From assembly GCA_028682895.1 (NCBI GenBank), contig JAJRAK010000052.1:1-64000 (forward strand): a DNA stretch of 64,000 nt, given 5' to 3'. Position 1 is the stretch's first letter. Each line of letters begins with the position of its first letter. The notes below the pieces were generated by a model. The model did not search any database. It had not been told where the DNA came from and worked only from the letters and a program-made list of their open reading frames with translations. This DNA comes from Methanomassiliicoccales archaeon. Its GTDB lineage: Archaea; Thermoplasmatota; Thermoplasmata; Methanomassiliicoccales; UBA472. Made by a program: the position numbers and the translations under genes. Below, one piece after another: positions 1 through 64,000 of the stretch.

Positions 1-318
1 CTGGGGGCACAGCCCGTCGTAGTAGAGGAGGGCTCCATCGCCAACCAGCTGTACGGAAAGGCGCTCATAATGGAAAGGCATCGGCATCGGTTCGAGGTCA
101 ATCCCAAGCATATAGAGGAGCTTGAGGCCAAAGGCTGGAAGTTCACAGGACGTTCCGCTGACGGTGTGAAGATGGAGATAGGCGAGATGAAAGGGCACGA
201 TTTCTACGTGGCATCGCAGTTCCATCCGGAGTTCAAATCGAGGCCGAACAAGCCATCCCCTCTGCATCTGGGTCTGGTCAGGGCAGCCGTGCGAAAGAAG
301 TACGGCGGCACCCAATAA
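1..318 (+). CDS. pyrG: CTP synthase, C-terminal part (truncated at window start)
   Basis: In-frame with ORF 70..318; glutaminase C-terminus RHRHRFEVNP...FYVASQFHPEFKSRPNKPSPL. Confidence 0.95.
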   Translation: MGAQPVVVEEGSIANQLYGKALIMERHRHRFEVNPKHIEELEAKGWKFTGRSADGVKMEIGEMKGHDFYVASQFHPEFKSRPNKPSPLHLGLVRAAVRKKYGGTQ

Positions 319-356
319 GCTTTATATGGCATGGGGGACTTGGAGGGCCGATAGAC

Positions 357-980
357 ATGTCCAATGACGATTACCTCTCACTCCTGGACCGGGCCAAGAT
401 GCAATTACCGGAGACCATAGAGAAGCACGAGCGCTTCGTTATCCCGGAACCGGACGTTTTCCAGGAAGGAAAGACCACCGTCTTCCGTAACTTCGGTGAT
501 GTTGTGGATACATTGCGCCGGGAGCCGGAGCAGATATTGCAGTACCTGTTGAGGGAACTGGGAACTCCGGGCACCATGGAGGGCCGCCGTGTGGTCTTCA
601 AGACCAGGCTGACCCCGGTCCAGATCGCCGATAAGATCCAGAACTACACCGATACATTCGTCCTGTGCTCCGAGTGCGGACGCCCGGACACGCACATCAA
701 CAAGGAGGACCGCGTCCTCGTATTGGAATGCGAGGCCTGTGGCGCCCACCGCCCCGTAAACGTTCGTAAGACCCAGAAGCCTTCCGAAGAAGGTCTGCGG
801 GAAGGCGGCATCTACGAGATGATGATCGAGGACGTCGGTAAGAAGGGCGACGGAGTGGCCCGCATGTTCGATTACATCATCTATGTCCCTGGGACGACAA
901 AAGGTTCCAGGGTCAAGGTGAAGGTGGCCAAGATAACTGGCAAGGTCGCTTACGGGAACGTTTCCGTTGAGCAGGCCTGA
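357..980 (+). CDS. Translation initiation factor aIF2 beta with C-terminal TRAM domain
   Basis: aIF2beta core with zinc ribbon CSECGRPDTH...CEACGA, then TRAM-like GGIYEMMIEDVGKKGDGVAR...VPGTTKGSRVKVKV. Confidence 0.93.
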   Translation: MSNDDYLSLLDRAKMQLPETIEKHERFVIPEPDVFQEGKTTVFRNFGDVVDTLRREPEQILQYLLRELGTPGTMEGRRVVFKTRLTPVQIADKIQNYTDTFVLCSECGRPDTHINKEDRVLVLECEACGAHRPVNVRKTQKPSEEGLREGGIYEMMIEDVGKKGDGVARMFDYIIYVPGTTKGSRVKVKVAKITGKVAYGNVSVEQA

Positions 981-989
981 TCTTTTTCA

Positions 990-1016
990 GGGGCATCGCC
1001 CCCTTTCCTTTTATTA
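990..1016 (+). terminator. Hairpin plus T-rich tract after aIF2beta
   Basis: GGGGC-ATC-GCCCC stem-loop followed by ctttccttttatt just 3' of the stop at 980. Confidence 0.45.
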
Positions 1017-1056
1017 ATGGCAACAACGATTTATTCAGGCATCTGTATGTGAGCGC

Positions 1057-1968
1057 ATGCGCACCACCAGACAGTACCTGGTCATGGCAATCATGTTCCT
1101 AACCGTGCCCGTGGCCGCATTGCTGCTGGTACCTGGTGTTCCCTCTGGATATCGAGCGTTCGAGGACCAGAACGACCCGGGCAACATCCTGATGTACGTA
1201 CTGCTCATCCTCGTAACCACCGGCGTACTGCTTATATTGATCAAGCGGTCGCGCCTCGGGCTTCTTAAGGCCCTGATGTTCACGGCCATGGGCCTGGGGC
1301 TGTTCTCCATCGGCTCCTTGTTCCTTATGCTGGCCGGGACGAGCGACCTGGTGGCGATGGTCTTCGGCGCGCTCCTGGCCGGAGCACTGCTTACCCTTCT
1401 GATAAAGTATCCCCGATGGTACGTGGTCAACGGGACCGGGCTGATAATGGGCATAGGTGCCGCGCTTATCCTGGGACTGTCCCTAGGGATCCTCCCGGCC
1501 CTGCTCTTCCTGACGGTGATGGCAGTGTATGACGCCCTTTCGGTCTATGTCACCAAGCACATGCTCACACTGGCCAAGGGCATCGTCGACATCGGTCTGC
1601 CGGTGGTCCTGACCGTACCTGCGAAAGGCGGTGAAAAGACGGCCAAGCTTGACCTGAAGGACCGCAGCAAGGACGTAGAGAGGGACGTGATGCTGATGGG
1701 GCTTGGCGATGCCATCATACCATCTGTCCTGGTGATATCCGCTGCAGGGAACCTTCCACAGGTGAGCGCCACGGGATGGGGGCAACCGGCCATGCTGGTG
1801 GCCCTGATGACACTGGTGGCCATGACCATCGGTTACCTTTCCCTCATGTTCCTCATATCGAAAGGAAGGCCGCAGGCTGGACTGCCATTCCTGAACGGAT
1901 GCGCGATAATCGGCTTTACCATCGCATACTTGGTCGTCTACCAGGACCTGGCCTTCGGCTTCGCCTGA
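1057..1968 (+). CDS. Presenilin/signal-peptide-peptidase-like intramembrane aspartyl protease (A22 family)
   Basis: Polytopic; YD motif (VYDALSVYVTKHM), GLGD motif (LMGLGDAIIPS) and GLP near C-terminus (QAGLPFLNG). Confidence 0.85.
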   Translation: MRTTRQYLVMAIMFLTVPVAALLLVPGVPSGYRAFEDQNDPGNILMYVLLILVTTGVLLILIKRSRLGLLKALMFTAMGLGLFSIGSLFLMLAGTSDLVAMVFGALLAGALLTLLIKYPRWYVVNGTGLIMGIGAALILGLSLGILPALLFLTVMAVYDALSVYVTKHMLTLAKGIVDIGLPVVLTVPAKGGEKTAKLDLKDRSKDVERDVMLMGLGDAIIPSVLVISAAGNLPQVSATGWGQPAMLVALMTLVAMTIGYLSLMFLISKGRPQAGLPFLNGCAIIGFTIAYLVVYQDLAFGFA

Positions 1969-2004
1969 GAAAAGATTATTTTCATCCTCGCCATCATCAA
2001 GGAC

Positions 2005-2643
2005 GTGGACGACAGATATCTCGTTCTTTCTGATGTGCATGGGCGCGGATGGGCCGCGGAAGCGGCCAAGGAGCTGATGCGAGAGCAGGGACTGGACCAG
2101 GCGATACTGCTCGGGGACATCACCCATTTCGGCCCCATACAGTTCGCTGAGGAGTTCATACACGACCTGGGGGTCAGATGTTTTGCCGTACCGGGCAACT
2201 GCGATCCCCCTGGGGCGTTGCCGTTCATCGAGAGATGCGCCACCTCGCTGCATGCGAGGAAGGTAAACGTCAACGGTCGAACCTGGGGTGGACTGGGAGG
2301 ATGCAACCCGACCGTGTTCCAGACCCCGTTCGAGATGACAGAGGAGGAGATGGGAGGGCTACTGGCGCCTTTGATGGAGCCGGGAATGATATTGGTCCTC
2401 CATTGCCCGCCGAAAGGAACGTTCGATAGTACGTTCTCTGGCATGAGCGTCGGTAGCACCGCGGTGCGGGACCTTATTGAAAGAACGAAACCGCTGGTCG
2501 TCCTATCTGGTCATATCCACGAGGACCGTGGGGTGGAACAGAAGGATGGGGTCTGGTACATGAACCCGGGGGCGGTCAAGGACCACTACGCTGGGATGAT
2601 GGAACTAGGAAAGGATGTCAAGCTCACCTTACTGGACATCTAG
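2005..2643 (+). CDS. Metallophosphoesterase (YfcE/MJ0936-like)
   Basis: [27 protein letters not shown] motifs. Confidence 0.88.
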
Positions 2644-2695
2644 GCGTGAAGCAAGGTATTTATACAGCAGCCCGATTAGGTGTGGAAGGATTGCT

Positions 2696-3079
2696 ATGGC
2701 ATTATGGCAAGGTAGATCTAAGAGGAAGCCCACTGGCGGCAGGTTGACCCTGTCGAGGAAGAAACGCAGGTTCGAGATCGGTAAGGAGCCGGTTTTCACC
2801 TTCGTTGGCACCGAGAAGCGCCAGGTATCCAGGGTACGCGGGGCTAACGTCAAGGTTCGCCTGCTGAAGGCGCAGTTCGCCAATATTTTGGACCCTGCCA
2901 CGAACAAGGCCCAGAAGGCCAAGATCATCACCGTCAAGGAGAACCCCTCCAACCCCAACTACGTCCAGCGCAACATCATCACCAAAGGCGCTGTCATCCA
3001 GACCGAGCTGGGAATGGCCAAGGTCACTTCCAGGCCTGGACAGGACGGGGCAATCAACGCCATCCTCATAAAAGAGTGA
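2696..3079 (+). CDS. rps8e: 30S ribosomal protein eS8 (S8e)
   Basis: [17 protein letters not shown]...KKRRFEIG signature; start moved from 2615 to ATG 2696. Confidence 0.95.
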
Positions 3080-3093
3080 GCGGGCGGTAGACG

Positions 3094-3387
3094 ATGGCCT
3101 TGGACGAGGACACCGCTTGGGTTCTCTGGCCGGAATATTTCGACCGGTCGAGGCCCAGGTCCCAAGGTCGTAAGGTGAGCAGGGCATTGGCCATAAACGA
3201 TCCAAATGTCGATCTTATCTCCAGGGCGCTGAAGCAATTGGACCTGGAACATAAGGTGGAGCGGGAAAAGAGCTATCCCGCCAATTGGTTCTCCAAAGGC
3301 GGGCGGGTGCTGGTTCAGAGGTCCGGCCCCAAATCCCAACTTGTCCTAAAAGTAGGGGAGATTTTGGTAAAGGGTCAGCGGTCCTGA
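3094..3387 (+). CDS. srp19: Signal recognition particle 19 kDa protein
   Basis: [28 protein letters not shown] signature. Confidence 0.93.
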
Positions 3388-3665
3388 GGCGTCTCGACCT
3401 CTTCGACCAGCTTCTTGCCCGCAGATACGCTGTCCACGGAGTGGATCACGGCCCCGGAATCGATTATCACTTCTTCTACGTCCTCATAGTTGATCGCGAT
3501 GCCTTCGATGGTGATCTTGATGCTCTCGGTCTCTTGGTCCACCTCGTCCAGGGTACAGTTGACCCCGGATACGCCGTCGACAACGCTCAGTCTGCTGGCC
3601 AGGTCAATTATTGAAGGGTGGTGCGGTTTCAGTACGTCGAGCACTAATCGTTTTATCTCTGACAT
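3375..3665 (-). CDS. DUF211 family protein
   Basis: [51 protein letters not shown]. Confidence 0.85.
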
Positions 3666-3759
3666 GTTCAGTTCTTCCGGGCGTTAAAATGGAATTCTCC
3701 TATAAATTGGTTGTTGGTCGCTGGAAACCATTATTCGCTCCCTCGGACATGTAGTCCAC

Positions 3760-5199
3760 ATGATGCGGTGGGAAGAGGTCAAGGTCCTTGATGCCAATGC
3801 GGAATACCTAGGTGTTCCGATCATGACGCTGATGGAGAACGCCGGATGGGCGTTAGCCCAGGAGATATCCTCTCAGTTCGGCAAGGGCAAGGGGCTACGC
3901 ATAGCCATCCTCTGCGGCATGGGGAACAATGGCGGCGACGGTTTCGTGGCCGCCAGGGCATTGACCAAGGAGAACAAGGTCAAGGTGTTACTGGCATATC
4001 CGCCGGCTGGCATACGGACCGCCGAGGCCAGGGCCAATTTCGAGAAGATCGAGGACATCCACAAGGTCTTCCAGGGAGATGACCTTTCCAACTACGACAT
4101 CATCATCGATGCCATAGTCGGCGTGGGAGCGCAGGGCGAGCTGAGGGACCAGTACAAGGAGATGGTGATGGCCATCAACGCGGTCAAGCGTCCGGTGATC
4201 TCAATTGACATCCCATCGGGACTGGGGACGGCCGTGGCCGTGAAGCCTACCATAACCGTGACGTTCCACTCACTGAAAGAGGGGATGGACAAGGACAATT
4301 GCGGCGAGATCCTGGTCAGGGATATCGGAATGCCGGCCGAAGCGGAGAGGTATATCGGACCTGGGGACATGCTGTTCTACCCGGTGCCGTCACCGGAATC
4401 GCACAAGGGGAAGAACGGGCGCGTACTGCTCGTTGGCGGGGGACCGTACACAGGCGCCCCGGTGCTGGCCGGTATGGCCGCATACCGGATAGGGGCGGAC
4501 CTTGTGTTCGTGGCCTGCCCATCCGAGGTCCGCTCCATCATCGCCTCCCATTCCCCGGACCTCATCACGGTCCCTCTGCTGGGTGCCCGCTTCGCCCAAA
4601 GCAACGTCGAGGAGACGCTGGCATTGTCCAAGGACGTGGACGCGGTGCTGATCGGCCCCGGCCTCGGAGACGATGCTGAGACGATGAAGGCAGTGAGGAA
4701 CCTGATCAGGGGATGCGATCGCCCAATGGTGCTGGACGCGGACGCGCTGAAGGCGGTGGCAGGTCACCTGGACCTGTTGAAGGGGAAGACCGGTGTGCTC
4801 ACGCCCCATCACCGCGAGCTGGAGCTTCTGTGCGGCAGGACCATAGCTCCCGAGCTAGGAGGGCGCCTGGAAGTGGCAAAGCAGATAGCGCTGAACACTG
4901 GCTGGACGTTGCTGGTGAAAGGGAGGGTGGACCTGATCACCGACGGTGTGAACGTTAAGTACAACCGTACCGGGAACCCCGGGATGAGCGTGGGCGGCAC
5001 GGGCGATGTCCTGGCTGGAATAACCGTCGGACTGCTGGCCAAGAAGGCCACGCCCTTCAACTCTGCCCGGATATCGGCGTTCATAAACGGGTCCGCCGGT
5101 GACCTGGCATTCGAGAAGAACAGCTACGGGTTGGTGGCCACAGACCTGCTTGATAGGGTCCCGCAGGTGCTCCGGAGAAATCTTCCCCGAGATCGGTGA
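3760..5199 (+). CDS. nnr: Bifunctional NAD(P)H-hydrate repair enzyme (epimerase + ADP-dependent dehydratase)
   Basis: N-terminal GNNGGDGFVAAR epimerase; C-terminal kinase-like GTGDVLAGITVGLLA. Confidence 0.93.
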   Translation: MMRWEEVKVLDANAEYLGVPIMTLMENAGWALAQEISSQFGKGKGLRIAILCGMGNNGGDGFVAARALTKENKVKVLLAYPPAGIRTAEARANFEKIEDIHKVFQGDDLSNYDIIIDAIVGVGAQGELRDQYKEMVMAINAVKRPVISIDIPSGLGTAVAVKPTITVTFHSLKEGMDKDNCGEILVRDIGMPAEAERYIGPGDMLFYPVPSPESHKGKNGRVLLVGGGPYTGAPVLAGMAAYRIGADLVFVACPSEVRSIIASHSPDLITVPLLGARFAQSNVEETLALSKDVDAVLIGPGLGDDAETMKAVRNLIRGCDRPMVLDADALKAVAGHLDLLKGKTGVLTPHHRELELLCGRTIAPELGGRLEVAKQIALNTGWTLLVKGRVDLITDGVNVKYNRTGNPGMSVGGTGDVLAGITVGLLAKKATPFNSARISAFINGSAGDLAFEKNSYGLVATDLLDRVPQVLRRNLPRDR

Positions 5200-5206
5200 G
5201 GTACGC

Positions 5207-5881
5207 ATGCTGATCGCTTTCATCTCTGACGTGCACGCCAACCTTCCTGCCCTGGAGGCGGTCATGGACGATATGTCGTCCAGGGGCGTCGGCACCGTCT
5301 ACTGCGCCGGAGACATACTCGGATACTACACCTACCCAGACCAAGTGATCGAACTGCTGAGAAGGCGGAACGTCACCTGCATCGCCGGCAATCATGACCG
5401 GGCCGTCCTTGTCGGGGTCAGAGGGATGAACAGCATCGCCGCCTCGGCCATCGAATGGACAAGGAACAATCTTTCAAAGAGCTCGTTGGACTTCATCCGC
5501 GACCTGCCGAACTCGCTGCATCGACCGGTTGAGGGCGTTATGACGGCGGTCCACCACGGATCGCCAAGGAACATGTCCGAGTACGTGTTCGAGGAGCATG
5601 TGAGCGGAGAGCTGCTGGACATCGCTGGCGCCCGCCTGCTCGTGCTGGGCCATACGCATGTCCCGTTCGTAGCACATTTCGCCACTGGAACGGTCATCAA
5701 CCCTGGTTCCGTCGGTCAGCCTCGGGACGGCGATCCGAGGGCCTCATACACCATCCTCGACTCGGTGGAGTGGAACTTCGAGCGGGTGCGTGTCGACTAT
5801 GACAGGCAGCGGGTCATGGACAAGGTGGCCGAGAACGGGCTGCCGGATATGCTGGCGCAAAGGCTCCCCCGGGGTAGGTGA
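5207..5881 (+). CDS. Metallophosphoesterase
   Basis: MLIAFISDVHANLPALEAV, GDILGYYTYPDQVIE, GNHD, GHTHVPF; start at ATG 5207. Confidence 0.9.
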   Translation: MLIAFISDVHANLPALEAVMDDMSSRGVGTVYCAGDILGYYTYPDQVIELLRRRNVTCIAGNHDRAVLVGVRGMNSIAASAIEWTRNNLSKSSLDFIRDLPNSLHRPVEGVMTAVHHGSPRNMSEYVFEEHVSGELLDIAGARLLVLGHTHVPFVAHFATGTVINPGSVGQPRDGDPRASYTILDSVEWNFERVRVDYDRQRVMDKVAENGLPDMLAQRLPRGR

Positions 5882-6658
5882 ATGACCTTCGAAGCGTCAC
5901 CGATACCGGACCGGCCAGTGCTACGTCTCATAGGCACCGAGACCGTCCTGTGCGTCGGGGACCTACATATCGGCCTGGAGGCGGACATGCGCTTCCATGG
6001 CGTCATCGTTCCTTCGCAGACGCACCGGATGGAGAAGGAGCTCATCGACCTGGCGGAGGGGGTTGACCGCCTGATCATAATCGGAGATGTGAAGCATCAG
6101 GTGCCCGGTTCGACCAGACAGGAGCATGTAGAGGTCCCCCGTTTCTTCAATTCCCTGCTCAACTTCTACCCGAAGATAGACCTGGTCAAGGGAAATCATG
6201 ACACTGACATCGAGCGCATGCTGCCTTCCCGGGTCACGGTGCACGATCAGGGCGGGATGCTGTTAGATGATATCGGTTTCGTTCACGGACATGCCTGGCC
6301 ATCGCCCGAGACCATGTCCGGCAGGCTGCTGGTCATGGGTCATAATCATCCGGCCGTGATCTTCGAGGACGGCCTACACCACAACCAGGTGGAAAGATGC
6401 TGGGTACGCTGCCGCTTCAAGGGTATGGGCAACAGGTACGAACATGTTCCAGAGGAGGCCATCATGATCCCGGCGCTGAACCGCTCACTGGGAGGCGGCC
6501 CGGTGAACCTGGAGGGGCCGCGCATGCTCGGACCGTTGCTGGTGAACGAGCTGGTGGACCTCGATAATGGTCAGGTGTACCTGATGGACGGGGTTTATCT
6601 AGGCACGGTCTCATCGCTCCGCGTGAGGCGCAGAGGGTTCTTCCGGCTAGAGGACTGA
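5882..6658 (+). CDS. Metallophosphoesterase (MJ0037/PdeM-like)
   Basis: VGDLHIGLEADMRFHG, IIGDVKHQVPG, KGNHDTDIE, GHNHPAV. Confidence 0.87.
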   Translation: MTFEASPIPDRPVLRLIGTETVLCVGDLHIGLEADMRFHGVIVPSQTHRMEKELIDLAEGVDRLIIIGDVKHQVPGSTRQEHVEVPRFFNSLLNFYPKIDLVKGNHDTDIERMLPSRVTVHDQGGMLLDDIGFVHGHAWPSPETMSGRLLVMGHNHPAVIFEDGLHHNQVERCWVRCRFKGMGNRYEHVPEEAIMIPALNRSLGGGPVNLEGPRMLGPLLVNELVDLDNGQVYLMDGVYLGTVSSLRVRRRGFFRLED

Positions 6659-6757
6659 TCTCGATCACAAAGCGAGCGTTCCTCCCGACGAATGACGTGG
6701 CCATTGCTGTCCTGAAAAATGAAAAATTAGGGAAAAGGTTGGAAGAAAGGGGTTTGC

Positions 6758-8284
6758 TCAGTTCCGGGACAGGGTCTTGTAGACCGAACCGTCCGCGTCC
6801 CTGATGACCGCTACCATCGGCATCTGGCCAGGCAGGGTGTGCGTGGCGCAGCTGTTGCAGGGGTCGTAGGCGCGGTAGGCCATCTCCACGGCGTTCAGCA
6901 GTCCATCGGACACCATCCAGTTCTTGATCAGAGCGGTGGCGGCCTTCCTGACGCTGAGGTTCATGGGGGCGTTGTTGTTGGTCGTCCCGACGACAAGGTT
7001 CACGTTGGTGGTGATGCCGTTCTTGTCGGACTGGTAGTGGTGGACCAGGGTTCCGCGTGGAGCCTCCAGTATTCCCACTCCCTCGTCCGGGACCTTTAGG
7101 TCCGGGTTGCGCACGTCCTTGCTGGTGATCTGCGGGTCCTGAGAAAGCTCCAGGAGCCTCTCGGAAGCGTACAGCAGCTCGATGACCCTGGCCCAGTGAG
7201 TAGCCATGGTGTGGTGCACCGGTCCCTTGACGCCAAGGGAACGGAAGGTCTCGTGGTACTTCTCGAACTCGGCCTGGGCCAACGGGGTTGTGAAACCCTT
7301 GGAGACGTTCAGCCTGGCTAGAGGAGTTGCACGGTATATGCCGCTGTCCTTCCCATCGACCAGTCCCTTCCAGCCGACCGGCTTGAAGTAGCAGAACTTC
7401 TCGTACGACCAGGGCAGGGTGTGCTCGGCGATGTACTTCAGGTATTCCTTGCCCTTGTACCTCGCGACCTCCTCTCCAGTAGGCGAGATCATCTTCTGCG
7501 TTCCGTCGTAGAAGTTGATCTTGTCGTTCTTGTCGACGGTACCGAGGTAGTAGGTCTCGTTGTAGTAGATGCCCGGGTTGGTGATGAGCGCCATGTAGTC
7601 CGGGTTCTTCAGCACGATATCGGCGAACACCTGGTTGGTGAACTGCGCGAACTTCACGCAGGACTTGGCCATGGCCTCGATCTTTGCCCTTTCCTCCTCG
7701 TTGATGCTCTTGGAGAAACCGCCGGGGATACCGCACACCGGGTGGGTGGCCTTACCTCCGAGCATCTCCTGGACCTTCTGGGCGTAGGAACGGTGCTTTA
7801 TGACCTCTCCTCCGATCTCCACTCCGACCGCACCGACCACACCGAGGATGTTCCTCTGAGCGGCCGGGGCTCCCGGGCCGAGGACGAAGTCCGCGGCGGC
7901 CAGGGCATAGAAGTGCGCTATGTGGCTGTGTACGTAGTGGGCCGAGTAGAAGAGCTCGCGCAACTTCTTGGCGGTCTCGGTTGGCTCGACCCCGAAGACG
8001 CCGTCCAAGGCCTTAGTGGCGCACAGGTGGTGAGCACCTGGGCATACACCGCATAGCCTGGAGGTCAGCTTGTTCAGCTCGTCCACGGACCTGCCTATGC
8101 AGAACTTCTCGAAACCCCTAAGCTCGGGCACCTGCCAGTAGGCGTTAGCAACGTTACCGTTGTCGTCCAGGAAGATCTCGATCTTACCGTGACCCTCCAA
8201 TCTGGTTATTGGGTCGATGGTGATGCGCTTCTCGGTGGTCTTGACGATCTTGTCGTCTCCTTGACCCATCAGTATAGGACACAT
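6758..8284 (-). CDS. mvhA: F420-nonreducing [NiFe]-hydrogenase large subunit
   Basis: RLCGVCPGAHHL N-terminal and DPCNSCATH C-terminal CxxC ligand motifs. Confidence 0.95.
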   Translation of the reverse strand: MCPILMGQGDDKIVKTTEKRITIDPITRLEGHGKIEIFLDDNGNVANAYWQVPELRGFEKFCIGRSVDELNKLTSRLCGVCPGAHHLCATKALDGVFGVEPTETAKKLRELFYSAHYVHSHIAHFYALAAADFVLGPGAPAAQRNILGVVGAVGVEIGGEVIKHRSYAQKVQEMLGGKATHPVCGIPGGFSKSINEEERAKIEAMAKSCVKFAQFTNQVFADIVLKNPDYMALITNPGIYYNETYYLGTVDKNDKINFYDGTQKMISPTGEEVARYKGKEYLKYIAEHTLPWSYEKFCYFKPVGWKGLVDGKDSGIYRATPLARLNVSKGFTTPLAQAEFEKYHETFRSLGVKGPVHHTMATHWARVIELLYASERLLELSQDPQITSKDVRNPDLKVPDEGVGILEAPRGTLVHHYQSDKNGITTNVNLVVGTTNNNAPMNLSVRKAATALIKNWMVSDGLLNAVEMAYRAYDPCNSCATHTLPGQMPMVAVIRDADGSVYKTLSRN

Positions 8285-8289
8285 TTTAC

Positions 8290-9309
8290 TCAGGCCTCCT
8301 TCGGAGCAGTGGTAGCTTTCCTTTCTTTAACCTTCCGCTTGATGATAGAGGAAGGCATGGTGTACGAATAGAACGTTCCCAGCGGGTCCTTGACCTGCAA
8401 CATCAGCTCCATGATGTCATCCTCGTTCAGCAGACCTTCCCCATTTCCGATGGAGAAGATCGAAGCCAGTGCGCTCAGCATGCTTCCGCCCTGATCCAAT
8501 ACGTCGGCGGTCGGTCCCATGCATCCACGGCAGGGCTGGTTCCCCTCAAGGCATTTGGCGCCGCAGCCCGCCCTGGTGGACGGTCCGAGGCATATGACAC
8601 CTTGTTCCAACATGCACTTCTTGGGATCGATGTCGATCTCATAGGGCATGAATATCTTGTCCACCTTCTTGACGGTCCTCGTCCTGGGGCACTCATCGCA
8701 GAGGGTCTTCTGAGAGGCGATCACGGAGCCTTTGGGGGGCAGCGGGGCGCCTTCCTTGACGTGCTTCTCCACGATGCCCAGGAACTCGTTGATCAGATTG
8801 GTGGTGGGCGGGCATCCAGGCATGTAATAGTCGACGTCGATCACATGGTCCAGGGTGAACACCTGGTCGTACATGACCGGTATCTCCAGGTCACCTTCAG
8901 GTGCCTTCCAATGCGGGGTGGGGAATACCCTTTCCACATTGTCCGAGGAAGGCGTCTTGGTGTAGACATAGTCCATGATCTCCTTCAGGGTGTACATGTT
9001 GGCCAGTCCGGGAATTCCCCCGAAGCAGGCGCATGAACCGAAGGACACGACCAGCTGGGACTTCTTCCTGAGAAGCTTGGCCACGTGCTCGTTCTCGCTG
9101 TTGCGGATGGCACCGTTGAAAAAGGTGGCGGTGATATATCCGTCAGGCATGGCCTCGACATCCTTCAGCTTGGCGTCGACGGCGATAGGCCAGAAGACGA
9201 TGTCGGCCATCTCGGCCACACCGAGGATCTTCTCGTCTATGTCCAACAGGGCGACGTCGCATCCTCCGCAGCCGGCGCCCCAGTATTGAGCTATCCTTAT
9301 TTTTGCCAT
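8290..9309 (-). CDS. mvhG: F420-nonreducing hydrogenase small subunit
   Basis: MAKIRIAQYWGAGCGGCDVALLDIDEKIL...GSCACFGG...GCPPTTNLI; start at ATG 9309 rather than ORF start 9774. Confidence 0.95.
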   Translation of the reverse strand: MAKIRIAQYWGAGCGGCDVALLDIDEKILGVAEMADIVFWPIAVDAKLKDVEAMPDGYITATFFNGAIRNSENEHVAKLLRKKSQLVVSFGSCACFGGIPGLANMYTLKEIMDYVYTKTPSSDNVERVFPTPHWKAPEGDLEIPVMYDQVFTLDHVIDVDYYMPGCPPTTNLINEFLGIVEKHVKEGAPLPPKGSVIASQKTLCDECPRTRTVKKVDKIFMPYEIDIDPKKCMLEQGVICLGPSTRAGCGAKCLEGNQPCRGCMGPTADVLDQGGSMLSALASIFSIGNGEGLLNEDDIMELMLQVKDPLGTFYSYTMPSSIIKRKVKERKATTAPKEA

Positions 9310-9311
9310 GT

Positions 9312-9764
9312 TCAATCCTCCAGGGGGTTGGGACCGAGTTCGATGATCTTCTGGTTGAACTCCTTGATCGTAGCCTGGAACTTTAGTCCCTCCGATGCGG
9401 AGACCCATTCCAGCTTTAGACGGTCCGGGTTGAATCCATACTGCTCCAGCAGCACGCGGAGCAGGGCGATCCTTCTCCTGGTGCGGTAGTTGCCACCGAT
9501 GTAGTGGCAGTCGGCGGGGTGGCAACCGAGGACGAGTACGCCATCGGCCCCCTTGGCGAAGGCCCTGAGCACGAACTCGGGGTCCACCCTGGCAGAGCAC
9601 ATCGTTCGAATTACCCGGAAGTTGGTCGGCATCTGCAGACGGGATACTCCGGCCAGGTCGGCCCCGGCGTATGAGCACCAGTTGCAACAGAACACCAAAA
9701 GGTTGGGTTCCCAGGCCCCGGCCTCGGCGGCAGGAGCGCTGGTGGTTTGTGCTTGGTTGGACAT
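9312..9764 (-). CDS. mvhD: F420-nonreducing hydrogenase delta subunit
   Basis: LLVFCCNWCSYAGADLAGVSRLQMP...RTMCSARVDPEFVLRAF...VLGCHPADCHYIGGN. Confidence 0.95.
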   Translation of the reverse strand: MSNQAQTTSAPAAEAGAWEPNLLVFCCNWCSYAGADLAGVSRLQMPTNFRVIRTMCSARVDPEFVLRAFAKGADGVLVLGCHPADCHYIGGNYRTRRRIALLRVLLEQYGFNPDRLKLEWVSASEGLKFQATIKEFNQKIIELGPNPLED

Positions 9765-12700
9765 TACTTTCCACCTCCGATCAGGGCGGCGTCGATCTGA
9801 GCCAGTATCTGGTTGTTCTTGAAGCCCTTCTGCTCAAGAGCACCGGACGGGCAGGCAGCGACGCAGGTACCGCATCCCATGCACAGGCCTTCATTGATGA
9901 CGGCCTTGCGCTTGTCGGGGTTCGCCGGGTCACCAACGATGGTGATGGCACGGTACTCGCAGACCGGCTCGCATATGCCGCAACCGTTGCAGACCATGTC
10001 GTTGACCGCGGCGATGATGCCCTGGGTCTCGAGGTACTGCTTCGATATTATGGTGATGGCCCTAGCGGCCGCACCAGACGCCTGTGCGATGGCCTCGTCT
10101 ATGAACTTCGGCCAGTGGGCCAGACCGGCAAGGTAGACACCGCTGGTGGCGAAGTCGACCGGCCTTAGCTTCATGTGCGCCTCAAGGAAGTACTTGTCCT
10201 TGCTCAGGGGCACCTTGCACATCTTGGCCAGTTCCTCGTTCTCCTCGTTGGGGGAGATCCCGACGCTGAGCACCAGCATGTCGGGGGTGAGCTGTACCGG
10301 GGCGCCAAGCACCGTGTCGTCCACCAGGACGGTCATGGTGTTGCCGTTCGCGGTCATGTCGGGCATCTTGTTCTCCGGGAAGCGGATGAACTTGACACCC
10401 AGCTCGCTAGCCTCCTTGTAGGTGATCTCCCTGAAGCCGTAGGTCCTGATGTCCTTGTGCAGTATGTAGACCTGGGCCTTGGGGTCCTTCTTCTTGATCT
10501 CGATGGCGTTCTTGACCGCCTTTGCACAGCACACGCGGCTACAGTAGGGGACCTTGTCGTTCCTAGAACCGACGCACTGGATCATGACGACGGTCTTGGC
10601 GTTGAACTTGTTCTCGGCCAAAGCCTTCTCCAGCTCGTTCTGGGTGACGACCCCTTTGTTCTTACCGTACATGTACTCTGTCGGCACATAGGCCTTGGCA
10701 CCGGTGGCCACGACTATGGCGCCAGTCTCGATCTCCTTTCCGCCGGTGACCTTCACCTTGAAGTTCCCGACGAACCCAGCGACATCCTCCACCTTGGTGT
10801 TCAGGTGTACGGTTATCAGCTTGTTGGCGCGCACCTTGGACTCCAGGTCCTTTATGTACTGGTTGGGGGAGATGCCTCCTTCCTTAGTGTACATGTTGAC
10901 CAGCAGTCCGCCCATGGCGCCGGTCGCCTCAAGTATTTCGACCTTGAAGCCTTGTGCGGCGATGTCCATAGCGGCGGTCATACCGGCCAGGCCGCCACCG
11001 ACGACGATGGCGGAATGGTTGACGCCTAGCCTGGACTTGCTCAGGGGCTCCAGGAACCGGGACTTGGCGATGGCCATGCGGGTAAGGTCCTTGGCCTTCT
11101 CGGTGGCCTTCTCCGGCTCATGCATGTGGATCCAAGAGCACTGGTCACGGATGTTGGCCATCTCGAACAGGAACGGGTTCAGCCCGGCCTCCTTGATGGT
11201 GCTCTGGAAGAGCGCCTCGTGCGTCCTGGGCGTGCATGATGCGACGACCACACGGTTCAGCTTCTCTTCCTTTATGACCTTCTTGATTGTCTCCTGGGTA
11301 TCTGCGGAGCAGGTGTACTTGTTCTCGACGGCATAGACCACGTTGGGCAGGGTCTTGACATACTCAACAACGGACGGGACGTCGACAGTGCCGCGGATGT
11401 TGATACCGCAGTCACAGACGAACACACCGATGCGAGGTTCTTGACCGGCGACCGGGGTCTCGGGAGTTTCCTTGACCACGGAGTCGATGCTGATCCTGTT
11501 GTTGAAGACATGGGCCCCGGCCTTGGCCGCGGCACCGCTGGCCTCAGCGACGGTCGTTGGAATGTCCTTGGGGGCGCTGAACGCACCAGTGACGTATATG
11601 CCCTTCCTGGAGGTCTCCAGTGGGGTGTAGGTACCGGTCTGGCAGAAGCCAAACTCGTTCAGCTTGAAGCCCATGTTGTCGGCCAATGCCTTTGCCTGTG
11701 CCGGAGGCTGGAAGCCTGCGGATAGAACAACGAGGTCGAACTCCTCGGCCAGGACGTTGTTGCCGTCACTGTAGCGCAGGAGCAGGTTGTTGCCCTCGGT
11801 CTCGTCGACGGACGCGACACGGGTGCCGCGGTGCATCTTGATGCCGTACTCGCCCTCGGCCCTCTTGGCGTAGTCTTCGAACTCCTTGCCGAACGCCCTG
11901 ACGTCCATGAAGAATATGGTGGACTTCAGGCCGGTCGAGTGCTCACCAGCGATGATGGCCTGCTTGAGCGCGTACATGCAGCAGACGGACGAGCAGAAGG
12001 GATTGCCGACCTTCTCGTCCCTGGAGCCGACGCACTGGATGAACGCGACCTTCTTAGGGGTCTGGTGATCGGAAGGCCTAACGACATGTCCCTGGTATGG
12101 GCCAGTGGCGCTGAGGACCCTCTCGAACTCGAGGCTGTTCAGGACGTTCTTGAACTCCTTGTAGCCGTACTCCTTCTTCAGGCGAGCGTCGAACAGCTCG
12201 TAGCCGGGAGCCAGAACGACGGCTCCGACGTTGATCTTCTCGATCTCCTCCTTCATCTCATAATCGATGGCATCGGCGGGGCAGACCTTCTTACAGTTGC
12301 CGCACTTGCCCTTCATCAGGAACAGGCAGTGCTCCGCGTCGATGGCGTACTTCATCGGGACGGCCTGAGCATAGGCCACGTAGATGGCCTTCCTGTTCAT
12401 GAGCCCGAACTCGTATTCGCTCGGGACCTTGGACGGGCACTTCTCGGCGCACAGTCCGCATCCCACGCATCTGTCGGCCCGGACGTACCTGGGCTTCTTC
12501 TTCAATGTCACAGTGAAGTTGCCGGCCTCTCCCTCGACCTTCATGACCTCGGTCAAGGTCATCATGTTGATCATGGGATGCCTTGCAGCCTCCACTAGCT
12601 TAGGGGACAGAATACACATAGAACAGTCGTTGGTCGGGAAGGTCTTATCAAGTTGAGCCATGACACCGCCTATGCTGGCCTTGTTCTCAACCATGTATAC

Positions 12701-12790
12701 CTTAAATCCCGACTCGGCTAGGTCTAGTGAGGTCTGGACACCGCCAATTCCTCCCCCTACCACCAAAACAGAACCGCTTTTTGATTCCAC
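9764..12790 (-). CDS. hdrA: CoB-CoM heterodisulfide reductase iron-sulfur subunit A, with an extra N-terminal HdrA-like FAD/Fe-S module
   Basis: Two Rossmann motifs (GGGIGGVQTSLDLA and GGGLAGMTAAMDIA), several 4Fe-4S motifs, canonical HdrA N-terminus (RIGVFVCDCGINIRGTVD) in mid-protein. Start re-called to GTG 12790, which has a GGAGG Shine-Dalgarno 7 nt upstream; ORF track start is TTG 12859. Confidence 0.92.
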   Translation of the reverse strand: MESKSGSVLVVGGGIGGVQTSLDLAESGFKVYMVENKASIGGVMAQLDKTFPTNDCSMCILSPKLVEAARHPMINMMTLTEVMKVEGEAGNFTVTLKKKPRYVRADRCVGCGLCAEKCPSKVPSEYEFGLMNRKAIYVAYAQAVPMKYAIDAEHCLFLMKGKCGNCKKVCPADAIDYEMKEEIEKINVGAVVLAPGYELFDARLKKEYGYKEFKNVLNSLEFERVLSATGPYQGHVVRPSDHQTPKKVAFIQCVGSRDEKVGNPFCSSVCCMYALKQAIIAGEHSTGLKSTIFFMDVRAFGKEFEDYAKRAEGEYGIKMHRGTRVASVDETEGNNLLLRYSDGNNVLAEEFDLVVLSAGFQPPAQAKALADNMGFKLNEFGFCQTGTYTPLETSRKGIYVTGAFSAPKDIPTTVAEASGAAAKAGAHVFNNRISIDSVVKETPETPVAGQEPRIGVFVCDCGINIRGTVDVPSVVEYVKTLPNVVYAVENKYTCSADTQETIKKVIKEEKLNRVVVASCTPRTHEALFQSTIKEAGLNPFLFEMANIRDQCSWIHMHEPEKATEKAKDLTRMAIAKSRFLEPLSKSRLGVNHSAIVVGGGLAGMTAAMDIAAQGFKVEILEATGAMGGLLVNMYTKEGGISPNQYIKDLESKVRANKLITVHLNTKVEDVAGFVGNFKVKVTGGKEIETGAIVVATGAKAYVPTEYMYGKNKGVVTQNELEKALAENKFNAKTVVMIQCVGSRNDKVPYCSRVCCAKAVKNAIEIKKKDPKAQVYILHKDIRTYGFREITYKEASELGVKFIRFPENKMPDMTANGNTMTVLVDDTVLGAPVQLTPDMLVLSVGISPNEENEELAKMCKVPLSKDKYFLEAHMKLRPVDFATSGVYLAGLAHWPKFIDEAIAQASGAAARAITIISKQYLETQGIIAAVNDMVCNGCGICEPVCEYRAITIVGDPANPDKRKAVINEGLCMGCGTCVAACPSGALEQKGFKNNQILAQIDAALIGGGK

Positions 12791-12792
12791 AG

Positions 12793-13110
12793 TCACTCCT
12801 CCTTTTTCGTTATTCGCTGATCCATTGGATTGCTCCCCTTTAGAGCCTTTCTTGAACAATCCACCAAATACTGATCCTGAACCGCTCAGTTTCCTCTCCT
12901 CCTATTGCCAATCTCCATTCTTGACTAGAACGCAGGCCTCGGTCGCCTCTCCCACCGTGTTCTGATCCCCGTGAGGTGAATGGGTACCTCTGGAAACCAA
13001 GTTCCCTGACGGCCGGTCCATTCGGGGATCGGACCCTGCATTCCGAGCAGTTCCGCCAGGATTAGTATGTCCATATTTCAACATTTTGTGTTTTTTCGAG
13101 AGATAGGACA
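12793..13110 (-). promoter_or_regulatory. Long structured 5' leader of the hdrA-mvhDGA operon (candidate)
   Basis: TTATAT TATA-like box on minus strand at 13110-13115; GATCCCCG/CGGGGATC 8-bp inverted repeat (12964-12971/13023-13030) enclosing GAGGT/ACCTC (12973-12977/12986-12990) and GGAA/TTCC hairpins; no convincing CDS. Confidence 0.4.
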
Positions 13111-13232
13111 TATAATCTCGTCATCACGTACCATTTAAGAGCTTTTCGCTTATTTCGTTTGATTAATCGGAAGAAAAAGATTGCTTGTATGGGAAACGGA
13201 GAACATCGTATATCTGATGCCATCGTCCGTCA

Positions 13233-13979
13233 ATGTCAGAATTCAAGAATTGTGGGCGAAATGATATAAATCGGAAGCCCATGAATCTCCGCGTGCTCCT
13301 GGCGATGTTCATTGGATCGCTGGCCGTTTCGAGCCTCGCACCCCTATACTACATTATCAGAAGAAAGAAGGGGAACGATGTTGAGAGCTGGCGGTTCCAT
13401 GAGGACCGCTTGAACCCGTTGAGCAGGACGGAGATGACGGTCAAGATAAGGCCTGTGAGGAGCGAGGACGTCATTTGCCAAATATGCATGGGAAAACTGA
13501 AGGAACGGCTTCCCCATGTCAGATGTGATTGTGGGAAGATATTCCACATCACTTGTCTTAAACGGACCGGGTTTTGCCCCTATTGTCAGAAAACCTATCG
13601 TCCTGAGGACGTTGAAAGAAGCGCCGTATATCCGGAAACGGAAAGCATAGCGTGCCCGATGTGTGGCCGCTCCGTGCTCAAGGACTCAGGCACTTGCGAG
13701 TGCGGGGCGATAATCTCTGACGAGGAGGGCAAGTTCTACTGTCCGAGCTGTGGGACGTTGATAGATGAGAGCGAGGACGTCTGTCCTTTCTGTCATGAAC
13801 GCTTCGAGGACGTTCATCTAGTGCAGTGCCCCGTATGCGCAAGGGTCTTGGAAGAGGGCAGAGGCGTCTGCGAGTGCGGGACGTTCATAGGGGAGACGTG
13901 CCCTGATTGTGGGACGCTTCTCTCCGTTGACGATAAGGGATGTCCGGTCTGCGGCCTCAACTTCGAGCTCGTAGAATGA
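13233..13979 (+). CDS. Membrane-anchored C4HC3 RING/PHD-like multi-zinc-ribbon protein (start may be ATG 13281)
   Basis: N-terminal TM (VLLAMFIGSLAVSSLAPLYYII); CQIC-x12-CDC-x4-H-x2-C-x6-CPYC then further CPxC/CxCG zinc-ribbon pairs. Confidence 0.75.
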   Translation: MSEFKNCGRNDINRKPMNLRVLLAMFIGSLAVSSLAPLYYIIRRKKGNDVESWRFHEDRLNPLSRTEMTVKIRPVRSEDVICQICMGKLKERLPHVRCDCGKIFHITCLKRTGFCPYCQKTYRPEDVERSAVYPETESIACPMCGRSVLKDSGTCECGAIISDEEGKFYCPSCGTLIDESEDVCPFCHERFEDVHLVQCPVCARVLEEGRGVCECGTFIGETCPDCGTLLSVDDKGCPVCGLNFELVE

Positions 13980-14007
13980 GATCGATAGGCATCTGGTTTT
14001 CCTTGTC

Positions 14008-14024
14008 TTTTTATAGTATATAGA
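14008..14024 (+). promoter_or_regulatory. TATA box for ftsZ
   Basis: TTTTTATAGTATATAG about 27-30 nt before GTG start 14041, consistent with a near-leaderless mRNA. Confidence 0.5.
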
Positions 14025-14040
14025 ATATTTCATACATCGG

Positions 14041-15108
14041 GTGGGTGCCATTTGCCCTTTATTTGATAACCTGTTCCAGAAGGATGAAGTGAGAGCGCCG
14101 GCCTTGTCCTGCGCTGACGACGCGGAATTGATGCAGCTGGTCGAGTCCCTAAGGATAAAGATCGCTATCATCGGGTGCGGTGGAGGCGGTTCGAACACCG
14201 TTCGCCGCATGTACCAAGGCCAGGTAGAAGGTGTCAGGCTGGTCGCGTGCAACACGGATGCCAGACACCTGCTGTCGATACAGGCCCATCACAAGATCCT
14301 CATGGGAAGGAGCATGACCAAGGGGTTGGGCTCCGGGGCAATGCCCGAGGTAGGGCAGAAGTCCGCCGAGGAATCGGAGAACGAGCTCTGGAAGGAGGTT
14401 GACGGGCAGAACATCGTGTTCGTCGTCGCCGGAATGGGCGGAGGCACCGGGACCGGTTCCGCGCCGGTCGTGGCCGAGCTGGCCAAGAGGGCAGGGGCCC
14501 TGACCATCGGTGTGGTCACTTTGCCTTTCAAGGCCGAGGGCAACGTTAGGATGAACAACGCCCTGAAAGGCCTGGAGAAGTTGAAGGAGAAGTGCGACAC
14601 GACCATCGTCCTCCAGAACGACAGACTGCTAGAGCTGGTCCCCAAGCTGCCTTTGGACGCGGCCTTCAGGGTGACCGACGAGGTGCTCATGCAGAGCATC
14701 AGGGGCATCACGGACGCCCTTACCAAGCCGGGTCTGATCAACATAGATTTCAACGACCTGCTCACCATCATGAGGAACGGTGGCATGGCGCTCATCGGCC
14801 TTGGGGAATCCACCGAGTACGGTCAAAGGGCCGAGATATGCATCGAGGACGCGTTGTCCTCCCCGATGTTAGGTGATGTTGACATCAAGCAGGCCAAGGG
14901 AGCCCTGGTCAGGGTCACCGGCGGCGATGATGTGACCGTCACCGAAGCGGAGAAGGCCGCGCTCCTCGTCAGTGAGCGGATCGACCCACGCGCCCGTATC
15001 ATCTGGGGTTGCGCCGTCGTTCCAGAGATGAAGGGGAGCATGAGAGTGCTCGTCGTTCTGACCGGGGTCAAGTTCAACAGCATCGTCGATTCCGTAAAAG
15101 GAAGATGA
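14041..15108 (+). CDS. ftsZ: Cell division protein FtsZ
   Basis: IIGCGGGGSNTVRRM, tubulin signature GMGGGTGTGSAPVVAE, NIDFNDL. Confidence 0.95.
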   Translation: MGAICPLFDNLFQKDEVRAPALSCADDAELMQLVESLRIKIAIIGCGGGGSNTVRRMYQGQVEGVRLVACNTDARHLLSIQAHHKILMGRSMTKGLGSGAMPEVGQKSAEESENELWKEVDGQNIVFVVAGMGGGTGTGSAPVVAELAKRAGALTIGVVTLPFKAEGNVRMNNALKGLEKLKEKCDTTIVLQNDRLLELVPKLPLDAAFRVTDEVLMQSIRGITDALTKPGLINIDFNDLLTIMRNGGMALIGLGESTEYGQRAEICIEDALSSPMLGDVDIKQAKGALVRVTGGDDVTVTEAEKAALLVSERIDPRARIIWGCAVVPEMKGSMRVLVVLTGVKFNSIVDSVKGR

Positions 15109-15117
15109 GGGCGACAG

Positions 15118-15423
15118 ATGGTCGTCAAGGAGAAGCGAGGCCGGCGCCGCTATATTGCGTTCGAAACTAGCGAGCCTGCTTCGAACGAGATGCTGTTGGC
15201 CTATCTTACGGCCGTCTTTTCTCCGATCGGGGTCAAGACGCCCAAGGTCATTCAGTTCGATGGCGAGAAGGGGATCGTCCGTTGTTCCCCTGCGGACAAG
15301 GACAAGGTGCTCGGCGCACTTTCGTCCAAGACCGGCATCGGTCTTTCTATCACCACTTTGAGCACGTCAGGGACCTTGAGGACGCTCAGAGAGAAATACT
15401 TCCCAATGGAAGAGCACCGATGA
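15118..15423 (+). CDS. rnp2: Ribonuclease P protein component 2 (Pop5)
   Basis: RRRYIAFETSE...KVIQFDGEKGIVRCSPADKDKVLGAL; located before psmA as in other euryarchaea. Confidence 0.85.
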   Translation: MVVKEKRGRRRYIAFETSEPASNEMLLAYLTAVFSPIGVKTPKVIQFDGEKGIVRCSPADKDKVLGALSSKTGIGLSITTLSTSGTLRTLREKYFPMEEHR

Positions 15424-15526
15424 TATGTCTGGAGAGGTGCACCGGGCCTCGACAAAAATCAACAAGAAATATATACGTCCTGATAACTTAGGTGGCTTGA
15501 ATCGAGGACATTTGGAGCGTGATTAA

Positions 15527-16249
15527 TTGCAACCAGGACAGATGGCATATGACAGGGCCATAACGGTTTTTTCCCCTGATGGCCGACTTTTCCAAGTGGA
15601 GTATGCAAGGGAAGCGGTCAAGCGCGGCACTACCACGGTCGGTCTGAAGTTCAAAGATGGTGTGGTCCTTATTGTCGATAAGAGGATCGCCAGCAGGCTG
15701 ATGGAGCCTAAGTCTATCGAGAAGATATTCCAGATAGACCATCACATCGGCTGCGCCACCTCCGGACTGGTGGCCGACGCCCGCATACTTGTGGACCAGG
15801 CAAGGGTCCTTGCCCAGATCAACAAGATCACCTACGATGAAAGGGCTGGTGTCGAGGACCTCGTAAAGAGGATCTGCGACTACAAACAGAATTACACTCA
15901 GTACGGCGGAGTGCGCCCCTTCGGGACAGCTCTCCTCGTGGCCGGCGTAGATGACGCTGGCGAGCACCTGTTCGAGACGGACCCCAGCGGTGCGCTGGTG
16001 TCCTACAAGGCGGGCAGCATCGGGGCCGGACGCAACGTCGTCATGGAGGTCTTCGAGGAAGAATACCAGGAAGGCATGCCCATGGAGGACGCCGTCACCT
16101 TGGGGCTCAAGGCCCTGAAGAAGGCCACCGAGGAAGAGAAGCTCAACCCCAAGGGCGTGGAGATCGGCATAGTACGCCATGGGGATAACTTCCGCCGCCT
16201 GGACGAGACCGAGGTCGATGGATACATCGCCAAGGTCAACCAGGGGTAG
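15527..16249 (+). CDS. psmA: Proteasome subunit alpha
   Basis: YDRAITVFSPDGRLFQVEYAREAVKRGTT signature; TTG start, ATG 15542 possible. Confidence 0.96.
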   Translation: MQPGQMAYDRAITVFSPDGRLFQVEYAREAVKRGTTTVGLKFKDGVVLIVDKRIASRLMEPKSIEKIFQIDHHIGCATSGLVADARILVDQARVLAQINKITYDERAGVEDLVKRICDYKQNYTQYGGVRPFGTALLVAGVDDAGEHLFETDPSGALVSYKAGSIGAGRNVVMEVFEEEYQEGMPMEDAVTLGLKALKKATEEEKLNPKGVEIGIVRHGDNFRRLDETEVDGYIAKVNQG

Positions 16250-16262
16250 ACCGGAGAGTTAG

Positions 16263-16958
16263 ATGGTAGACCTGGAAGAGGCCATTGTGGCTCGTCTTGA
16301 ATCACATGGTGAGACCTTTGAGGTGCTTATCGACCCCAAGGTCGTGAACCAGCTCAAAGAGGGCAAGGAGGTCGAGCTGATCGACTTCATGGTCATCGAT
16401 GAGATCTTCAAGAACGCCCACAAAGGGACCAAGGCCTCCGAGGACACCTTGAAACAGGTGTTCGGCACCACCGACGCGGTGGAGATCGCCAAGACCATCA
16501 TACTCAAGGGAGAGGTGCAGCTCACAGCCCAGCAGCGCAAGGAGATGCTGGAGAGCAAGAGATTGCGCATAATCGCCACCATAGCGCGCAACGCCATCAA
16601 CCCCCAGACGGGAGGGCCACATACCCCGGCGCGCATAGAGATGGCCATGGAGGAGGCGAAGGTCCATATCGATGCCTTCAAGCCAGTGGACCTGCAGGTA
16701 CAGTACGTCCTTGATAAGCTGCGTCCTCTGATCCCCATTCGCTTCGACAAGGTCCGCATCGCCGTGAGGTTGAAGGCCGATGAGTACGGACGTTGCTACG
16801 AGGACATGGCCGAGATGGGGAAGATAACGAAAGAAGAATGGCAGAAGAACGGGGACTGGATCGGTGTGGTGGAGATACCGGCAGGCATGAGGGACGACCT
16901 GTTCGACAGATTGAACCACAAGACCCATGGTACGGCCGAGACGAAGCAGCTGAAATGA
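16263..16958 (+). CDS. sdo1: Ribosome maturation protein SBDS/Sdo1
   Basis: [17 protein letters not shown]...[39 protein letters not shown]. Confidence 0.95.
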
Positions 16959-16989
16959 TATCACATATGAGATTCCAAGAGTTGATCAA

Positions 16990-17685
16990 ATGAACAAAGA
17001 GAGCATGACCAGAGAACTGGTGCTACCCGGTGATGTATTGGACGCCGGGACGATGAAGCCTGGTGAGGGGACGTACGTCCATGACGGCAAGATATTCGCC
17101 GCCATGCTGGGCATAAAGAGCGTCAAATCCAATTTCGTGAACGTCATCCCATTGGGCGGAAGGTACATACCGATCCCCGGGGACATGATCATAGGCAAGG
17201 TCATCGACATCGGCCCATCCAACTGGCTGGTGGACATCTACTCGCCATACCCGGCCCCGTTGCATGTCAACGAGGTCCCGTGGAGGGTGGAGTTCGGCGA
17301 CACGGCAAGGTACCTGGGAATTGGGGACACCTTGCTGGCGAAGGTCCTGTCCGTGGACGAGACCAAGCGCGTGCAGGTGACGATGAAGGAACAGGGGCTG
17401 CGGAAGCTGCAGGGCGGACAGATAGTTGAGATAGCCCACAGCAAGGTGCCGAGGGTCATCGGCAAGAACGGCTCCATGATCCAGATGATCAAGACGTACA
17501 CCAACTGCCGCATATTCATCGGACAGAACGGCAGGATATGGATGGATGGCAGCATGAGCGACATGGTGCACGCCATGCAGGCCATCAAGATGATAGACGA
17601 GGGCGCACAGACCCTGAAGCTGACCGAGCGGGTTAAGGAGTTCCTGGAATCGGTCTATCCCAAAGAGAAGAGTGAGGTGTTATAA
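16990..17685 (+). CDS. rrp4: Exosome complex RNA-binding protein Rrp4
   Basis: VLPGDVL...S1 domain, [18 protein letters not shown]. Confidence 0.95.
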
Positions 17686-18464
17686 TGGGTGGAAATTCTG
17701 ATATGAAGCTCATCGATGAAAACGGTATTAGGATAGATGGTCGGAAGGTTGATGAGCTCCGGCCGATAAAGATCGAGGCCGGCGTGCTCAAGAGCGCGGA
17801 CGGGTCTGCGTACGTGGAGATAGGGAAGAACAAGGTCCTGGCAGCCGTGTACGGCCCCAGGGAGTGCCACCCCCGGCACATGCAGAACCCGGCCAAGGCC
17901 ATCGTACAGTGCAAGTACAACATGATATCCTTCTCGGTCTCGGACCGTAAGAGGCCGGGTCCGGACAGGCGCTCGGTGGAGATATCCAAGCTGATATCTG
18001 AGGCCATGGAGTATGTCGTGTTCACCGAGAACTACCCCCGCACGTCCATCGATGTGTACATCGAGGTACTGCAGGCGAACGCTGGTACCAGATGCGCCGG
18101 GCTAACCGCAGCCGCGGTCGCCCTGGCCGATGCTGGCATCCCGATGAGGGACATGGTCCCGGCAGTGGCCGTCGGAAAGGTCAACGACCAGGTGGTCTTG
18201 GACCTGAACAAGGAGGAGGACAACTATGGCCAAGCGGACCTTCCGATCGCCATGATCCCCCGCACCGGAGAGATACTGCTTATGCAGATGGACGGACACC
18301 TTACCCAGGCCGAGTTCGACAAGGGGATGGAGATGGGCGTCAAGGCCTGCATGGAGATATATGAGCTCCAGAAGGACGCCTTGCGCCGCCGCTACGCAAT
18401 AGCCAACGCAGAGAGCGACGAAGAGTCCAAGGACGAGCCCCAGCAGATCAACGAGGAGGCCTGA
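17685..18464 (+). CDS. rrp41: Exosome exonuclease Rrp41
   Basis: [36 protein letters not shown]; catalytic-type RNase PH domain. Confidence 0.95.
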
Positions 18465-18466
18465 AG

Positions 18467-19240
18467 ATGGCAAGGTCCATAGTATCCGAGATCAAGAGGG
18501 ACCATATCCACAAGCTCATTGCGGACGGACACCGTGTCGACGGCCGCGCTTGGGATGAACTGCGTCAGATACAGATCCAGACGAACGTGGTGGAGACCGC
18601 TGAGGGGTCCTCCCGCGTGAAGATAGGCAACACCGAGGTCATCGTCGGAGTGAAGATGACCGTAGGCGAGCCGTTCGCAGACACCCCCGACCGGGGAGTA
18701 CTGTCCACCAACGCCGAGCTCATACCGATGGCGTCCCCCAGCTTTGAGTCGGGTCCGCCGGATGAGAACTCCATCGAGCTTGCCAGGGTCGTTGACCGTG
18801 GCATACGCGAAAGCCATATGATCGACCTGGAAAAGCTTTGCATCGAGCCGGGCAAGAAGGTCTGGATCAACTTCGTGGACATATACGTGCTGGACTTCGA
18901 TGGCAACCTGTTCGACGCCTGCTCCCTGGGAGCGGTGGCGGCGATCAAGAGCGCCATAGTGCCGGCCAAGGCCAATGGATTGGGAGAGGACTATCCTATG
19001 CCCATCACCTGCGTGCCCGTGTCGATCACGGCGGTGCAGATAGAAAACTCTATATTGGTTGACCCGAGTCTCGACGAAGAAAAAGTGGCGGCAGCTAGGC
19101 TGACCGTGACCACGGACAACAATGGAGACCTGCGGGCCATGCAAAAGGGGCTTAGCGGTGCGCTCACGTTGGATCAGGTCAGGACCATGATCGAGACCTC
19201 GCGCAGATTGGGCGCAGAGGTCAGAAAGATAATTGGGTGA
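18467..19240 (+). CDS. rrp42: Exosome complex subunit Rrp42
   Basis: IVSEIKRDHIHKLIADGHRVDGRAWDELR; RNase PH-like paralogue. Confidence 0.95.
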   Translation: MARSIVSEIKRDHIHKLIADGHRVDGRAWDELRQIQIQTNVVETAEGSSRVKIGNTEVIVGVKMTVGEPFADTPDRGVLSTNAELIPMASPSFESGPPDENSIELARVVDRGIRESHMIDLEKLCIEPGKKVWINFVDIYVLDFDGNLFDACSLGAVAAIKSAIVPAKANGLGEDYPMPITCVPVSITAVQIENSILVDPSLDEEKVAAARLTVTTDNNGDLRAMQKGLSGALTLDQVRTMIETSRRLGAEVRKIIG

Positions 19241-19245
19241 GAGCA

Positions 19246-19512
19246 ATGGCGAAGAGAACTGTGAAGGCCGGAAGTTCTGGTAGGTACGGTGCCAGGTACG
19301 GCGTCGTGACCAGGAAGTTAACGAGGGACATCGAGAAGGTGCAGAGGTCCAGGTTCGAATGCCCCAGCTGCCATCACATGAGCGTGAAGAGGGTCGGCTC
19401 GGGAATTTGGTCCTGCAGACACTGTGAGACCAAGTTTGCTGCGGCATGTTATACTCCTAGGACGAGGGAAGCGGTATCCAAGGAGATCGCTGCGGCCATC
19501 AACAAGGAGTGA
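19246..19512 (+). CDS. rpl37ae: 50S ribosomal protein eL43 (L37Ae)
   Basis: MAKRTVKAGSSGRYGARYG...CPSCHHMSVKRVGSGIWSCRHCETKFA; start ATG 19246. Confidence 0.95.
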   Translation: MAKRTVKAGSSGRYGARYGVVTRKLTRDIEKVQRSRFECPSCHHMSVKRVGSGIWSCRHCETKFAAACYTPRTREAVSKEIAAAINKE

Positions 19513-19519
19513 TCCTGAC

Positions 19520-19657
19520 TTGACCTACAAGTGCGGCCAATGCGAGAAGCCCATCCGCTCCAACGTCAACGCTGTGGGGATGCAGTGCGAGAACTGCGGC
19601 TCCAAGCTGTTCTACAAGGAGCGACCTAACGTCAAGAAGGTAATAAAGGGCCGGTAG
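19520..19657 (+). CDS. rpoP: DNA-directed RNA polymerase subunit P (TTG start)
   Basis: TYKCGQCEKPIRSNVNAVGMQCENCGSKLFYKERPNVKKVIKGR; short gene inside ORF 19424..19657. Confidence 0.9.
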   Translation: MTYKCGQCEKPIRSNVNAVGMQCENCGSKLFYKERPNVKKVIKGR

Positions 19658-19900
19658 ATGTTCCGAGCCACCTTGACGGTGCGCTCACCCTTCGCCTCCA
19701 ACGTGGCCAATGCCATCGGTCCGGAGGCTGGAAGGGAGATACCTCGCACCAGGGCGGAAGTGAGCTATGCGGACGACCGCATGACCTTGGCCCTGGACGC
19801 CGATGACCTTTCTGCCCTGAGGGCAGCTTTAAATTCCTACATCCGATGGATGAGCATTGCAGAAAAGATGAGTGAAACGGTCGGTGAAATCAATGGATGA
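19658..19900 (+). CDS. pcc1: KEOPS complex subunit Pcc1
   Basis: 80 aa; ATLTVRSPFASNVANAIGPEA...LALDADDLSALRAALNSYIRWM between rpoP and prefoldin beta. Confidence 0.88.
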   Translation: MFRATLTVRSPFASNVANAIGPEAGREIPRTRAEVSYADDRMTLALDADDLSALRAALNSYIRWMSIAEKMSETVGEING

Positions 19901-20276
19901 GATCAGCCCCAAACTTCAGAACCAGATCGCCCAGTTCCAGCAGCTGCAGCAGCAGTTGCAGACGGTCATGAGCCAGAAGATCAGGATGGACGCCATGATG
20001 AAAGAGATGGAGATGACCATCGAAGAGCTGAAGAAGGCGGAGGAAGGAGCCACCGTCTACAAGAGCGTCGGTTCCCTCATGATAAAGGTGGCGGACACCC
20101 CTGCACTGCTCAAGGAGATCGAGGACGACAAGGAGACCACCGAGGTCCGCGTCAAGAGCCTTGATCGCCAGGAGAAGATGCTCAAGGAGAAGTTCCAGAG
20201 CGTCCAGGAACAGCTGAACCGCGCTTTGGGCGCACAGCAACAGGCACCTATCAAGATGGATGACGAGGACAACTGA
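19893..20276 (+). CDS. pfdB: Prefoldin subunit beta
   Basis: LQNQIAQFQQLQQQLQTVMSQKIRMD...VYKSVGSLMIK; start ATG 19893. Confidence 0.92.
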   Translation: MDEISPKLQNQIAQFQQLQQQLQTVMSQKIRMDAMMKEMEMTIEELKKAEEGATVYKSVGSLMIKVADTPALLKEIEDDKETTEVRVKSLDRQEKMLKEKFQSVQEQLNRALGAQQQAPIKMDDEDN

Positions 20277-20285
20277 TCCTCCATC

Positions 20286-20300
20286 CCTTTTTTTATATTT
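20286..20300 (+). terminator. T-run terminator after prefoldin
   Basis: cccttttttttatattt 10 nt after the prefoldin stop. Confidence 0.4.
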
Positions 20301-20343
20301 CAACAACAAATTGGATATAACGAATATTCGTTTGCGTCGATGG

Positions 20344-21288
20344 ATGATCGACGACATCATCAGCAGGTTGATCTCATCGGACAAGCTCATCTTGGTCCAT
20401 GGCAACGCGGACCCTGACGCTCTGGGCAGCGCCTACGCTCTGGCGATGGCGTTCCCCCCAGCTGTGATACTACCAGTGGACGGTCTGGACCGCACTTCCA
20501 AGAACGTCGCCGGCAAGCTTGGCATCGAGACCCTTTCTGAGCTGGATAGGGAGCATTCGCTCATCGTGGTCGTCGACACCTCGTCCCCGGAACAGTTGGG
20601 GAGCATGAGCAATATCGAGGGAGAGATGATCGTCATCGACCATCACTGCCCCTCGGACAAGTGGGGAGAGCACCGTACATATCTCTGTGACGATAGCAAA
20701 CGCAGCTGCGCCGAGATAGTCCTTGATATACTGGAAAGGGCGAAATGCCCTATAGACCGAAAGATGGCGTTGGCCCTCTGCGCCGGCATCCTTACCGACA
20801 CCGGTCATTTCCGCTACGCCAACGTTGCATCGATGAGGGCGTTCGCTCACCTGATGGAGGTCGCCGGCCTCGGCATGGAGGACGTATTGACCTTGACGGA
20901 GTCGCCCACGGACATCTCCGAACGGGTGGCGCAGATGAAGGGAGGGCAGCGCATGCGCTTTGAGCGCGTCGGCGAATACATCGTCGCCATATCCCAGGGC
21001 TCTTCCTTCGAGTCGTCCGTCTGCAAATCATTGCTTTACCTGGGAGCGGACATAGCCTTCGTCGCCTCGCAGAGGAACGAGGAGTTCCGCCTCAGCGCCC
21101 GGGCCAAGCAGGACCTGGTCAAGAAAGGGCTGCACCTCGGTCAGCTCCTAGGGGACGTCGGTCAGGAGACTGACAATGACGGGGGCGGGCACGGCGGCGC
21201 GGCCGGCCTCGTGGGCATGGGAGATGCAGAGGCGATGCTCAACATCTGCATGCAAAAGTCAATGGCCTTCCTCAGGAAGTTGAAATGA
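20344..21288 (+). CDS. DHH-family phosphoesterase
   Basis: VHGNADPDALGSA, VVVDTSSPEQLG, VIDHHCP, GGGHGGAAG; start ATG 20344, TATA-like GGATATAA about 28 nt upstream. Confidence 0.9.
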   Translation: MIDDIISRLISSDKLILVHGNADPDALGSAYALAMAFPPAVILPVDGLDRTSKNVAGKLGIETLSELDREHSLIVVVDTSSPEQLGSMSNIEGEMIVIDHHCPSDKWGEHRTYLCDDSKRSCAEIVLDILERAKCPIDRKMALALCAGILTDTGHFRYANVASMRAFAHLMEVAGLGMEDVLTLTESPTDISERVAQMKGGQRMRFERVGEYIVAISQGSSFESSVCKSLLYLGADIAFVASQRNEEFRLSARAKQDLVKKGLHLGQLLGDVGQETDNDGGGHGGAAGLVGMGDAEAMLNICMQKSMAFLRKLK

Positions 21289-21291
21289 ACC

Positions 21292-22359
21292 TTATCGCAG
21301 CTTGTTCAGACCTGCGATGACCTCTCGTACCCGATCATAGTTACGAGAGTTGCTTTGGAAGAACTCCCGGGTCGGCGCAAGCACCTCGGCCAAGGCGGCC
21401 GCGGTCCCGTTCTTCAGGTCCATAGGGTGCAGCTTTCCGGAAAGGTACAACCTCTCCAGCTCGTCGTAGCTGTGGAACTCCAGGTTGCCCCCGAACTTCT
21501 CCGGGCGCTCGAAGCGCAGCGTGTCCATCCTCTCGAAGAGCACGTTCTTGCAGATGGACATGACAGGGTTGCCCTCTGTTTCCGGAGGGCAGAACGCTTT
21601 GCCCAGCTTCCTCTTGATCTCTTCAGGGGAATCGTGGATGAGCAGGCTTCCCTCGGGATCGCTCTTGGACATCTTGCTGCTGACGGGGTCCATGCGGTTC
21701 CCTCCCTTGAGGCCGGGTAATAACGGTGTATGCACGGCGACGGCCTTCTTCATGCCCATCTTCTCCGCCGCCTCGCGCGCCAACATGTGCGCCCTCCTCT
21801 GATCGAGACCCGCGTAGGCCACGTCCACATCCAGGAACATGAGGTCCGCCGCCTGCATCAGTGGGTACAGCATCTTGCTGGAGTCGACATCTGCCTCGTC
21901 CTCGGTGCGGCCCATGATGGTCATGGCCCTCTTCACCCTTTGTAGCGAGGAGGCCTTGCCCACCTTCATTACCATCTCCCAGTAATCGATATCGTCCATT
22001 ATCTCGGATGCCAGACGGTACTCGACCCGGTCCCGGGGCACGCCCAGGGCCTCGAAGCAGTCCTTCATATACTCGGCGCAAACACGGATGTTCTCGATGT
22101 CACCGCCCATCTTATCGTTGATATAGGCATGCCAGTCCGCGAGAAATATTGTGAACTTGAAACCGGCGTCGGCGAAGTTGCGCACCTTCTGCGCGGTGAC
22201 CATCCACCCGATGTGCACCTGACCGGAAGGCTCGAAACCGATATAGCCGGTAGGCGAGGTCTTGTTCTGGAGAACCTCCCTGAGGTCCTCCGCGGTGATT
22301 ATCTCCTCGGTGTTCCTGGCGATCAGTGCGAACCGCTCTTCGATGTCCATGGTCCTCAT
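21292..22359 (-). CDS. tyrS: Tyrosyl-tRNA synthetase
   Basis: YIGFEPSGQVHIGWM, KMSKSDPEGSL. Confidence 0.95.
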   Translation of the reverse strand: MRTMDIEERFALIARNTEEIITAEDLREVLQNKTSPTGYIGFEPSGQVHIGWMVTAQKVRNFADAGFKFTIFLADWHAYINDKMGGDIENIRVCAEYMKDCFEALGVPRDRVEYRLASEIMDDIDYWEMVMKVGKASSLQRVKRAMTIMGRTEDEADVDSSKMLYPLMQAADLMFLDVDVAYAGLDQRRAHMLAREAAEKMGMKKAVAVHTPLLPGLKGGNRMDPVSSKMSKSDPEGSLLIHDSPEEIKRKLGKAFCPPETEGNPVMSICKNVLFERMDTLRFERPEKFGGNLEFHSYDELERLYLSGKLHPMDLKNGTAAALAEVLAPTREFFQSNSRNYDRVREVIAGLNKLR

Positions 22360-22394
22360 GGTCGAATGAGGGAGGGAATATTAAACTGATTTGC

Positions 22395-23753
22395 CTATCG
22401 GTCTAGCTCACTGGCCAGCTTCTCGGCCGCCGCGTTCACCGTGTCGAAGACCATGGATGTGGGCGGGCAATAGGCGTTCTCAAGCTGCACGAACTCCTTC
22501 ACTGTGACCCCTTTCAGTATAGCGGCGGTGATCCAGTTGATCCGGCCGGTGACATCGTCCTTTCCCACTATCTGTCCGCCGATGAGGCGCCCGCTGTCAA
22601 CGTCCGCCAGTAGCTTTACCGTCATGTCCTTGGCCCCGGGGTAGTACCTGGCCCGGCACCCTCCCTTTACGACGGCGTCCACGACCTTGAGGCCGTAGTA
22701 CTCGGCGAGGGAGCGGGACATACCAGTGCCACCTACCTGCAGTCCTCCGATGACACTGATGTAAGGGCTGGCCGTACCTGGGAATGTAGCGCTGCCGCCT
22801 GCGGCGCGCATACCTGCCACGCGGCCCTGCCTGACCGCGGTCGAACCGAGCTGGCTCATCGTCGGTCCAGGCACGATCGCGCTCTGGCACATGACCACGT
22901 CGCCGGCCAGATAGATATCAGGGACCAGGCGCCCTTTGCGGTAAGGCTGCAAGCTTGGGCTCACGCGCACCGCGCCCAACGAACCGATCTCCAGCCCCAT
23001 CTGCTCGGCCAGCCTGATGTTCGCCCGGACGCCAGTGGCCATGATCACCATCTGACAGGGGATGGTGGTGCCTCCAGCGACAACACCGGAAACGCTGCCC
23101 TGGCCCTCTATCTTCGACAATGGTCTTCCCATCACGAACTTGATGCCCAGGGACTCGCAATGGTCCTGTACCAGCTTGGCCATGTCCTTGTCCATTATGC
23201 GCGGGACCACTTGGTCGAACATCTCCACCACGGTGACGTCCTTGCCCCGCTCGTGCAGCGCCACGGCCACCTCCAGACCGATCACGCCCGCACCGGCCAC
23301 CACTACCTGATGGACCGATGGGAGATCATCCATGATCGCCTCTCCGTCAGATATGAACCTGACCGGGAAAACTCCCTTGAGGTCCTTCCCTTCGATGGGA
23401 GGCACGAACACGGTACCACCGGTGGCGACCACCAATGAATCGAAGTCGAAGGAGCTACCGTCCTTTGTGGTCAACTGCTTCTTGTCCAGGTCCACCTTGT
23501 CCACGCTGGTCTTTACCAGGACCTTGATCCCCCTTTCCTTTTGATAGAACTCGGGGGTATGCATGACGATGCTCTGGAAGTCCTTGATCCTCCCTTCGAT
23601 GACAAAGGGGATGGCACAAGGAGAGTAAGCTACGTGCTCATCCTCGGTGATAAGTGTTATGTCCTCGGCCCCATGCTCCCTGGCGGTCGAGGCCGCGGTC
23701 ATGCCGGCCGCGCCCCCTCCGATGACGATGATCTTCCTGGCCATTGTTCTCAT
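22395..23753 (-). CDS. FAD-dependent pyridine nucleotide-disulfide oxidoreductase (NADH oxidase/CoA-disulfide reductase-like)
   Basis: IIVIGGGAAGMTAASTARE, redox Cys motif YSPCAIPFVIEG, second GAGVIGLEVAVAL; start re-called to 23753 (or 23744). Confidence 0.88.
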   Translation of the reverse strand: MRTMARKIIVIGGGAAGMTAASTAREHGAEDITLITEDEHVAYSPCAIPFVIEGRIKDFQSIVMHTPEFYQKERGIKVLVKTSVDKVDLDKKQLTTKDGSSFDFDSLVVATGGTVFVPPIEGKDLKGVFPVRFISDGEAIMDDLPSVHQVVVAGAGVIGLEVAVALHERGKDVTVVEMFDQVVPRIMDKDMAKLVQDHCESLGIKFVMGRPLSKIEGQGSVSGVVAGGTTIPCQMVIMATGVRANIRLAEQMGLEIGSLGAVRVSPSLQPYRKGRLVPDIYLAGDVVMCQSAIVPGPTMSQLGSTAVRQGRVAGMRAAGGSATFPGTASPYISVIGGLQVGGTGMSRSLAEYYGLKVVDAVVKGGCRARYYPGAKDMTVKLLADVDSGRLIGGQIVGKDDVTGRINWITAAILKGVTVKEFVQLENAYCPPTSMVFDTVNAAAEKLASELDR

Positions 23754-23850
23754 GCGGCAAATCCGGAAGAAAGGATATAAAATCTTGTAATGCGGGAGCG
23801 TATCCCTAAAATAGTACGGTTCGTTAGCCATAGGTGGAAATGGAGCGGCA

Positions 23851-24837
23851 ATGAAGAACATGGACCTGTCCAGCCCGGTAACGGTCTGGAAAGAGGATGA
23901 TGTCGTCGATGGACGGAGAGAGAAGGCGCTGGTCGCCATACTCCGTACCCGTGGTTGTCACTGGTCCCGCAAGGGCGGATGCACCATGTGCGGTTACAAC
24001 GTGGAAAGCCTAGAGGGCATCGGCGTAGAGGAGCTCACCGCACAGCTCAGTGCGGTCCTGAGCCGGTACGAGGGCGAGGGCATGGTCAAGCTGTACACCT
24101 CGGGAAGCTTCCTTGACCCCCTGGAAATACCTGTGGAGATGCGGGACCGTATATTGGGTGCGTTCGATCAGGCCAAGAGGGTCCTGTTCGAGAGCCGTCC
24201 CGAGTTCGTGACACCTGAGATATTGAGGGAGCTGCCAGACCACGCTTCCATAGCGTTAGGCCTGGAGAGCGCCTCGGACACCGTTCTCAGGTGCAGCGTG
24301 CACAAGGGCTTTGGCGTCAAGGACTACGTCCGGGCATCGGATGCGATAAACGACCGCGGTCTTCCCGTACGAACATACCTGCTGCTCAAACCGCCCTATC
24401 TTACGGAAAGGGCGGCCATCGAGGACACTGCCGCCTCGATCAGGTTCGCCGCCCCCCGCTCCGAGAGCGTGTCGGTGAACCCGCTCAATGTGCAGAAGGA
24501 GACCGTCGTGGAGGGACTTTGGCGGCGCGGCGACTACCGCTCGCCCTGGATATGGTCGCTCTTTGAGGTGCTGAAGGTAAAAAGGGAGTTCCCCGGGGTC
24601 AGGATATTCTCCTCCCCCAGCGGCGCGGGCACCCAACGTGGCGTGCACAACTGTCCTGAATGCGACAAGCGCCTTCTGGACGCCTTGGAAAAGTTCAACT
24701 TCGAGCAGGACCTTAACCTTCTCGAAGGCCATCAATGCCAATGTCGCAAGGAGTGGTCGTCGCTCGTCTCCATGGAGGACCTCATGCGTACCTCCGTGGA
24801 CGTGCACCGCCACCTCGAGGACGAATTGGCGCTATAG
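23851..24837 (+). CDS. raSEA: Archaeosine biosynthesis radical SAM protein (RaSEA-type)
   Basis: CHWSRKGGCTMCGYN radical-SAM cluster motif, FESRPEFVTPEILREL, ALGLESASDTV. Confidence 0.85.
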   Translation: MKNMDLSSPVTVWKEDDVVDGRREKALVAILRTRGCHWSRKGGCTMCGYNVESLEGIGVEELTAQLSAVLSRYEGEGMVKLYTSGSFLDPLEIPVEMRDRILGAFDQAKRVLFESRPEFVTPEILRELPDHASIALGLESASDTVLRCSVHKGFGVKDYVRASDAINDRGLPVRTYLLLKPPYLTERAAIEDTAASIRFAAPRSESVSVNPLNVQKETVVEGLWRRGDYRSPWIWSLFEVLKVKREFPGVRIFSSPSGAGTQRGVHNCPECDKRLLDALEKFNFEQDLNLLEGHQCQCRKEWSSLVSMEDLMRTSVDVHRHLEDELAL

Positions 24838-24841
24838 AGGG

Positions 24842-25168
24842 ATGTTCATGGATTACGACATCAAGAAGGGAAATTACGGCAATATAGAGGGTGACGGATT
24901 GCGCAGCATGATGGAACTTGCGTTCGGCTCGGCCAAGATGGAGGGCGACACCTGCGTCTCCTCCTACGGCGCCATGACCCGGATCGAGGTCAAGATAAAG
25001 AGCAAGACCTCCCTGGACATCAATACCGTGAGCGACAAGAACGTTTCCGTGGATATCGCCACCGAGACCATCAAAAGATGGAACGCTTTCCTCGAGGAGG
25101 TCACGGGCTTTAATTCGAAGGAGCGCCGCAATCGCCTGCAGAAGAAGGCCAAGGAAGGAAAGCTCTGA
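24842..25168 (+). CDS. DUF5611-like protein
   Basis: MDYDIKKGNYGNIEGDGLRSMMELAFGS...ATETIKRWNAFLEEVTGFNSKERRNRLQKKAK. Confidence 0.7.
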   Translation: MFMDYDIKKGNYGNIEGDGLRSMMELAFGSAKMEGDTCVSSYGAMTRIEVKIKSKTSLDINTVSDKNVSVDIATETIKRWNAFLEEVTGFNSKERRNRLQKKAKEGKL

Positions 25169-25202
25169 GAACTGGTCCAGCATGACCTTTTCCCTTCCCC
25201 TC

Positions 25203-25235
25203 TTTTAAATACTGTCCACCGATTCTTTTAAATAT
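25203..25235 (+). promoter_or_regulatory. Tandem TATA-like boxes before the uL3 operon
   Basis: TTTTAAATA at 25203-25211 and TTTTAAATAT at 25226-25235. Confidence 0.5.
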
Positions 25236-25249
25236 GATTGACGGTATGC

Positions 25250-25440
25250 GAGTTCTGCTCAACGCACTGAGGACGTTCGACCAGACCCCTTGGGCAATGC
25301 AAACGCATCCCTAAGCCGTTCCCCTAAGCACATTCTGGGGAGCGATGACGGTGTCACGGTCGAAGGTGCTGACCTCAACACTCTTGAGAACAGGCGTTAG
25401 CGTAAGAGAGTGTGCTCTCTCATGAGTAAGGGAGAGGGAG
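25250..25440 (+). ncRNA. Candidate structured leader/non-coding RNA preceding rpl3
   Basis: Closing stem TTCGACC/GGTCGAA (25276-25282/25358-25364) enclosing three hairpins (GGGcaATGC-AAAC-GCATCCC; CGTTCCCC/GGGGAGCG; TGAC-GGT-GTCA), then ACACTCT/AGAGTGT (25378-25384/25407-25413). Confidence 0.55.
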
Positions 25441-25444
25441 ATCA

Positions 25445-26446
25445 ATGTCGAACATTAGACGTCCGAGAAGAGGCTCCAAGGGATTCGGTCCCAGAAAGAG
25501 AGCCGTCAAGCAGACACCGAGACTGGATTCGTGGCCAGAGATCAGTGAAGGCCCGAAGGTCCAGGGATTTGCCGGTTACAAGGCAGGAATGACCCACGCG
25601 TTCATCGTGGACTACCGCAAGACCAGCACCACCGCCGGGCAGGAGATCAAGATCCCGGTCACCGTGCTGGAAGTGCCCCCTATGAAGGTGGCAGCGGTGC
25701 GCATCTACGAGAACACCCGCTACGGGCTGAAGACCGCCGGAGAGGTATGGGCTAGCCAGTTGGACGAGAATCTGTCCAGGCTGTTGCCCGTACCCAAGAA
25801 GGCCGAGCCCGAGGCAGCATGGGAGAAGATGAAGGGCGTTGACGTGGAGGACGTAAGGGTCCTCGCGTTCACCCAGCCGAAGCTGGTCTCTGGTATACCG
25901 AAGAAGCGCCCTGAGCTCATGGAGCTGCGCATCGGCGGCGGCACCATCGATGCCAGGGTCGAGTTCGCCAAGGGATTGCTAGGAAAGGATGTCGGCATCA
26001 ACGACTTCGCCAAATCTGGCGGGATGATCGACGTCATCGCCATCACCAAGGGAAAGGGCTTCCAGGGCGCCACCAAGAGATGGGGCCTGAAGCTGATGTC
26101 CCACAAGAACTCCAAGCACCGCCGCGCCATCGGTAACCTAGGTCCCAAGAGGCCGGGATACGTGCGCACTACCGTCCCCCAGAGTGGCCAGATGGGCTAC
26201 CACCAGAGGACGGAGGTCAACAAGCTCATCATCAAGATCGGTGAGAGCGGACAGGAAGTGACCCCCAAGGGAGGCTTCCTGCACTATGGCGATGTGAAGA
26301 ACCCCTTCGTACTGGTCCATGGATCCGTGCCCGGCCCCACCAAGAGGCTGGTCAGGATGAGGGATCCGGTCAGAAGGCAGATGGCCGACCTTAAGGAGGC
26401 GCCTGAGATGGTATATATATCCACCGAGTCCAAGCAGGGGGCGTAA
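25445..26446 (+). CDS. rpl3: 50S ribosomal protein uL3
   Basis: RRPRRGSKGFGPRKRA...KGKGFQGATKRWG. Confidence 0.97.
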   Translation: MSNIRRPRRGSKGFGPRKRAVKQTPRLDSWPEISEGPKVQGFAGYKAGMTHAFIVDYRKTSTTAGQEIKIPVTVLEVPPMKVAAVRIYENTRYGLKTAGEVWASQLDENLSRLLPVPKKAEPEAAWEKMKGVDVEDVRVLAFTQPKLVSGIPKKRPELMELRIGGGTIDARVEFAKGLLGKDVGINDFAKSGGMIDVIAITKGKGFQGATKRWGLKLMSHKNSKHRRAIGNLGPKRPGYVRTTVPQSGQMGYHQRTEVNKLIIKIGESGQEVTPKGGFLHYGDVKNPFVLVHGSVPGPTKRLVRMRDPVRRQMADLKEAPEMVYISTESKQGA

Positions 26447-26449
26447 GCA

Positions 26450-27220
26450 ATGGTCGACAACACTGTAAACGTATATTCGCTGACGGGAGAGGTCCTGAGG
26501 ACCCAGTCCCTGCCTGGCGTGTTCGAAACCCAGTTCAGGCCTGATGTAATACACAGGGCTGTAGTGGCCGAGGAGGCCAACAAGAGGCAGCCCTACGCAC
26601 CGAAGGCCGGTGCCGGTATCAGGCACTCTGTCGCCACCTGGGGAAAAGGGCGCGGCACTGCCCGTGTCCAGAGGATAGCCGGCGGATCGAAAGGTGCCGA
26701 GTCCCCTAACAACGTGGGAGGCCGCAGGGCCCACCCGCCGCGGGTGGAAAAGGTCTGGGCCAAGAAGGTCAACCAGAAGGAGCGCATGCTCGCCAGGTTC
26801 TCCGCCCTTGCCGCCACCGCTGATGTGGAGAAGGTCAAGGCCCGCGGGCACCAGTTCAAGGAGGAGCTCACCCTGCCGGTCATCATAGAGGACCGTCTGG
26901 AGGACGTAAAGAGCACCGCCGAGGTAATGGACGTATTGACGAGCATCGGTCTGGAAGGCGACGTGGCTCGCAGCAAGGACGCTATCCGCATCCGCGCTGG
27001 TCGCGGCAAGATGAGGGGCAGGCCATACCGCATGCCCCGCAGCCTGCTGATAGTCGTCTCCAGCGCTGACGCCGCAGTGGTGAAGGGCGCCAGGAACCTA
27101 CCTGGTGTCGAGGTCGCCTATGCAGAGGGGTTGAACCCAAGCCTGCTAGCGCCTGGAGGATTACCGGGGAGGCTGACCGTGTTCACTGAGGCCGCACTGA
27201 AGAAAGTAGGAGAGTGGTGA
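26450..27220 (+). CDS. rpl4: 50S ribosomal protein uL4
   Basis: GKGRGTARVQRIAGGSKGAESPNNVGGRRAHPP. Confidence 0.96.
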   Translation: MVDNTVNVYSLTGEVLRTQSLPGVFETQFRPDVIHRAVVAEEANKRQPYAPKAGAGIRHSVATWGKGRGTARVQRIAGGSKGAESPNNVGGRRAHPPRVEKVWAKKVNQKERMLARFSALAATADVEKVKARGHQFKEELTLPVIIEDRLEDVKSTAEVMDVLTSIGLEGDVARSKDAIRIRAGRGKMRGRPYRMPRSLLIVVSSADAAVVKGARNLPGVEVAYAEGLNPSLLAPGGLPGRLTVFTEAALKKVGEW

Positions 27221-27222
27221 GC

Positions 27223-27501
27223 ATGGCCAAGAAGATCCTGTTTTACCCGTATGTGACGGAAAAGACAATGAACTACATGACCGGCACGCCTACCCAGGAG
27301 TTCAAGGACGGAAACAAGATCGAGTTCATCGTGGACCGCTTCGCCACCAAGACGGAGATCAAGGTCGCCTTCGAAAAGTACTTCGATGTCAAGGTGGACA
27401 AGGTCTGGACCAAGATCTCCAAGGAAGGCAAGCACGCGGTCATAAAGCTCGCTGAAGGATACTCTGCCGAGGACATCGGCATGAGGATCGGAGTGTTCTG
27501 A
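27223..27501 (+). CDS. rpl23: 50S ribosomal protein uL23
   Basis: YPYVTEKTMNYM...NKIEFIVDRFATKTEIKVAFEKYFDVKV. Confidence 0.95.
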   Translation: MAKKILFYPYVTEKTMNYMTGTPTQEFKDGNKIEFIVDRFATKTEIKVAFEKYFDVKVDKVWTKISKEGKHAVIKLAEGYSAEDIGMRIGVF

Positions 27502-27512
27502 GGAGGGGGAAC

Positions 27513-28211
27513 ATGGGCAGACAATTGAGACAACAGAGAAGAGGTCGCGGGACCATGACCTATACTTCCCCGAGCCACAGGCACGTGGGAGAGATAAAGC
27601 ACCCTTACACACAACGTAAGGTCGGCAAGGTCATGGACATCGTGCACGCCCCGGGCCGCAACAGCCCGGTGGCGGAGATAAAGTTCGATGACGGAAAGAA
27701 GGACAAGATCATCGCCGTGGAAGGATTGACCGTCGGCCAAGAGATAAATGTGGACGGCACTGTCAACCTGAAGCCCGGCTGCATCTTGCCGCTAGCGAAC
27801 ATCCCCGAGGGTACCCTGGTGCACAACCTGGAGGCCCGTCCCGGAGATGGAGGTAAGTTCGTGAGGACCGCAGGGACCTACGCAACTGTGGTCACGAAGG
27901 GCGACACCATTGTGGTGCAGTTGCCCTCCGGCGCATTCAAGAACTTCGACCCCAGGTGCCGCGCCGGCATCGGGATCATTGCGGGCGGAGGGGCTTCTGA
28001 CAAGCCTTTCGCCAAGGCGGGTAAGAAGTTCCACGCCTACCGCAGCAAGAGCAAGGCATACTTTAAGGTGAAGGGAGTCGCCATGAACGCGGTCGACCAC
28101 CCCCACGGTGGTGGAGGTCACCCGCACGTTGGTAAGCCCAGCACAGTTTCGAGGAACGCTCCGCCGGGAAGGAAGGTCGGAAGGCTTTCACCCCAAAAGA
28201 AGAGGAAGTGA
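27513..28211 (+). CDS. rpl2: 50S ribosomal protein uL2
   Basis: GKVMDIVHAPGRNSPVA...GVAMNAVDHPHGGGGHPHVGKPSTVSRNAPPGRKVG. Confidence 0.97.
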   Translation: MGRQLRQQRRGRGTMTYTSPSHRHVGEIKHPYTQRKVGKVMDIVHAPGRNSPVAEIKFDDGKKDKIIAVEGLTVGQEINVDGTVNLKPGCILPLANIPEGTLVHNLEARPGDGGKFVRTAGTYATVVTKGDTIVVQLPSGAFKNFDPRCRAGIGIIAGGGASDKPFAKAGKKFHAYRSKSKAYFKVKGVAMNAVDHPHGGGGHPHVGKPSTVSRNAPPGRKVGRLSPQKKRK

Positions 28212-28217
28212 TTCTAG

Positions 28218-28685
28218 ATGGCAGCTGAAGAAGTAAAGCTAACTGGTACCAAGTCCTCGAGGAGGAAGCAAAGGAAGAAGAAGGGCATGATGACCGCCCG
28301 TAGGAAGAAGGAATTCACCTACCGCGGATACACCATGGAACAGCTCATGGAGATGCCCTTCGAGGAAATGGTCGACCTGCTACCGTCTAGGGTCAGAAGG
28401 TCCTTCCGCCGCGGACTCAACGAGGAACAGAAGACCACCTTCGACAAGATATGGTCCGGGGAACACGAAGTGGTACGCACCCACCGCAGGGACATACCGA
28501 TCGTGCCGGCCTTCGTCGGTCGCCGCGTGGCAGTATACAATGGAAAGGAATTCAAGGAAGTTGAGATCAAGCCAGAGATGATCGGGCACTTCCTGGGCGA
28601 GTTCGCCCTGACGAGGGGGGCTGTAAAGCACTCCGGTCCGGGTGTAGGTGCGACCAGGGGTTCCAAGTTCATGCCGCTGAAGTGA
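28218..28685 (+). CDS. rps19: 30S ribosomal protein uS19
   Basis: EFTYRGYTMEQL...VRTHRRDIPIVPAFVGRRVAVYNGKEF. Confidence 0.95.
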   Translation: MAAEEVKLTGTKSSRRKQRKKKGMMTARRKKEFTYRGYTMEQLMEMPFEEMVDLLPSRVRRSFRRGLNEEQKTTFDKIWSGEHEVVRTHRRDIPIVPAFVGRRVAVYNGKEFKEVEIKPEMIGHFLGEFALTRGAVKHSGPGVGATRGSKFMPLK

Positions 28686-28696
28686 GGTGAAGAAAC

Positions 28697-29143
28697 ATGG
28701 TTGGATACACTGCAGAAGCTGATCCGGACACCACGTCCAAGGCCATCGCCAAGGAGCTCCCCATCTCACCTAAGTTCTCTCGCGAGATCTGCCGCATGGT
28801 GAGGGGCAAGAAGGTCGATGTCGCTATACGCATGCTCGAAGAGGTAGTCGAGATGCGCCGCGCCGTGCCCATAAAGAGGTACAACCTGGGAGTCGCCCAC
28901 AAGAAGGGCATAGGCCCAGGCCGCTTCCCTAAGAAGGCAGCGGCGGCAATAATCAAGGTGCTGCAGAGCGCCAAGAGCAATGCCGAATACAAAGGCCTCG
29001 ACGCTGACAACATGAGGGTGCGGATAATCTCCGCCCATCATGGAAGGACCATACCTGGTTACATGCCTAGGGCCCACGGCCGCAGCACGGCCTGGGACCA
29101 GCAGACCGTCAACATCGAGGTTATACTGGAGGAGGTTCAGTAA
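28697..29143 (+). CDS. rpl22: 50S ribosomal protein uL22
   Basis: ELPISPKFSREICRMVRGKKV...RIISAHHGRTIPGYMPRAHGRS. Confidence 0.95.
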   Translation: MVGYTAEADPDTTSKAIAKELPISPKFSREICRMVRGKKVDVAIRMLEEVVEMRRAVPIKRYNLGVAHKKGIGPGRFPKKAAAAIIKVLQSAKSNAEYKGLDADNMRVRIISAHHGRTIPGYMPRAHGRSTAWDQQTVNIEVILEEVQ

Positions 29144-29862
29144 TGGCCAGCGAAAGGAAGTTCGTGGCGGAGAACATCAGAAGGGTTCTCCTCAAGGAGT
29201 ATCTGATGAAGACCATCGACCGCGCTGGTTTTGGAGGCGTGGACGTGCAGAGGACCCCCATGGGGACCAGGGTCACCCTGGTCACCGAGAGGCCCGGCAT
29301 CGTCATCGGTCGCCGTGGAGCAGCCATCAAGTCGCTGACCAAGGCCATCGAGGACAATTTCCATTACGACAACCCCCAGATCGAGGTCCAAGAGGTCGAG
29401 AACCCCAACCTGAACGCCCAGATCATGGCCGAGAAGTTGGCCTTCGCTCTGGAGCGCGGCTGGCATTTCAGGCGCGCAGGGCACTCCACGGTACGCCGAA
29501 TAATGGAGTCCGGTGCCCGCGGGTGCCTGATCATCATCTCCGGTAAGCTTACCGGGGAACGCCACCGCACTGAGAAGTTCAAGGAAGGGTCGATAAAGTA
29601 CTGCGGTGAGACCAGGAACCTGTTCATAGGTACTGGGTTCGCCGTGGCCAAGCTGAAACCTGGAGTCATAGGCGTCCAGGTCGAGATCATGCAGCCGGAC
29701 GCACGCCTACCTGCCGAGATCGACGTCATGCAGATGGAGGCCGCGATACAGGCCAACCCTGACCTGGCGGACCTGCTGTGCAAGCAACAGGAGGCCTCAG
29801 TAATAGTCGAGCATCCGGCCGATGAAGCCCCCGTCGATGAAACGAAGGAGGTGGCTGAATAA
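29143..29862 (+). CDS. rps3: 30S ribosomal protein uS3
   Basis: KFVAENIRRVLLKEYL...KH motif VIGRRGAAIKSL. Confidence 0.96.
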   Translation: MASERKFVAENIRRVLLKEYLMKTIDRAGFGGVDVQRTPMGTRVTLVTERPGIVIGRRGAAIKSLTKAIEDNFHYDNPQIEVQEVENPNLNAQIMAEKLAFALERGWHFRRAGHSTVRRIMESGARGCLIIISGKLTGERHRTEKFKEGSIKYCGETRNLFIGTGFAVAKLKPGVIGVQVEIMQPDARLPAEIDVMQMEAAIQANPDLADLLCKQQEASVIVEHPADEAPVDETKEVAE

Positions 29863-30063
29863 ATGGCTTTACTGAGAACCTCTGAGATAAAGAAGATGAC
29901 CGTTCAGGAGCGCGCCAGCAAGCTACGTGAGCTGCAGGACGAGCTAATGCACGAGAAGGGAGCCGCCGCCATGGGAGGCGCCCCTAACAACCCGGGGAAG
30001 ATCAGGGCTTTAAGGAGCAACATCGCCAGGATCCTAACCGTCCAGAAGGAGGAAGAACAATAA
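29863..30063 (+). CDS. rpl29: 50S ribosomal protein uL29
   Basis: LRTSEIKKMTVQERASKLRELQDELMHEKG...NNPGKIRALRSNIARI. Confidence 0.93.
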   Translation: MALLRTSEIKKMTVQERASKLRELQDELMHEKGAAAMGGAPNNPGKIRALRSNIARILTVQKEEEQ

Positions 30064-30362
30064 TGGCCGACATCTGCTCGGTATGTGGGCTCCCTAAAGA
30101 GCTGTGCATGTGCGAGGAGATCGCCAGAGAACAGCAGTCCGTAAGGATCTTCACTGACAGCAGGCGCTACGGCAAGATCGTCACCGTCGTCGATGGCATC
30201 GACGCCACCGACATAGACATCGACGATCTGGCGCGCAAGTTGAAGAACAAGTGCGCCGCCGGCGGCACCGCTAAAGAAGGCAAGATCGAGCTCCAGGGCG
30301 ACCACAAGAAGAAGGTCGCACAGACACTGGAAGAGATGGGCTTCAAGACCGAGGTTCGGTAG
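30063..30362 (+). CDS. Translation initiation factor aIF1 (SUI1)
   Basis: CSVCGLPKELCMCEEIARE...RRYGKIVTVVDGID...CAAGGTAKEGKIELQGDHKKKV. Confidence 0.95.
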   Translation: MADICSVCGLPKELCMCEEIAREQQSVRIFTDSRRYGKIVTVVDGIDATDIDIDDLARKLKNKCAAGGTAKEGKIELQGDHKKKVAQTLEEMGFKTEVR

Positions 30363-30367
30363 GAGCC

Positions 30368-30628
30368 ATGGACAAGAGGGATTTCATGAGGCAAGAATTC
30401 ATAGGACTGGACATCGAGGTGGTGGAATCCAACTGCCCCGGGCACCTGTTGCGCGGGAAGGTGGTGGACGAGACCAAGAACATGTTGGCCATCTCCTGCC
30501 AGGGCAGGGAACGGTGGATACCCAAGTCCGGCCATGAGTTCGAGCTCACATATCAGGGCGAGAGGATCAGGGTCCTAGGATCCGAGATCCAACATCGACC
30601 AGAGGATAGGATCAAGAGAATTAGGTGA
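30368..30628 (+). CDS. rnp1: Ribonuclease P protein component 1 (Rpp29)
   Basis: EFIGLDIEVVESNCPGHLLRGKVVDETKNMLAI. Confidence 0.93.
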   Translation: MDKRDFMRQEFIGLDIEVVESNCPGHLLRGKVVDETKNMLAISCQGRERWIPKSGHEFELTYQGERIRVLGSEIQHRPEDRIKRIR

Positions 30629-30632
30629 TCTA

Positions 30633-30959
30633 ATGAGCGAAGTTAGAGACATTGGCATTGATGTCAAGGCCCCCTCGGCCACCTGCGAGGACAAGCACTG
30701 TCCGTTCCACGGGCAGCTCCCAGTTAGAGGGCAGATCATGGAAGGTGTAGTCGTTTCCGTAAAAATGAACGACACCGCCGTGGTCGAGAGGAACTACTTG
30801 AAGTATGACAAGAAGTACGAACGTTTCGAGAAGAGGACCAACAGGTACACCGTCCACAACCCCCCGTGCCTAGAGATAGCCACCGGGGACAGGGTGCGCA
30901 TTATGGAATGCCGCCCGTTGAGCAAGACGGTGTCCTTCGTCATCGTGGAGAAGAGGTGA
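30633..30959 (+). CDS. rps17: 30S ribosomal protein uS17
   Basis: [51 protein letters not shown]. Confidence 0.95.
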
Positions 30960-30963
30960 GGAC

Positions 30964-31362
30964 ATGAAGGGATTGGCAGGAACTCAGACCAGGGGCATCA
31001 TAACCGGTACGATACTGGACGTTGTCGATAACACTGGCGCCAAGACCATCAACGTCATCGCCGTGCCCAACTACCACGGTACGCACGGGCGCTGCCCGGC
31101 CGCCGCCGTGGGCGACATAGTCGTCGCCTCTGTCAAGAAGGGAACTCCGGAGATGAGGAGACAGGTCGTCTACGCCATCATAGTCCGCCAAAGAAGGCCT
31201 TTCCGCCGCGCTGACGGGACCATGATCCATTTCGAGGACAACGCCGCGGTCATCACCACAGAGGAGGGTGAGACCAAGGGAAGCGATATAAAGGGACCGG
31301 TGGCCAGAGAGGCCGCCGAGCGCTGGCCGCGCGTAGCAGCCACCGCATCCACCATAGTGTGA
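30964..31362 (+). CDS. rpl14: 50S ribosomal protein uL14
   Basis: [75 protein letters not shown]. Confidence 0.96.
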
Positions 31363-31372
31363 GGTGAAGGAA

Positions 31373-31747
31373 ATGACGAGCAAGTACGCAGACAAGCAGA
31401 GGAAGGCGCTCTACAATGCGCCTAACCACGTGCGCAACAAGACCGTCGGCTCCCACCTCAGTGAAGAGCTTATCGCGAAGCTGGGACGCAAGACCGTTCG
31501 CGTCGTCAAGGGCGACACCGTAAAGGTGGTCCGTGGCGACGAGAAGATCCTCGGAGTCGAGGGCAAGGTCACGAGCGTCGACACTGAGAAGGGACGCCTG
31601 ATAATAGAGGGCGTCACCACCGCCAAGGCCGACGGAACTCAGATCGAGAGGCCCGTGCACGCGTCCAACGTGATAGTCACCAAGTTGGAACTGAAGGACA
31701 ATTACCGCAAGCAGAAATTGCACACCGAGGAGGAGGTCTCCTCATGA
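31373..31747 (+). CDS. rpl24: 50S ribosomal protein uL24
   Basis: MTSKYADKQRKALYNAPNHVRNKTVGSHLSEEL...VVKGDTVKVVRGDEKILGVEGKV; start ATG 31373. Confidence 0.95.
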   Translation: MTSKYADKQRKALYNAPNHVRNKTVGSHLSEELIAKLGRKTVRVVKGDTVKVVRGDEKILGVEGKVTSVDTEKGRLIIEGVTTAKADGTQIERPVHASNVIVTKLELKDNYRKQKLHTEEEVSS

Positions 31748-32454
31748 CCCAGGACCTAAAAAGATTGAACGCACCGAAAAGCTGGCCGGTGCCTAGGAAG
31801 AACTCAGAATGGGTGACCAGCCCCAACCCCGGCGCCCACCCGCTCGAGCGGTGCATGCCCCTGAGCATCGTGCTCAGGGACCTGCTGAAGGTCGTCGACA
31901 CCACTGCCGAGGCCAAGAAGATCCTGTCAGCGAAACAGGTGCTGGTCGATGGAAGGGTGGTCACGGAAACGAAGCTGCCAGTCGGACTCATGGACGTTGT
32001 AAGCCTGCCGACGATCGGTAAGCACTACCGCATGCTGCTGGACAGCCGCGGAAAGTTCTTGCTCATCGAGATCGCGGAGGACCGCGCCAAGTGGAAGCTG
32101 TGCCGTATCGAGAACAAGACCTACGTCACCGGCGGCCGCCTGCAGCTGAACCTGCACGACGGACGCAACATACTGGTGAACGATGACATCTACAAGACCG
32201 GCGATGTGCTGAAGATCGAGCTGCCCACGCAGAAGATCATTGAGGCCTTCAAGATGGTCCAGGGCAACGTGTCCATGGTCATCAGCGGAGGGAGCGCCGG
32301 AGAGATACTTGTCATAGACGAGCAGATCGAGGAGCGCTCCTCCTCGCCCAACCTGGTCCGCTTCAAGAACGGGAAGATGACCGTGAAGGACAACGTGTTC
32401 GTCATCGGCAACAAGACACCTGAGATAATGCTGCCCGAGGTGAGAGCGGCATGA
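31744..32454 (+). CDS. rps4e: 30S ribosomal protein eS4
   Basis: LKRLNAPKSWPVPRKNSEWVTSPNPGAHPLERCMPLSIVLRD. Confidence 0.96.
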   Translation: MTQDLKRLNAPKSWPVPRKNSEWVTSPNPGAHPLERCMPLSIVLRDLLKVVDTTAEAKKILSAKQVLVDGRVVTETKLPVGLMDVVSLPTIGKHYRMLLDSRGKFLLIEIAEDRAKWKLCRIENKTYVTGGRLQLNLHDGRNILVNDDIYKTGDVLKIELPTQKIIEAFKMVQGNVSMVISGGSAGEILVIDEQIEERSSSPNLVRFKNGKMTVKDNVFVIGNKTPEIMLPEVRAA

Positions 32455-32975
32455 GCGAGGATATCGTTAACGTAATGCGCAAGCCGCGCATAGAGAAGGT
32501 AGTGGTCAATATCGGCGTCGGAGAGTCCGGCGAGAGGCTTCAAAAGGCCCAGAAGGTCATCGAGATGGTCACCGGGCAGAAGTCCAAGCAGACCATTTCC
32601 AAGGTCACCAACCGTGACTTCGGTATCCGTGAGGGTCAGCCTATTGGCTGCATAGTCACCCTTAGGGGCGAGACGGCCATCGAGTTCTTGAAGAGGGCGT
32701 TCACCATCCGCGAGAACCGCATAGCGTCCTATTCGTTCGACCGGGAGGGCAATCTGTCCTTCGGTATACCGGACTACACCGACTTCTCAGGGATGAAGTA
32801 CGACCCTGAGATAGGCATATTCGGAATGGACATAAGCGTGTCCATCCAGAGGCCGGGAAAGCGTGTTTCGAGGCGCCGTGTGATGCGCAGGCCCATACCT
32901 ATGGGCCACCGCATGACCAGGGTCGAGGCCATGAACTTTGTGAAAGAGATGTTCAATGTCGAGGTGATCGATTGA
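32451..32975 (+). CDS. rpl5: 50S ribosomal protein uL5
   Basis: [40 protein letters not shown]. Confidence 0.96.
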
Positions 32976-33118
32976 AGCCCAAGAAGAAGTTCGGACGGAG
33001 CGTGGGCTGCACCAGGTGTGGCCGCAGGAGAGGCATAGTCCGCCGTTATGGAATGCACCTCTGCAGGCAATGCTTCAGGGAGATCGCGCCGCAGATAGGG
33101 TTCAAGAAGTACTCGTGA
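32972..33118 (+). CDS. rps14: 30S ribosomal protein uS14 (type Z, TTG start; absent from ORF track)
   Basis: Read directly: (M)[47 protein letters not shown]-stop. Confidence 0.93.
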
Positions 33119-33128
33119 GGTGAAAAAA

Positions 33129-33518
33129 ATGCAGAGCGATCCATTGAATGATGCGATGTCCACCATCAAGAACGCCGCGGCCGTGGGCAAGAGCGAATGC
33201 CTCATAAGGCCCTCTTCCAAGCTGATCGGCAGGGTTCTGAAGGTGATGCAGGACAACGGCTACATCAACCAGTTCGAATTCATAGAGGACGGCAAGGCTG
33301 GAGTGTTCAAGGTCAGGCTGGAAGGAAAGATAAACAACTGCGGAGTGATCAAGCCCCGCTACTCGGTCAAGAAAGTTGACATGGAGCAGTTCGAGGCCCG
33401 CTATCTGCCGGCCCAGGACTTCGGCGTGCTCATACTGACGACCACCGACGGCGTGATCACCCACATGCAGGCCAAGGAGAAGGGGGTCGGCGGTAAGCTG
33501 CTGGCCTTCGTGTACTGA
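33129..33518 (+). CDS. rps8: 30S ribosomal protein uS8
   Basis: [33 protein letters not shown]...[22 protein letters not shown]. Confidence 0.96.
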
Positions 33519-33528
33519 GGGGAATGAC

Positions 33529-34077
33529 ATGACTGTAACAGGACATTTGGACGATAAGGTGCATGTGCCCAAGGAGGTCAAGGTCACCCTGAAGGGAGCC
33601 GAAGTAACTGTCAAGGGGCCCAAGGGCACCGTGACCCGTGACTTCAGCCACCCCAAGGTCAAGATCTCCATGAAGGACGACACCATACACATTGAGTGCG
33701 AGTACCCCCGTACCCAGGAGAAAGCCTTGGTCGGAACGTACACCTCTCACATAAAGAACATGGTGGAAGGCGCGAACCACGGGTTCGAGTACTGTATGAA
33801 GATGGTCTACTCCCACTTCCCCATGAAGATCGCGGTGAAGGGCGACAGGTTCGTCATCGAGAACTTCCTGGGAGAGAAGGCCCCGCGCTCCGCGCCCATA
33901 CTGGCCGGAGCAAAGGTCACCATAAAGGGAGCGGAGGTCTTCGTGACCGGCTCTGACCTGGAGAAGGTCTCCCAGACCGCGGTCAACATCGAACGAGCCA
34001 CCAAGATCCGCGGGTTCGACCCCAGGGTCTTCCAGGATGGTATATACATCGTTGAGAAGGCAAGGAGGCCCCAGTAA
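33529..34077 (+). CDS. rpl6: 50S ribosomal protein uL6
   Basis: VTLKGAEVTVKGPKGTVTRDFSHPKV. Confidence 0.95.
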   Translation: MTVTGHLDDKVHVPKEVKVTLKGAEVTVKGPKGTVTRDFSHPKVKISMKDDTIHIECEYPRTQEKALVGTYTSHIKNMVEGANHGFEYCMKMVYSHFPMKIAVKGDRFVIENFLGEKAPRSAPILAGAKVTIKGAEVFVTGSDLEKVSQTAVNIERATKIRGFDPRVFQDGIYIVEKARRPQ

Positions 34078-34739
34078 TGTCAGCTAACAAGGAGATAAAG
34101 ACCATCCAGGACCTTCCTTACTACAGGGAAGAGTACACCGCACAGCTGGCCGATATGGGCATCAAGGAGAGGGACGAGCTGCTGGAGGCGCTGAAGGATA
34201 AGAAGCGCAAGAAGCAGATCGTCGACGCCCTTGACGGTGTCGGTAACAAGATAGCCGATCACTGGCTAGAGCTGCTAAGCGAGACGTCGGGTGAGACGCA
34301 GATCGTCGAGGCCGGAGAGGAAGAGGTCAAGAAGACCGTCCTCAAGGTCAAGGCAGAGCTGACCGACGAGATCAAGGCGGCCCTCGTGATGAGGGACGAA
34401 AAGAACGACCGCCGCCCCGCCTTCTACAGGCAGGAGTGGTTCCGGTATCAGAGGCTAGGTTACAAATGGAGGAAGCCGAGAGGCATACACTCCAAGATGC
34501 GCCGGCACCTCTCGTACCGCCCGCCGGTCGTCTCGATAGGCTTCCGCGGACCGAAGATGGTGCGCGACTACCACCCCTCTGGATTCCAAGAGGTCATGGT
34601 GTACAACCCCACCCAGGTGGAGGGTGTGGACCCCAAGGTGCAGGCAATACGCATAGGCGGCACCGTGGGTGGAAAGAAGAGGATCGCCATCACCGCTAAG
34701 GCGGACGAGCTAGGCATCCGCGTATTGAACAGGACGTGA
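34077..34739 (+). CDS. rpl32e: 50S ribosomal protein eL32 with N-terminal extension
   Basis: Canonical core FYRQEWFRYQRLGYKWRKPRGIHSKMRRHLSYRPPVVSIGFRGPK preceded by about 110 aa of helical/HhH-like sequence. Confidence 0.93.
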   Translation: MSANKEIKTIQDLPYYREEYTAQLADMGIKERDELLEALKDKKRKKQIVDALDGVGNKIADHWLELLSETSGETQIVEAGEEEVKKTVLKVKAELTDEIKAALVMRDEKNDRRPAFYRQEWFRYQRLGYKWRKPRGIHSKMRRHLSYRPPVVSIGFRGPKMVRDYHPSGFQEVMVYNPTQVEGVDPKVQAIRIGGTVGGKKRIAITAKADELGIRVLNRT

Positions 34740-34744
34740 AGACG

Positions 34745-35200
34745 ATGGATCTAAAGAACCAGAAGCGCATGGCGGCCGAAGTCCTGAAGTGCGGGTACAA
34801 CCGGGTCTGGATAGACCCGAACCGTGCTGAGGACGTCGCAGACGCCATCACCCGGGCGGACGTTAGGACCGCTATTCAATCCGGGTCCATCCGCGCCTTG
34901 CCTGTCAGGGGAATATCCCGTGGACGGGCCCGTCACCGGTTGGCACAGAAGGCCAAGGGACGCAGGCGTGGACAGGGAAGCAGGAAGGGTACCTCCGGGG
35001 CCAGGAAGCCCAAGAAGGAGGCATGGATCCAGACGATCAGGCCCCTGCGTAACACGTTGCGCGAGCTGCGTGACGAGGGCAAGATCACTAGGACCGTGTA
35101 CCGCGAATTCTACATGAAGGCCAAGGGAGGCATGTTCAGGAGCAAGAACAACCTGCTCATGCACCTCAAGACCGCAGGTTACCTAAAGGAGGAGAACTGA
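34745..35200 (+). CDS. rpl19e: 50S ribosomal protein eL19
   Basis: MDLKNQKRMAAEVLKCGYNRVWIDPNRAEDVADAITRADVR. Confidence 0.96.
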   Translation: MDLKNQKRMAAEVLKCGYNRVWIDPNRAEDVADAITRADVRTAIQSGSIRALPVRGISRGRARHRLAQKAKGRRRGQGSRKGTSGARKPKKEAWIQTIRPLRNTLRELRDEGKITRTVYREFYMKAKGGMFRSKNNLLMHLKTAGYLKEEN

Positions 35201-35700
35201 TGGCACAGGGACCGAGATACAAGGTCGCTTTCCGCCGCAGGCGGGAAGGCAGGACCGATTACAGGCAAAGGGCTCGTTTGCTAAGGGCCAGGGTCCCGCG
35301 CGCCGTCGTGCGGACCTCCCTGAGGCACACCAGTGTACAGATCGTCGACTTTGACCCCCAGGGGGACCAAGTGCTGGTGACCGCCCATTCCCGCGAGCTC
35401 GTGGAGATGGGATGGACCAAGGCCACGGGCAACGTGCCCGCCGCCTACCTCACTGGATACCTCGCCGGGAAGAAGGCGAAGGCCAAGGGACTTGAGGAGG
35501 CCGTGCTCGACATCGGCCTCAAGGTCCCGTCCAAGGGCGCGACCGTGTTCGCCGCCCTGAAGGGCATGCTCGACGCGGGCATGAAGATACCCCACGGAAA
35601 GGAAGTGCTGCCGAGCAAGGAACGCCTGGCCGGAAAGCACATCGGAGACGACGTGGAGAAGATGGTACAGGACATCAAGAAACGCATGGAGGCGAACTGA
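35200..35700 (+). CDS. rpl18: 50S ribosomal protein uL18
   Basis: GPRYKVAFRRRREGRTDYRQRARLLRARVPRAVVR. Confidence 0.96.
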   Translation: MAQGPRYKVAFRRRREGRTDYRQRARLLRARVPRAVVRTSLRHTSVQIVDFDPQGDQVLVTAHSRELVEMGWTKATGNVPAAYLTGYLAGKKAKAKGLEEAVLDIGLKVPSKGATVFAALKGMLDAGMKIPHGKEVLPSKERLAGKHIGDDVEKMVQDIKKRMEAN

Positions 35701-35701
35701 T

Positions 35702-36379
35702 ATGGATTGGGTACCAAGGACGAGATTGGGACAGATGGTGCTCAACGGTGAGATAACCACCATGAGCCAGGCCCTCGCCACCAAGCTCCCCCTGCGTGAG
35801 GCGGAGATCGTGGACATATTACTCCCCGACCTGAAGGACGAGGTCATCGATGTGAACATAGTTCAGAGGATGACCGACTCCGGCAGGAGGGTCAAGTTCA
35901 GGATCACCTGCGTCGTCGGCAACGGAGATGGGTTCATTGGCATCGGCCGCGCCAAGGGGAAGGAGGTCGGACCTTCTATCCGCAAGGCCATCGATAACGC
36001 CAAGCTGAACATAATCGAGATCAAGCGCGGTTGCGGTTCCTGGGAGTGCGGTTGCGGCACCCCACACTCGCTGCCGTTCACCGTGCTCGGCAAGTCCGGC
36101 TCGGTCGAAGTGACGTTGAAGCCCGCCCCCAGGGGAATTTCCCTAGCGGTAGGCGACGTGGCCAAGAGCCTCCTCACCCTTGCGGGCGTGAAGGACTCCT
36201 GGGGATTCGCCCAGGGGCACACCAAGACCACCGTGAACTACGCATATGCCACCTACTATGCCCTGAGGGCCACCACCGAGATGCGTGTGACCGAGGAGCA
36301 GGAGAAGAGGCAGCACATAGTCAGCGGACCGGTCGGCCTGCACGTGGCCGAGAGCGACGTACAAGGACAGGAGGAATAA
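35702..36379 (+). CDS. rps5: 30S ribosomal protein uS5
   Basis: RRVKFRITCVVGNGDGFIGIGRAKGKEVGPSIRKAIDNAKLNIIEIKRGCGSWECGCGTPHSLPF. Confidence 0.96.
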   Translation: MDWVPRTRLGQMVLNGEITTMSQALATKLPLREAEIVDILLPDLKDEVIDVNIVQRMTDSGRRVKFRITCVVGNGDGFIGIGRAKGKEVGPSIRKAIDNAKLNIIEIKRGCGSWECGCGTPHSLPFTVLGKSGSVEVTLKPAPRGISLAVGDVAKSLLTLAGVKDSWGFAQGHTKTTVNYAYATYYALRATTEMRVTEEQEKRQHIVSGPVGLHVAESDVQGQEE

Positions 36380-36381
36380 GC

Positions 36382-36846
36382 ATGGCATACGCAGCAATAA
36401 GGATACGCGGTCACGCCGGTGTCAGGCATGACATCGAGGACACCATGCGCATGCTCCGCCTGACCCGAGCGAACCACTGTGTGGTGCTCCCGGAGACGGA
36501 TGAGATAAAGGGCATGCTGATGAAGGCTAAGGACTACATCACCTGGGGCGAGATCTCGGAAGAGACCCTGGCCCGTATGATAAAGTTCCGTGGTCGGCTC
36601 GTCGGCGACAAGCCCATTGACGATGAGGTGGTAAAGGAAGGCACCGCCTTCGGGTCCATCATGGCATTCGCCCGCGGAATATCCAAGGGAGAGGCCAAGT
36701 ACTCGGAGATGAAGGACGTGAAGCCCCTGTTCCGCCTGAGCCCACCCAAGAAAGGCTACGAAGGCAACAAGCGCGCATACAACGCCGGCGGAGCTTTGGG
36801 ATACCGGGGAGAGGCCATAAATGACCTCATCTCCAGGATGATCTGA
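36382..36846 (+). CDS. rpl30: 50S ribosomal protein uL30
   Basis: MAYAAIRIRGHAGVRHDIEDTMRMLRLTRANHCVVLPE; start ATG 36382 within ORF 36031..36846. Confidence 0.95.
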   Translation: MAYAAIRIRGHAGVRHDIEDTMRMLRLTRANHCVVLPETDEIKGMLMKAKDYITWGEISEETLARMIKFRGRLVGDKPIDDEVVKEGTAFGSIMAFARGISKGEAKYSEMKDVKPLFRLSPPKKGYEGNKRAYNAGGALGYRGEAINDLISRMI

Positions 36847-36858
36847 AGGTGAACTAAG

Positions 36859-37287
36859 ATGGTAAGCAGAACTGATAAGTTCAGGGGCTCCAGGACCCAC
36901 GGACGCGGCAAGAAGGCCGGCCGTGGTGCCGGTAAGCGCGGCGGCAAGGGCAACGCCGGACTACACAAGCACAAGGTTCAGTACATGTTAAAGTACATGC
37001 CCGACCACTTCGGCCGGCACGGCTTCAAGAGGCCACAGAAGATGGTCTCTGCCAAGATCACCATGAACGTTGGCGATCTGGAGCAGATCCTCGATGTCAT
37101 GAAGACGCAGGGGACGGCCGTGGAGAAGGACGGTAAGGTCATGATCGACCTTGTCGCCCTGGGTGTGGACAAGCTGCTGGGGAACGGACGTGTGAGCACT
37201 CCTCTAGAGGTCTCGGTGTCTGAGACCACCGCTTTGGCGAAGGCCAAGGTTGAAGAGGCAGGCGGGCATATCCTGGTGCCAGAGTAA
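36859..37287 (+). CDS. rpl15: 50S ribosomal protein uL15
   Basis: KFRGSRTHGRGKKAGRGAGKRGGKGNAGLHKHK. Confidence 0.95.
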   Translation: MVSRTDKFRGSRTHGRGKKAGRGAGKRGGKGNAGLHKHKVQYMLKYMPDHFGRHGFKRPQKMVSAKITMNVGDLEQILDVMKTQGTAVEKDGKVMIDLVALGVDKLLGNGRVSTPLEVSVSETTALAKAKVEEAGGHILVPE

Positions 37288-37297
37288 GTACCACGTG

Positions 37298-38887
37298 ATG
37301 CTCATGGCCGACGACCAGAAGAGCAGGCTGTATAAGCTGAAGCCTATAACTGACCGCCTACCGGCGGTCTCCAAACCTGAAGGGCATGTCCATTTCCGGA
37401 CGAAGATGATATGGGTCATAGTCATACTGGTCTTCTACTTCGTTATGACCAATATCTTCCTGTACGGGCTGGACAGTGAAGATACAGTCGACCTTTTCGC
37501 TCAGTACAGGGCAATCCTGGCCGGAGCGCAAGGTTCGCTGATGCATCTGGGCATCGGCCCGATAGTCACTGCCTCCATCATCATGCAGTTGTTCGTGGGG
37601 GCCAAGATAATCAAATTGGACCTCACCAACCGTGATGACAAGGCGGTCTATCAGAGCTCACAGAAGTTCTTAGTTATAGTGATGATCCTGGTCGAGGCCG
37701 TGCCTCAGGTGTTCGGATACCTGACACCCTCCGAGACCTTCGTCACTGGACTGGAAGGAGCGTTCGGGGATTCGGGATACATTACCGGCGAGAACATAGC
37801 CAGGTTGATAATCATCCTGCAACTGTGCGTCGGTTCGTACCTCGTGTTCCTGATGGACGAGGTGGTCTCCAAATGGGGCATAGGGAGCGGTATATCGCTC
37901 TTCATCGCGGCCGGGGTAGCGGAAGCGCTGTTCACAGGTACCCTGAACACAGAAGGGTACTATTCGGACGAGGCGCTGAGCACCAGCAACCTGCCGGTGG
38001 GCACCATCCCCAAGACCATCTTCATATTGACGAACTATTCCGCAAGCGACCTGGCAGGCGGTGGGTATGAACAGATACTCATCCAGAACCCCAATCCATT
38101 GATCGCGCTGGTCGGTACGTTGATAATATTCCTGTTGGTGGCATACCTAGAGTCAGCGCGCATAGAGCTGCCGTTAGCTCACGGGAACGCCCGTGGTGCC
38201 CGCGGACGCTATCCGATAAAGCTGATCTACGCATCCAACATCCCGGTCATCCTGATGGCCGCGCTGCTGGCGAACGTAAGCATGTTCGCTATGCTGTTCT
38301 ACAGCAATGACGCGCTCAACAACATACCCCTGATAGGAGGGCAATCGTGGCTGGGAGTGTATCCGTCCGGAGAGAGCACACCGACGTCAGGTCTGGCGTG
38401 GTATCTGTCCTCACCTAGCGGTATCAACTACTGGCTGATGCCATTGCTCGACTCGGGCACCTATGGGAGCTTGGTCTACGGGCACGCGGCCTGGCAGATC
38501 ATGCTGCATGTGGCGGTGTATGTGGGCGTGATGGTTGGAGGTTCGATCCTCTTCGCCAAGTTCTGGATCATGACCACCAACATGGGACCGGAGGCGGTGG
38601 CCAAACAGATCGAGTCCAGTGGACTGCAGATCCCTGGTTTCCGTCGCGACCCGCGCGTCCTGAAGAGAGTACTGGAAAGGTACATTCCGATAGTCACGGT
38701 CATCAGCGGTGCCGTGGTCGGAGGCCTGGCCGCCGGAGCGGACCTCATCGGTACGGTCGGAAACGCCAGCGGTACCGGTGTGCTTCTGGCCGTAGGCATA
38801 ATGATCCAGCTGTACGAGGCGATCGGCCGCGAGCAGATGATGGAGATGCACCCAGTGCTGAGGGGCTTCTTCGGTGGGGAGGGTTGA
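37298..38887 (+). CDS. secY: Preprotein translocase subunit SecY
   Basis: LMHLGIGPIVTASIIMQLFVGAKII..., GIGSGISLFI, ESARIELPLAH; start ATG 37298 or 37304. Confidence 0.95.
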   Translation: MLMADDQKSRLYKLKPITDRLPAVSKPEGHVHFRTKMIWVIVILVFYFVMTNIFLYGLDSEDTVDLFAQYRAILAGAQGSLMHLGIGPIVTASIIMQLFVGAKIIKLDLTNRDDKAVYQSSQKFLVIVMILVEAVPQVFGYLTPSETFVTGLEGAFGDSGYITGENIARLIIILQLCVGSYLVFLMDEVVSKWGIGSGISLFIAAGVAEALFTGTLNTEGYYSDEALSTSNLPVGTIPKTIFILTNYSASDLAGGGYEQILIQNPNPLIALVGTLIIFLLVAYLESARIELPLAHGNARGARGRYPIKLIYASNIPVILMAALLANVSMFAMLFYSNDALNNIPLIGGQSWLGVYPSGESTPTSGLAWYLSSPSGINYWLMPLLDSGTYGSLVYGHAAWQIMLHVAVYVGVMVGGSILFAKFWIMTTNMGPEAVAKQIESSGLQIPGFRRDPRVLKRVLERYIPIVTVISGAVVGGLAAGADLIGTVGNASGTGVLLAVGIMIQLYEAIGREQMMEMHPVLRGFFGGEG

Positions 38888-38890
38888 TAG

Positions 38891-39547
38891 ATGACCAACC
38901 CACCGGCGACCAACCCGAAGTCCAGCATGTCCAGGATGCTGCTCATATTCGCCTTCGTTCTGGCCATATTCGTGATGTTCGACCAGGACCTGCGTAACGC
39001 CCTGGGCAACATCGTGGGCATGGGACTGATGCCGCTGTGGGGATTCGGCGGTTCGTTCCCTGTGATGACATTGTTCATCACGGGCGCGTTCATGACATTC
39101 CTCAGCATCGCCATCAGGCACTTCTTCACGGATTACGTGAAGCAGGCTGAGAGCCAGAAGGCCATAGGCGCCTTCAACAAGGAGATGAAGCAGGCCCGCC
39201 TGGATAATAACACCTACAAGCTGAAGAAGATGATGGAGCAGCAGCCGAAGATCATGGAGGCCTCCATGGGCCAGACCATGAGCCAGATGAAGCTGATGCC
39301 AGTGACGATGCTGATCATCATTCCCATCTTCGCCTGGCTGTCGGTGTTCGTGTACAATGACCTGAACAGCACGCTGATCACCGTGCCGTGGTCCGAGGTG
39401 GCGAACCTGAAGGATACATATGTAATGCCATCCTGGGTGCTCCTCTACTCGCTGATAAGCATACCGTTCGGACAAGTCCTGTCTCGCGGGCTGAGATACT
39501 TCTCGTTCAAGAAGCGCCTCGACAAGCTGAAGGCAACAGGGCAATGA
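38891..39547 (+). CDS. EMC3/TMCO1 family (DUF106, Oxa1 superfamily) membrane protein
   Basis: Follows secY; FNKEMKQARLDNNTYKLKKMMEQQPKIMEASMGQTMSQMKLMPVTMLIIIPIFAWL. Confidence 0.9.
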   Translation: MTNPPATNPKSSMSRMLLIFAFVLAIFVMFDQDLRNALGNIVGMGLMPLWGFGGSFPVMTLFITGAFMTFLSIAIRHFFTDYVKQAESQKAIGAFNKEMKQARLDNNTYKLKKMMEQQPKIMEASMGQTMSQMKLMPVTMLIIIPIFAWLSVFVYNDLNSTLITVPWSEVANLKDTYVMPSWVLLYSLISIPFGQVLSRGLRYFSFKKRLDKLKATGQ

Positions 39548-40074
39548 TAATCACCATAAGTGGTCTGATCGGCAGCGGCAAGACCACCGTTTGCCGCATG
39601 CTCAGCGAACGGTTAGGGTATAGGATGGTCATCTCCGGTCACGTGTTCCGGGAGATGGCCAAGGAATTGAACCTTAACCTGGAGGAGTTCAGCCTGCGGG
39701 CGGAACAGGACCCCAAGTATGACAAGCTCATCGACGAGCGGATGGTCGAGATAGCCCGTGGCGAGAAGGACGTCATCCTCGAAGGCCGGTTGGCCGGACA
39801 GATGATGCGCCGGAACGGGATACCGGCCTTCTGCATCTTCCTCGACGCCGCCCTGGAGATACGCACGCAGCGCGTCTCCGGGCGCGAGGGCGTGGAACTT
39901 CAGAACGCCATGCAGGAGATGAGCGCCCGCGAGGCGAGCGAAGTGCTAAGATACCGCAAATACTATGGCATCGACGTGACCGACCGTTCTATCTATGATT
40001 TGGTCATCGATACCGGCGCCCTGACCCCGGAACAGGTGGTCGAGAAGATCGTCTCCCGGGTCGGGGGAGATTGA
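39544..40074 (+). CDS. cmk: Cytidylate kinase
   Basis: MIITISGLIGSGKTTVCRMLSERLGYRMVISGHVFREMA; ILEGRLAGQM. Confidence 0.93.
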   Translation: MIITISGLIGSGKTTVCRMLSERLGYRMVISGHVFREMAKELNLNLEEFSLRAEQDPKYDKLIDERMVEIARGEKDVILEGRLAGQMMRRNGIPAFCIFLDAALEIRTQRVSGREGVELQNAMQEMSAREASEVLRYRKYYGIDVTDRSIYDLVIDTGALTPEQVVEKIVSRVGGD

Positions 40075-40075
40075 G

Positions 40076-41032
40076 ATGTTGGTGCGGGACAAGGGTCCGC
40101 GCACCTTGCCTAATGGCAAGCGCCCCGAGGACCGATCCATGGAGGAATTACTGTCCGCCGGGGTGATCGTCCTGGACAAGGTCCAGGGGCCAACGTCGCA
40201 CCAGGTGACCGCCTGGGTGCGAGATATCCTTGGTGTGGAGAAGATAGGCCACGGTGGCACGCTCGATCCGAACGTCAGCGGCGTATTGCCGATAGCGCTG
40301 GGAAAGGCGATACGAATGACGGACCTGGTGCTCCGTTCCGATAAACAGTACGTATGCCACATGTACCTGCATCGCCCCATGCCCGAGGAGAAGGTGCGCG
40401 AGGTGGTCAGCTCGTTCGTCGGCTCCATATATCAGACGCCCCCGGTGCGCTCTGCCGTCAAGGTGGCGATGAGGGTGCGCAAGGTGCGCTCCATCGATAT
40501 ATTGGAACTGAGCGGTAGGGATGTGCTCTTCAAGGTCGATTGCGACGCCGGGACCTACATACGCACGCTGTGCGTGGACATCGGCGAGGCCCTGGGGGTC
40601 GGGGCGAACATGAAGGCGCTGCGCCGCACACGTTCCGGAGCGATGAGCGAAACGGACGCCGTCACGCTCCAGGACCTGAAGGACGCTACGGACGCATGGA
40701 AGAAGGGCGATGATGCCTGGTTGAGGAGCATCGTCCGGCCGATGGAGGCCCTATTGGAACCGCTCCCCAAGGTGATAGTGAAGGACCACGCCGTGGACGC
40801 GGTTGCGCACGGCTCCGACCTGAACGCGCCTGGTGTGGTGGCCTTGGACGAGAACATCGAGAAGGGTGAGCCGGTGGCGATGTTCACCATCAAAGGAGAG
40901 GCGCTGGCCTTGGGCACGTCCAACATGTCCGCCCGCGACATGTACAAGGCATATAAGGGCAAGGCGGTCAAGACCGTACGGGTCTTCATTCCTGAAGGCA
41001 CATATCCCCGCATGTGGGGAGATCAGCAGTAA
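40076..41032 (+). CDS. cbf5: tRNA/rRNA pseudouridine synthase Cbf5 with PUA domain
   Basis: VLDKVQGPTSHQVTAWVRDILGVEKIGHGGTLDPNVSGVLPIALGKA. Confidence 0.95.
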   Translation: MLVRDKGPRTLPNGKRPEDRSMEELLSAGVIVLDKVQGPTSHQVTAWVRDILGVEKIGHGGTLDPNVSGVLPIALGKAIRMTDLVLRSDKQYVCHMYLHRPMPEEKVREVVSSFVGSIYQTPPVRSAVKVAMRVRKVRSIDILELSGRDVLFKVDCDAGTYIRTLCVDIGEALGVGANMKALRRTRSGAMSETDAVTLQDLKDATDAWKKGDDAWLRSIVRPMEALLEPLPKVIVKDHAVDAVAHGSDLNAPGVVALDENIEKGEPVAMFTIKGEALALGTSNMSARDMYKAYKGKAVKTVRVFIPEGTYPRMWGDQQ

Positions 41033-42039
41033 CAGCCCAGGTTGCTCTGCCCCTTCTTTGCCTTGTTGAGCGGTATGGCGGTTATGCCGAGGCGCTTTTG
41101 TATCTCATTGGCCAGCATCTCCTCGGAACCGTGGTGCGTGTAGACGACGTCGGGCGAGCATCTCTTGACGAAATCGATGAGCTCGTAGAAATCGGCGTGA
41201 TCTGAGTACGCAAAGCCCTGGTCCATGCCCCATCCCATCTTCCCCCAGGAACGGTCCCTATTGTCCAGGCACCAACCGGAGACGTTGGCGGAGCGTACCT
41301 TCCCAAGACGGTCGAGGCCGCTCTCGCTTCGGGACGTCGAACTGATCACCAGCTGCGGCGAGCCGTCCTCCGGGTCGAAGGGAAGATAATCGAAGCGAAG
41401 GTCGTCCGCCTCCATCATGCGGGTGGCCTCCAGGACCGATCCGTGCAGATGGGGCTTGTAGCTCTTCAACATGGAGATGAGCTCCTGGGACTTGCCCAAG
41501 GGATACGCCTGCATCACCGCGGAATAGCCTCGGCCTACAGTATCCTCCACCCAATCACGGATGATGCCTATCATGGCATTGCGGTCCGGGAAGCGGTAGC
41601 GCGGGTTGCCGTATGTCGACTCGATGATGAGCACGTCGCACTTCTGCGGACGGGCGCCCTCGATGTCCAGGCGGTCCTGGGGGCAGAAGTCGCCAGTGTA
41701 CAGCACCTTCTTTCCCATGTCGAGCATGAACATGTTGGAGCCGAGCATATGCCCGGCACCGATACTGGTGACGTCAGAACGGTCCTCCCGTTGGACGTTC
41801 TCTAGGAAATCCTTCGATCTTTTGCTCTTGACCCGCCCGCGCATGCAGCGCAGCGTTATATCGGAACATATGAGCGGACCGCCAGCGAAGCTGGATGGCA
41901 TATGATCGGAATGGGCGTGCGAAACGCATGTGATACCGTCGGCCGGAGCTTGGCAGCATGGGTCGAGGTAGAACTTCGTCTCACCGCAGGTGACCTCGAT
42001 GCCTTTGCCCATCTTAACGGAAAGCCCATCCCCTCCCAT
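41023..42039 (-). CDS. MBL-fold exonuclease/RNA-processing metallo-hydrolase
   Basis: VSHAHSDHMP, SIGAGHMLGSNMFMLDMGKKVLYTGDF, ESTYGNPRYRFPDR, SDHADFYELIDF. Confidence 0.85.
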   Translation of the reverse strand: MGGDGLSVKMGKGIEVTCGETKFYLDPCCQAPADGITCVSHAHSDHMPSSFAGGPLICSDITLRCMRGRVKSKRSKDFLENVQREDRSDVTSIGAGHMLGSNMFMLDMGKKVLYTGDFCPQDRLDIEGARPQKCDVLIIESTYGNPRYRFPDRNAMIGIIRDWVEDTVGRGYSAVMQAYPLGKSQELISMLKSYKPHLHGSVLEATRMMEADDLRFDYLPFDPEDGSPQLVISSTSRSESGLDRLGKVRSANVSGWCLDNRDRSWGKMGWGMDQGFAYSDHADFYELIDFVKRCSPDVVYTHHGSEEMLANEIQKRLGITAIPLNKAKKGQSNLGCYC

Positions 42040-42139
42040 TGTGCCGACTATAAACGCCTCGGCTATTTACTGATAACTAGGACATGACCGAACGTGCCAA
42101 ACGGTTAAAGGATCGCTGGAACTAGTCAACCGCTCCGCA

Positions 42140-42733
42140 TCATATTCGGCCCATGATATCTTCAGCCCATTCCATTAGGAATGGATCACTGTTGCCAGGG
42201 ATCTTATTGAAAAAAGAGGCATTTTCGATCTCATGAATGTCGACTGGTCGGATATCGCCACCGACCATTCTCCCGATCACGATGAAATTCCATCTAATCA
42301 GATCCCAATCATTGAAACAGATTTTAACGACGTACAATAATGGAATTGATGATATTTCGACCATTAATCCAGTTTCCTCGAAAGCTTCTCTGATGGCAGC
42401 CCTATCGATGGATTCACCGATGTTAATCCTACCCATCGGAAAAAACCAATCTGTAGGATGGTCACACCGAGCGACGTATGCGATCATTGACCTGTTATCG
42501 TGAATGACCATGACGACCTCCCCCGAGCAGGCAGGAGGAGAGAAATCTTCGTTAAGCTGAGATAGGTTCCAGGTCCGATGATGGACTGCTGGCTGGCCGT
42601 ATTTGCCGTACAGTTCAGATAACTGTTCGGTCGAGGGGCGTTCCTCAACGGTCGGTCTTATGCCCTTGTTGTCTTTCATCATCATTCGATCGGGCGATGA
42701 TGACGTTGTAACCATATCTAAGACTGTCTGCAT
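42140..42733 (-). CDS. NUDIX hydrolase
   Basis: Nudix box GRINIGESIDRAAIREAFEETGL; start could lie downstream of the ORF start. Confidence 0.88.
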   Translation of the reverse strand: MQTVLDMVTTSSSPDRMMMKDNKGIRPTVEERPSTEQLSELYGKYGQPAVHHRTWNLSQLNEDFSPPACSGEVVMVIHDNRSMIAYVARCDHPTDWFFPMGRINIGESIDRAAIREAFEETGLMVEISSIPLLYVVKICFNDWDLIRWNFIVIGRMVGGDIRPVDIHEIENASFFNKIPGNSDPFLMEWAEDIMGRI

Positions 42734-42796
42734 TTTTCGTATGGACGAAGAGCGTTGCGGGGGCCTTCATTTTCACCGACCTCCCCCTGTCATTCC

Positions 42797-42802
42797 TTTA
42801 TA
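42797..42802 (+). promoter_or_regulatory. TATA-like box for the RecA-like/PolB cassette
   Basis: CTTTATACC about 31-36 nt before ATG 42833; supports short-leader transcription from 42833. Confidence 0.5.
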
Positions 42803-42832
42803 CCCACAAGGCGAAGTTGCTGCGGTGAGCAG

Positions 42833-43567
42833 ATGTACCGCCCTATGCCAGAGATAGTGACCGATCCCTTGGTCCACGATATCAGCTTGGACACAGAGGA
42901 CATGCTGGCCACTACCGCCATACCTCCGGTGGACGAGCTTCTCGGCGGCCTCAGGGCGGGCACCATCACCACCATCGACAGTTCGGACCGGCTGCTGTTC
43001 ACCATGGTCAACATGCTCTGCGTGAACTTCGTGCGGGAATGGCATAAGGACGTCATCTGGGTGGATGGCGGGAACTCCGTCAATCCGTACGACCTCACGT
43101 ACGTGTGCAAACGCTTCCGACTGAGACCGGAGAGCGTGCTCTCCAGCATCAACGTCTCCCGGGCCTTCACCGCCTATCAGATGTCCACCCTGGTAGAGGA
43201 ATCACTGGAAGAGGAGCTGGTCCGATGCCATGGCGGAATGGTCATGATATCATGCTATCCCGACCTGTTCCAGGACGCCGACATGGACTGGGAGGAATCG
43301 CTGAAGCTCATGACGAGGGGCATGGGCAAGCTGCGCTCGCTGACGGAGAAGCATCGGACCGTCACCGTGGTGACGAACTACGGACTGGCCAAGCTCATGT
43401 ACCGCAAGGGGCTGCGCCCTCTTTTCTACGACGGCGTGGACCGGGTGATCGGCATGGAGCATCGTTCCGGACATACGAGGGTGTTCCTGCCTAAAGAGGA
43501 GAAGGAGATCATGTACCGGCCGGTATCCCCCAACCAGACCACCTTGGACGAATACAGGAGGCGGTGA
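42833..43567 (+). CDS. RecA/RadA-superfamily protein lacking a P-loop
   Basis: IPPVDELLGGLRAGTITTIDSSDRLLFTMVNMLCVN aligns with RecA-family 'D.LLGGGi..G.iteI.G..gsGKT' but has no GK[ST]; Walker B-like KDVIWVDGGNSV; start re-called to ATG 42833. Confidence 0.75.
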   Translation: MYRPMPEIVTDPLVHDISLDTEDMLATTAIPPVDELLGGLRAGTITTIDSSDRLLFTMVNMLCVNFVREWHKDVIWVDGGNSVNPYDLTYVCKRFRLRPESVLSSINVSRAFTAYQMSTLVEESLEEELVRCHGGMVMISCYPDLFQDADMDWEESLKLMTRGMGKLRSLTEKHRTVTVVTNYGLAKLMYRKGLRPLFYDGVDRVIGMEHRSGHTRVFLPKEEKEIMYRPVSPNQTTLDEYRRR

Positions 43568-43812
43568 GATTGGGACGGACGGTGCCCACGTACCGCCAGG
43601 CGGCCGAGATGACCATGGACGGCTGGAAGGAGTTCCGACGGGCTCTCTCGCAAGAGGACAAAGAAGCGTTCGACCGCCTTTCGGACAAGGTTCGCCTGCA
43701 CTCCTCGGCCGCTGGCTGCGCTGCCTTCCTGGACCCGCTGGAAGGAGTTCTCCTGTCCATACTTCTGGAGCAGGAGAAGGAGATAGAGCGTCTGCACAAG
43801 AAGGACCGATAG
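43564..43812 (+). CDS. 82-aa uncharacterised helical protein between RecA-like and polymerase genes
   Basis: Start/stop overlaps with upstream gene and abuts the polymerase ATG (43814); VPTYRQAAEMTMDGWKEFRRALSQEDKEAFDRL... Confidence 0.7.
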   Translation: MRLGRTVPTYRQAAEMTMDGWKEFRRALSQEDKEAFDRLSDKVRLHSSAAGCAAFLDPLEGVLLSILLEQEKEIERLHKKDR

Positions 43813-43813
43813 G

Positions 43814-45970
43814 ATGCGCGGATGGGTCCTGGACTGCTATGCTGACGAAGTGAACAACGAGATGGTCACCTGGGTGAAGACCTCCGGCGGCATGGAGCGC
43901 ATCGCCGACAGGGATTTCCGAGCCTCCTTCTACGTCAAGCCCTCCCCGGACAAGAGAGGGGCGCTGCTGATGGGACTGAAGGAGGCGGGAGTGGAGCATT
44001 GCTGGGAAAAGCACCGCACCTGGCTCTCCGGACCGCTGGAGGACGTGCTCAAGGTGACCCCGCGCGGATATCGGAACCTCGCGCCCCTGGCCAAGACCGT
44101 GGACAAATGGGGATGTCATCGGGACCATACGCTCTTCAACGTGGACCTGAGGATGGACGCGCGCTACTTCCTGCACCGCAAGGTGTTCCCAATGGGATTG
44201 ATGGACGTGGAGAGGTGGAAGAACCTGGACACCCCGTTCCGCCTGGACTATCCAATGCCGGACCTCAGGACCTCGGAGCTGAGCTTGGAGACGTCCGCGC
44301 GGCGGGGCATACCGTCCATGGACGACCGGTTGAAGAGCGTCACCCTCGACGACGTTGTGATCGAAGGGAAGGAGACCGACGTACTGGAACGGCTTCAGGA
44401 GGCCATACGTGAGAGGGACCCGGACGTGCTGGTGACGGACGGAGGGGACAGCTTTCATCTGCCGTTCCTGGAGAAGTGCGCCCAGCGCAACGAGATGGAA
44501 CTGGAGCTGGGTAGAGAGGAGGGAAAGCGCTTGGGAAAAGGAAAGAGCTACTTCACTTATGGGCGCATCCTATACAAACCGCCGGCATACAAGCTGCGCG
44601 GGCGGATGCATCTGGACAAAGGCTCATCGTTCATATTCCAAGAGGGCGGGATGCCGGGGCTGGCCGACCTGAGCCGCATGTCGAGGATATCGCCGCAGGA
44701 TATGGCCCGCATGTCGCCGGGCAGCGCCATCAGCGCCATGCAGTTGAACGAAGCGATGCGCACTGGTACGCTGGTCATGTGGAAGAAGAACCTGCCGGAG
44801 GACTTCAAGACCGCGGCCGACCTGGTGGCCTCGGACCGAGGAGGACTTATCTACGAACCCAAGGTCGGGCTGCACGAGAAGGTGCATGAGGTGGACTTCA
44901 CCTCCCTCTACCCGAGCATCATGGTGCGCCACAACATCTCGCCGGAGACGCTGAACTGCGAGTGTTGCTCCGGGGCCGGGGAACCGGTGCCTGGGCTCGG
45001 GTACTGGACCTGCTCCAAGAAGGTCGGAATGCTGCCCCGGGTGCTGGAGCCCGTGATCCGTCGCCGCATAGCGCTGAAGCGCCTGAAGAAGGAGGGCGGA
45101 CGGCATGCGGAGATGTACGATCAGCGGGCGAAGGTCCTCAAGTGGTTGCTGGTGACCTGCTTCGGTTATACTGGCTATCGCAACGCTCGCTTCGGGCGGA
45201 TAGAATGCCATGAATCGATCAACGCCCACGGACGGGACATATTGCTGAGATCGGCCGAAATAGCCGAGCGCCGCGGGTTCCGCATCCTGCACGGCATCGT
45301 GGACTCGCTGTGGCTGGAAGGTGACGGGGACGTGGGATCGTACTGTCAGGAGATCGGAATGCGCATGCAGATACCCCTGGCGTACGAGGGCGAGTACAAG
45401 TGGATCGTGTTCCTGCCCAACCTGACGAACGGCGCCGGCGCATTGAACCGTTATTATGGCGCGTTCCAGGACGGGGAGGTCAAGATCAGAGGGATAGCGT
45501 TGCGGAGGAGGGACACCTGCATCCTGGCCCGGGACCTTCAGCAGGGCATGCTGGACCGTTTGTCGTCGGGGGAGGACGCCGAGGGCTTCCGTCACCGCAT
45601 ACCGGAGGCGCTGGACGTCCTGGACGGTCATATGAGAAAGCTCAGGGACGGTTCCGCTCCGTTGGAGAAGCTGGTGCTGTCCAGGCGCATCACCCGCGAG
45701 CTTTCGGAGTACCGGCAGAGGAACGACCAGTACCGGGCGTTGTGCCAGTTGGAGGACCAGGGATTCCGCACGCCACCTGGAGAGGCCGTCGAGTTCATCA
45801 TGACCAAGGGGAAGGAGGTCAAGGTGGCGCAGTTCATGGACGGGGAGGAGGAGTATGACGCCGAACGTTACGCTGAGCTTCTCTTCCGTGCTGCTGGTGA
45901 GCTCTTATCGCCGTTCGAGCTGGGCCAGGACCGCCTACGCGATTTCTATCGCAGGAACGGGACGAAGTAA
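43814..45970 (+). CDS. Divergent family-B DNA polymerase (PolB2-like) with altered catalytic motifs
   Basis: Motif A DFTSLYPSIM intact; motif B KWLLVTCFGYTGY; motif C HGIVDS instead of YGDTDS; exo region lacks DIE and has DGGDSFHLPF. Confidence 0.87.
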   Translation: MRGWVLDCYADEVNNEMVTWVKTSGGMERIADRDFRASFYVKPSPDKRGALLMGLKEAGVEHCWEKHRTWLSGPLEDVLKVTPRGYRNLAPLAKTVDKWGCHRDHTLFNVDLRMDARYFLHRKVFPMGLMDVERWKNLDTPFRLDYPMPDLRTSELSLETSARRGIPSMDDRLKSVTLDDVVIEGKETDVLERLQEAIRERDPDVLVTDGGDSFHLPFLEKCAQRNEMELELGREEGKRLGKGKSYFTYGRILYKPPAYKLRGRMHLDKGSSFIFQEGGMPGLADLSRMSRISPQDMARMSPGSAISAMQLNEAMRTGTLVMWKKNLPEDFKTAADLVASDRGGLIYEPKVGLHEKVHEVDFTSLYPSIMVRHNISPETLNCECCSGAGEPVPGLGYWTCSKKVGMLPRVLEPVIRRRIALKRLKKEGGRHAEMYDQRAKVLKWLLVTCFGYTGYRNARFGRIECHESINAHGRDILLRSAEIAERRGFRILHGIVDSLWLEGDGDVGSYCQEIGMRMQIPLAYEGEYKWIVFLPNLTNGAGALNRYYGAFQDGEVKIRGIALRRRDTCILARDLQQGMLDRLSSGEDAEGFRHRIPEALDVLDGHMRKLRDGSAPLEKLVLSRRITRELSEYRQRNDQYRALCQLEDQGFRTPPGEAVEFIMTKGKEVKVAQFMDGEEEYDAERYAELLFRAAGELLSPFELGQDRLRDFYRRNGTK

Positions 45971-47481
45971 TAGAGCAGTATCGGCAGGAGCAAGCAGCCA
46001 GTGAGATGCACCCTGCTAACGCCGACCTTTGCCGGTACCATGCCGACCAGTGTGGACAGCATCAGCAGGAGCAGGCCGGCCGGCCCGGCCAGGAAGAACG
46101 ACAGTATCACCATGCCCACGAGCGCGACCCGGTTCATGCGGGTGAGGTCCCGACCCTGCGCCTGGCGCAGCAGCTTGGCGCCCAGCCTCATAGTAATGAT
46201 GTAGGAAAGGAGCGAAGAGATCATCACGCAGAGGAGCAGCGACGGCAGCGAGCTGACGTCGATCGATGGCATGGCCTCCTGCATCGCCAGGAGCGTCCCG
46301 CTCCGTCCTTTTCCCAGGAGCAGCAGCGTCCCCAGCCCCAGCACCGAGGCGGCGGTGGCCACGGACGATACCGTCGAGATGAAACCCTCTGGACCGTCCT
46401 CCCTGGAACGGTGCACCATCGTCGTGAGCACCGCCCCGGCCGTGGCCGTGACGCCTGGAAGGAAGCCGACCAGTCCGCCCATGAACGACCCTTTGAGCGC
46501 CCCGACGACGGACGGCGGTTCGCCTGGTTCGGCATCCTGCGCGGGCATGCGCCCGCTGCTGGAGCCGATGAGCAGCGGCAATCCGAAAAGACCGGTGAAC
46601 AGGGGCATCAGCATGTTGCCCTCCATCCCCTTCCAGATGTCCTCCCCGGGAACGAGGCCGTCCATGGCCATGACGCCCAAGGCACCGGACAGCAGGAAAA
46701 GGACGATGCACCAGACGGTAATGAGGGAGCGGTCCCTGCGAACGGTCCAATGGCCCAGGAGAACTTGCCTCCCCGGCCGGAGCCCTCTTCCTTTTATCGG
46801 GAACGTCTGCAGCGGTGTGCGCACCTGCCAGCGACCTCGCCACCTATACACGTCGCCTATCACCCGGGCGGAATCGCCATGCACCGGAACATGCCTCTTC
46901 AGGGAGATCGTGCTGGTCATGGACGATCGCCCGTCGCGCATGTCCAGTGCTGCTTTTGGATCGCCCTTGCTCCCCTCGGCCCATATCAGCAGGAACGGGA
47001 CGGCCAGCAGAATGAATGGTATCACTGGCGTCAACGAGGTGAGGGCATCTGTGACCTGGACGTGCATGAGAGGCAGAGGCAGCAGCACCAGCATCCCGGC
47101 CATGGCCCCGACCAGACTGCCCTGGGCCGCGGCCTGTAACGCGCTAAGTCCTTTTCCTTCCAATAGCAGACGATGGGATGGAAGCACTGACAAGCATTCC
47201 GTCTCGTCCGGCACGCCCATTATCAATGAGGGTATGAAGTCTAGGAAGGAATGACATATCGCCGCCGAGAGTATCGTGCATGCCAGTAGCAGCGCCGGCG
47301 ATACGGCGCAACCGGTGGTATGGCACATGCTATCGAGTATGGGCGAGAGCGCCGGGACCGTCATGATCAATAGAACGGCAAGCGTGTTCACATGTATGCC
47401 CGGCGCCAGCCCGGACAACGCTCCCAGGGCCATGCCGAACAGGGTGAAGTAGAGCACCATGAGCAGGTCCGCACCGAACAT
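45946..47481 (-). CDS. TctA-family (DUF112-like) archaeal membrane permease
   Basis: GALSGLAPGIHVNT, SLIMGVPDETECLSVLPSHRLLLEGKG, GSFMGGLVGFLPGVTATAGAVLT repeats; polytopic. Confidence 0.8.
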   Translation of the reverse strand: MFGADLLMVLYFTLFGMALGALSGLAPGIHVNTLAVLLIMTVPALSPILDSMCHTTGCAVSPALLLACTILSAAICHSFLDFIPSLIMGVPDETECLSVLPSHRLLLEGKGLSALQAAAQGSLVGAMAGMLVLLPLPLMHVQVTDALTSLTPVIPFILLAVPFLLIWAEGSKGDPKAALDMRDGRSSMTSTISLKRHVPVHGDSARVIGDVYRWRGRWQVRTPLQTFPIKGRGLRPGRQVLLGHWTVRRDRSLITVWCIVLFLLSGALGVMAMDGLVPGEDIWKGMEGNMLMPLFTGLFGLPLLIGSSSGRMPAQDAEPGEPPSVVGALKGSFMGGLVGFLPGVTATAGAVLTTMVHRSREDGPEGFISTVSSVATAASVLGLGTLLLLGKGRSGTLLAMQEAMPSIDVSSLPSLLLCVMISSLLSYIITMRLGAKLLRQAQGRDLTRMNRVALVGMVILSFFLAGPAGLLLLMLSTLVGMVPAKVGVSRVHLTGCLLLPILLYYFVPFLR

Positions 47482-47576
47482 GGGCGCCCATCCGTCGGCG
47501 TAAGATAGAGGGATGGCCTTGCAGTGATGCTACCGACGCTTATCCCTAATATATGAAAGGCCATCCATCATCGTCC

Positions 47577-48485
47577 ATGCCAGCGGTCAGAGCGGAAGGG
47601 TTGACGAAGAAGTACGATGACCTTGTAGCTGTCAACGGCATCGACTTTACCATAGATGAGGGCGAGTGCTTCGGTTTCCTCGGTCCGAACGGAGCGGGGA
47701 AGAGCACCACCATGCGCATGATCCATTGCGGCAGCCCAGTGACCTCCGGCAAGCTGGAAGTGCTGGGCATGGACGTGACCGCGTCCCCGCGCGATATCAA
47801 GGCCGCCATAGGCGTCGCCCCGCAGGAGAACAATCTGGACCCGGACTTTACCGTGCGCCAGAACCTTACCGTCTACGCGCGTTATTTTGACATCCCTAAG
47901 AATGAGGCGATGGTCCGCGCCGATAGGCTGCTGGACTTCATGCAGCTGAGCGAGAAGAAGGACGAGAGAATCCAGGATATCTCCGGCGGCATGAAGAGAA
48001 GGCTCATAATCGCCCGGGCCATGATGAACGACCCCAAGCTGCTGATCCTGGACGAACCGACGACCGGACTGGACCCGCAGGCCAGGCATCTCATCTGGGA
48101 GAGGGTCCGCGAGCTGAAACGGAACAAGGTGACCGTCATACTCACCACCCATTACATGGATGAGGCGGAGCGGCTCTGTGACCGTTTGGTCATAATCGAC
48201 CACGGCAAGATCATACTGCAGGGCAGGCCCAGGGACCTCATTGACGAGGTCATAGGCACGGAAGTGGTCGAGATCGACGTGCCTACGGACGAGATGGAAT
48301 CGTTCGCCAAGGAAAAGGGATGGCAGTATGAGCGGACCATCGACCGCCTGTTGATATACACTGACGAAGGACAGCATGTGGCCGCCGACCTCAAGGGAAG
48401 GTTCTCCATGAGCTACTGCCTGATCAGGAACGCCACCCTGGAGGACGTCTTCCTCCGCACTACCGGCAGGGGGCTGGTCGAATGA
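47577..48485 (+). CDS. ABC transporter ATP-binding protein (ABC-2/DrrA type)
   Basis: GFLGPNGAGKSTTMRM, SGGMKRRLIIARAMMNDPKLLILDEPTTGLDP; start ATG 47577 likely. Confidence 0.95.
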   Translation: MPAVRAEGLTKKYDDLVAVNGIDFTIDEGECFGFLGPNGAGKSTTMRMIHCGSPVTSGKLEVLGMDVTASPRDIKAAIGVAPQENNLDPDFTVRQNLTVYARYFDIPKNEAMVRADRLLDFMQLSEKKDERIQDISGGMKRRLIIARAMMNDPKLLILDEPTTGLDPQARHLIWERVRELKRNKVTVILTTHYMDEAERLCDRLVIIDHGKIILQGRPRDLIDEVIGTEVVEIDVPTDEMESFAKEKGWQYERTIDRLLIYTDEGQHVAADLKGRFSMSYCLIRNATLEDVFLRTTGRGLVE

Positions 48486-49270
48486 GCATGCCCCTCAACA
48501 TATCCTGGCGCTCCATCGCCCTGTGGAAAAGGAACAGGGACGTGTTCCTCCATACCTGGAAGACGAACTTCGTGCCGCCGTTCCTGGAGCCGATATTGTA
48601 CCTGGTGGCCATGGGAATGGGCTTCGGGGCGCTGATACAGGGCGATATAGAGTATCACGGCCAGAGCGTGGAGTACATCAAGTTCCTGGCCCCTGGCCTC
48701 GTGGCCATAAGCATCATGTACGGGGCCTTCTTCGAGTGCACCTACAGTTCGTTCGTGCGCATGTACTACCAGAAGACATTCGACGCCATCATGGCGACCC
48801 CGTTATCATTGGAGGACATCATCGCAGGCGAGATCCTCTGGGGCGCCACCAAGAGCTTCATCAACGCCACCATCGTGCTGCTCGTCATCTCGGTGCTCGG
48901 TTACGCCACGCTGCCCGGGCTCTTGCTGATACCTGTGATCGCATTCGTGGGCGGGCTCATGTTCGCCTCACTGGCGATGCTGTTCACCGCGCTGGTGCCG
49001 AACATGGACTCGTTCAATTACCCGTTCTTCCTGTTCATAACGCCCATGTTCCTGTTCAGCGGGACGTTCTTCCCGCTCAGCGTGCTGCCGCAGTGGGGCC
49101 AGGACCTGGCGATGACATTGCCGCTGACACATATATCCAACATGGTGCGTGACCTATCGTACAACATGTTCAGCACCGATGTGGCACTGGGAGCGGTCTA
49201 TATCGTCATATTGACCGCGGTTACTTTCGTGGCCTCGGTGCAATTGATGAAGAAGAGATTGATCAACTGA
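48482..49270 (+). CDS. ABC-2 type transporter permease
   Basis: Overlaps upstream ATPase by 4 nt; six-TM ABC-2 pattern, FLFSGTFFPLSVLPQWGQDLAMTLPLTH. Confidence 0.92.
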   Translation: MSMPLNISWRSIALWKRNRDVFLHTWKTNFVPPFLEPILYLVAMGMGFGALIQGDIEYHGQSVEYIKFLAPGLVAISIMYGAFFECTYSSFVRMYYQKTFDAIMATPLSLEDIIAGEILWGATKSFINATIVLLVISVLGYATLPGLLLIPVIAFVGGLMFASLAMLFTALVPNMDSFNYPFFLFITPMFLFSGTFFPLSVLPQWGQDLAMTLPLTHISNMVRDLSYNMFSTDVALGAVYIVILTAVTFVASVQLMKKRLIN

Positions 49271-49820
49271 GCACGCGCACCTTACCATCGCGCATCTCGA
49301 CGCGCACCAGCGTCTTGATCTTCTGTCCCAGCTCGGCCTCCATCTCCGCCAGCCGGTCCGTCTTCTGCACCACGATGATGACGTCCACGACCGTCACGCC
49401 CATGAGCTTGAACGCTTGCACCATGGCCTTCAGCGTCCCTCCGGTGCTGAGCACGTCGTCAACGATGACCACGCGGTCACCTTTCTTCAGACCGTTGATG
49501 AAAAGCTCCTTCTCGGAATAACCGGTCGTCTGGTGCACGCTGACCTCGCCCGGAAGCCCGTACTTCCTTTTTCGTACGACATTGTAAGGAATTCCGGTCT
49601 GCAAAGAGAGAGGCACCATCAGAGGGATGGCCATGGCCTCGGCGCCCACGATGTAATCGCACCTGAAGTCCCCCAGCACGAGCATGCGGTCCAGAACCTC
49701 CTGCAGGACCTTGGGGTCCATGGAGGGGATGCCGTCCGTGATGGGGTGAACGAAGTATTGGTATTCGCCGAATCGGACCACATCGCTCCGTTCCAAGCTT
49801 TCCTTGAGCTTTTCCAACAT
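49263..49820 (-). CDS. Purine phosphoribosyltransferase (archaeal Hpt-like)
   Basis: VVIVDDVLSTGGTLKAM PRPP motif; MLEKLKESLERSDVVRFGEYQYFVHPITDGIP; start ATG 49820. Confidence 0.88.
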   Translation of the reverse strand: MLEKLKESLERSDVVRFGEYQYFVHPITDGIPSMDPKVLQEVLDRMLVLGDFRCDYIVGAEAMAIPLMVPLSLQTGIPYNVVRKRKYGLPGEVSVHQTTGYSEKELFINGLKKGDRVVIVDDVLSTGGTLKAMVQAFKLMGVTVVDVIIVVQKTDRLAEMEAELGQKIKTLVRVEMRDGKVRVLS

Positions 49821-50019
49821 GTTCTCCGTGCGACATTGCTCGGCAGGCTCATTAATTGTATCGTTCCGAAGAGAACGTCGTGGGACCAGCTTCACTTCGG
49901 CATGGAGCTCGATGTGGGAGAGGGAAAGTAATTGGCGCACAGCGGCGCCCGTGACCTTGTGGTGCACCTCATCTCCGTCGAAGGTGACGAGGTCGGTCTG
50001 GAGATGTGATCTGCCTCGA

Positions 50020-50679
50020 TCACGCCTTGTACCACTTGGCGCCCTTCTTATGGACCTTGCCGGTGGCGGCCAGATGCCTCAGGGTGCGCCTCAGCAGCTC
50101 CTCCGGGACGTCTATCTGGAACTGGTCCTTGAACCCTTTCTGTATGCCCGTGACGGTCTTCGGCTCGTATAGGGTCTTGGGCAGGATGGTCCTCAGGTCC
50201 TCGTGCAGGTTCCAGGGGAAGATGAACCAGGTCCAGTCCTCATCTGGCACCTCGACCTCGTAGTAGTCCGGTTCTTTCTTGGAATGGGTGATGTGCAGGA
50301 GGGTGGCGGTGCGGACCTCCTTGGGTCCCATGGTCTTAAGATGCTGCTCCGCCAAGATGAGGCTCTCGCCGGTGTCGGTGATGTCGTCGACGATCAGGAC
50401 GGACTCGCCGGCGATGCTGGCATTGAGCTCTTGGGTCAGGAGCGCCTTGCCATCGGTGCTGGCGGTGACGCCCCAGTGCTCGGTCTTGACCGCGTAGAGG
50501 CGCTTCACCTGGAGATGGTCACATATCACGCGGGCGGGCACCCACCCTCCCCGGGTGAGGCCGATGACGACCGTCGGTCGGAAACCGTTGTCCGCGATAT
50601 CATAGGCCACGGCCTCGGTCCATTTGGCTATCTCGTCCCAGGTCAGTATGCGGCACTTGAAGCTCTCAACTTTGTCCAT
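50020..50679 (-). CDS. Purine phosphoribosyltransferase
   Basis: VVIGLTRGGWVPARVICDHL, VLIVDDITDTGESL. Confidence 0.88.
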   Translation of the reverse strand: MDKVESFKCRILTWDEIAKWTEAVAYDIADNGFRPTVVIGLTRGGWVPARVICDHLQVKRLYAVKTEHWGVTASTDGKALLTQELNASIAGESVLIVDDITDTGESLILAEQHLKTMGPKEVRTATLLHITHSKKEPDYYEVEVPDEDWTWFIFPWNLHEDLRTILPKTLYEPKTVTGIQKGFKDQFQIDVPEELLRRTLRHLAATGKVHKKGAKWYKA

Positions 50680-50743
50680 CGGATCATCTCACCAGGGAAC
50701 GGCCCTGGCGGTCTGCAACCTGCATTGATGAAGATATACCTTT

Positions 50744-52369
50744 TCAGAGAAGGGGCGACACGAACTCCGCCTTTCTGACGTCGAACAGTCCGAAGTTGCT
50801 TATCTTGAGCTCGGGCACCACCAATAGGGATTGGAACGAGAGTGTGCTGAACGGCGCTGGTAGGGCACACCCCATCCCATTGAGCATGTCCATCAATATC
50901 GTCTCTTGGGCTGATACCGTGCCTACCGAGGCGGAGCTCATGAGCCCGGCCACGTCCAGTGGTAGCTGTTCCATCAGTTCTCCGTCCACGACGGCATGAC
51001 CGCCGCTGTGCGACACGGCGTTGATCGCTTTTGCCATGTCCACGGGGGACGCTCCTACGGAGAGCAGATGATGGGAATCGTGGGCCACTGACGAGGCGAG
51101 CGCACCACGCTTGAGGCCGAACCCTTTGATAAAACCGAGCACAGGCGGTCCTACCGCATATCGGTCCACGAGCGCCAGCAGCAGCACGTCCTGGCGGATG
51201 TCCGCCTGTATCCGTCCGTTGACGACCGGAAGCTCGGTGAGCACGCATCCGCTCTCTATGCTGTCCCGATGGACCTCGATCACCCGCACCGCCGCACTGT
51301 CCCCTCCGGCCGATAGGGTAAGCTCGTTCGCGGAACGGTCCTGAGGAGCGATGGCCAACACGGTCCTTTTCGGTTCCGCGCTGAAGAGCGGCCGGCCGTC
51401 CTTGGCCACCAGTTCCCCGTTGATGTACACCTCGCGCACCTTGAAGTCCTTGAGGTCGTCGACGATCACCAGGTCAGCGGTGCGTCCGACGCCGATGCTC
51501 CCTCCAGGCAGACTGTAATGCCAGGCGGGCCAGGACGTCACCGCTTTTATGGCGTGCATGGGGCTCATTCCCATCGAGACCGCCTTTCGCAGCAGGACAT
51601 CGATGTGTCCATTGACCAGGTCCTTGGCCCGCAGGTCGTCGGAGACCAGCATGCACTCGTTCGCCTTGGCGAACGACATGAGCTTGGCCATATCCCTGGA
51701 GGCGCTGCCTTCCCGCACCTGGATCCACATGCCCAGGAAGTATTTCTCCTCGGCCTCGTCGGAAGTGGTGCATTCGTGATCGGTGGAGATCCCGGCGTTG
51801 ATGTACTTGACCAACGGTCTGCCTATCAGGCCGGGGCAGTGCCCGTCTACCTTCTTCCAGTACTTCTTGGTGGCCTTGATCTTCTCGATGATGCCCGGAT
51901 CGCCCTCCAGCACGCCCTGGAAGTCCATGACCTCTCCCAGCGCGACGAAGCGGCGGTCCTCCAACATGCTCTCGATCTCCTTCACACCGATGACCGCCCC
52001 CGACGTCTCGTATTTGGTGGCCGGGACGCACGAAGGGGCGGTGAAATTAAAACGCAACGGGACGCTTTCCGCGTCCAGGAGCATGTAGGCGATGCCGGTC
52101 ATGCCTATCACGTTGGCGATCTCATGAGGGTCCGAGACCGTGGCGGTCGTACCGTGAGGAACGGCCGCCTCTGCGAACCGAGAGGGGCATAGATAGGACG
52201 ATTCGATGTGGATATGGGCATCAATCAGTCCGGGCAAGAGGAAGTGCTGGGGCGCCTCTGCCATATGTGTGATCTCAATGAACTTCCCGCCCTCCATGAC
52301 CACCTTGGACGGGACTATCTTGCCGTTGATCACGTCCACTAGTTGCCCGGCGACCTCGACCCTTGCCAT
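50744..52369 (-). CDS. ade: Adenine deaminase
   Basis: LLPGLIDAHIHIESSYLCPSRFAEAAVPHGTTATVSDPHEIANVIG; SVAHDSHHLLSVG. Confidence 0.95.
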   Translation of the reverse strand: MARVEVAGQLVDVINGKIVPSKVVMEGGKFIEITHMAEAPQHFLLPGLIDAHIHIESSYLCPSRFAEAAVPHGTTATVSDPHEIANVIGMTGIAYMLLDAESVPLRFNFTAPSCVPATKYETSGAVIGVKEIESMLEDRRFVALGEVMDFQGVLEGDPGIIEKIKATKKYWKKVDGHCPGLIGRPLVKYINAGISTDHECTTSDEAEEKYFLGMWIQVREGSASRDMAKLMSFAKANECMLVSDDLRAKDLVNGHIDVLLRKAVSMGMSPMHAIKAVTSWPAWHYSLPGGSIGVGRTADLVIVDDLKDFKVREVYINGELVAKDGRPLFSAEPKRTVLAIAPQDRSANELTLSAGGDSAAVRVIEVHRDSIESGCVLTELPVVNGRIQADIRQDVLLLALVDRYAVGPPVLGFIKGFGLKRGALASSVAHDSHHLLSVGASPVDMAKAINAVSHSGGHAVVDGELMEQLPLDVAGLMSSASVGTVSAQETILMDMLNGMGCALPAPFSTLSFQSLLVVPELKISNFGLFDVRKAEFVSPLL

Positions 52370-52429
52370 GGATGGTACTCAGAGCTAGCAGGACAAAAAC
52401 CTTTTCACCGCACCCGGCGATGTTCAAGC

Positions 52430-52657
52430 GTGACCTATCCCAGAGAGGTCCTGAACCGCATCAAGTGGGTAAAGGGGGGACTGTCTGACGTGATAGTTAC
52501 GTATGTCCACAGGGGCGCCCCTGATGATATGGCCATGATAAAGGGGGAGGACATTGTGGAACTAGGCAGGTCGTTCTTCCGCGTTGGGGAGAGCCATGTA
52601 CCATACCACAGGATAATAAAAATAGAGAATGACGGGGAAGAGGTTTATCGCGCCTAG
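52430..52657 (+). CDS. DUF504/UPF0248 family protein (GTG start)
   Basis: YPREVLNRIKWVKGGLSDVIVTYVHRGAPDDMAMIKGEDIVELGRSFFRVGESHVPYHRIIKIE. Confidence 0.85.
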   Translation: MTYPREVLNRIKWVKGGLSDVIVTYVHRGAPDDMAMIKGEDIVELGRSFFRVGESHVPYHRIIKIENDGEEVYRA

Positions 52658-52658
52658 C

Positions 52659-53273
52659 TCAATGCTTAGGCTCGTTGCAGTTAGGGCAGGTGTGCATGAA
52701 GGTCGGGAAGTTCACACCGCATTTGCGGCACTTGACCATCTCCACCTTCTTTTCCGCATGCTGCTCTTGTGCCGCGGGCTGTGCTGGCTGCGCCGGTGCC
52801 TGCTGGGGGGCGGGCGTCGGAGCGGCGGCGGGAGCCTGTTCCGCGGGCTTGTCCGGTGCGACCTGGTACTGCTGCGCCTGGTACTGCTGGTACTGAGGCT
52901 GCTGGATTACCTCCTGCAGCTTCAGGTAGGCAAGCAACAGCACTACCCCTGGGATGATGTACACGAAGAACCCCACGATGAGCCAGATAAGCAGATCATC
53001 ACTGGCCTGCTTGAACTTACCCTGGTCCAGGTTGCTGAAGACCTTCTCCTTCAGCATATAGACGACGAGGAGCCCGAGGGCGCCCATCACCAACGCGGCG
53101 ATCCCGTCACCTGTGCTTCCGGTTATTACGCGGATGATCCCCACGAGAATGCCTATGATAGCAAATACCAGTGCCAGCAATTGACCGACGTAGAGCAACT
53201 TGCGTGACTCCGCTGCGCTGGCTGGCAACCATGGCGGACCGTTCTCTGATGCTAAGAAACTGTTCAGATTCAT
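52659..53273 (-). CDS. Membrane protein with Q/P/A-rich linker and C-terminal zinc ribbon
   Basis: Three predicted TM segments, low-complexity QQPQYQQYQAQQYQ...APAAAPTPAPQQAPAQ, CRKCGVNFPTFMHTCPNCNEP. Confidence 0.7.
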   Translation of the reverse strand: MNLNSFLASENGPPWLPASAAESRKLLYVGQLLALVFAIIGILVGIIRVITGSTGDGIAALVMGALGLLVVYMLKEKVFSNLDQGKFKQASDDLLIWLIVGFFVYIIPGVVLLLAYLKLQEVIQQPQYQQYQAQQYQVAPDKPAEQAPAAAPTPAPQQAPAQPAQPAAQEQHAEKKVEMVKCRKCGVNFPTFMHTCPNCNEPKH

Positions 53274-53430
53274 TTTCCCTTCCCTCCGACGGATGAATAT
53301 CCAGGAGCTAAAGGTGGGTCCCCGATATTGAATCTATCGCAGGCTGGAGGATGAATGGCACAATTTCAGATGATCATCGGCACCTCACAACTATTATATA
53401 CAATCCGTCAACTACGAAAGGTGCCAAAGA

Positions 53431-54201
53431 GTGAACTGGATGAAGAATGAGGATTTCAGATATTTATATGAAAGATTAAATGATCCTTCTGATATCGACT
53501 GTCTCTGCCAGGAGCTTAGCCTGGACCGCGAACTTCTGACCGTCATCTATAGCCAAAGGACGGTACGTGAGACCACTAAGAAGTTCTACAAGGTGCAGAG
53601 GAACAGCCAGAGGATGATCCAGTCCTGGAAGAAGGGAGAGACCCTCTTGGAGCTCTCACAGCGTTTTGAGTTCCCGCCGATCCTGACCGGATTGATGATA
53701 TTCCAGGAAACAGGACGTTCCAAGAAGCAGTACTGGGCCATGGTGAGGGAGCCTGAGACCATCCAGGACGAGGAGCTGAGAAGACAGATCGTGGAGATCG
53801 CCAAGGCCGACCTCATCTATTCCCCGGAAGGTACCGAGAAGCAGTACCAGAGGGGTGCCTGGGGAGAGAAGAACCTCCAGGACTGGCTGGACGGTCAGGG
53901 CATATCCTATCGTACTGAGAAGGACCTCAGGGGCGAGTTCCCCAAGACCCCGGACGCGCTCCTGGACAAGCCCATCATGGTCAACGGTTGGAAGGTCAAT
54001 TGGATCGAGTCCAAGGCCACCTTCGGCGACCGCGTCGAGGTGAACAAGAACACCAAGAAGCAGCTGTCACCGTACGTGCAGCTCTTCGGGCAGGGCCTGG
54101 TAGTATACTGGTTCGGTTTCGTTGACGAGATAACCATGGAGGACGGCATATTCATCACCGACTCCTCCCTCAGTGGGTTGACCTGCAAACCAGTAGAGTA
54201 G
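53431..54201 (+). CDS. TPD-motif protein, archaeal homologue of CDIN1/C15orf41 (predicted PD-(D/E)XK nuclease)
   Basis: GAWGEKNLQDWLDGQGISYRTEKDLRGEFPKTPDALLDKPIMVNGWKVNWIESKATFGD: TPD motif followed by ESK; start GTG 53431 or ATG 53440. Confidence 0.8.
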   Translation: MNWMKNEDFRYLYERLNDPSDIDCLCQELSLDRELLTVIYSQRTVRETTKKFYKVQRNSQRMIQSWKKGETLLELSQRFEFPPILTGLMIFQETGRSKKQYWAMVREPETIQDEELRRQIVEIAKADLIYSPEGTEKQYQRGAWGEKNLQDWLDGQGISYRTEKDLRGEFPKTPDALLDKPIMVNGWKVNWIESKATFGDRVEVNKNTKKQLSPYVQLFGQGLVVYWFGFVDEITMEDGIFITDSSLSGLTCKPVE

Positions 54202-54245
54202 ACCCTCTGCAAGATGTTAATATCTTAAACCCGTATTTAAGTCGC

Positions 54246-55235
54246 ATGGACCGGGGCGATGTCATCTCAGCCAGCGACTTGGAGCGGTACGGCTACTGCC
54301 CGCTCAGTTGGTGGCTAGGGCGTCAGGCCAAGGTCCACAACGCCGAACTTGACGAGGGCGACCGGATCCATCGCAGCAAGGCCGATGAATACCTGCGCAT
54401 CACCCACGCCGAGGAGATGGCCTGGGACTGGGAACGCATGGTCTTCCTCTTCTCATTGGTGGCGACCGTGCTCGCTCTGACCGGGATATCACTGATGCGC
54501 GTCGATGGCGGGGCCGATTGGGGATGGGCCCTCACTCTGCTGAGCATCATGTGGTTCTTCGTGGTCATCGCTCTGCTCTATCTATCAGCGCAGAAAGGCA
54601 GGGCGCTCATAATGGTCCGCCGGCAGCAGATGCTGGCCATCGTAGGCCTGGTGATGATGGTCATCGCCATGAACGTGGGGACCCTCATCGAGGTCGACCC
54701 CTTGGTCTCCATGATAATCGAGGCCTTGGCCTTGCTGTGGTTGATAGCTGCCTCGTTCGCCTTGTACCGTTCCCTGTCCGCCGCTCAGCAAGCAAAGGAA
54801 TGGATGGGGGAGCAGAAGCTGGAAGGCAAGATACATTACGTGGGGACGGACAGTTCCCCCTTGTACCTCTCCGAGAGCCTTGGGCTGAGCGGTCGTCCCG
54901 ATTTCGTGCTGGAGGTGAACGGCAATCTGATACCGGGGGACCTGAAGACCGGACGCACACCGAAAGGCCCCTTGTTCTCTCACATCCTTCAGGTGGCCGC
55001 CTACTGCGTCCTGATCGCCGAGAGCTCGGGAAAGAGGCCTCCGTACGGACTTCTCGTATACGGTGACATGGAGCACGAGATAGAGTTCACCGATGAGCTG
55101 GAGAAGATATTGCATAATAAGTTGGAGGAGATGCACGGGATCATCGTGACCGGCGAGGCGCATCGTAACCATAATCGTCCTGGTAAGTGCACCACCTGCT
55201 CGCGCCGTGCCTCCTGCCCCGAGAGATTGAACTGA
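54246..55235 (+). CDS. Cas4-like Fe-S PD-(D/E)XK nuclease with internal transmembrane insertion
   Basis: N-term ISASDLERYGYCPLSWWL, four hydrophobic helices, GRPDFVLEVNGNLIPGDLKTGRTPKGPLFSHILQVAAYCVL, C-terminal CTTCSRRASCPE. Confidence 0.82.
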   Translation: MDRGDVISASDLERYGYCPLSWWLGRQAKVHNAELDEGDRIHRSKADEYLRITHAEEMAWDWERMVFLFSLVATVLALTGISLMRVDGGADWGWALTLLSIMWFFVVIALLYLSAQKGRALIMVRRQQMLAIVGLVMMVIAMNVGTLIEVDPLVSMIIEALALLWLIAASFALYRSLSAAQQAKEWMGEQKLEGKIHYVGTDSSPLYLSESLGLSGRPDFVLEVNGNLIPGDLKTGRTPKGPLFSHILQVAAYCVLIAESSGKRPPYGLLVYGDMEHEIEFTDELEKILHNKLEEMHGIIVTGEAHRNHNRPGKCTTCSRRASCPERLN

Positions 55236-55236
55236 C

Positions 55237-57033
55237 CTATTCCACCGTCACGCTCTTGGCCAGGTTCTTTGGTTTATCGATGGAGCAGTTGCGCCTCTTC
55301 GCCACATGATAGGCGAGTATCTGAAGCGCCACGGTGACAGGGATGGGCGAGTAGACCGGCTTGACCTTCGGCACATATATGACGCGCTCGCATAGCCGGG
55401 CCAGTTCAGTGTCCCCTTCCAGCCCGATACCGAGCACGGGACTGTCGCGGGCGGCCACCTCTGAAACATTGGCCAACATCTTCTCGTATGTCGGGTCTCC
55501 CTTGATGGCCGTAGCGATCACCGGTGTGGTGGAATCCAGGAGCGCCAAGGGACCGTGCTTGAGCTCACCGGCGGCGAATCCCTCGGCATGTATGTACGAT
55601 ATCTCCTTGAGCTTGAGCGCCCCCTCGAGCATCGTTGGGTAGTTGATGTTGCGGCCGATGAAGAAGCAGTGCTCGGCCGAATCGATCATCTTGCTGGCCT
55701 CCTCGATCTCATGCATGCGGTTCAGCACGGATTGGACCATGTTCGATGATTGGCGAAGTGAGGACAACGCACTGCGCATGGAATCGTGGCTGAGATTGCC
55801 CTTAGCGTAGCCGATGCGTATCGCTAAAAGGTACATCGCCAGCATCTGGGCGAGGAATGTCTTGGTCGCCGCCACGCCTATCTCAGGTCCGGCCTTGGTG
55901 TACAGCACCTCGTCGACCTCACGGGTGATGGTGGAGCCAACGACGTTCGTGACGGCCAATGTGCGGCACCCGCGCCGCCGGGCCTCCCGGGCGGCCGCCA
56001 GCGTGTCCGCGGTCTCCCCGCTCTGAGTGATAAGAATGACCAACGGGGTCTCTCTGGCCCCTGGTGAGTAACGGTACTCGGACGCCAGCTCCAGCGTGGT
56101 CGGCAGGGAGGCGAACTCCTCCATGACGTACTTTCCTACCATGGCGGCATGGAAGGAAGAACCGCAGGCCACCAGCTTCACCGAGCGGAAGTCGATGCGG
56201 GGGAGCACCTCCCCGTTCTCGATCATGTCCAATGCGCCCAGCAGCGTGTTGTGCATGGCGTTGGGGCCTTCGAATATCTCCTTTAGCATGAAATGTTCGA
56301 AACCGCCCTTCTGGGCATCTTCGGCGGACCAGGTGACCACGGCCGGCTCCCTCTCCACGGGGACGCCCTCGGCGTTGAACACCTTGACCTCCGAAGGGGT
56401 GATGGAAAGTGTCTCGCCGTCCATGATGTAAAGCACCTTGTTGGTGTAGCTGAGCAGAGCGGTTACGTCCGAGGCCAGGAAGTTCTCCTTGACCCCGAGC
56501 CCGATGACCATAGGGTTCTCCTTGCGGGCAGCGGCGATCTCCTGGCCCCCGTCGCGGATGGCAGCGATGGCGTAAGTTCCCTCGATCTCCTTTATCGAAT
56601 CGGCCAGCGCCTGTCGGAGGTCGCCCTTGTAATGGTCCTCCAACAGATGCACTATGACCTCGGTGTCGGTCTCGGAGGTGAACCGGTGACCGTTCGACTC
56701 CAACCGCCCCCGCAACGCCGCATAGTTCTCGATTATCCCATTATGAACGATGGCTAATTTGCCGTCGCATGACATGAAGGGGTGAGCGTTCCTATCCGAA
56801 GGACGGCCACATGTGGCCCACCGAGTATGGCCGATGCCGGTGCGGGCCTCGGACCGAGGCATCACACCGCGCAGCACATCCAGTTCGCCCTGACGCTTGG
56901 TCAAGGAAAGACGTCCATTGTCCACCAACGCGATACCGGCGGAGTCGTATCCCCGGTATTCCAGGCGCTTGAGGCCTTCCATAAGCACTTCCGCCGCCTG
57001 ACGGTACCCTACGTAACCGACTATGCCGCACAT
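55237..57033 (-). CDS. glmS: Glutamine-fructose-6-phosphate aminotransferase
   Basis: MCGIVGYVGYRQAAEVLMEGLKRLEYRGYDSAG; SIS domains; CGSSFHAAMVGKY. Confidence 0.97.
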   Translation of the reverse strand: MCGIVGYVGYRQAAEVLMEGLKRLEYRGYDSAGIALVDNGRLSLTKRQGELDVLRGVMPRSEARTGIGHTRWATCGRPSDRNAHPFMSCDGKLAIVHNGIIENYAALRGRLESNGHRFTSETDTEVIVHLLEDHYKGDLRQALADSIKEIEGTYAIAAIRDGGQEIAAARKENPMVIGLGVKENFLASDVTALLSYTNKVLYIMDGETLSITPSEVKVFNAEGVPVEREPAVVTWSAEDAQKGGFEHFMLKEIFEGPNAMHNTLLGALDMIENGEVLPRIDFRSVKLVACGSSFHAAMVGKYVMEEFASLPTTLELASEYRYSPGARETPLVILITQSGETADTLAAAREARRRGCRTLAVTNVVGSTITREVDEVLYTKAGPEIGVAATKTFLAQMLAMYLLAIRIGYAKGNLSHDSMRSALSSLRQSSNMVQSVLNRMHEIEEASKMIDSAEHCFFIGRNINYPTMLEGALKLKEISYIHAEGFAAGELKHGPLALLDSTTPVIATAIKGDPTYEKMLANVSEVAARDSPVLGIGLEGDTELARLCERVIYVPKVKPVYSPIPVTVALQILAYHVAKRRNCSIDKPKNLAKSVTVE

Positions 57034-58223
57034 CAGACCACTATGCTCCTGTCCTCAAAAGTGCCCTCGACCTTGACGCCATTACCCACGCGGGAGTTCG
57101 CTCCGATGATGGCCCCGGAGGACAGCACCGCCCTTGATCCTATTTGGGTGAACTCGCCGACGATACTGCCGGCCTTCTCTACCTTGAAGAACTCATCTTC
57201 GATGCGCACCTGCGCCATGCCCGAAGGGGCGGACAGTCCGCTCCCTATGCGGCATCCATCATCGATGACCGCACGCGAGATATGAGAATGGGAACCGATG
57301 GAAACGTTGTTCATGATCATGGAATTGTATATCGTGGTGAAGGGGGCGATGCTGACACCGTTCCCTATGCTTGTGGTCGAGAATATGGTCGCGTACGGAC
57401 CTATCTCACATCCTTCACCGATCGCCACCGGCCCTTCGATGTAGGAGCCAGCCTTTATCTTGGTCCCAGCGCCTATGTGCACTGGCCCGCGGAGCGTGAC
57501 CCCTCCCTCGATGGTACCGGCTATTTCCTGACCGGTGAGGTCGGAGGCGTACTCGTTCAGTCGTATGAGGTCCCATGGATAGACCGCGTCCATCCAGCGG
57601 CCGGTGGAACGCACCACTTCCAGGTCCACCTTGGAAATGCAGCTGTGCAGCACGTGGGTGATGCCGGACTTGCCTTCCATGACCCCCTTTTCCAAATATT
57701 TGAATATGCTGGGCGGGAAACGGTAGATGCCGGTGCTTATGATATTGCTCTCCCCTTTATCCGGCTTCTCGATGATATCGACCACCCGACCGGCCTCTAT
57801 CTGCACCACGCCGTACTTGGAGGGCATCTCGGAATCGGTCACGAGCAGGGCGATGTTGCCCTTGTGCTTGAGAAGGTCGGAGATGGCCTGGGCATCGATG
57901 ATGTTGTCACCAGCCACCATGATGAAGTCGTCCTTGATCTGGTTCTTGACGGTCAGAGCGGCATGGGCGGTACCGAGCTGCTTCTCCTGCAGTGCGTATG
58001 ATATTTTCACACCGAACTGCGAACCATTGCCGAAGAAGGACATTATCCTCTCCTTCATGTAGCCGACGACCAGTATGATATCGGTGATGCCGTTGGCCGC
58101 CAACGCTCGGACCACGTACTCAAGGATAGGGCGGTTCCCTATCGGTATCATGACCTTGGGCCGGGACACGGTGAATGGGCGCAGCCTAGTCCCTTCCCCG
58201 GCGGCCAGTATGACGGCTTTCAT
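57033..58223 (-). CDS. Bifunctional sugar-1-phosphate nucleotidylyltransferase/acetyltransferase (archaeal GlmU-like)
   Basis: MKAVILAAGEGTRLRPFTVSRPKVMIPIGNRPILEYVV; C-terminal left-handed beta-helix; start/stop overlap with glmS. Confidence 0.92.
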   Translation of the reverse strand: MKAVILAAGEGTRLRPFTVSRPKVMIPIGNRPILEYVVRALAANGITDIILVVGYMKERIMSFFGNGSQFGVKISYALQEKQLGTAHAALTVKNQIKDDFIMVAGDNIIDAQAISDLLKHKGNIALLVTDSEMPSKYGVVQIEAGRVVDIIEKPDKGESNIISTGIYRFPPSIFKYLEKGVMEGKSGITHVLHSCISKVDLEVVRSTGRWMDAVYPWDLIRLNEYASDLTGQEIAGTIEGGVTLRGPVHIGAGTKIKAGSYIEGPVAIGEGCEIGPYATIFSTTSIGNGVSIAPFTTIYNSMIMNNVSIGSHSHISRAVIDDGCRIGSGLSAPSGMAQVRIEDEFFKVEKAGSIVGEFTQIGSRAVLSSGAIIGANSRVGNGVKVEGTFEDRSIVV

Positions 58224-58353
58224 TATTCTCCTCCCTAGTAGCCATCATCTGGCCATTTAATAATCTTTTTCAACGCGATGATATCATTACTTGTAAAGAG
58301 ACAGCATGCTTTAAATGTCCTTTCGAACGATAGTATTCGCGAGAAGGTTCCGT

Positions 58354-59793
58354 ATGAACGATGAACGCCCTTCAATGCTACCGCATGAGATAATCCAATT
58401 TCTAGACGGCTCGGGAGGACATTCCCTGATCGTCAGAGGGAACGCTGGAACCGGCAAGACAACGTTCACACTTCAGCTGGCGGAGGAGTTCAAGGACCGG
58501 CAAGAGGCCCATTACCTTTCCACGCGCGTGTCGGATAACGCTCTGCTAAACCAATTTCCTTGGCTCAAGGACCGGCTCTTAAAAAAGACAGAGGTGGACA
58601 CCGGACAGAGCCGCTCCGGGCTGGGAAAGCTGAAAGGGATCCATATGGGGGAGATCGTCACCCAGCACAGGGAGATGACGATATCCATCGGCAGGACCAT
58701 GCCGGACATCGAGCGCATCTATGAGATAATCGAGAGCTCGAACGACCGGAGGATGGTCATCGTCGATAGCATAGATGCCCTGGCCGATCGTTATGACCTT
58801 AACAACCGAGAATTGATGATCGCGTTGCAACGGGACCTGGTGGAGGGCAATGGAGCCAACGTTGTCCTGGTCCTTGAGAGCAACGATCACATGCTCGATT
58901 ACCTCGGCGACGGCGTGCTGGAGTTCACCCGCAACGAGCATGATAGACGCCTCATCAGGGAGATGGACCTGATGAAGCTTCGCGGCTGCGAGATCCAGCA
59001 GCCATTGTACATATACACTCTTAAGGGCGGTCGTTTCCAATGCTTCGGGGCCGATTGGGACGCGGTCAAGAACGACATCAAGAAGGGATGGACCGTCACC
59101 AACGACCTCCAGGGAAAGCTCTCATACGGTATCGAGGACCTGGACCACATGACCGGAGGGATGGTCCCTGGCGATATCGTGTTGGTCGAGTTCGGCCAGG
59201 CGATGCCGCCGATCGTCGGCGACCTGCTCGAACGGTCATTGGTCTCCAACTTCGCCAACACCGGCCATGGGGTGATCTGGATCCCTCTGCGCAAATCGAG
59301 CGGCTCCACCGCCCGGGCGGTCCTGCACGAAATGATACCGAACGATGTCCTGGAGAGGACCGTCAGAGTGATCGAACCAGCATCCCAGATGGATTCGGAG
59401 GGAGGCCGTTTCGTTCTCCCGGTGGAAGGGAGCAATGTGACCAACGACCTCAAATGGAAGAACCTGGCCTTCAGTCTCGAGAGCGCTTCCAACCCGTTCC
59501 TGTCCCTCATCGGCATGGACAATTTGGAATCGATATATGGCGGCAACGTGATGGAGGGGCTGGTAGAGCATCTGGCCGCCATCAGGAGGAACGGCGGGGT
59601 CTTCGTCGGCATGACCACGCCGACCAGCCAATCGAGCGCAAGGTTGGCCGACATGGCCACCGTGCATATCAAGGCGCAGAGGATAGGAGGGACCGTCGTG
59701 TTCTACGGCAGCAAGCCCTTCACGGAATGTTATGCCCTGAGGCTAGAGCACAGGGCGAAAGGCGGGTGCGGGACCCTGACCCCGTTAGTGTGA
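58354..59793 (+). CDS. KaiC/RAD55-like tandem ATPase, second domain with degenerate P-loop
   Basis: Domain 1 IVRGNAGTGKTTFTLQLAEEF and RRMVIVDSIDAL; domain 2 LSYGIEDLDHMTGGMVPGDIVLVEFGQAMPPIVGDLLE lacks GK[ST]. Confidence 0.8.
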   Translation: MNDERPSMLPHEIIQFLDGSGGHSLIVRGNAGTGKTTFTLQLAEEFKDRQEAHYLSTRVSDNALLNQFPWLKDRLLKKTEVDTGQSRSGLGKLKGIHMGEIVTQHREMTISIGRTMPDIERIYEIIESSNDRRMVIVDSIDALADRYDLNNRELMIALQRDLVEGNGANVVLVLESNDHMLDYLGDGVLEFTRNEHDRRLIREMDLMKLRGCEIQQPLYIYTLKGGRFQCFGADWDAVKNDIKKGWTVTNDLQGKLSYGIEDLDHMTGGMVPGDIVLVEFGQAMPPIVGDLLERSLVSNFANTGHGVIWIPLRKSSGSTARAVLHEMIPNDVLERTVRVIEPASQMDSEGGRFVLPVEGSNVTNDLKWKNLAFSLESASNPFLSLIGMDNLESIYGGNVMEGLVEHLAAIRRNGGVFVGMTTPTSQSSARLADMATVHIKAQRIGGTVVFYGSKPFTECYALRLEHRAKGGCGTLTPLV

Positions 59794-59802
59794 TGTGATA
59801 TC

Positions 59803-60483
59803 ATGTTCAAGACCAATCTTCCCCAGAAATCATCGATCCTGTTGCTCGGCAGCCCTGGAGTGGGACTGCTGGAGTTCGAGCTGGGAATGGTCAAGGAATA
59901 TTTGGACAATGACGAGCCGGTGGTCTTCGTAATCATGGACATGTTACCGAAGGACCTGATATCGTTGATGCAGCGTTTTGGCATATCTCAGGACAGCCTT
60001 GGTAACGGCCTCTACATCATCGATTACCATTCCAGCCTTCTTGGCAACACCGATGATCGCGATACGTACGAGAGGCGCAAGGTGCGGCGCATCACCGACC
60101 TGGAAGGCATCATGTTCAACGTCGCCAACATCTATGAGGAGGTCAAGAGGCCGCTTCGAATCTTCGTGCACACGCTCTCCACCCTCTTCCTCTATAACCA
60201 GCCGGGCGTGGTGCTGAAGTTCTTCCAGATCAGCGCGTCGCGCATCAGGAGCGAGTACGGCACGGCCATCGTTGCCGTGCACGAGGGAGTGCACGACGAC
60301 AAGTCGGTGAACCACCTGGTGGCGCTTGCCGACGGCGTGATAGAACTAGGTTTCGACGCGAACCTCAACCGCATGCTGAGGGTCAGGCACATGCGCGGGA
60401 CGACCGCGCCCTGCCATTGGATGCCGTTCCAGATCACACCGGCCCGTGACGATAACCAGACACCGGTGCTGTTGTGGAAGTGA
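59803..60483 (+). CDS. KaiC/RAD55-like protein with degenerate P-loop
   Basis: SSILLLGSPGVGLLEFELGMVKEYL in place of Walker A; RRITDLEGIMFNVANIYEEV...LRIFVHTLSTLFLYNQ. Confidence 0.75.
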   Translation: MFKTNLPQKSSILLLGSPGVGLLEFELGMVKEYLDNDEPVVFVIMDMLPKDLISLMQRFGISQDSLGNGLYIIDYHSSLLGNTDDRDTYERRKVRRITDLEGIMFNVANIYEEVKRPLRIFVHTLSTLFLYNQPGVVLKFFQISASRIRSEYGTAIVAVHEGVHDDKSVNHLVALADGVIELGFDANLNRMLRVRHMRGTTAPCHWMPFQITPARDDNQTPVLLWK

Positions 60484-60687
60484 TCATTCCTCGGCTTCTT
60501 CCATCACGCCATAGAGGGAGCGGTTCAGCTCCTGGATGGCGCGTGTCGTGGCCTTGGAATAGATGGCGCATTCCATCTTTGGACGTACTACCATCTCTTT
60601 CTTCCTACAGTAGATAAGCTGATCGCTGAGCCCCAGCTCAGGGCGGTTCTCGCGATGCAGACAGGAGAAACAGAGTGCTTTCTTCAT
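60484..60687 (-). CDS. Small Cys-containing hypothetical protein
   Basis: 67 aa, CFSCLHRENRPELGLSDQLIYCRKKEMVVRPKMECAIY; four conserved-looking cysteines. Confidence 0.6.
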   Translation of the reverse strand: MKKALCFSCLHRENRPELGLSDQLIYCRKKEMVVRPKMECAIYSKATTRAIQELNRSLYGVMEEAEE

Positions 60688-60726
60688 CCGGTGCGTTCAA
60701 TTGTGCATGGTGTATTTTAGGGTATC

Positions 60727-61716
60727 TCACCTGTTAGCGATTATCGCTTCGGAGATGTCCAATACGTTCGATCCGGCCTTGCGCAGGTTCAGGCAGCAGA
60801 ATGGACAGGCGGTGATCACGCCGCGGACATCAGCTTTCCGATAGACATCCGCCTTGGAGACGGCGATGGAGTCGGACGTATCAGGGAAGCCGGAGAGCAT
60901 CCCTCCTCCTCCGCCGCAGCACCTGTCCTCCTCAGGCAGGCGCACCAGGTCCACGCCGGCGCGCTCCAGCACGGACATCATATCGTCCGCCGTCCAGGGA
61001 CTGACCCCCCTTTTGAGGTGACAGGGCACCTGCAGCGCCCATCGGCCTTCGACCGCAGAGCTGAACCTACCTTCCGGAAGAATCTCGACCAGGTGCTCGG
61101 CCTTGATGCCATATACCTCACGCAACTGGTATGTGCATCCGGGGCAGGAGGTGATGATGCGGTCGTATCTGGAGAACACCTTCATGTTGCTCTGCCTGAG
61201 CCCCTCCGCCTCCTGATCTGCGCCGATCTTGAGCAAAGGGGAACCGCAGCACTTGACCTGACTGGAGATGTCGTGCGCGATCCCTAATGAATCGAGAAGG
61301 CGCGAGACCGACGATACCATATCAGGAAGCTTTCCCAGACCGATACATCCCGGGAAGTAGAGCGCCTTCTCCCCGTTCTCCTTCCAGGAACGGAAGTCGT
61401 TGTCGACCGTCCGTCCCATTCTCCTTATGTTCTCCCTCATGCGCTGATGGCCGGGGAGCGATGGCATTGATGTGACCATCTCCCCCCTGAGCCTGATCAT
61501 GGAACGGGTGATGGTGATCGAGGAGGGGCAGGCCCATTCACAGGCGTGGCACATGGTACATTTGAAGGATACCTTACCCATGCTGAGGCGTTCCGAGAAG
61601 CGGGGGGCGTCTATCCCTACCGTGCGCGGCCCGGGGAAATCGGAGCCGCGTGGATCGTTGAGGACAGGGCAGGCCTGCATGCAGCTGCCGCATTTGATGC
61701 ACCGCCCTTCGTTCAT
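60727..61716 (-). CDS. glpC: GlpC-like Fe-S subunit (CCG domains) of anaerobic glycerol-3-phosphate dehydrogenase
   Basis: CIKCGSCMQACPV, CTMCHACEWACPSS, two CCG-type motifs (KCCGSPL, DRCCGGGGGM). Confidence 0.85.
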   Translation of the reverse strand: MNEGRCIKCGSCMQACPVLNDPRGSDFPGPRTVGIDAPRFSERLSMGKVSFKCTMCHACEWACPSSITITRSMIRLRGEMVTSMPSLPGHQRMRENIRRMGRTVDNDFRSWKENGEKALYFPGCIGLGKLPDMVSSVSRLLDSLGIAHDISSQVKCCGSPLLKIGADQEAEGLRQSNMKVFSRYDRIITSCPGCTYQLREVYGIKAEHLVEILPEGRFSSAVEGRWALQVPCHLKRGVSPWTADDMMSVLERAGVDLVRLPEEDRCCGGGGGMLSGFPDTSDSIAVSKADVYRKADVRGVITACPFCCLNLRKAGSNVLDISEAIIANR

Positions 61717-62762
61717 AGCGCCTCCATTGCCTGGACCGTCATCCAGGCATCGTCCAGGGCAGTTGCCAGCCCGTTCCCAAACGACCTACGTTCTGAGCAA
61801 AGGCAATCACCAGCGCCGAACGCGTTCTTCATCTCATGCCCGGACCGATCGCGCAAGCGCTGACCGATATGCGCATAACCGCCCCCGATCCCCGGGCAAT
61901 TTATCGTCTGGAACGTGTTGAAAGGGTCAGAGATGCCTTCTGTCGACAGCAGCGTTCCGTCCACCAGAGGGCCCCCGGTCGCCAGCAATAACGCGTCCAT
62001 GTCCAGGCGCCTGGAGTCCAGCCCACCCTTCACCTCTACCTGGACCGCGCGGTCCCCATTTGTCCTGATCGATGTCACCTTTCGCCCGGACCATACAACG
62101 GCCCCGGAGCTTACCGCGGATGAGAGCAGCATCTCCAGGAACCTCTGCCCCGGGATGCCCAGGGGGGTCACGGCCTCCATGAGCCTTCTGCCGCAACGGC
62201 GTTCCAGCTCTCCCATCCTCATGTAATCGTGCAGTGTGAACATGGGAGGCAGAAGTATCGACTCGCCCGCTGCGTCCTTCATGACCTCCACCAGACGGTC
62301 CGATAGCGCCTCGTCCCTGAAGGTCGCGGCCAGTGTCATTTCTGGAGAAATTTCCACGTCAGCGGTCATCGCATCGACCTTTGGAGCCCATCCAGACAAC
62401 ATGGACGCGGTCAGCCGGGGGCGCAGGGAAGGATGGCCCCCTATGCCCAGCACGGTGATGCTGTTTGGCATCCTATCAGAGAACATGGAATGAACTGGCA
62501 AGAGCGTGCAATCGAAGCGCGTGCCCAGGTTGGTCGCGCCAGTTCCCGGGCCGGTCATGGGCATGCCGTTGGACCGGGCCATCTTCAATATCTCCTCGAT
62601 ACATCCATCGTTCACGATCTGCCCTTTGATGCATCCTGTGGACATGGCGCTTGCCGGTGTTCCGCGACCGACCACTGTGACCTTCCAGCCCTTTTTGGCC
62701 AGCAGGTACGAGGAGAAGAGCCCGCTCGCACCCATCCCCACGACCACGGCGTTCCTGCTCAT
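61713..62762 (-). CDS. glpB: GlpB-like subunit of anaerobic glycerol-3-phosphate dehydrogenase
   Basis: AVVVGMGASGLFSSYLLAKKGWKVTVVGRG; between glpA and glpC homologues with ATG/TGA overlaps. Confidence 0.82.
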   Translation of the reverse strand: MSRNAVVVGMGASGLFSSYLLAKKGWKVTVVGRGTPASAMSTGCIKGQIVNDGCIEEILKMARSNGMPMTGPGTGATNLGTRFDCTLLPVHSMFSDRMPNSITVLGIGGHPSLRPRLTASMLSGWAPKVDAMTADVEISPEMTLAATFRDEALSDRLVEVMKDAAGESILLPPMFTLHDYMRMGELERRCGRRLMEAVTPLGIPGQRFLEMLLSSAVSSGAVVWSGRKVTSIRTNGDRAVQVEVKGGLDSRRLDMDALLLATGGPLVDGTLLSTEGISDPFNTFQTINCPGIGGGYAHIGQRLRDRSGHEMKNAFGAGDCLCSERRSFGNGLATALDDAWMTVQAMEAL

Positions 62763-64000
62763 CCCTTCCTCCTTAGGCCGTAGACGCCGCTCAGAAGATG
62801 TTCCCGCAGCATTTCCTGGCGCCGCTGATCGCCCGATGCCATCGTCTGCCCTCTTCCTCTTTCATCCAGGAAATCGTTGAAGGTCGGGACCGCTTCCACG
62901 TGACGCCTCTCCACCATGATGTCCAGGACGGCGAGGGAGCAATCAAGCCCCTGGCAGTATCCCATGCCAGCCCTGGTCCGGCGCATCACGTCCGCCATCG
63001 TCAACACGTCCGGGCTCTGAAGCACGTGCTCCACCTCGGTATGCAACACTTGTTCGCAGGAGCAGATGACCTTCGGGGACGACGTGGAGATGGATGAGGC
63101 CTTCGCACCGTACTTGCGGACCAGCCTGGTGGATGCTATGCTACCGCCTACGGGCACCGCCCCGGGGCTCAGTTCCTCCAGATGTGTCCTGCAGTTTACG
63201 CTGTTGCCGAGCATGCCGCATACCTGGTCGGAGACCTTCTCTGCCATGAGGCGATATGTGGTCAGCTTCCCTCCGGCGACGCTCAGAAGGTTGTCGACGT
63301 CCTCCGAACGTATGACACTGAACGACCTGCTCGCTTCCCGGCCGCCGCTCCCTCCCAGCAATGGCCTCACACCGCAGTAGGCGCGTACTACGCGAGCGTT
63401 GCGGAGCCCGGGCAGGAGCACCGCGGCCTCCTTTTTCAGCAGATCGATGTCCCCGGCGGAGACCGTGGCGCCCTCATATGATGGGGCGGACCGTGAGGTT
63501 GTGCCGAGTATCGTTGACGTATGATTCGGCACGGCGATGTCCCCGTTAGACGGAGGCCGCAGTCGGTTCACCACACGCCCACAGCATCGTCCGTCGAAGA
63601 CCAACATGCTCCCCTGGTCCAATGCCATCTTCAGATCGGCCCCGGCCAGACCTGCCACCGTCGGCGCCCAGGAACCCGCGGCGTTAACGATGATCTCCGG
63701 AGATACCTCATGTCTCTGTCCATCGCGCTCGTCCACATACTCGACATCGGACGCCCTCCCATCCTTGACCTTGATACCGGTGACGCGGCAATGGTTGAGC
63801 ACCGTGGCGCCGTTCTCCCGAGCCTGGTCCACATTGGCCTGGACCAGTGCGAATGGGTCGATGGAACCGTCCTCGACCTCGAAACATCTGGTGATGCCTG
63901 GGTCCAGTCCAGGCTCCAGAGATAGTGCCTCCTTGAGGCTGAGCTCGGCCGTCGGGACTCCGGCGGCATGGCATGATCCTTTGAAAACATCACCGAACCC
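62759..64000 (-). CDS. glpA: Anaerobic glycerol-3-phosphate dehydrogenase subunit A, 5' end beyond window
   Basis: Open frame continues to 64000; VNAAGSWAPTVAGLAG, VAGGKLTTYRLMAEKV, C-terminal BFD-like ICSCEQVLHTEVEH...RTRAGMGYCQGLDC. Confidence 0.9.
   Translation of the reverse strand, partial: GFGDVFKGSCHAAGVPTAELSLKEALSLEPGLDPGITRCFEVEDGSIDPFALVQANVDQARENGATVLNHCRVTGIKVKDGRASDVEYVDERDGQRHEVSPEIIVNAAGSWAPTVAGLAGADLKMALDQGSMLVFDGRCCGRVVNRLRPPSNGDIAVPNHTSTILGTTSRSAPSYEGATVSAGDIDLLKKEAAVLLPGLRNARVVRAYCGVRPLLGGSGGREASRSFSVIRSEDVDNLLSVAGGKLTTYRLMAEKVSDQVCGMLGNSVNCRTHLEELSPGAVPVGGSIASTRLVRKYGAKASSISTSSPKVICSCEQVLHTEVEHVLQSPDVLTMADVMRRTRAGMGYCQGLDCSLAVLDIMVERRHVEAVPTFNDFLDERGRGQTMASGDQRRQEMLREHLLSGVYGLRRKG

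Follow-up and report, generated by a model that had tools for sequence, protein, structure and literature searches.

In CRISPR systems, DNA is trimmed by Cas4, a nuclease known in soluble form. A gene in a Methanomassiliicoccales genome raises the question of what a protein with the hallmarks of Cas4, interrupted by a run of hydrophobic helices, would do at the membrane of an archaeal cell. The gene, here called mCas4, lies in a stretch of 64,000 nucleotides that was analyzed as a whole (the window; Table 1). An earlier note, made from the sequence of the window, had listed as Cas4 hallmarks a cysteine near the N terminus (YCPLSWWL), three cysteines at the C terminus, a PD...DLK core, and a QVAAYC helix. 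All of these were found again, as the invariant C18, the invariant C315-x2-C318-x5-C324, P218-D219 with D232-L-K234, and Q249...Y253, respectively, and a further catalytic-type motif that was absent from that list, G38-x3-H42, precedes the hydrophobic region.

Conservation was examined in an alignment of 31 four-helix orthologs, whose members other than the window protein are 39 to 74% identical to it. Residues C18, G38, H42, D219, K234, Q249, Y253, C315, C318, and C324 are invariant or nearly so, with no exception at G38 and H42. When the halves of naturally split proteins (described below) were added to the alignment, C18 and G38 remained invariant and H42 was present in ≥90% of the N-terminal parts, and D219, K234, C315, C318, and C324 were invariant among the C-terminal parts. 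The catalytic residues (H42, D219, D232-K234, and Q249/Y253) align with those of Cas4, and the one N-terminal and three C-terminal cysteines are spaced as in Cas4. The curated cutoffs of three profiles were exceeded: PF12705 (PDDEXK_1; the best Pfam match, E = 6.5e-14, 52.9 bits against a cutoff of 22), PF01930 (E = 4e-7, 30.6 bits against 22.7), and TIGR00372 (cas4; 65.5 bits against 65). These profiles, and PADLOC Cas4 models (1e-18), match residues about 200 to 325, and a sequence search of the PDB returned a type I-C Cas4 as its only match, a weak one (E = 0.018). The dN/dS ratio of about 0.07 to 0.2 indicates purifying selection.

Table 1. Coordinates, in the window, of mCas4, its conserved motifs and hydrophobic helices, and the adjacent TPD gene
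Feature	Position	Strand	Remarks
TPD-domain protein (PF14811)	53431..54201	+	44 bp before mCas4; PF14811 E = 4.9e-43
mCas4 (Cas4-family nuclease, predicted membrane-embedded)	54246..55235	+	Whole gene, 329 aa, ATG start; end includes stop codon
Cys18 (YCPLSWW), N-terminal putative Fe-S ligand	54297..54299	+	Invariant
G38-x3-H42, catalytic-type His of Cas4/RecB nucleases	54357..54371	+	5′ of the membrane insert
Hydrophobic helix 1, residues 65-83	54438..54494	+	Hydropathy; within modeled helix 33-82
Hydrophobic helix 2, residues 95-113	54528..54584	+	Hydropathy; hairpin 1 homologous to hairpin 2
Hydrophobic helix 3, residues 122-145	54609..54680	+	Hydropathy and model; preceded by positively charged loop
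Hydrophobic helix 4, residues 153-171	54702..54758	+	Hydropathy; modeled helix 152-189 leads to core
Asp219 of PD motif (P218-D219)	54900..54902	+	≥90% in 31 orthologs
(D/E)xK, D232-L-K234	54939..54947	+	K invariant; D or E at 232
QxxxY, Q249...Y253 (QVAAYC helix)	54990..55004	+	Conserved in alignments
C315-x2-C318-x5-C324, Cas4-type putative Fe-S ligands	55188..55217	+	Invariant

The predicted structure leads to the same family. The AlphaFold model (pLDDT 80, pTM 0.75) is of low confidence in the insert, at a pLDDT of about 56 to 73. Its best Foldseek matches were Cas4 chains, the top one being the Cas4 of the type I-C Cas4-Cas1-Cas2 complex (E = 1e-5, probability 1.0), followed by MGME1, AdnAB, and ACE1. 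The TM-scores were modest, 0.33 when scaled to the length of the query and at most 0.55 when scaled to that of the target, which the long insert would lead one to expect. With profiles, modeled fold, and aligned catalytic residues in agreement, the open reading frame is confirmed, at the level of sequence, as encoding a Cas4-family PD-(D/E)XK nuclease, and nuclease activity is predicted.

The earlier note had placed about 110 residues with four hydrophobic helices between the N-terminal cysteine region and the nuclease core. The four helices hold up and the length is revised to about 120 residues (approximately 61 to 180), which follow the Gx3H helix and precede the catalytic sheet. Four hydrophobic peaks, with Kyte-Doolittle means over 19 residues of 1.6 to 2.5, recur in 40/44 orthologs, whereas the same scan of the scorable CRISPR-type Cas4 proteins of the class detected no hydrophobic helix. 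Comparison of the two halves of the insert by hhalign (probability 98%, E = 2e-13) points to the duplication of a helix hairpin. The second loop carries a mean of 2.3 lysine or arginine residues, compared with 0.7 in the first and 0.4 in the third. The assignment of membrane helices rests on hydropathy and conservation, and a predicted integral membrane insert fits the sequence, its evolution (by hairpin duplication, and into the variant forms described below), and the charge pattern. Because of this positive-inside pattern and a helix number that is mostly even in the family, both halves of the nuclease are predicted to be cytosolic, which speaks against the earlier suggestion that the enzyme acts on exported DNA. 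In the model, the Gx3H helix and hydrophobic helix 1 are continuous in a single helix (residues 33 to 82), and a second one (152 to 189) connects hydrophobic helix 4 with the nuclease core. These long helices would run from the histidine motif into the membrane and then back into the core.

The size of the insert varies among relatives, and its site in the nuclease fold is constant. The four-helix form accounts for the majority of mCas4 proteins; two helices are present in L195, L200, and L201, and seven to eight in L131 to L133, L196, and L197. In four groups of genomes, namely, families f14, f22, and f36 and a second copy in genome G145, the break in the protein falls exactly at the insert, and its two parts are the products of adjacent or overlapping genes, each with a single helix (loci L134 to L143, L149, L150, and L182 to L187, besides L202 to L212 of f22). 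The N-terminal half, about 82 to 113 aa as called, contains the cysteine, Gx3H, and one hydrophobic helix at its C terminus, and the C-terminal half, about 170 to 190 aa, contains one helix at its N terminus followed by PD, ExK, QxxxY, and three cysteines. The junctions range from an overlap of 43 nucleotides to adjoining stop and start codons, and the split pair is colinear with the two-helix single chains in the alignment. An N-half frame lies beside or overlaps the C-half in 6/6 loci of f36 and in 12/12 of the weak class-level matches that were examined. Since the cysteine and Gx3H reside in one half and the D/E/K residues and three cysteines in the other, neither the active site nor the Fe-S cluster should, judging from this anatomy, form without both halves. 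AlphaFold yielded a poor model (pLDDT 63) of a split pair read through as one chain, for which Foldseek still ranked Cas4 first.

A pseudogene was considered as an explanation of the split. The same split, with motifs intact in both halves, is present at every examined locus of f22, f14, and f36, and the split loci differ among themselves in reading frames and stop codons; the recurrence of the split with conserved motifs led us to reject this reading. Genome G145 carries both a split mCas4 (L143) and a four-helix one (G145:C17:7827-8777). Two split copies are present in G286 (L182, L183, and L222), one of them near a gene that resembles a methyltransferase by eye.

A search of contigs with the single protein gave no match, and a search with the alignment gave 213 relatives. 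Orthologs were found in 41 of 61 near relatives. At an E value of ≤0.001, matches were present in 187/250 genomes of the class and 187/272 good genomes of the phylum, both of which are maxima, given that other nucleases may be among the weak matches that pass this threshold. The relatives that bear names are Methanomassiliicoccales and other Thermoplasmata metagenome-assembled genomes, including DHVE2, Sysuiplasma, and Saliniplasma. The family is mostly single copy, occurs in many families of Thermoplasmatota, with relatives in most of the phylum, and is apparently inherited vertically. A viral or plasmid origin was rejected, as no viral relatives were matched and the plasmid matches cover 35 to 41% of the query, in the soluble nuclease core only. 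The gene is absent from nearly all genomes of family f2, which supplies 18 of the 20 listed genomes without a match, G054 being the only f2 genome among those matched. In some genomes of family f6, it has been lost cleanly: the TPD gene adjoins glmS in L278, leaving no space for mCas4, and in L279 and L280 the gap between TPD and glmS is about 330 to 370 bp, with mCas4 gone and its neighbors kept. These losses indicate that mCas4 is not essential.

Outside a few clades, the gene neighborhood is not conserved. In family f22, the order smc-scpA-(N-half)-(C-half)-tyrS was found in 11/11 loci (L202 to L212, with both halves detected in L208), with junctions that mostly overlap or abut, forming an apparent operon. 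The SMC protein of f22 was identified by Pfam, and its ScpA was matched to the ScpA of the window's own genome by profile comparison (hhalign, 99.7%, E = 1e-25). This link to SMC is confined to that one family. The TPD gene precedes mCas4 in the window and at about 33 further loci. Its product is an archaeal relative of human C15orf41/CDIN1, which has been described as a predicted nuclease with a relationship to Holliday junction resolvases (PMC7092493). TPD was rejected as an obligate partner, since it occurs without mCas4 (f2 and some f6) and mCas4 occurs without it (f11 and f18); it is a lineage-specific neighbor. Other genes of the window were observed in relatives: one for a small membrane protein that has a zinc-ribbon-like CxxC pair at its C terminus (52659-53273, minus strand), which is a divergent neighbor of TPD in about 22 loci, and tandem GvpD/KaiC-like ATPase genes (58315-60483, plus strand), which are conserved neighbors beyond glmS/glmU.

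What is solid in these results is the identity of the family and its unusual anatomy, and from the distribution and the gene neighborhoods we infer the biochemical role. The breadth of the family, its mostly single copy number, and its recurrent neighbors in DNA metabolism favor housekeeping DNA processing at the membrane, and we give about even credence to the reading that mCas4 is a membrane-tethered, cytosol-facing DNA-processing nuclease that serves housekeeping or chromosome upkeep and not CRISPR spacer acquisition. In this proposal, a Cas4-family PD-(D/E)XK fold of the [4Fe-4S] type would be interrupted after the Gx3H helix and before the catalytic sheet by at least one transmembrane hairpin, and the hairpins would keep the nuclease at the membrane, on its cytosolic side. 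In the split lineages, two single-pass proteins would, as their anatomy suggests, come together in the membrane and so form a complete active site and cluster. The most likely job would be, for example, to trim or clear the ends or strands of DNA as chromosomes segregate, as DNA is repaired, or as cells separate. Counting against upkeep of the chromosome is the dispensability of the gene, with its clean losses and near absence from f2. More tentatively, and with greater doubt than confidence, we suggest that these are phylum-level membrane nucleases whose Cas4 site and Fe-S cluster are built from two halves joined only by way of the membrane, with several lineages making the halves as individual single-pass proteins. 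If so, assembly in the membrane could gate nuclease activity, and in the one lineage with smc and scpA alongside, mCas4 and the SMC-ScpA complex would form a membrane-linked machine for chromosome processing.

The main rival owes its place to a different operon. In 16 loci, mCas4 lies downstream of a gene for an LTD(x2)-PLD-PLD-PKD protein with a signal peptide and a C-terminal anchor, separated by 7 to 24 bp where start calls are clean, and in both f18 loci that were examined the third gene downstream encodes a related LTD-PLD protein. This protein is possibly a surface nuclease (examples near mCas4 are L097:2339-4993 and its relatives and L219:9901-11733), and action of mCas4 on incoming DNA, as proposed in the earlier note, is possible given this operon in some lineages. 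Under such a scheme of DNA foraging, the surface protein would cut environmental DNA and mCas4 would process the entering DNA for nucleotide salvage, a role to which the purine salvage genes close to mCas4 in the window (an adenine deaminase and two phosphoribosyltransferases) would be suited, although they are perhaps chance neighbors. The window's own lineage, however, has TPD and not LTD-PLD adjacent to mCas4, no transporter-like gene is common to the lineages, and no ComEC homolog was found in the window's genome, so that ComEC-type uptake was rejected there. On balance, foraging seems rather unlikely.

Envelope-linked innate defense, in which the nuclease would attack entering viral DNA, had also been raised in the earlier note and fares less well. 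Relatives of Cas4 are common in defense, a nuclease at the membrane would encounter DNA as it enters, mCas4 itself has a weak PADLOC match to DruK, and the methyltransferase-like gene near one of the G286 copies could be read in the same way. Yet mCas4 is broadly retained within most families, not patchy, and its mostly single copy, its occurrence in many families, and purifying selection are at odds with such a role. Its neighborhoods are of a housekeeping kind, with the only PADLOC matches there in the window reflecting generic similarity to ATPases and phosphoribosyltransferases, and the lack of viral matches and the core-only plasmid matches add to the case, making defense improbable.

The relation to CRISPR was addressed by a tree of nuclease cores and a search of the genome. 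All mCas4 architectures group together and apart from the CRISPR-type Cas4 proteins (SH-aLRT 90) in the core tree, in which the branching of the split groups is weakly supported and branch supports are mostly 80 to 90. In the window's genome, another Cas4 adjoins the only cas1 match, on contig C55. The earlier observation that the window has no CRISPR array or other cas gene stands: a search for direct repeats detected no CRISPR-like array in the 64 kb, and PADLOC placed no cas gene near mCas4. That mCas4 is a CRISPR Cas4 turned membrane-bound and still serving spacer acquisition, for which its TIGR00372 score just above the cutoff might be cited, is therefore highly improbable given the separate Cas4 beside Cas1 in the same genome, the position of CRISPR-type Cas4 proteins on their own side of the tree, and the lack of cas1, cas2, or an array beside mCas4.

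Compared with Cas4 itself (TIGR00372/PF01930; type I-C Cas4 of 8d3l/8d3q, SSO0001, and Pcal_0546), mCas4 has the same fold, the same Gx3H, PD, (D/E)xK, and QxxxY motifs, and the same four cysteines, with C-x2-C-x5-C at the C terminus, but differs in its 120-residue membrane insert, the absence of adjacent cas genes, its separate branch, and its split forms. The nuclease domains of MGME1, Dna2, and AdnAB/RecB match its fold in Foldseek; MGME1 lacks the Fe-S cysteines of Cas4, and we know of no membrane insert in any of these domains. ACE1 (9iab and 9iac), an Argonaute-associated Cas4-family protein, shares the fold outside CRISPR, although the association with Argonaute is its own, as no Argonaute gene was recognized beside mCas4. 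The PF12705 (PDDEXK_1) Cas4-like nucleases belong to the same superfamily and have been described to include UvrD-Cas4 fusions (PMC5704561), whereas mCas4 has membrane hairpins in place of a helicase. The words "transmembrane" and "Thermoplasma" are absent from the main text of the 2017 survey of the Cas4 family (PMC5704561), and full-text searches of the open-licence literature gave no account of a Cas4 that is split or membrane-bound. A broadly inherited membrane Cas4 with graded helix numbers and a natural split would be a case of a nuclease active site constructed around an insert in the membrane, and would open to test the handling of DNA at the membrane in Thermoplasmatota, a phylum with many uncultured members. 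With the split form, genetics and biochemistry could address directly whether the enzyme must assemble in the membrane to be active. Elsewhere in the window's genome, a further weak Cas4-like PD-(D/E)XK match was observed (L002; G000:C59:55067-55405), in a frame of 256 aa.
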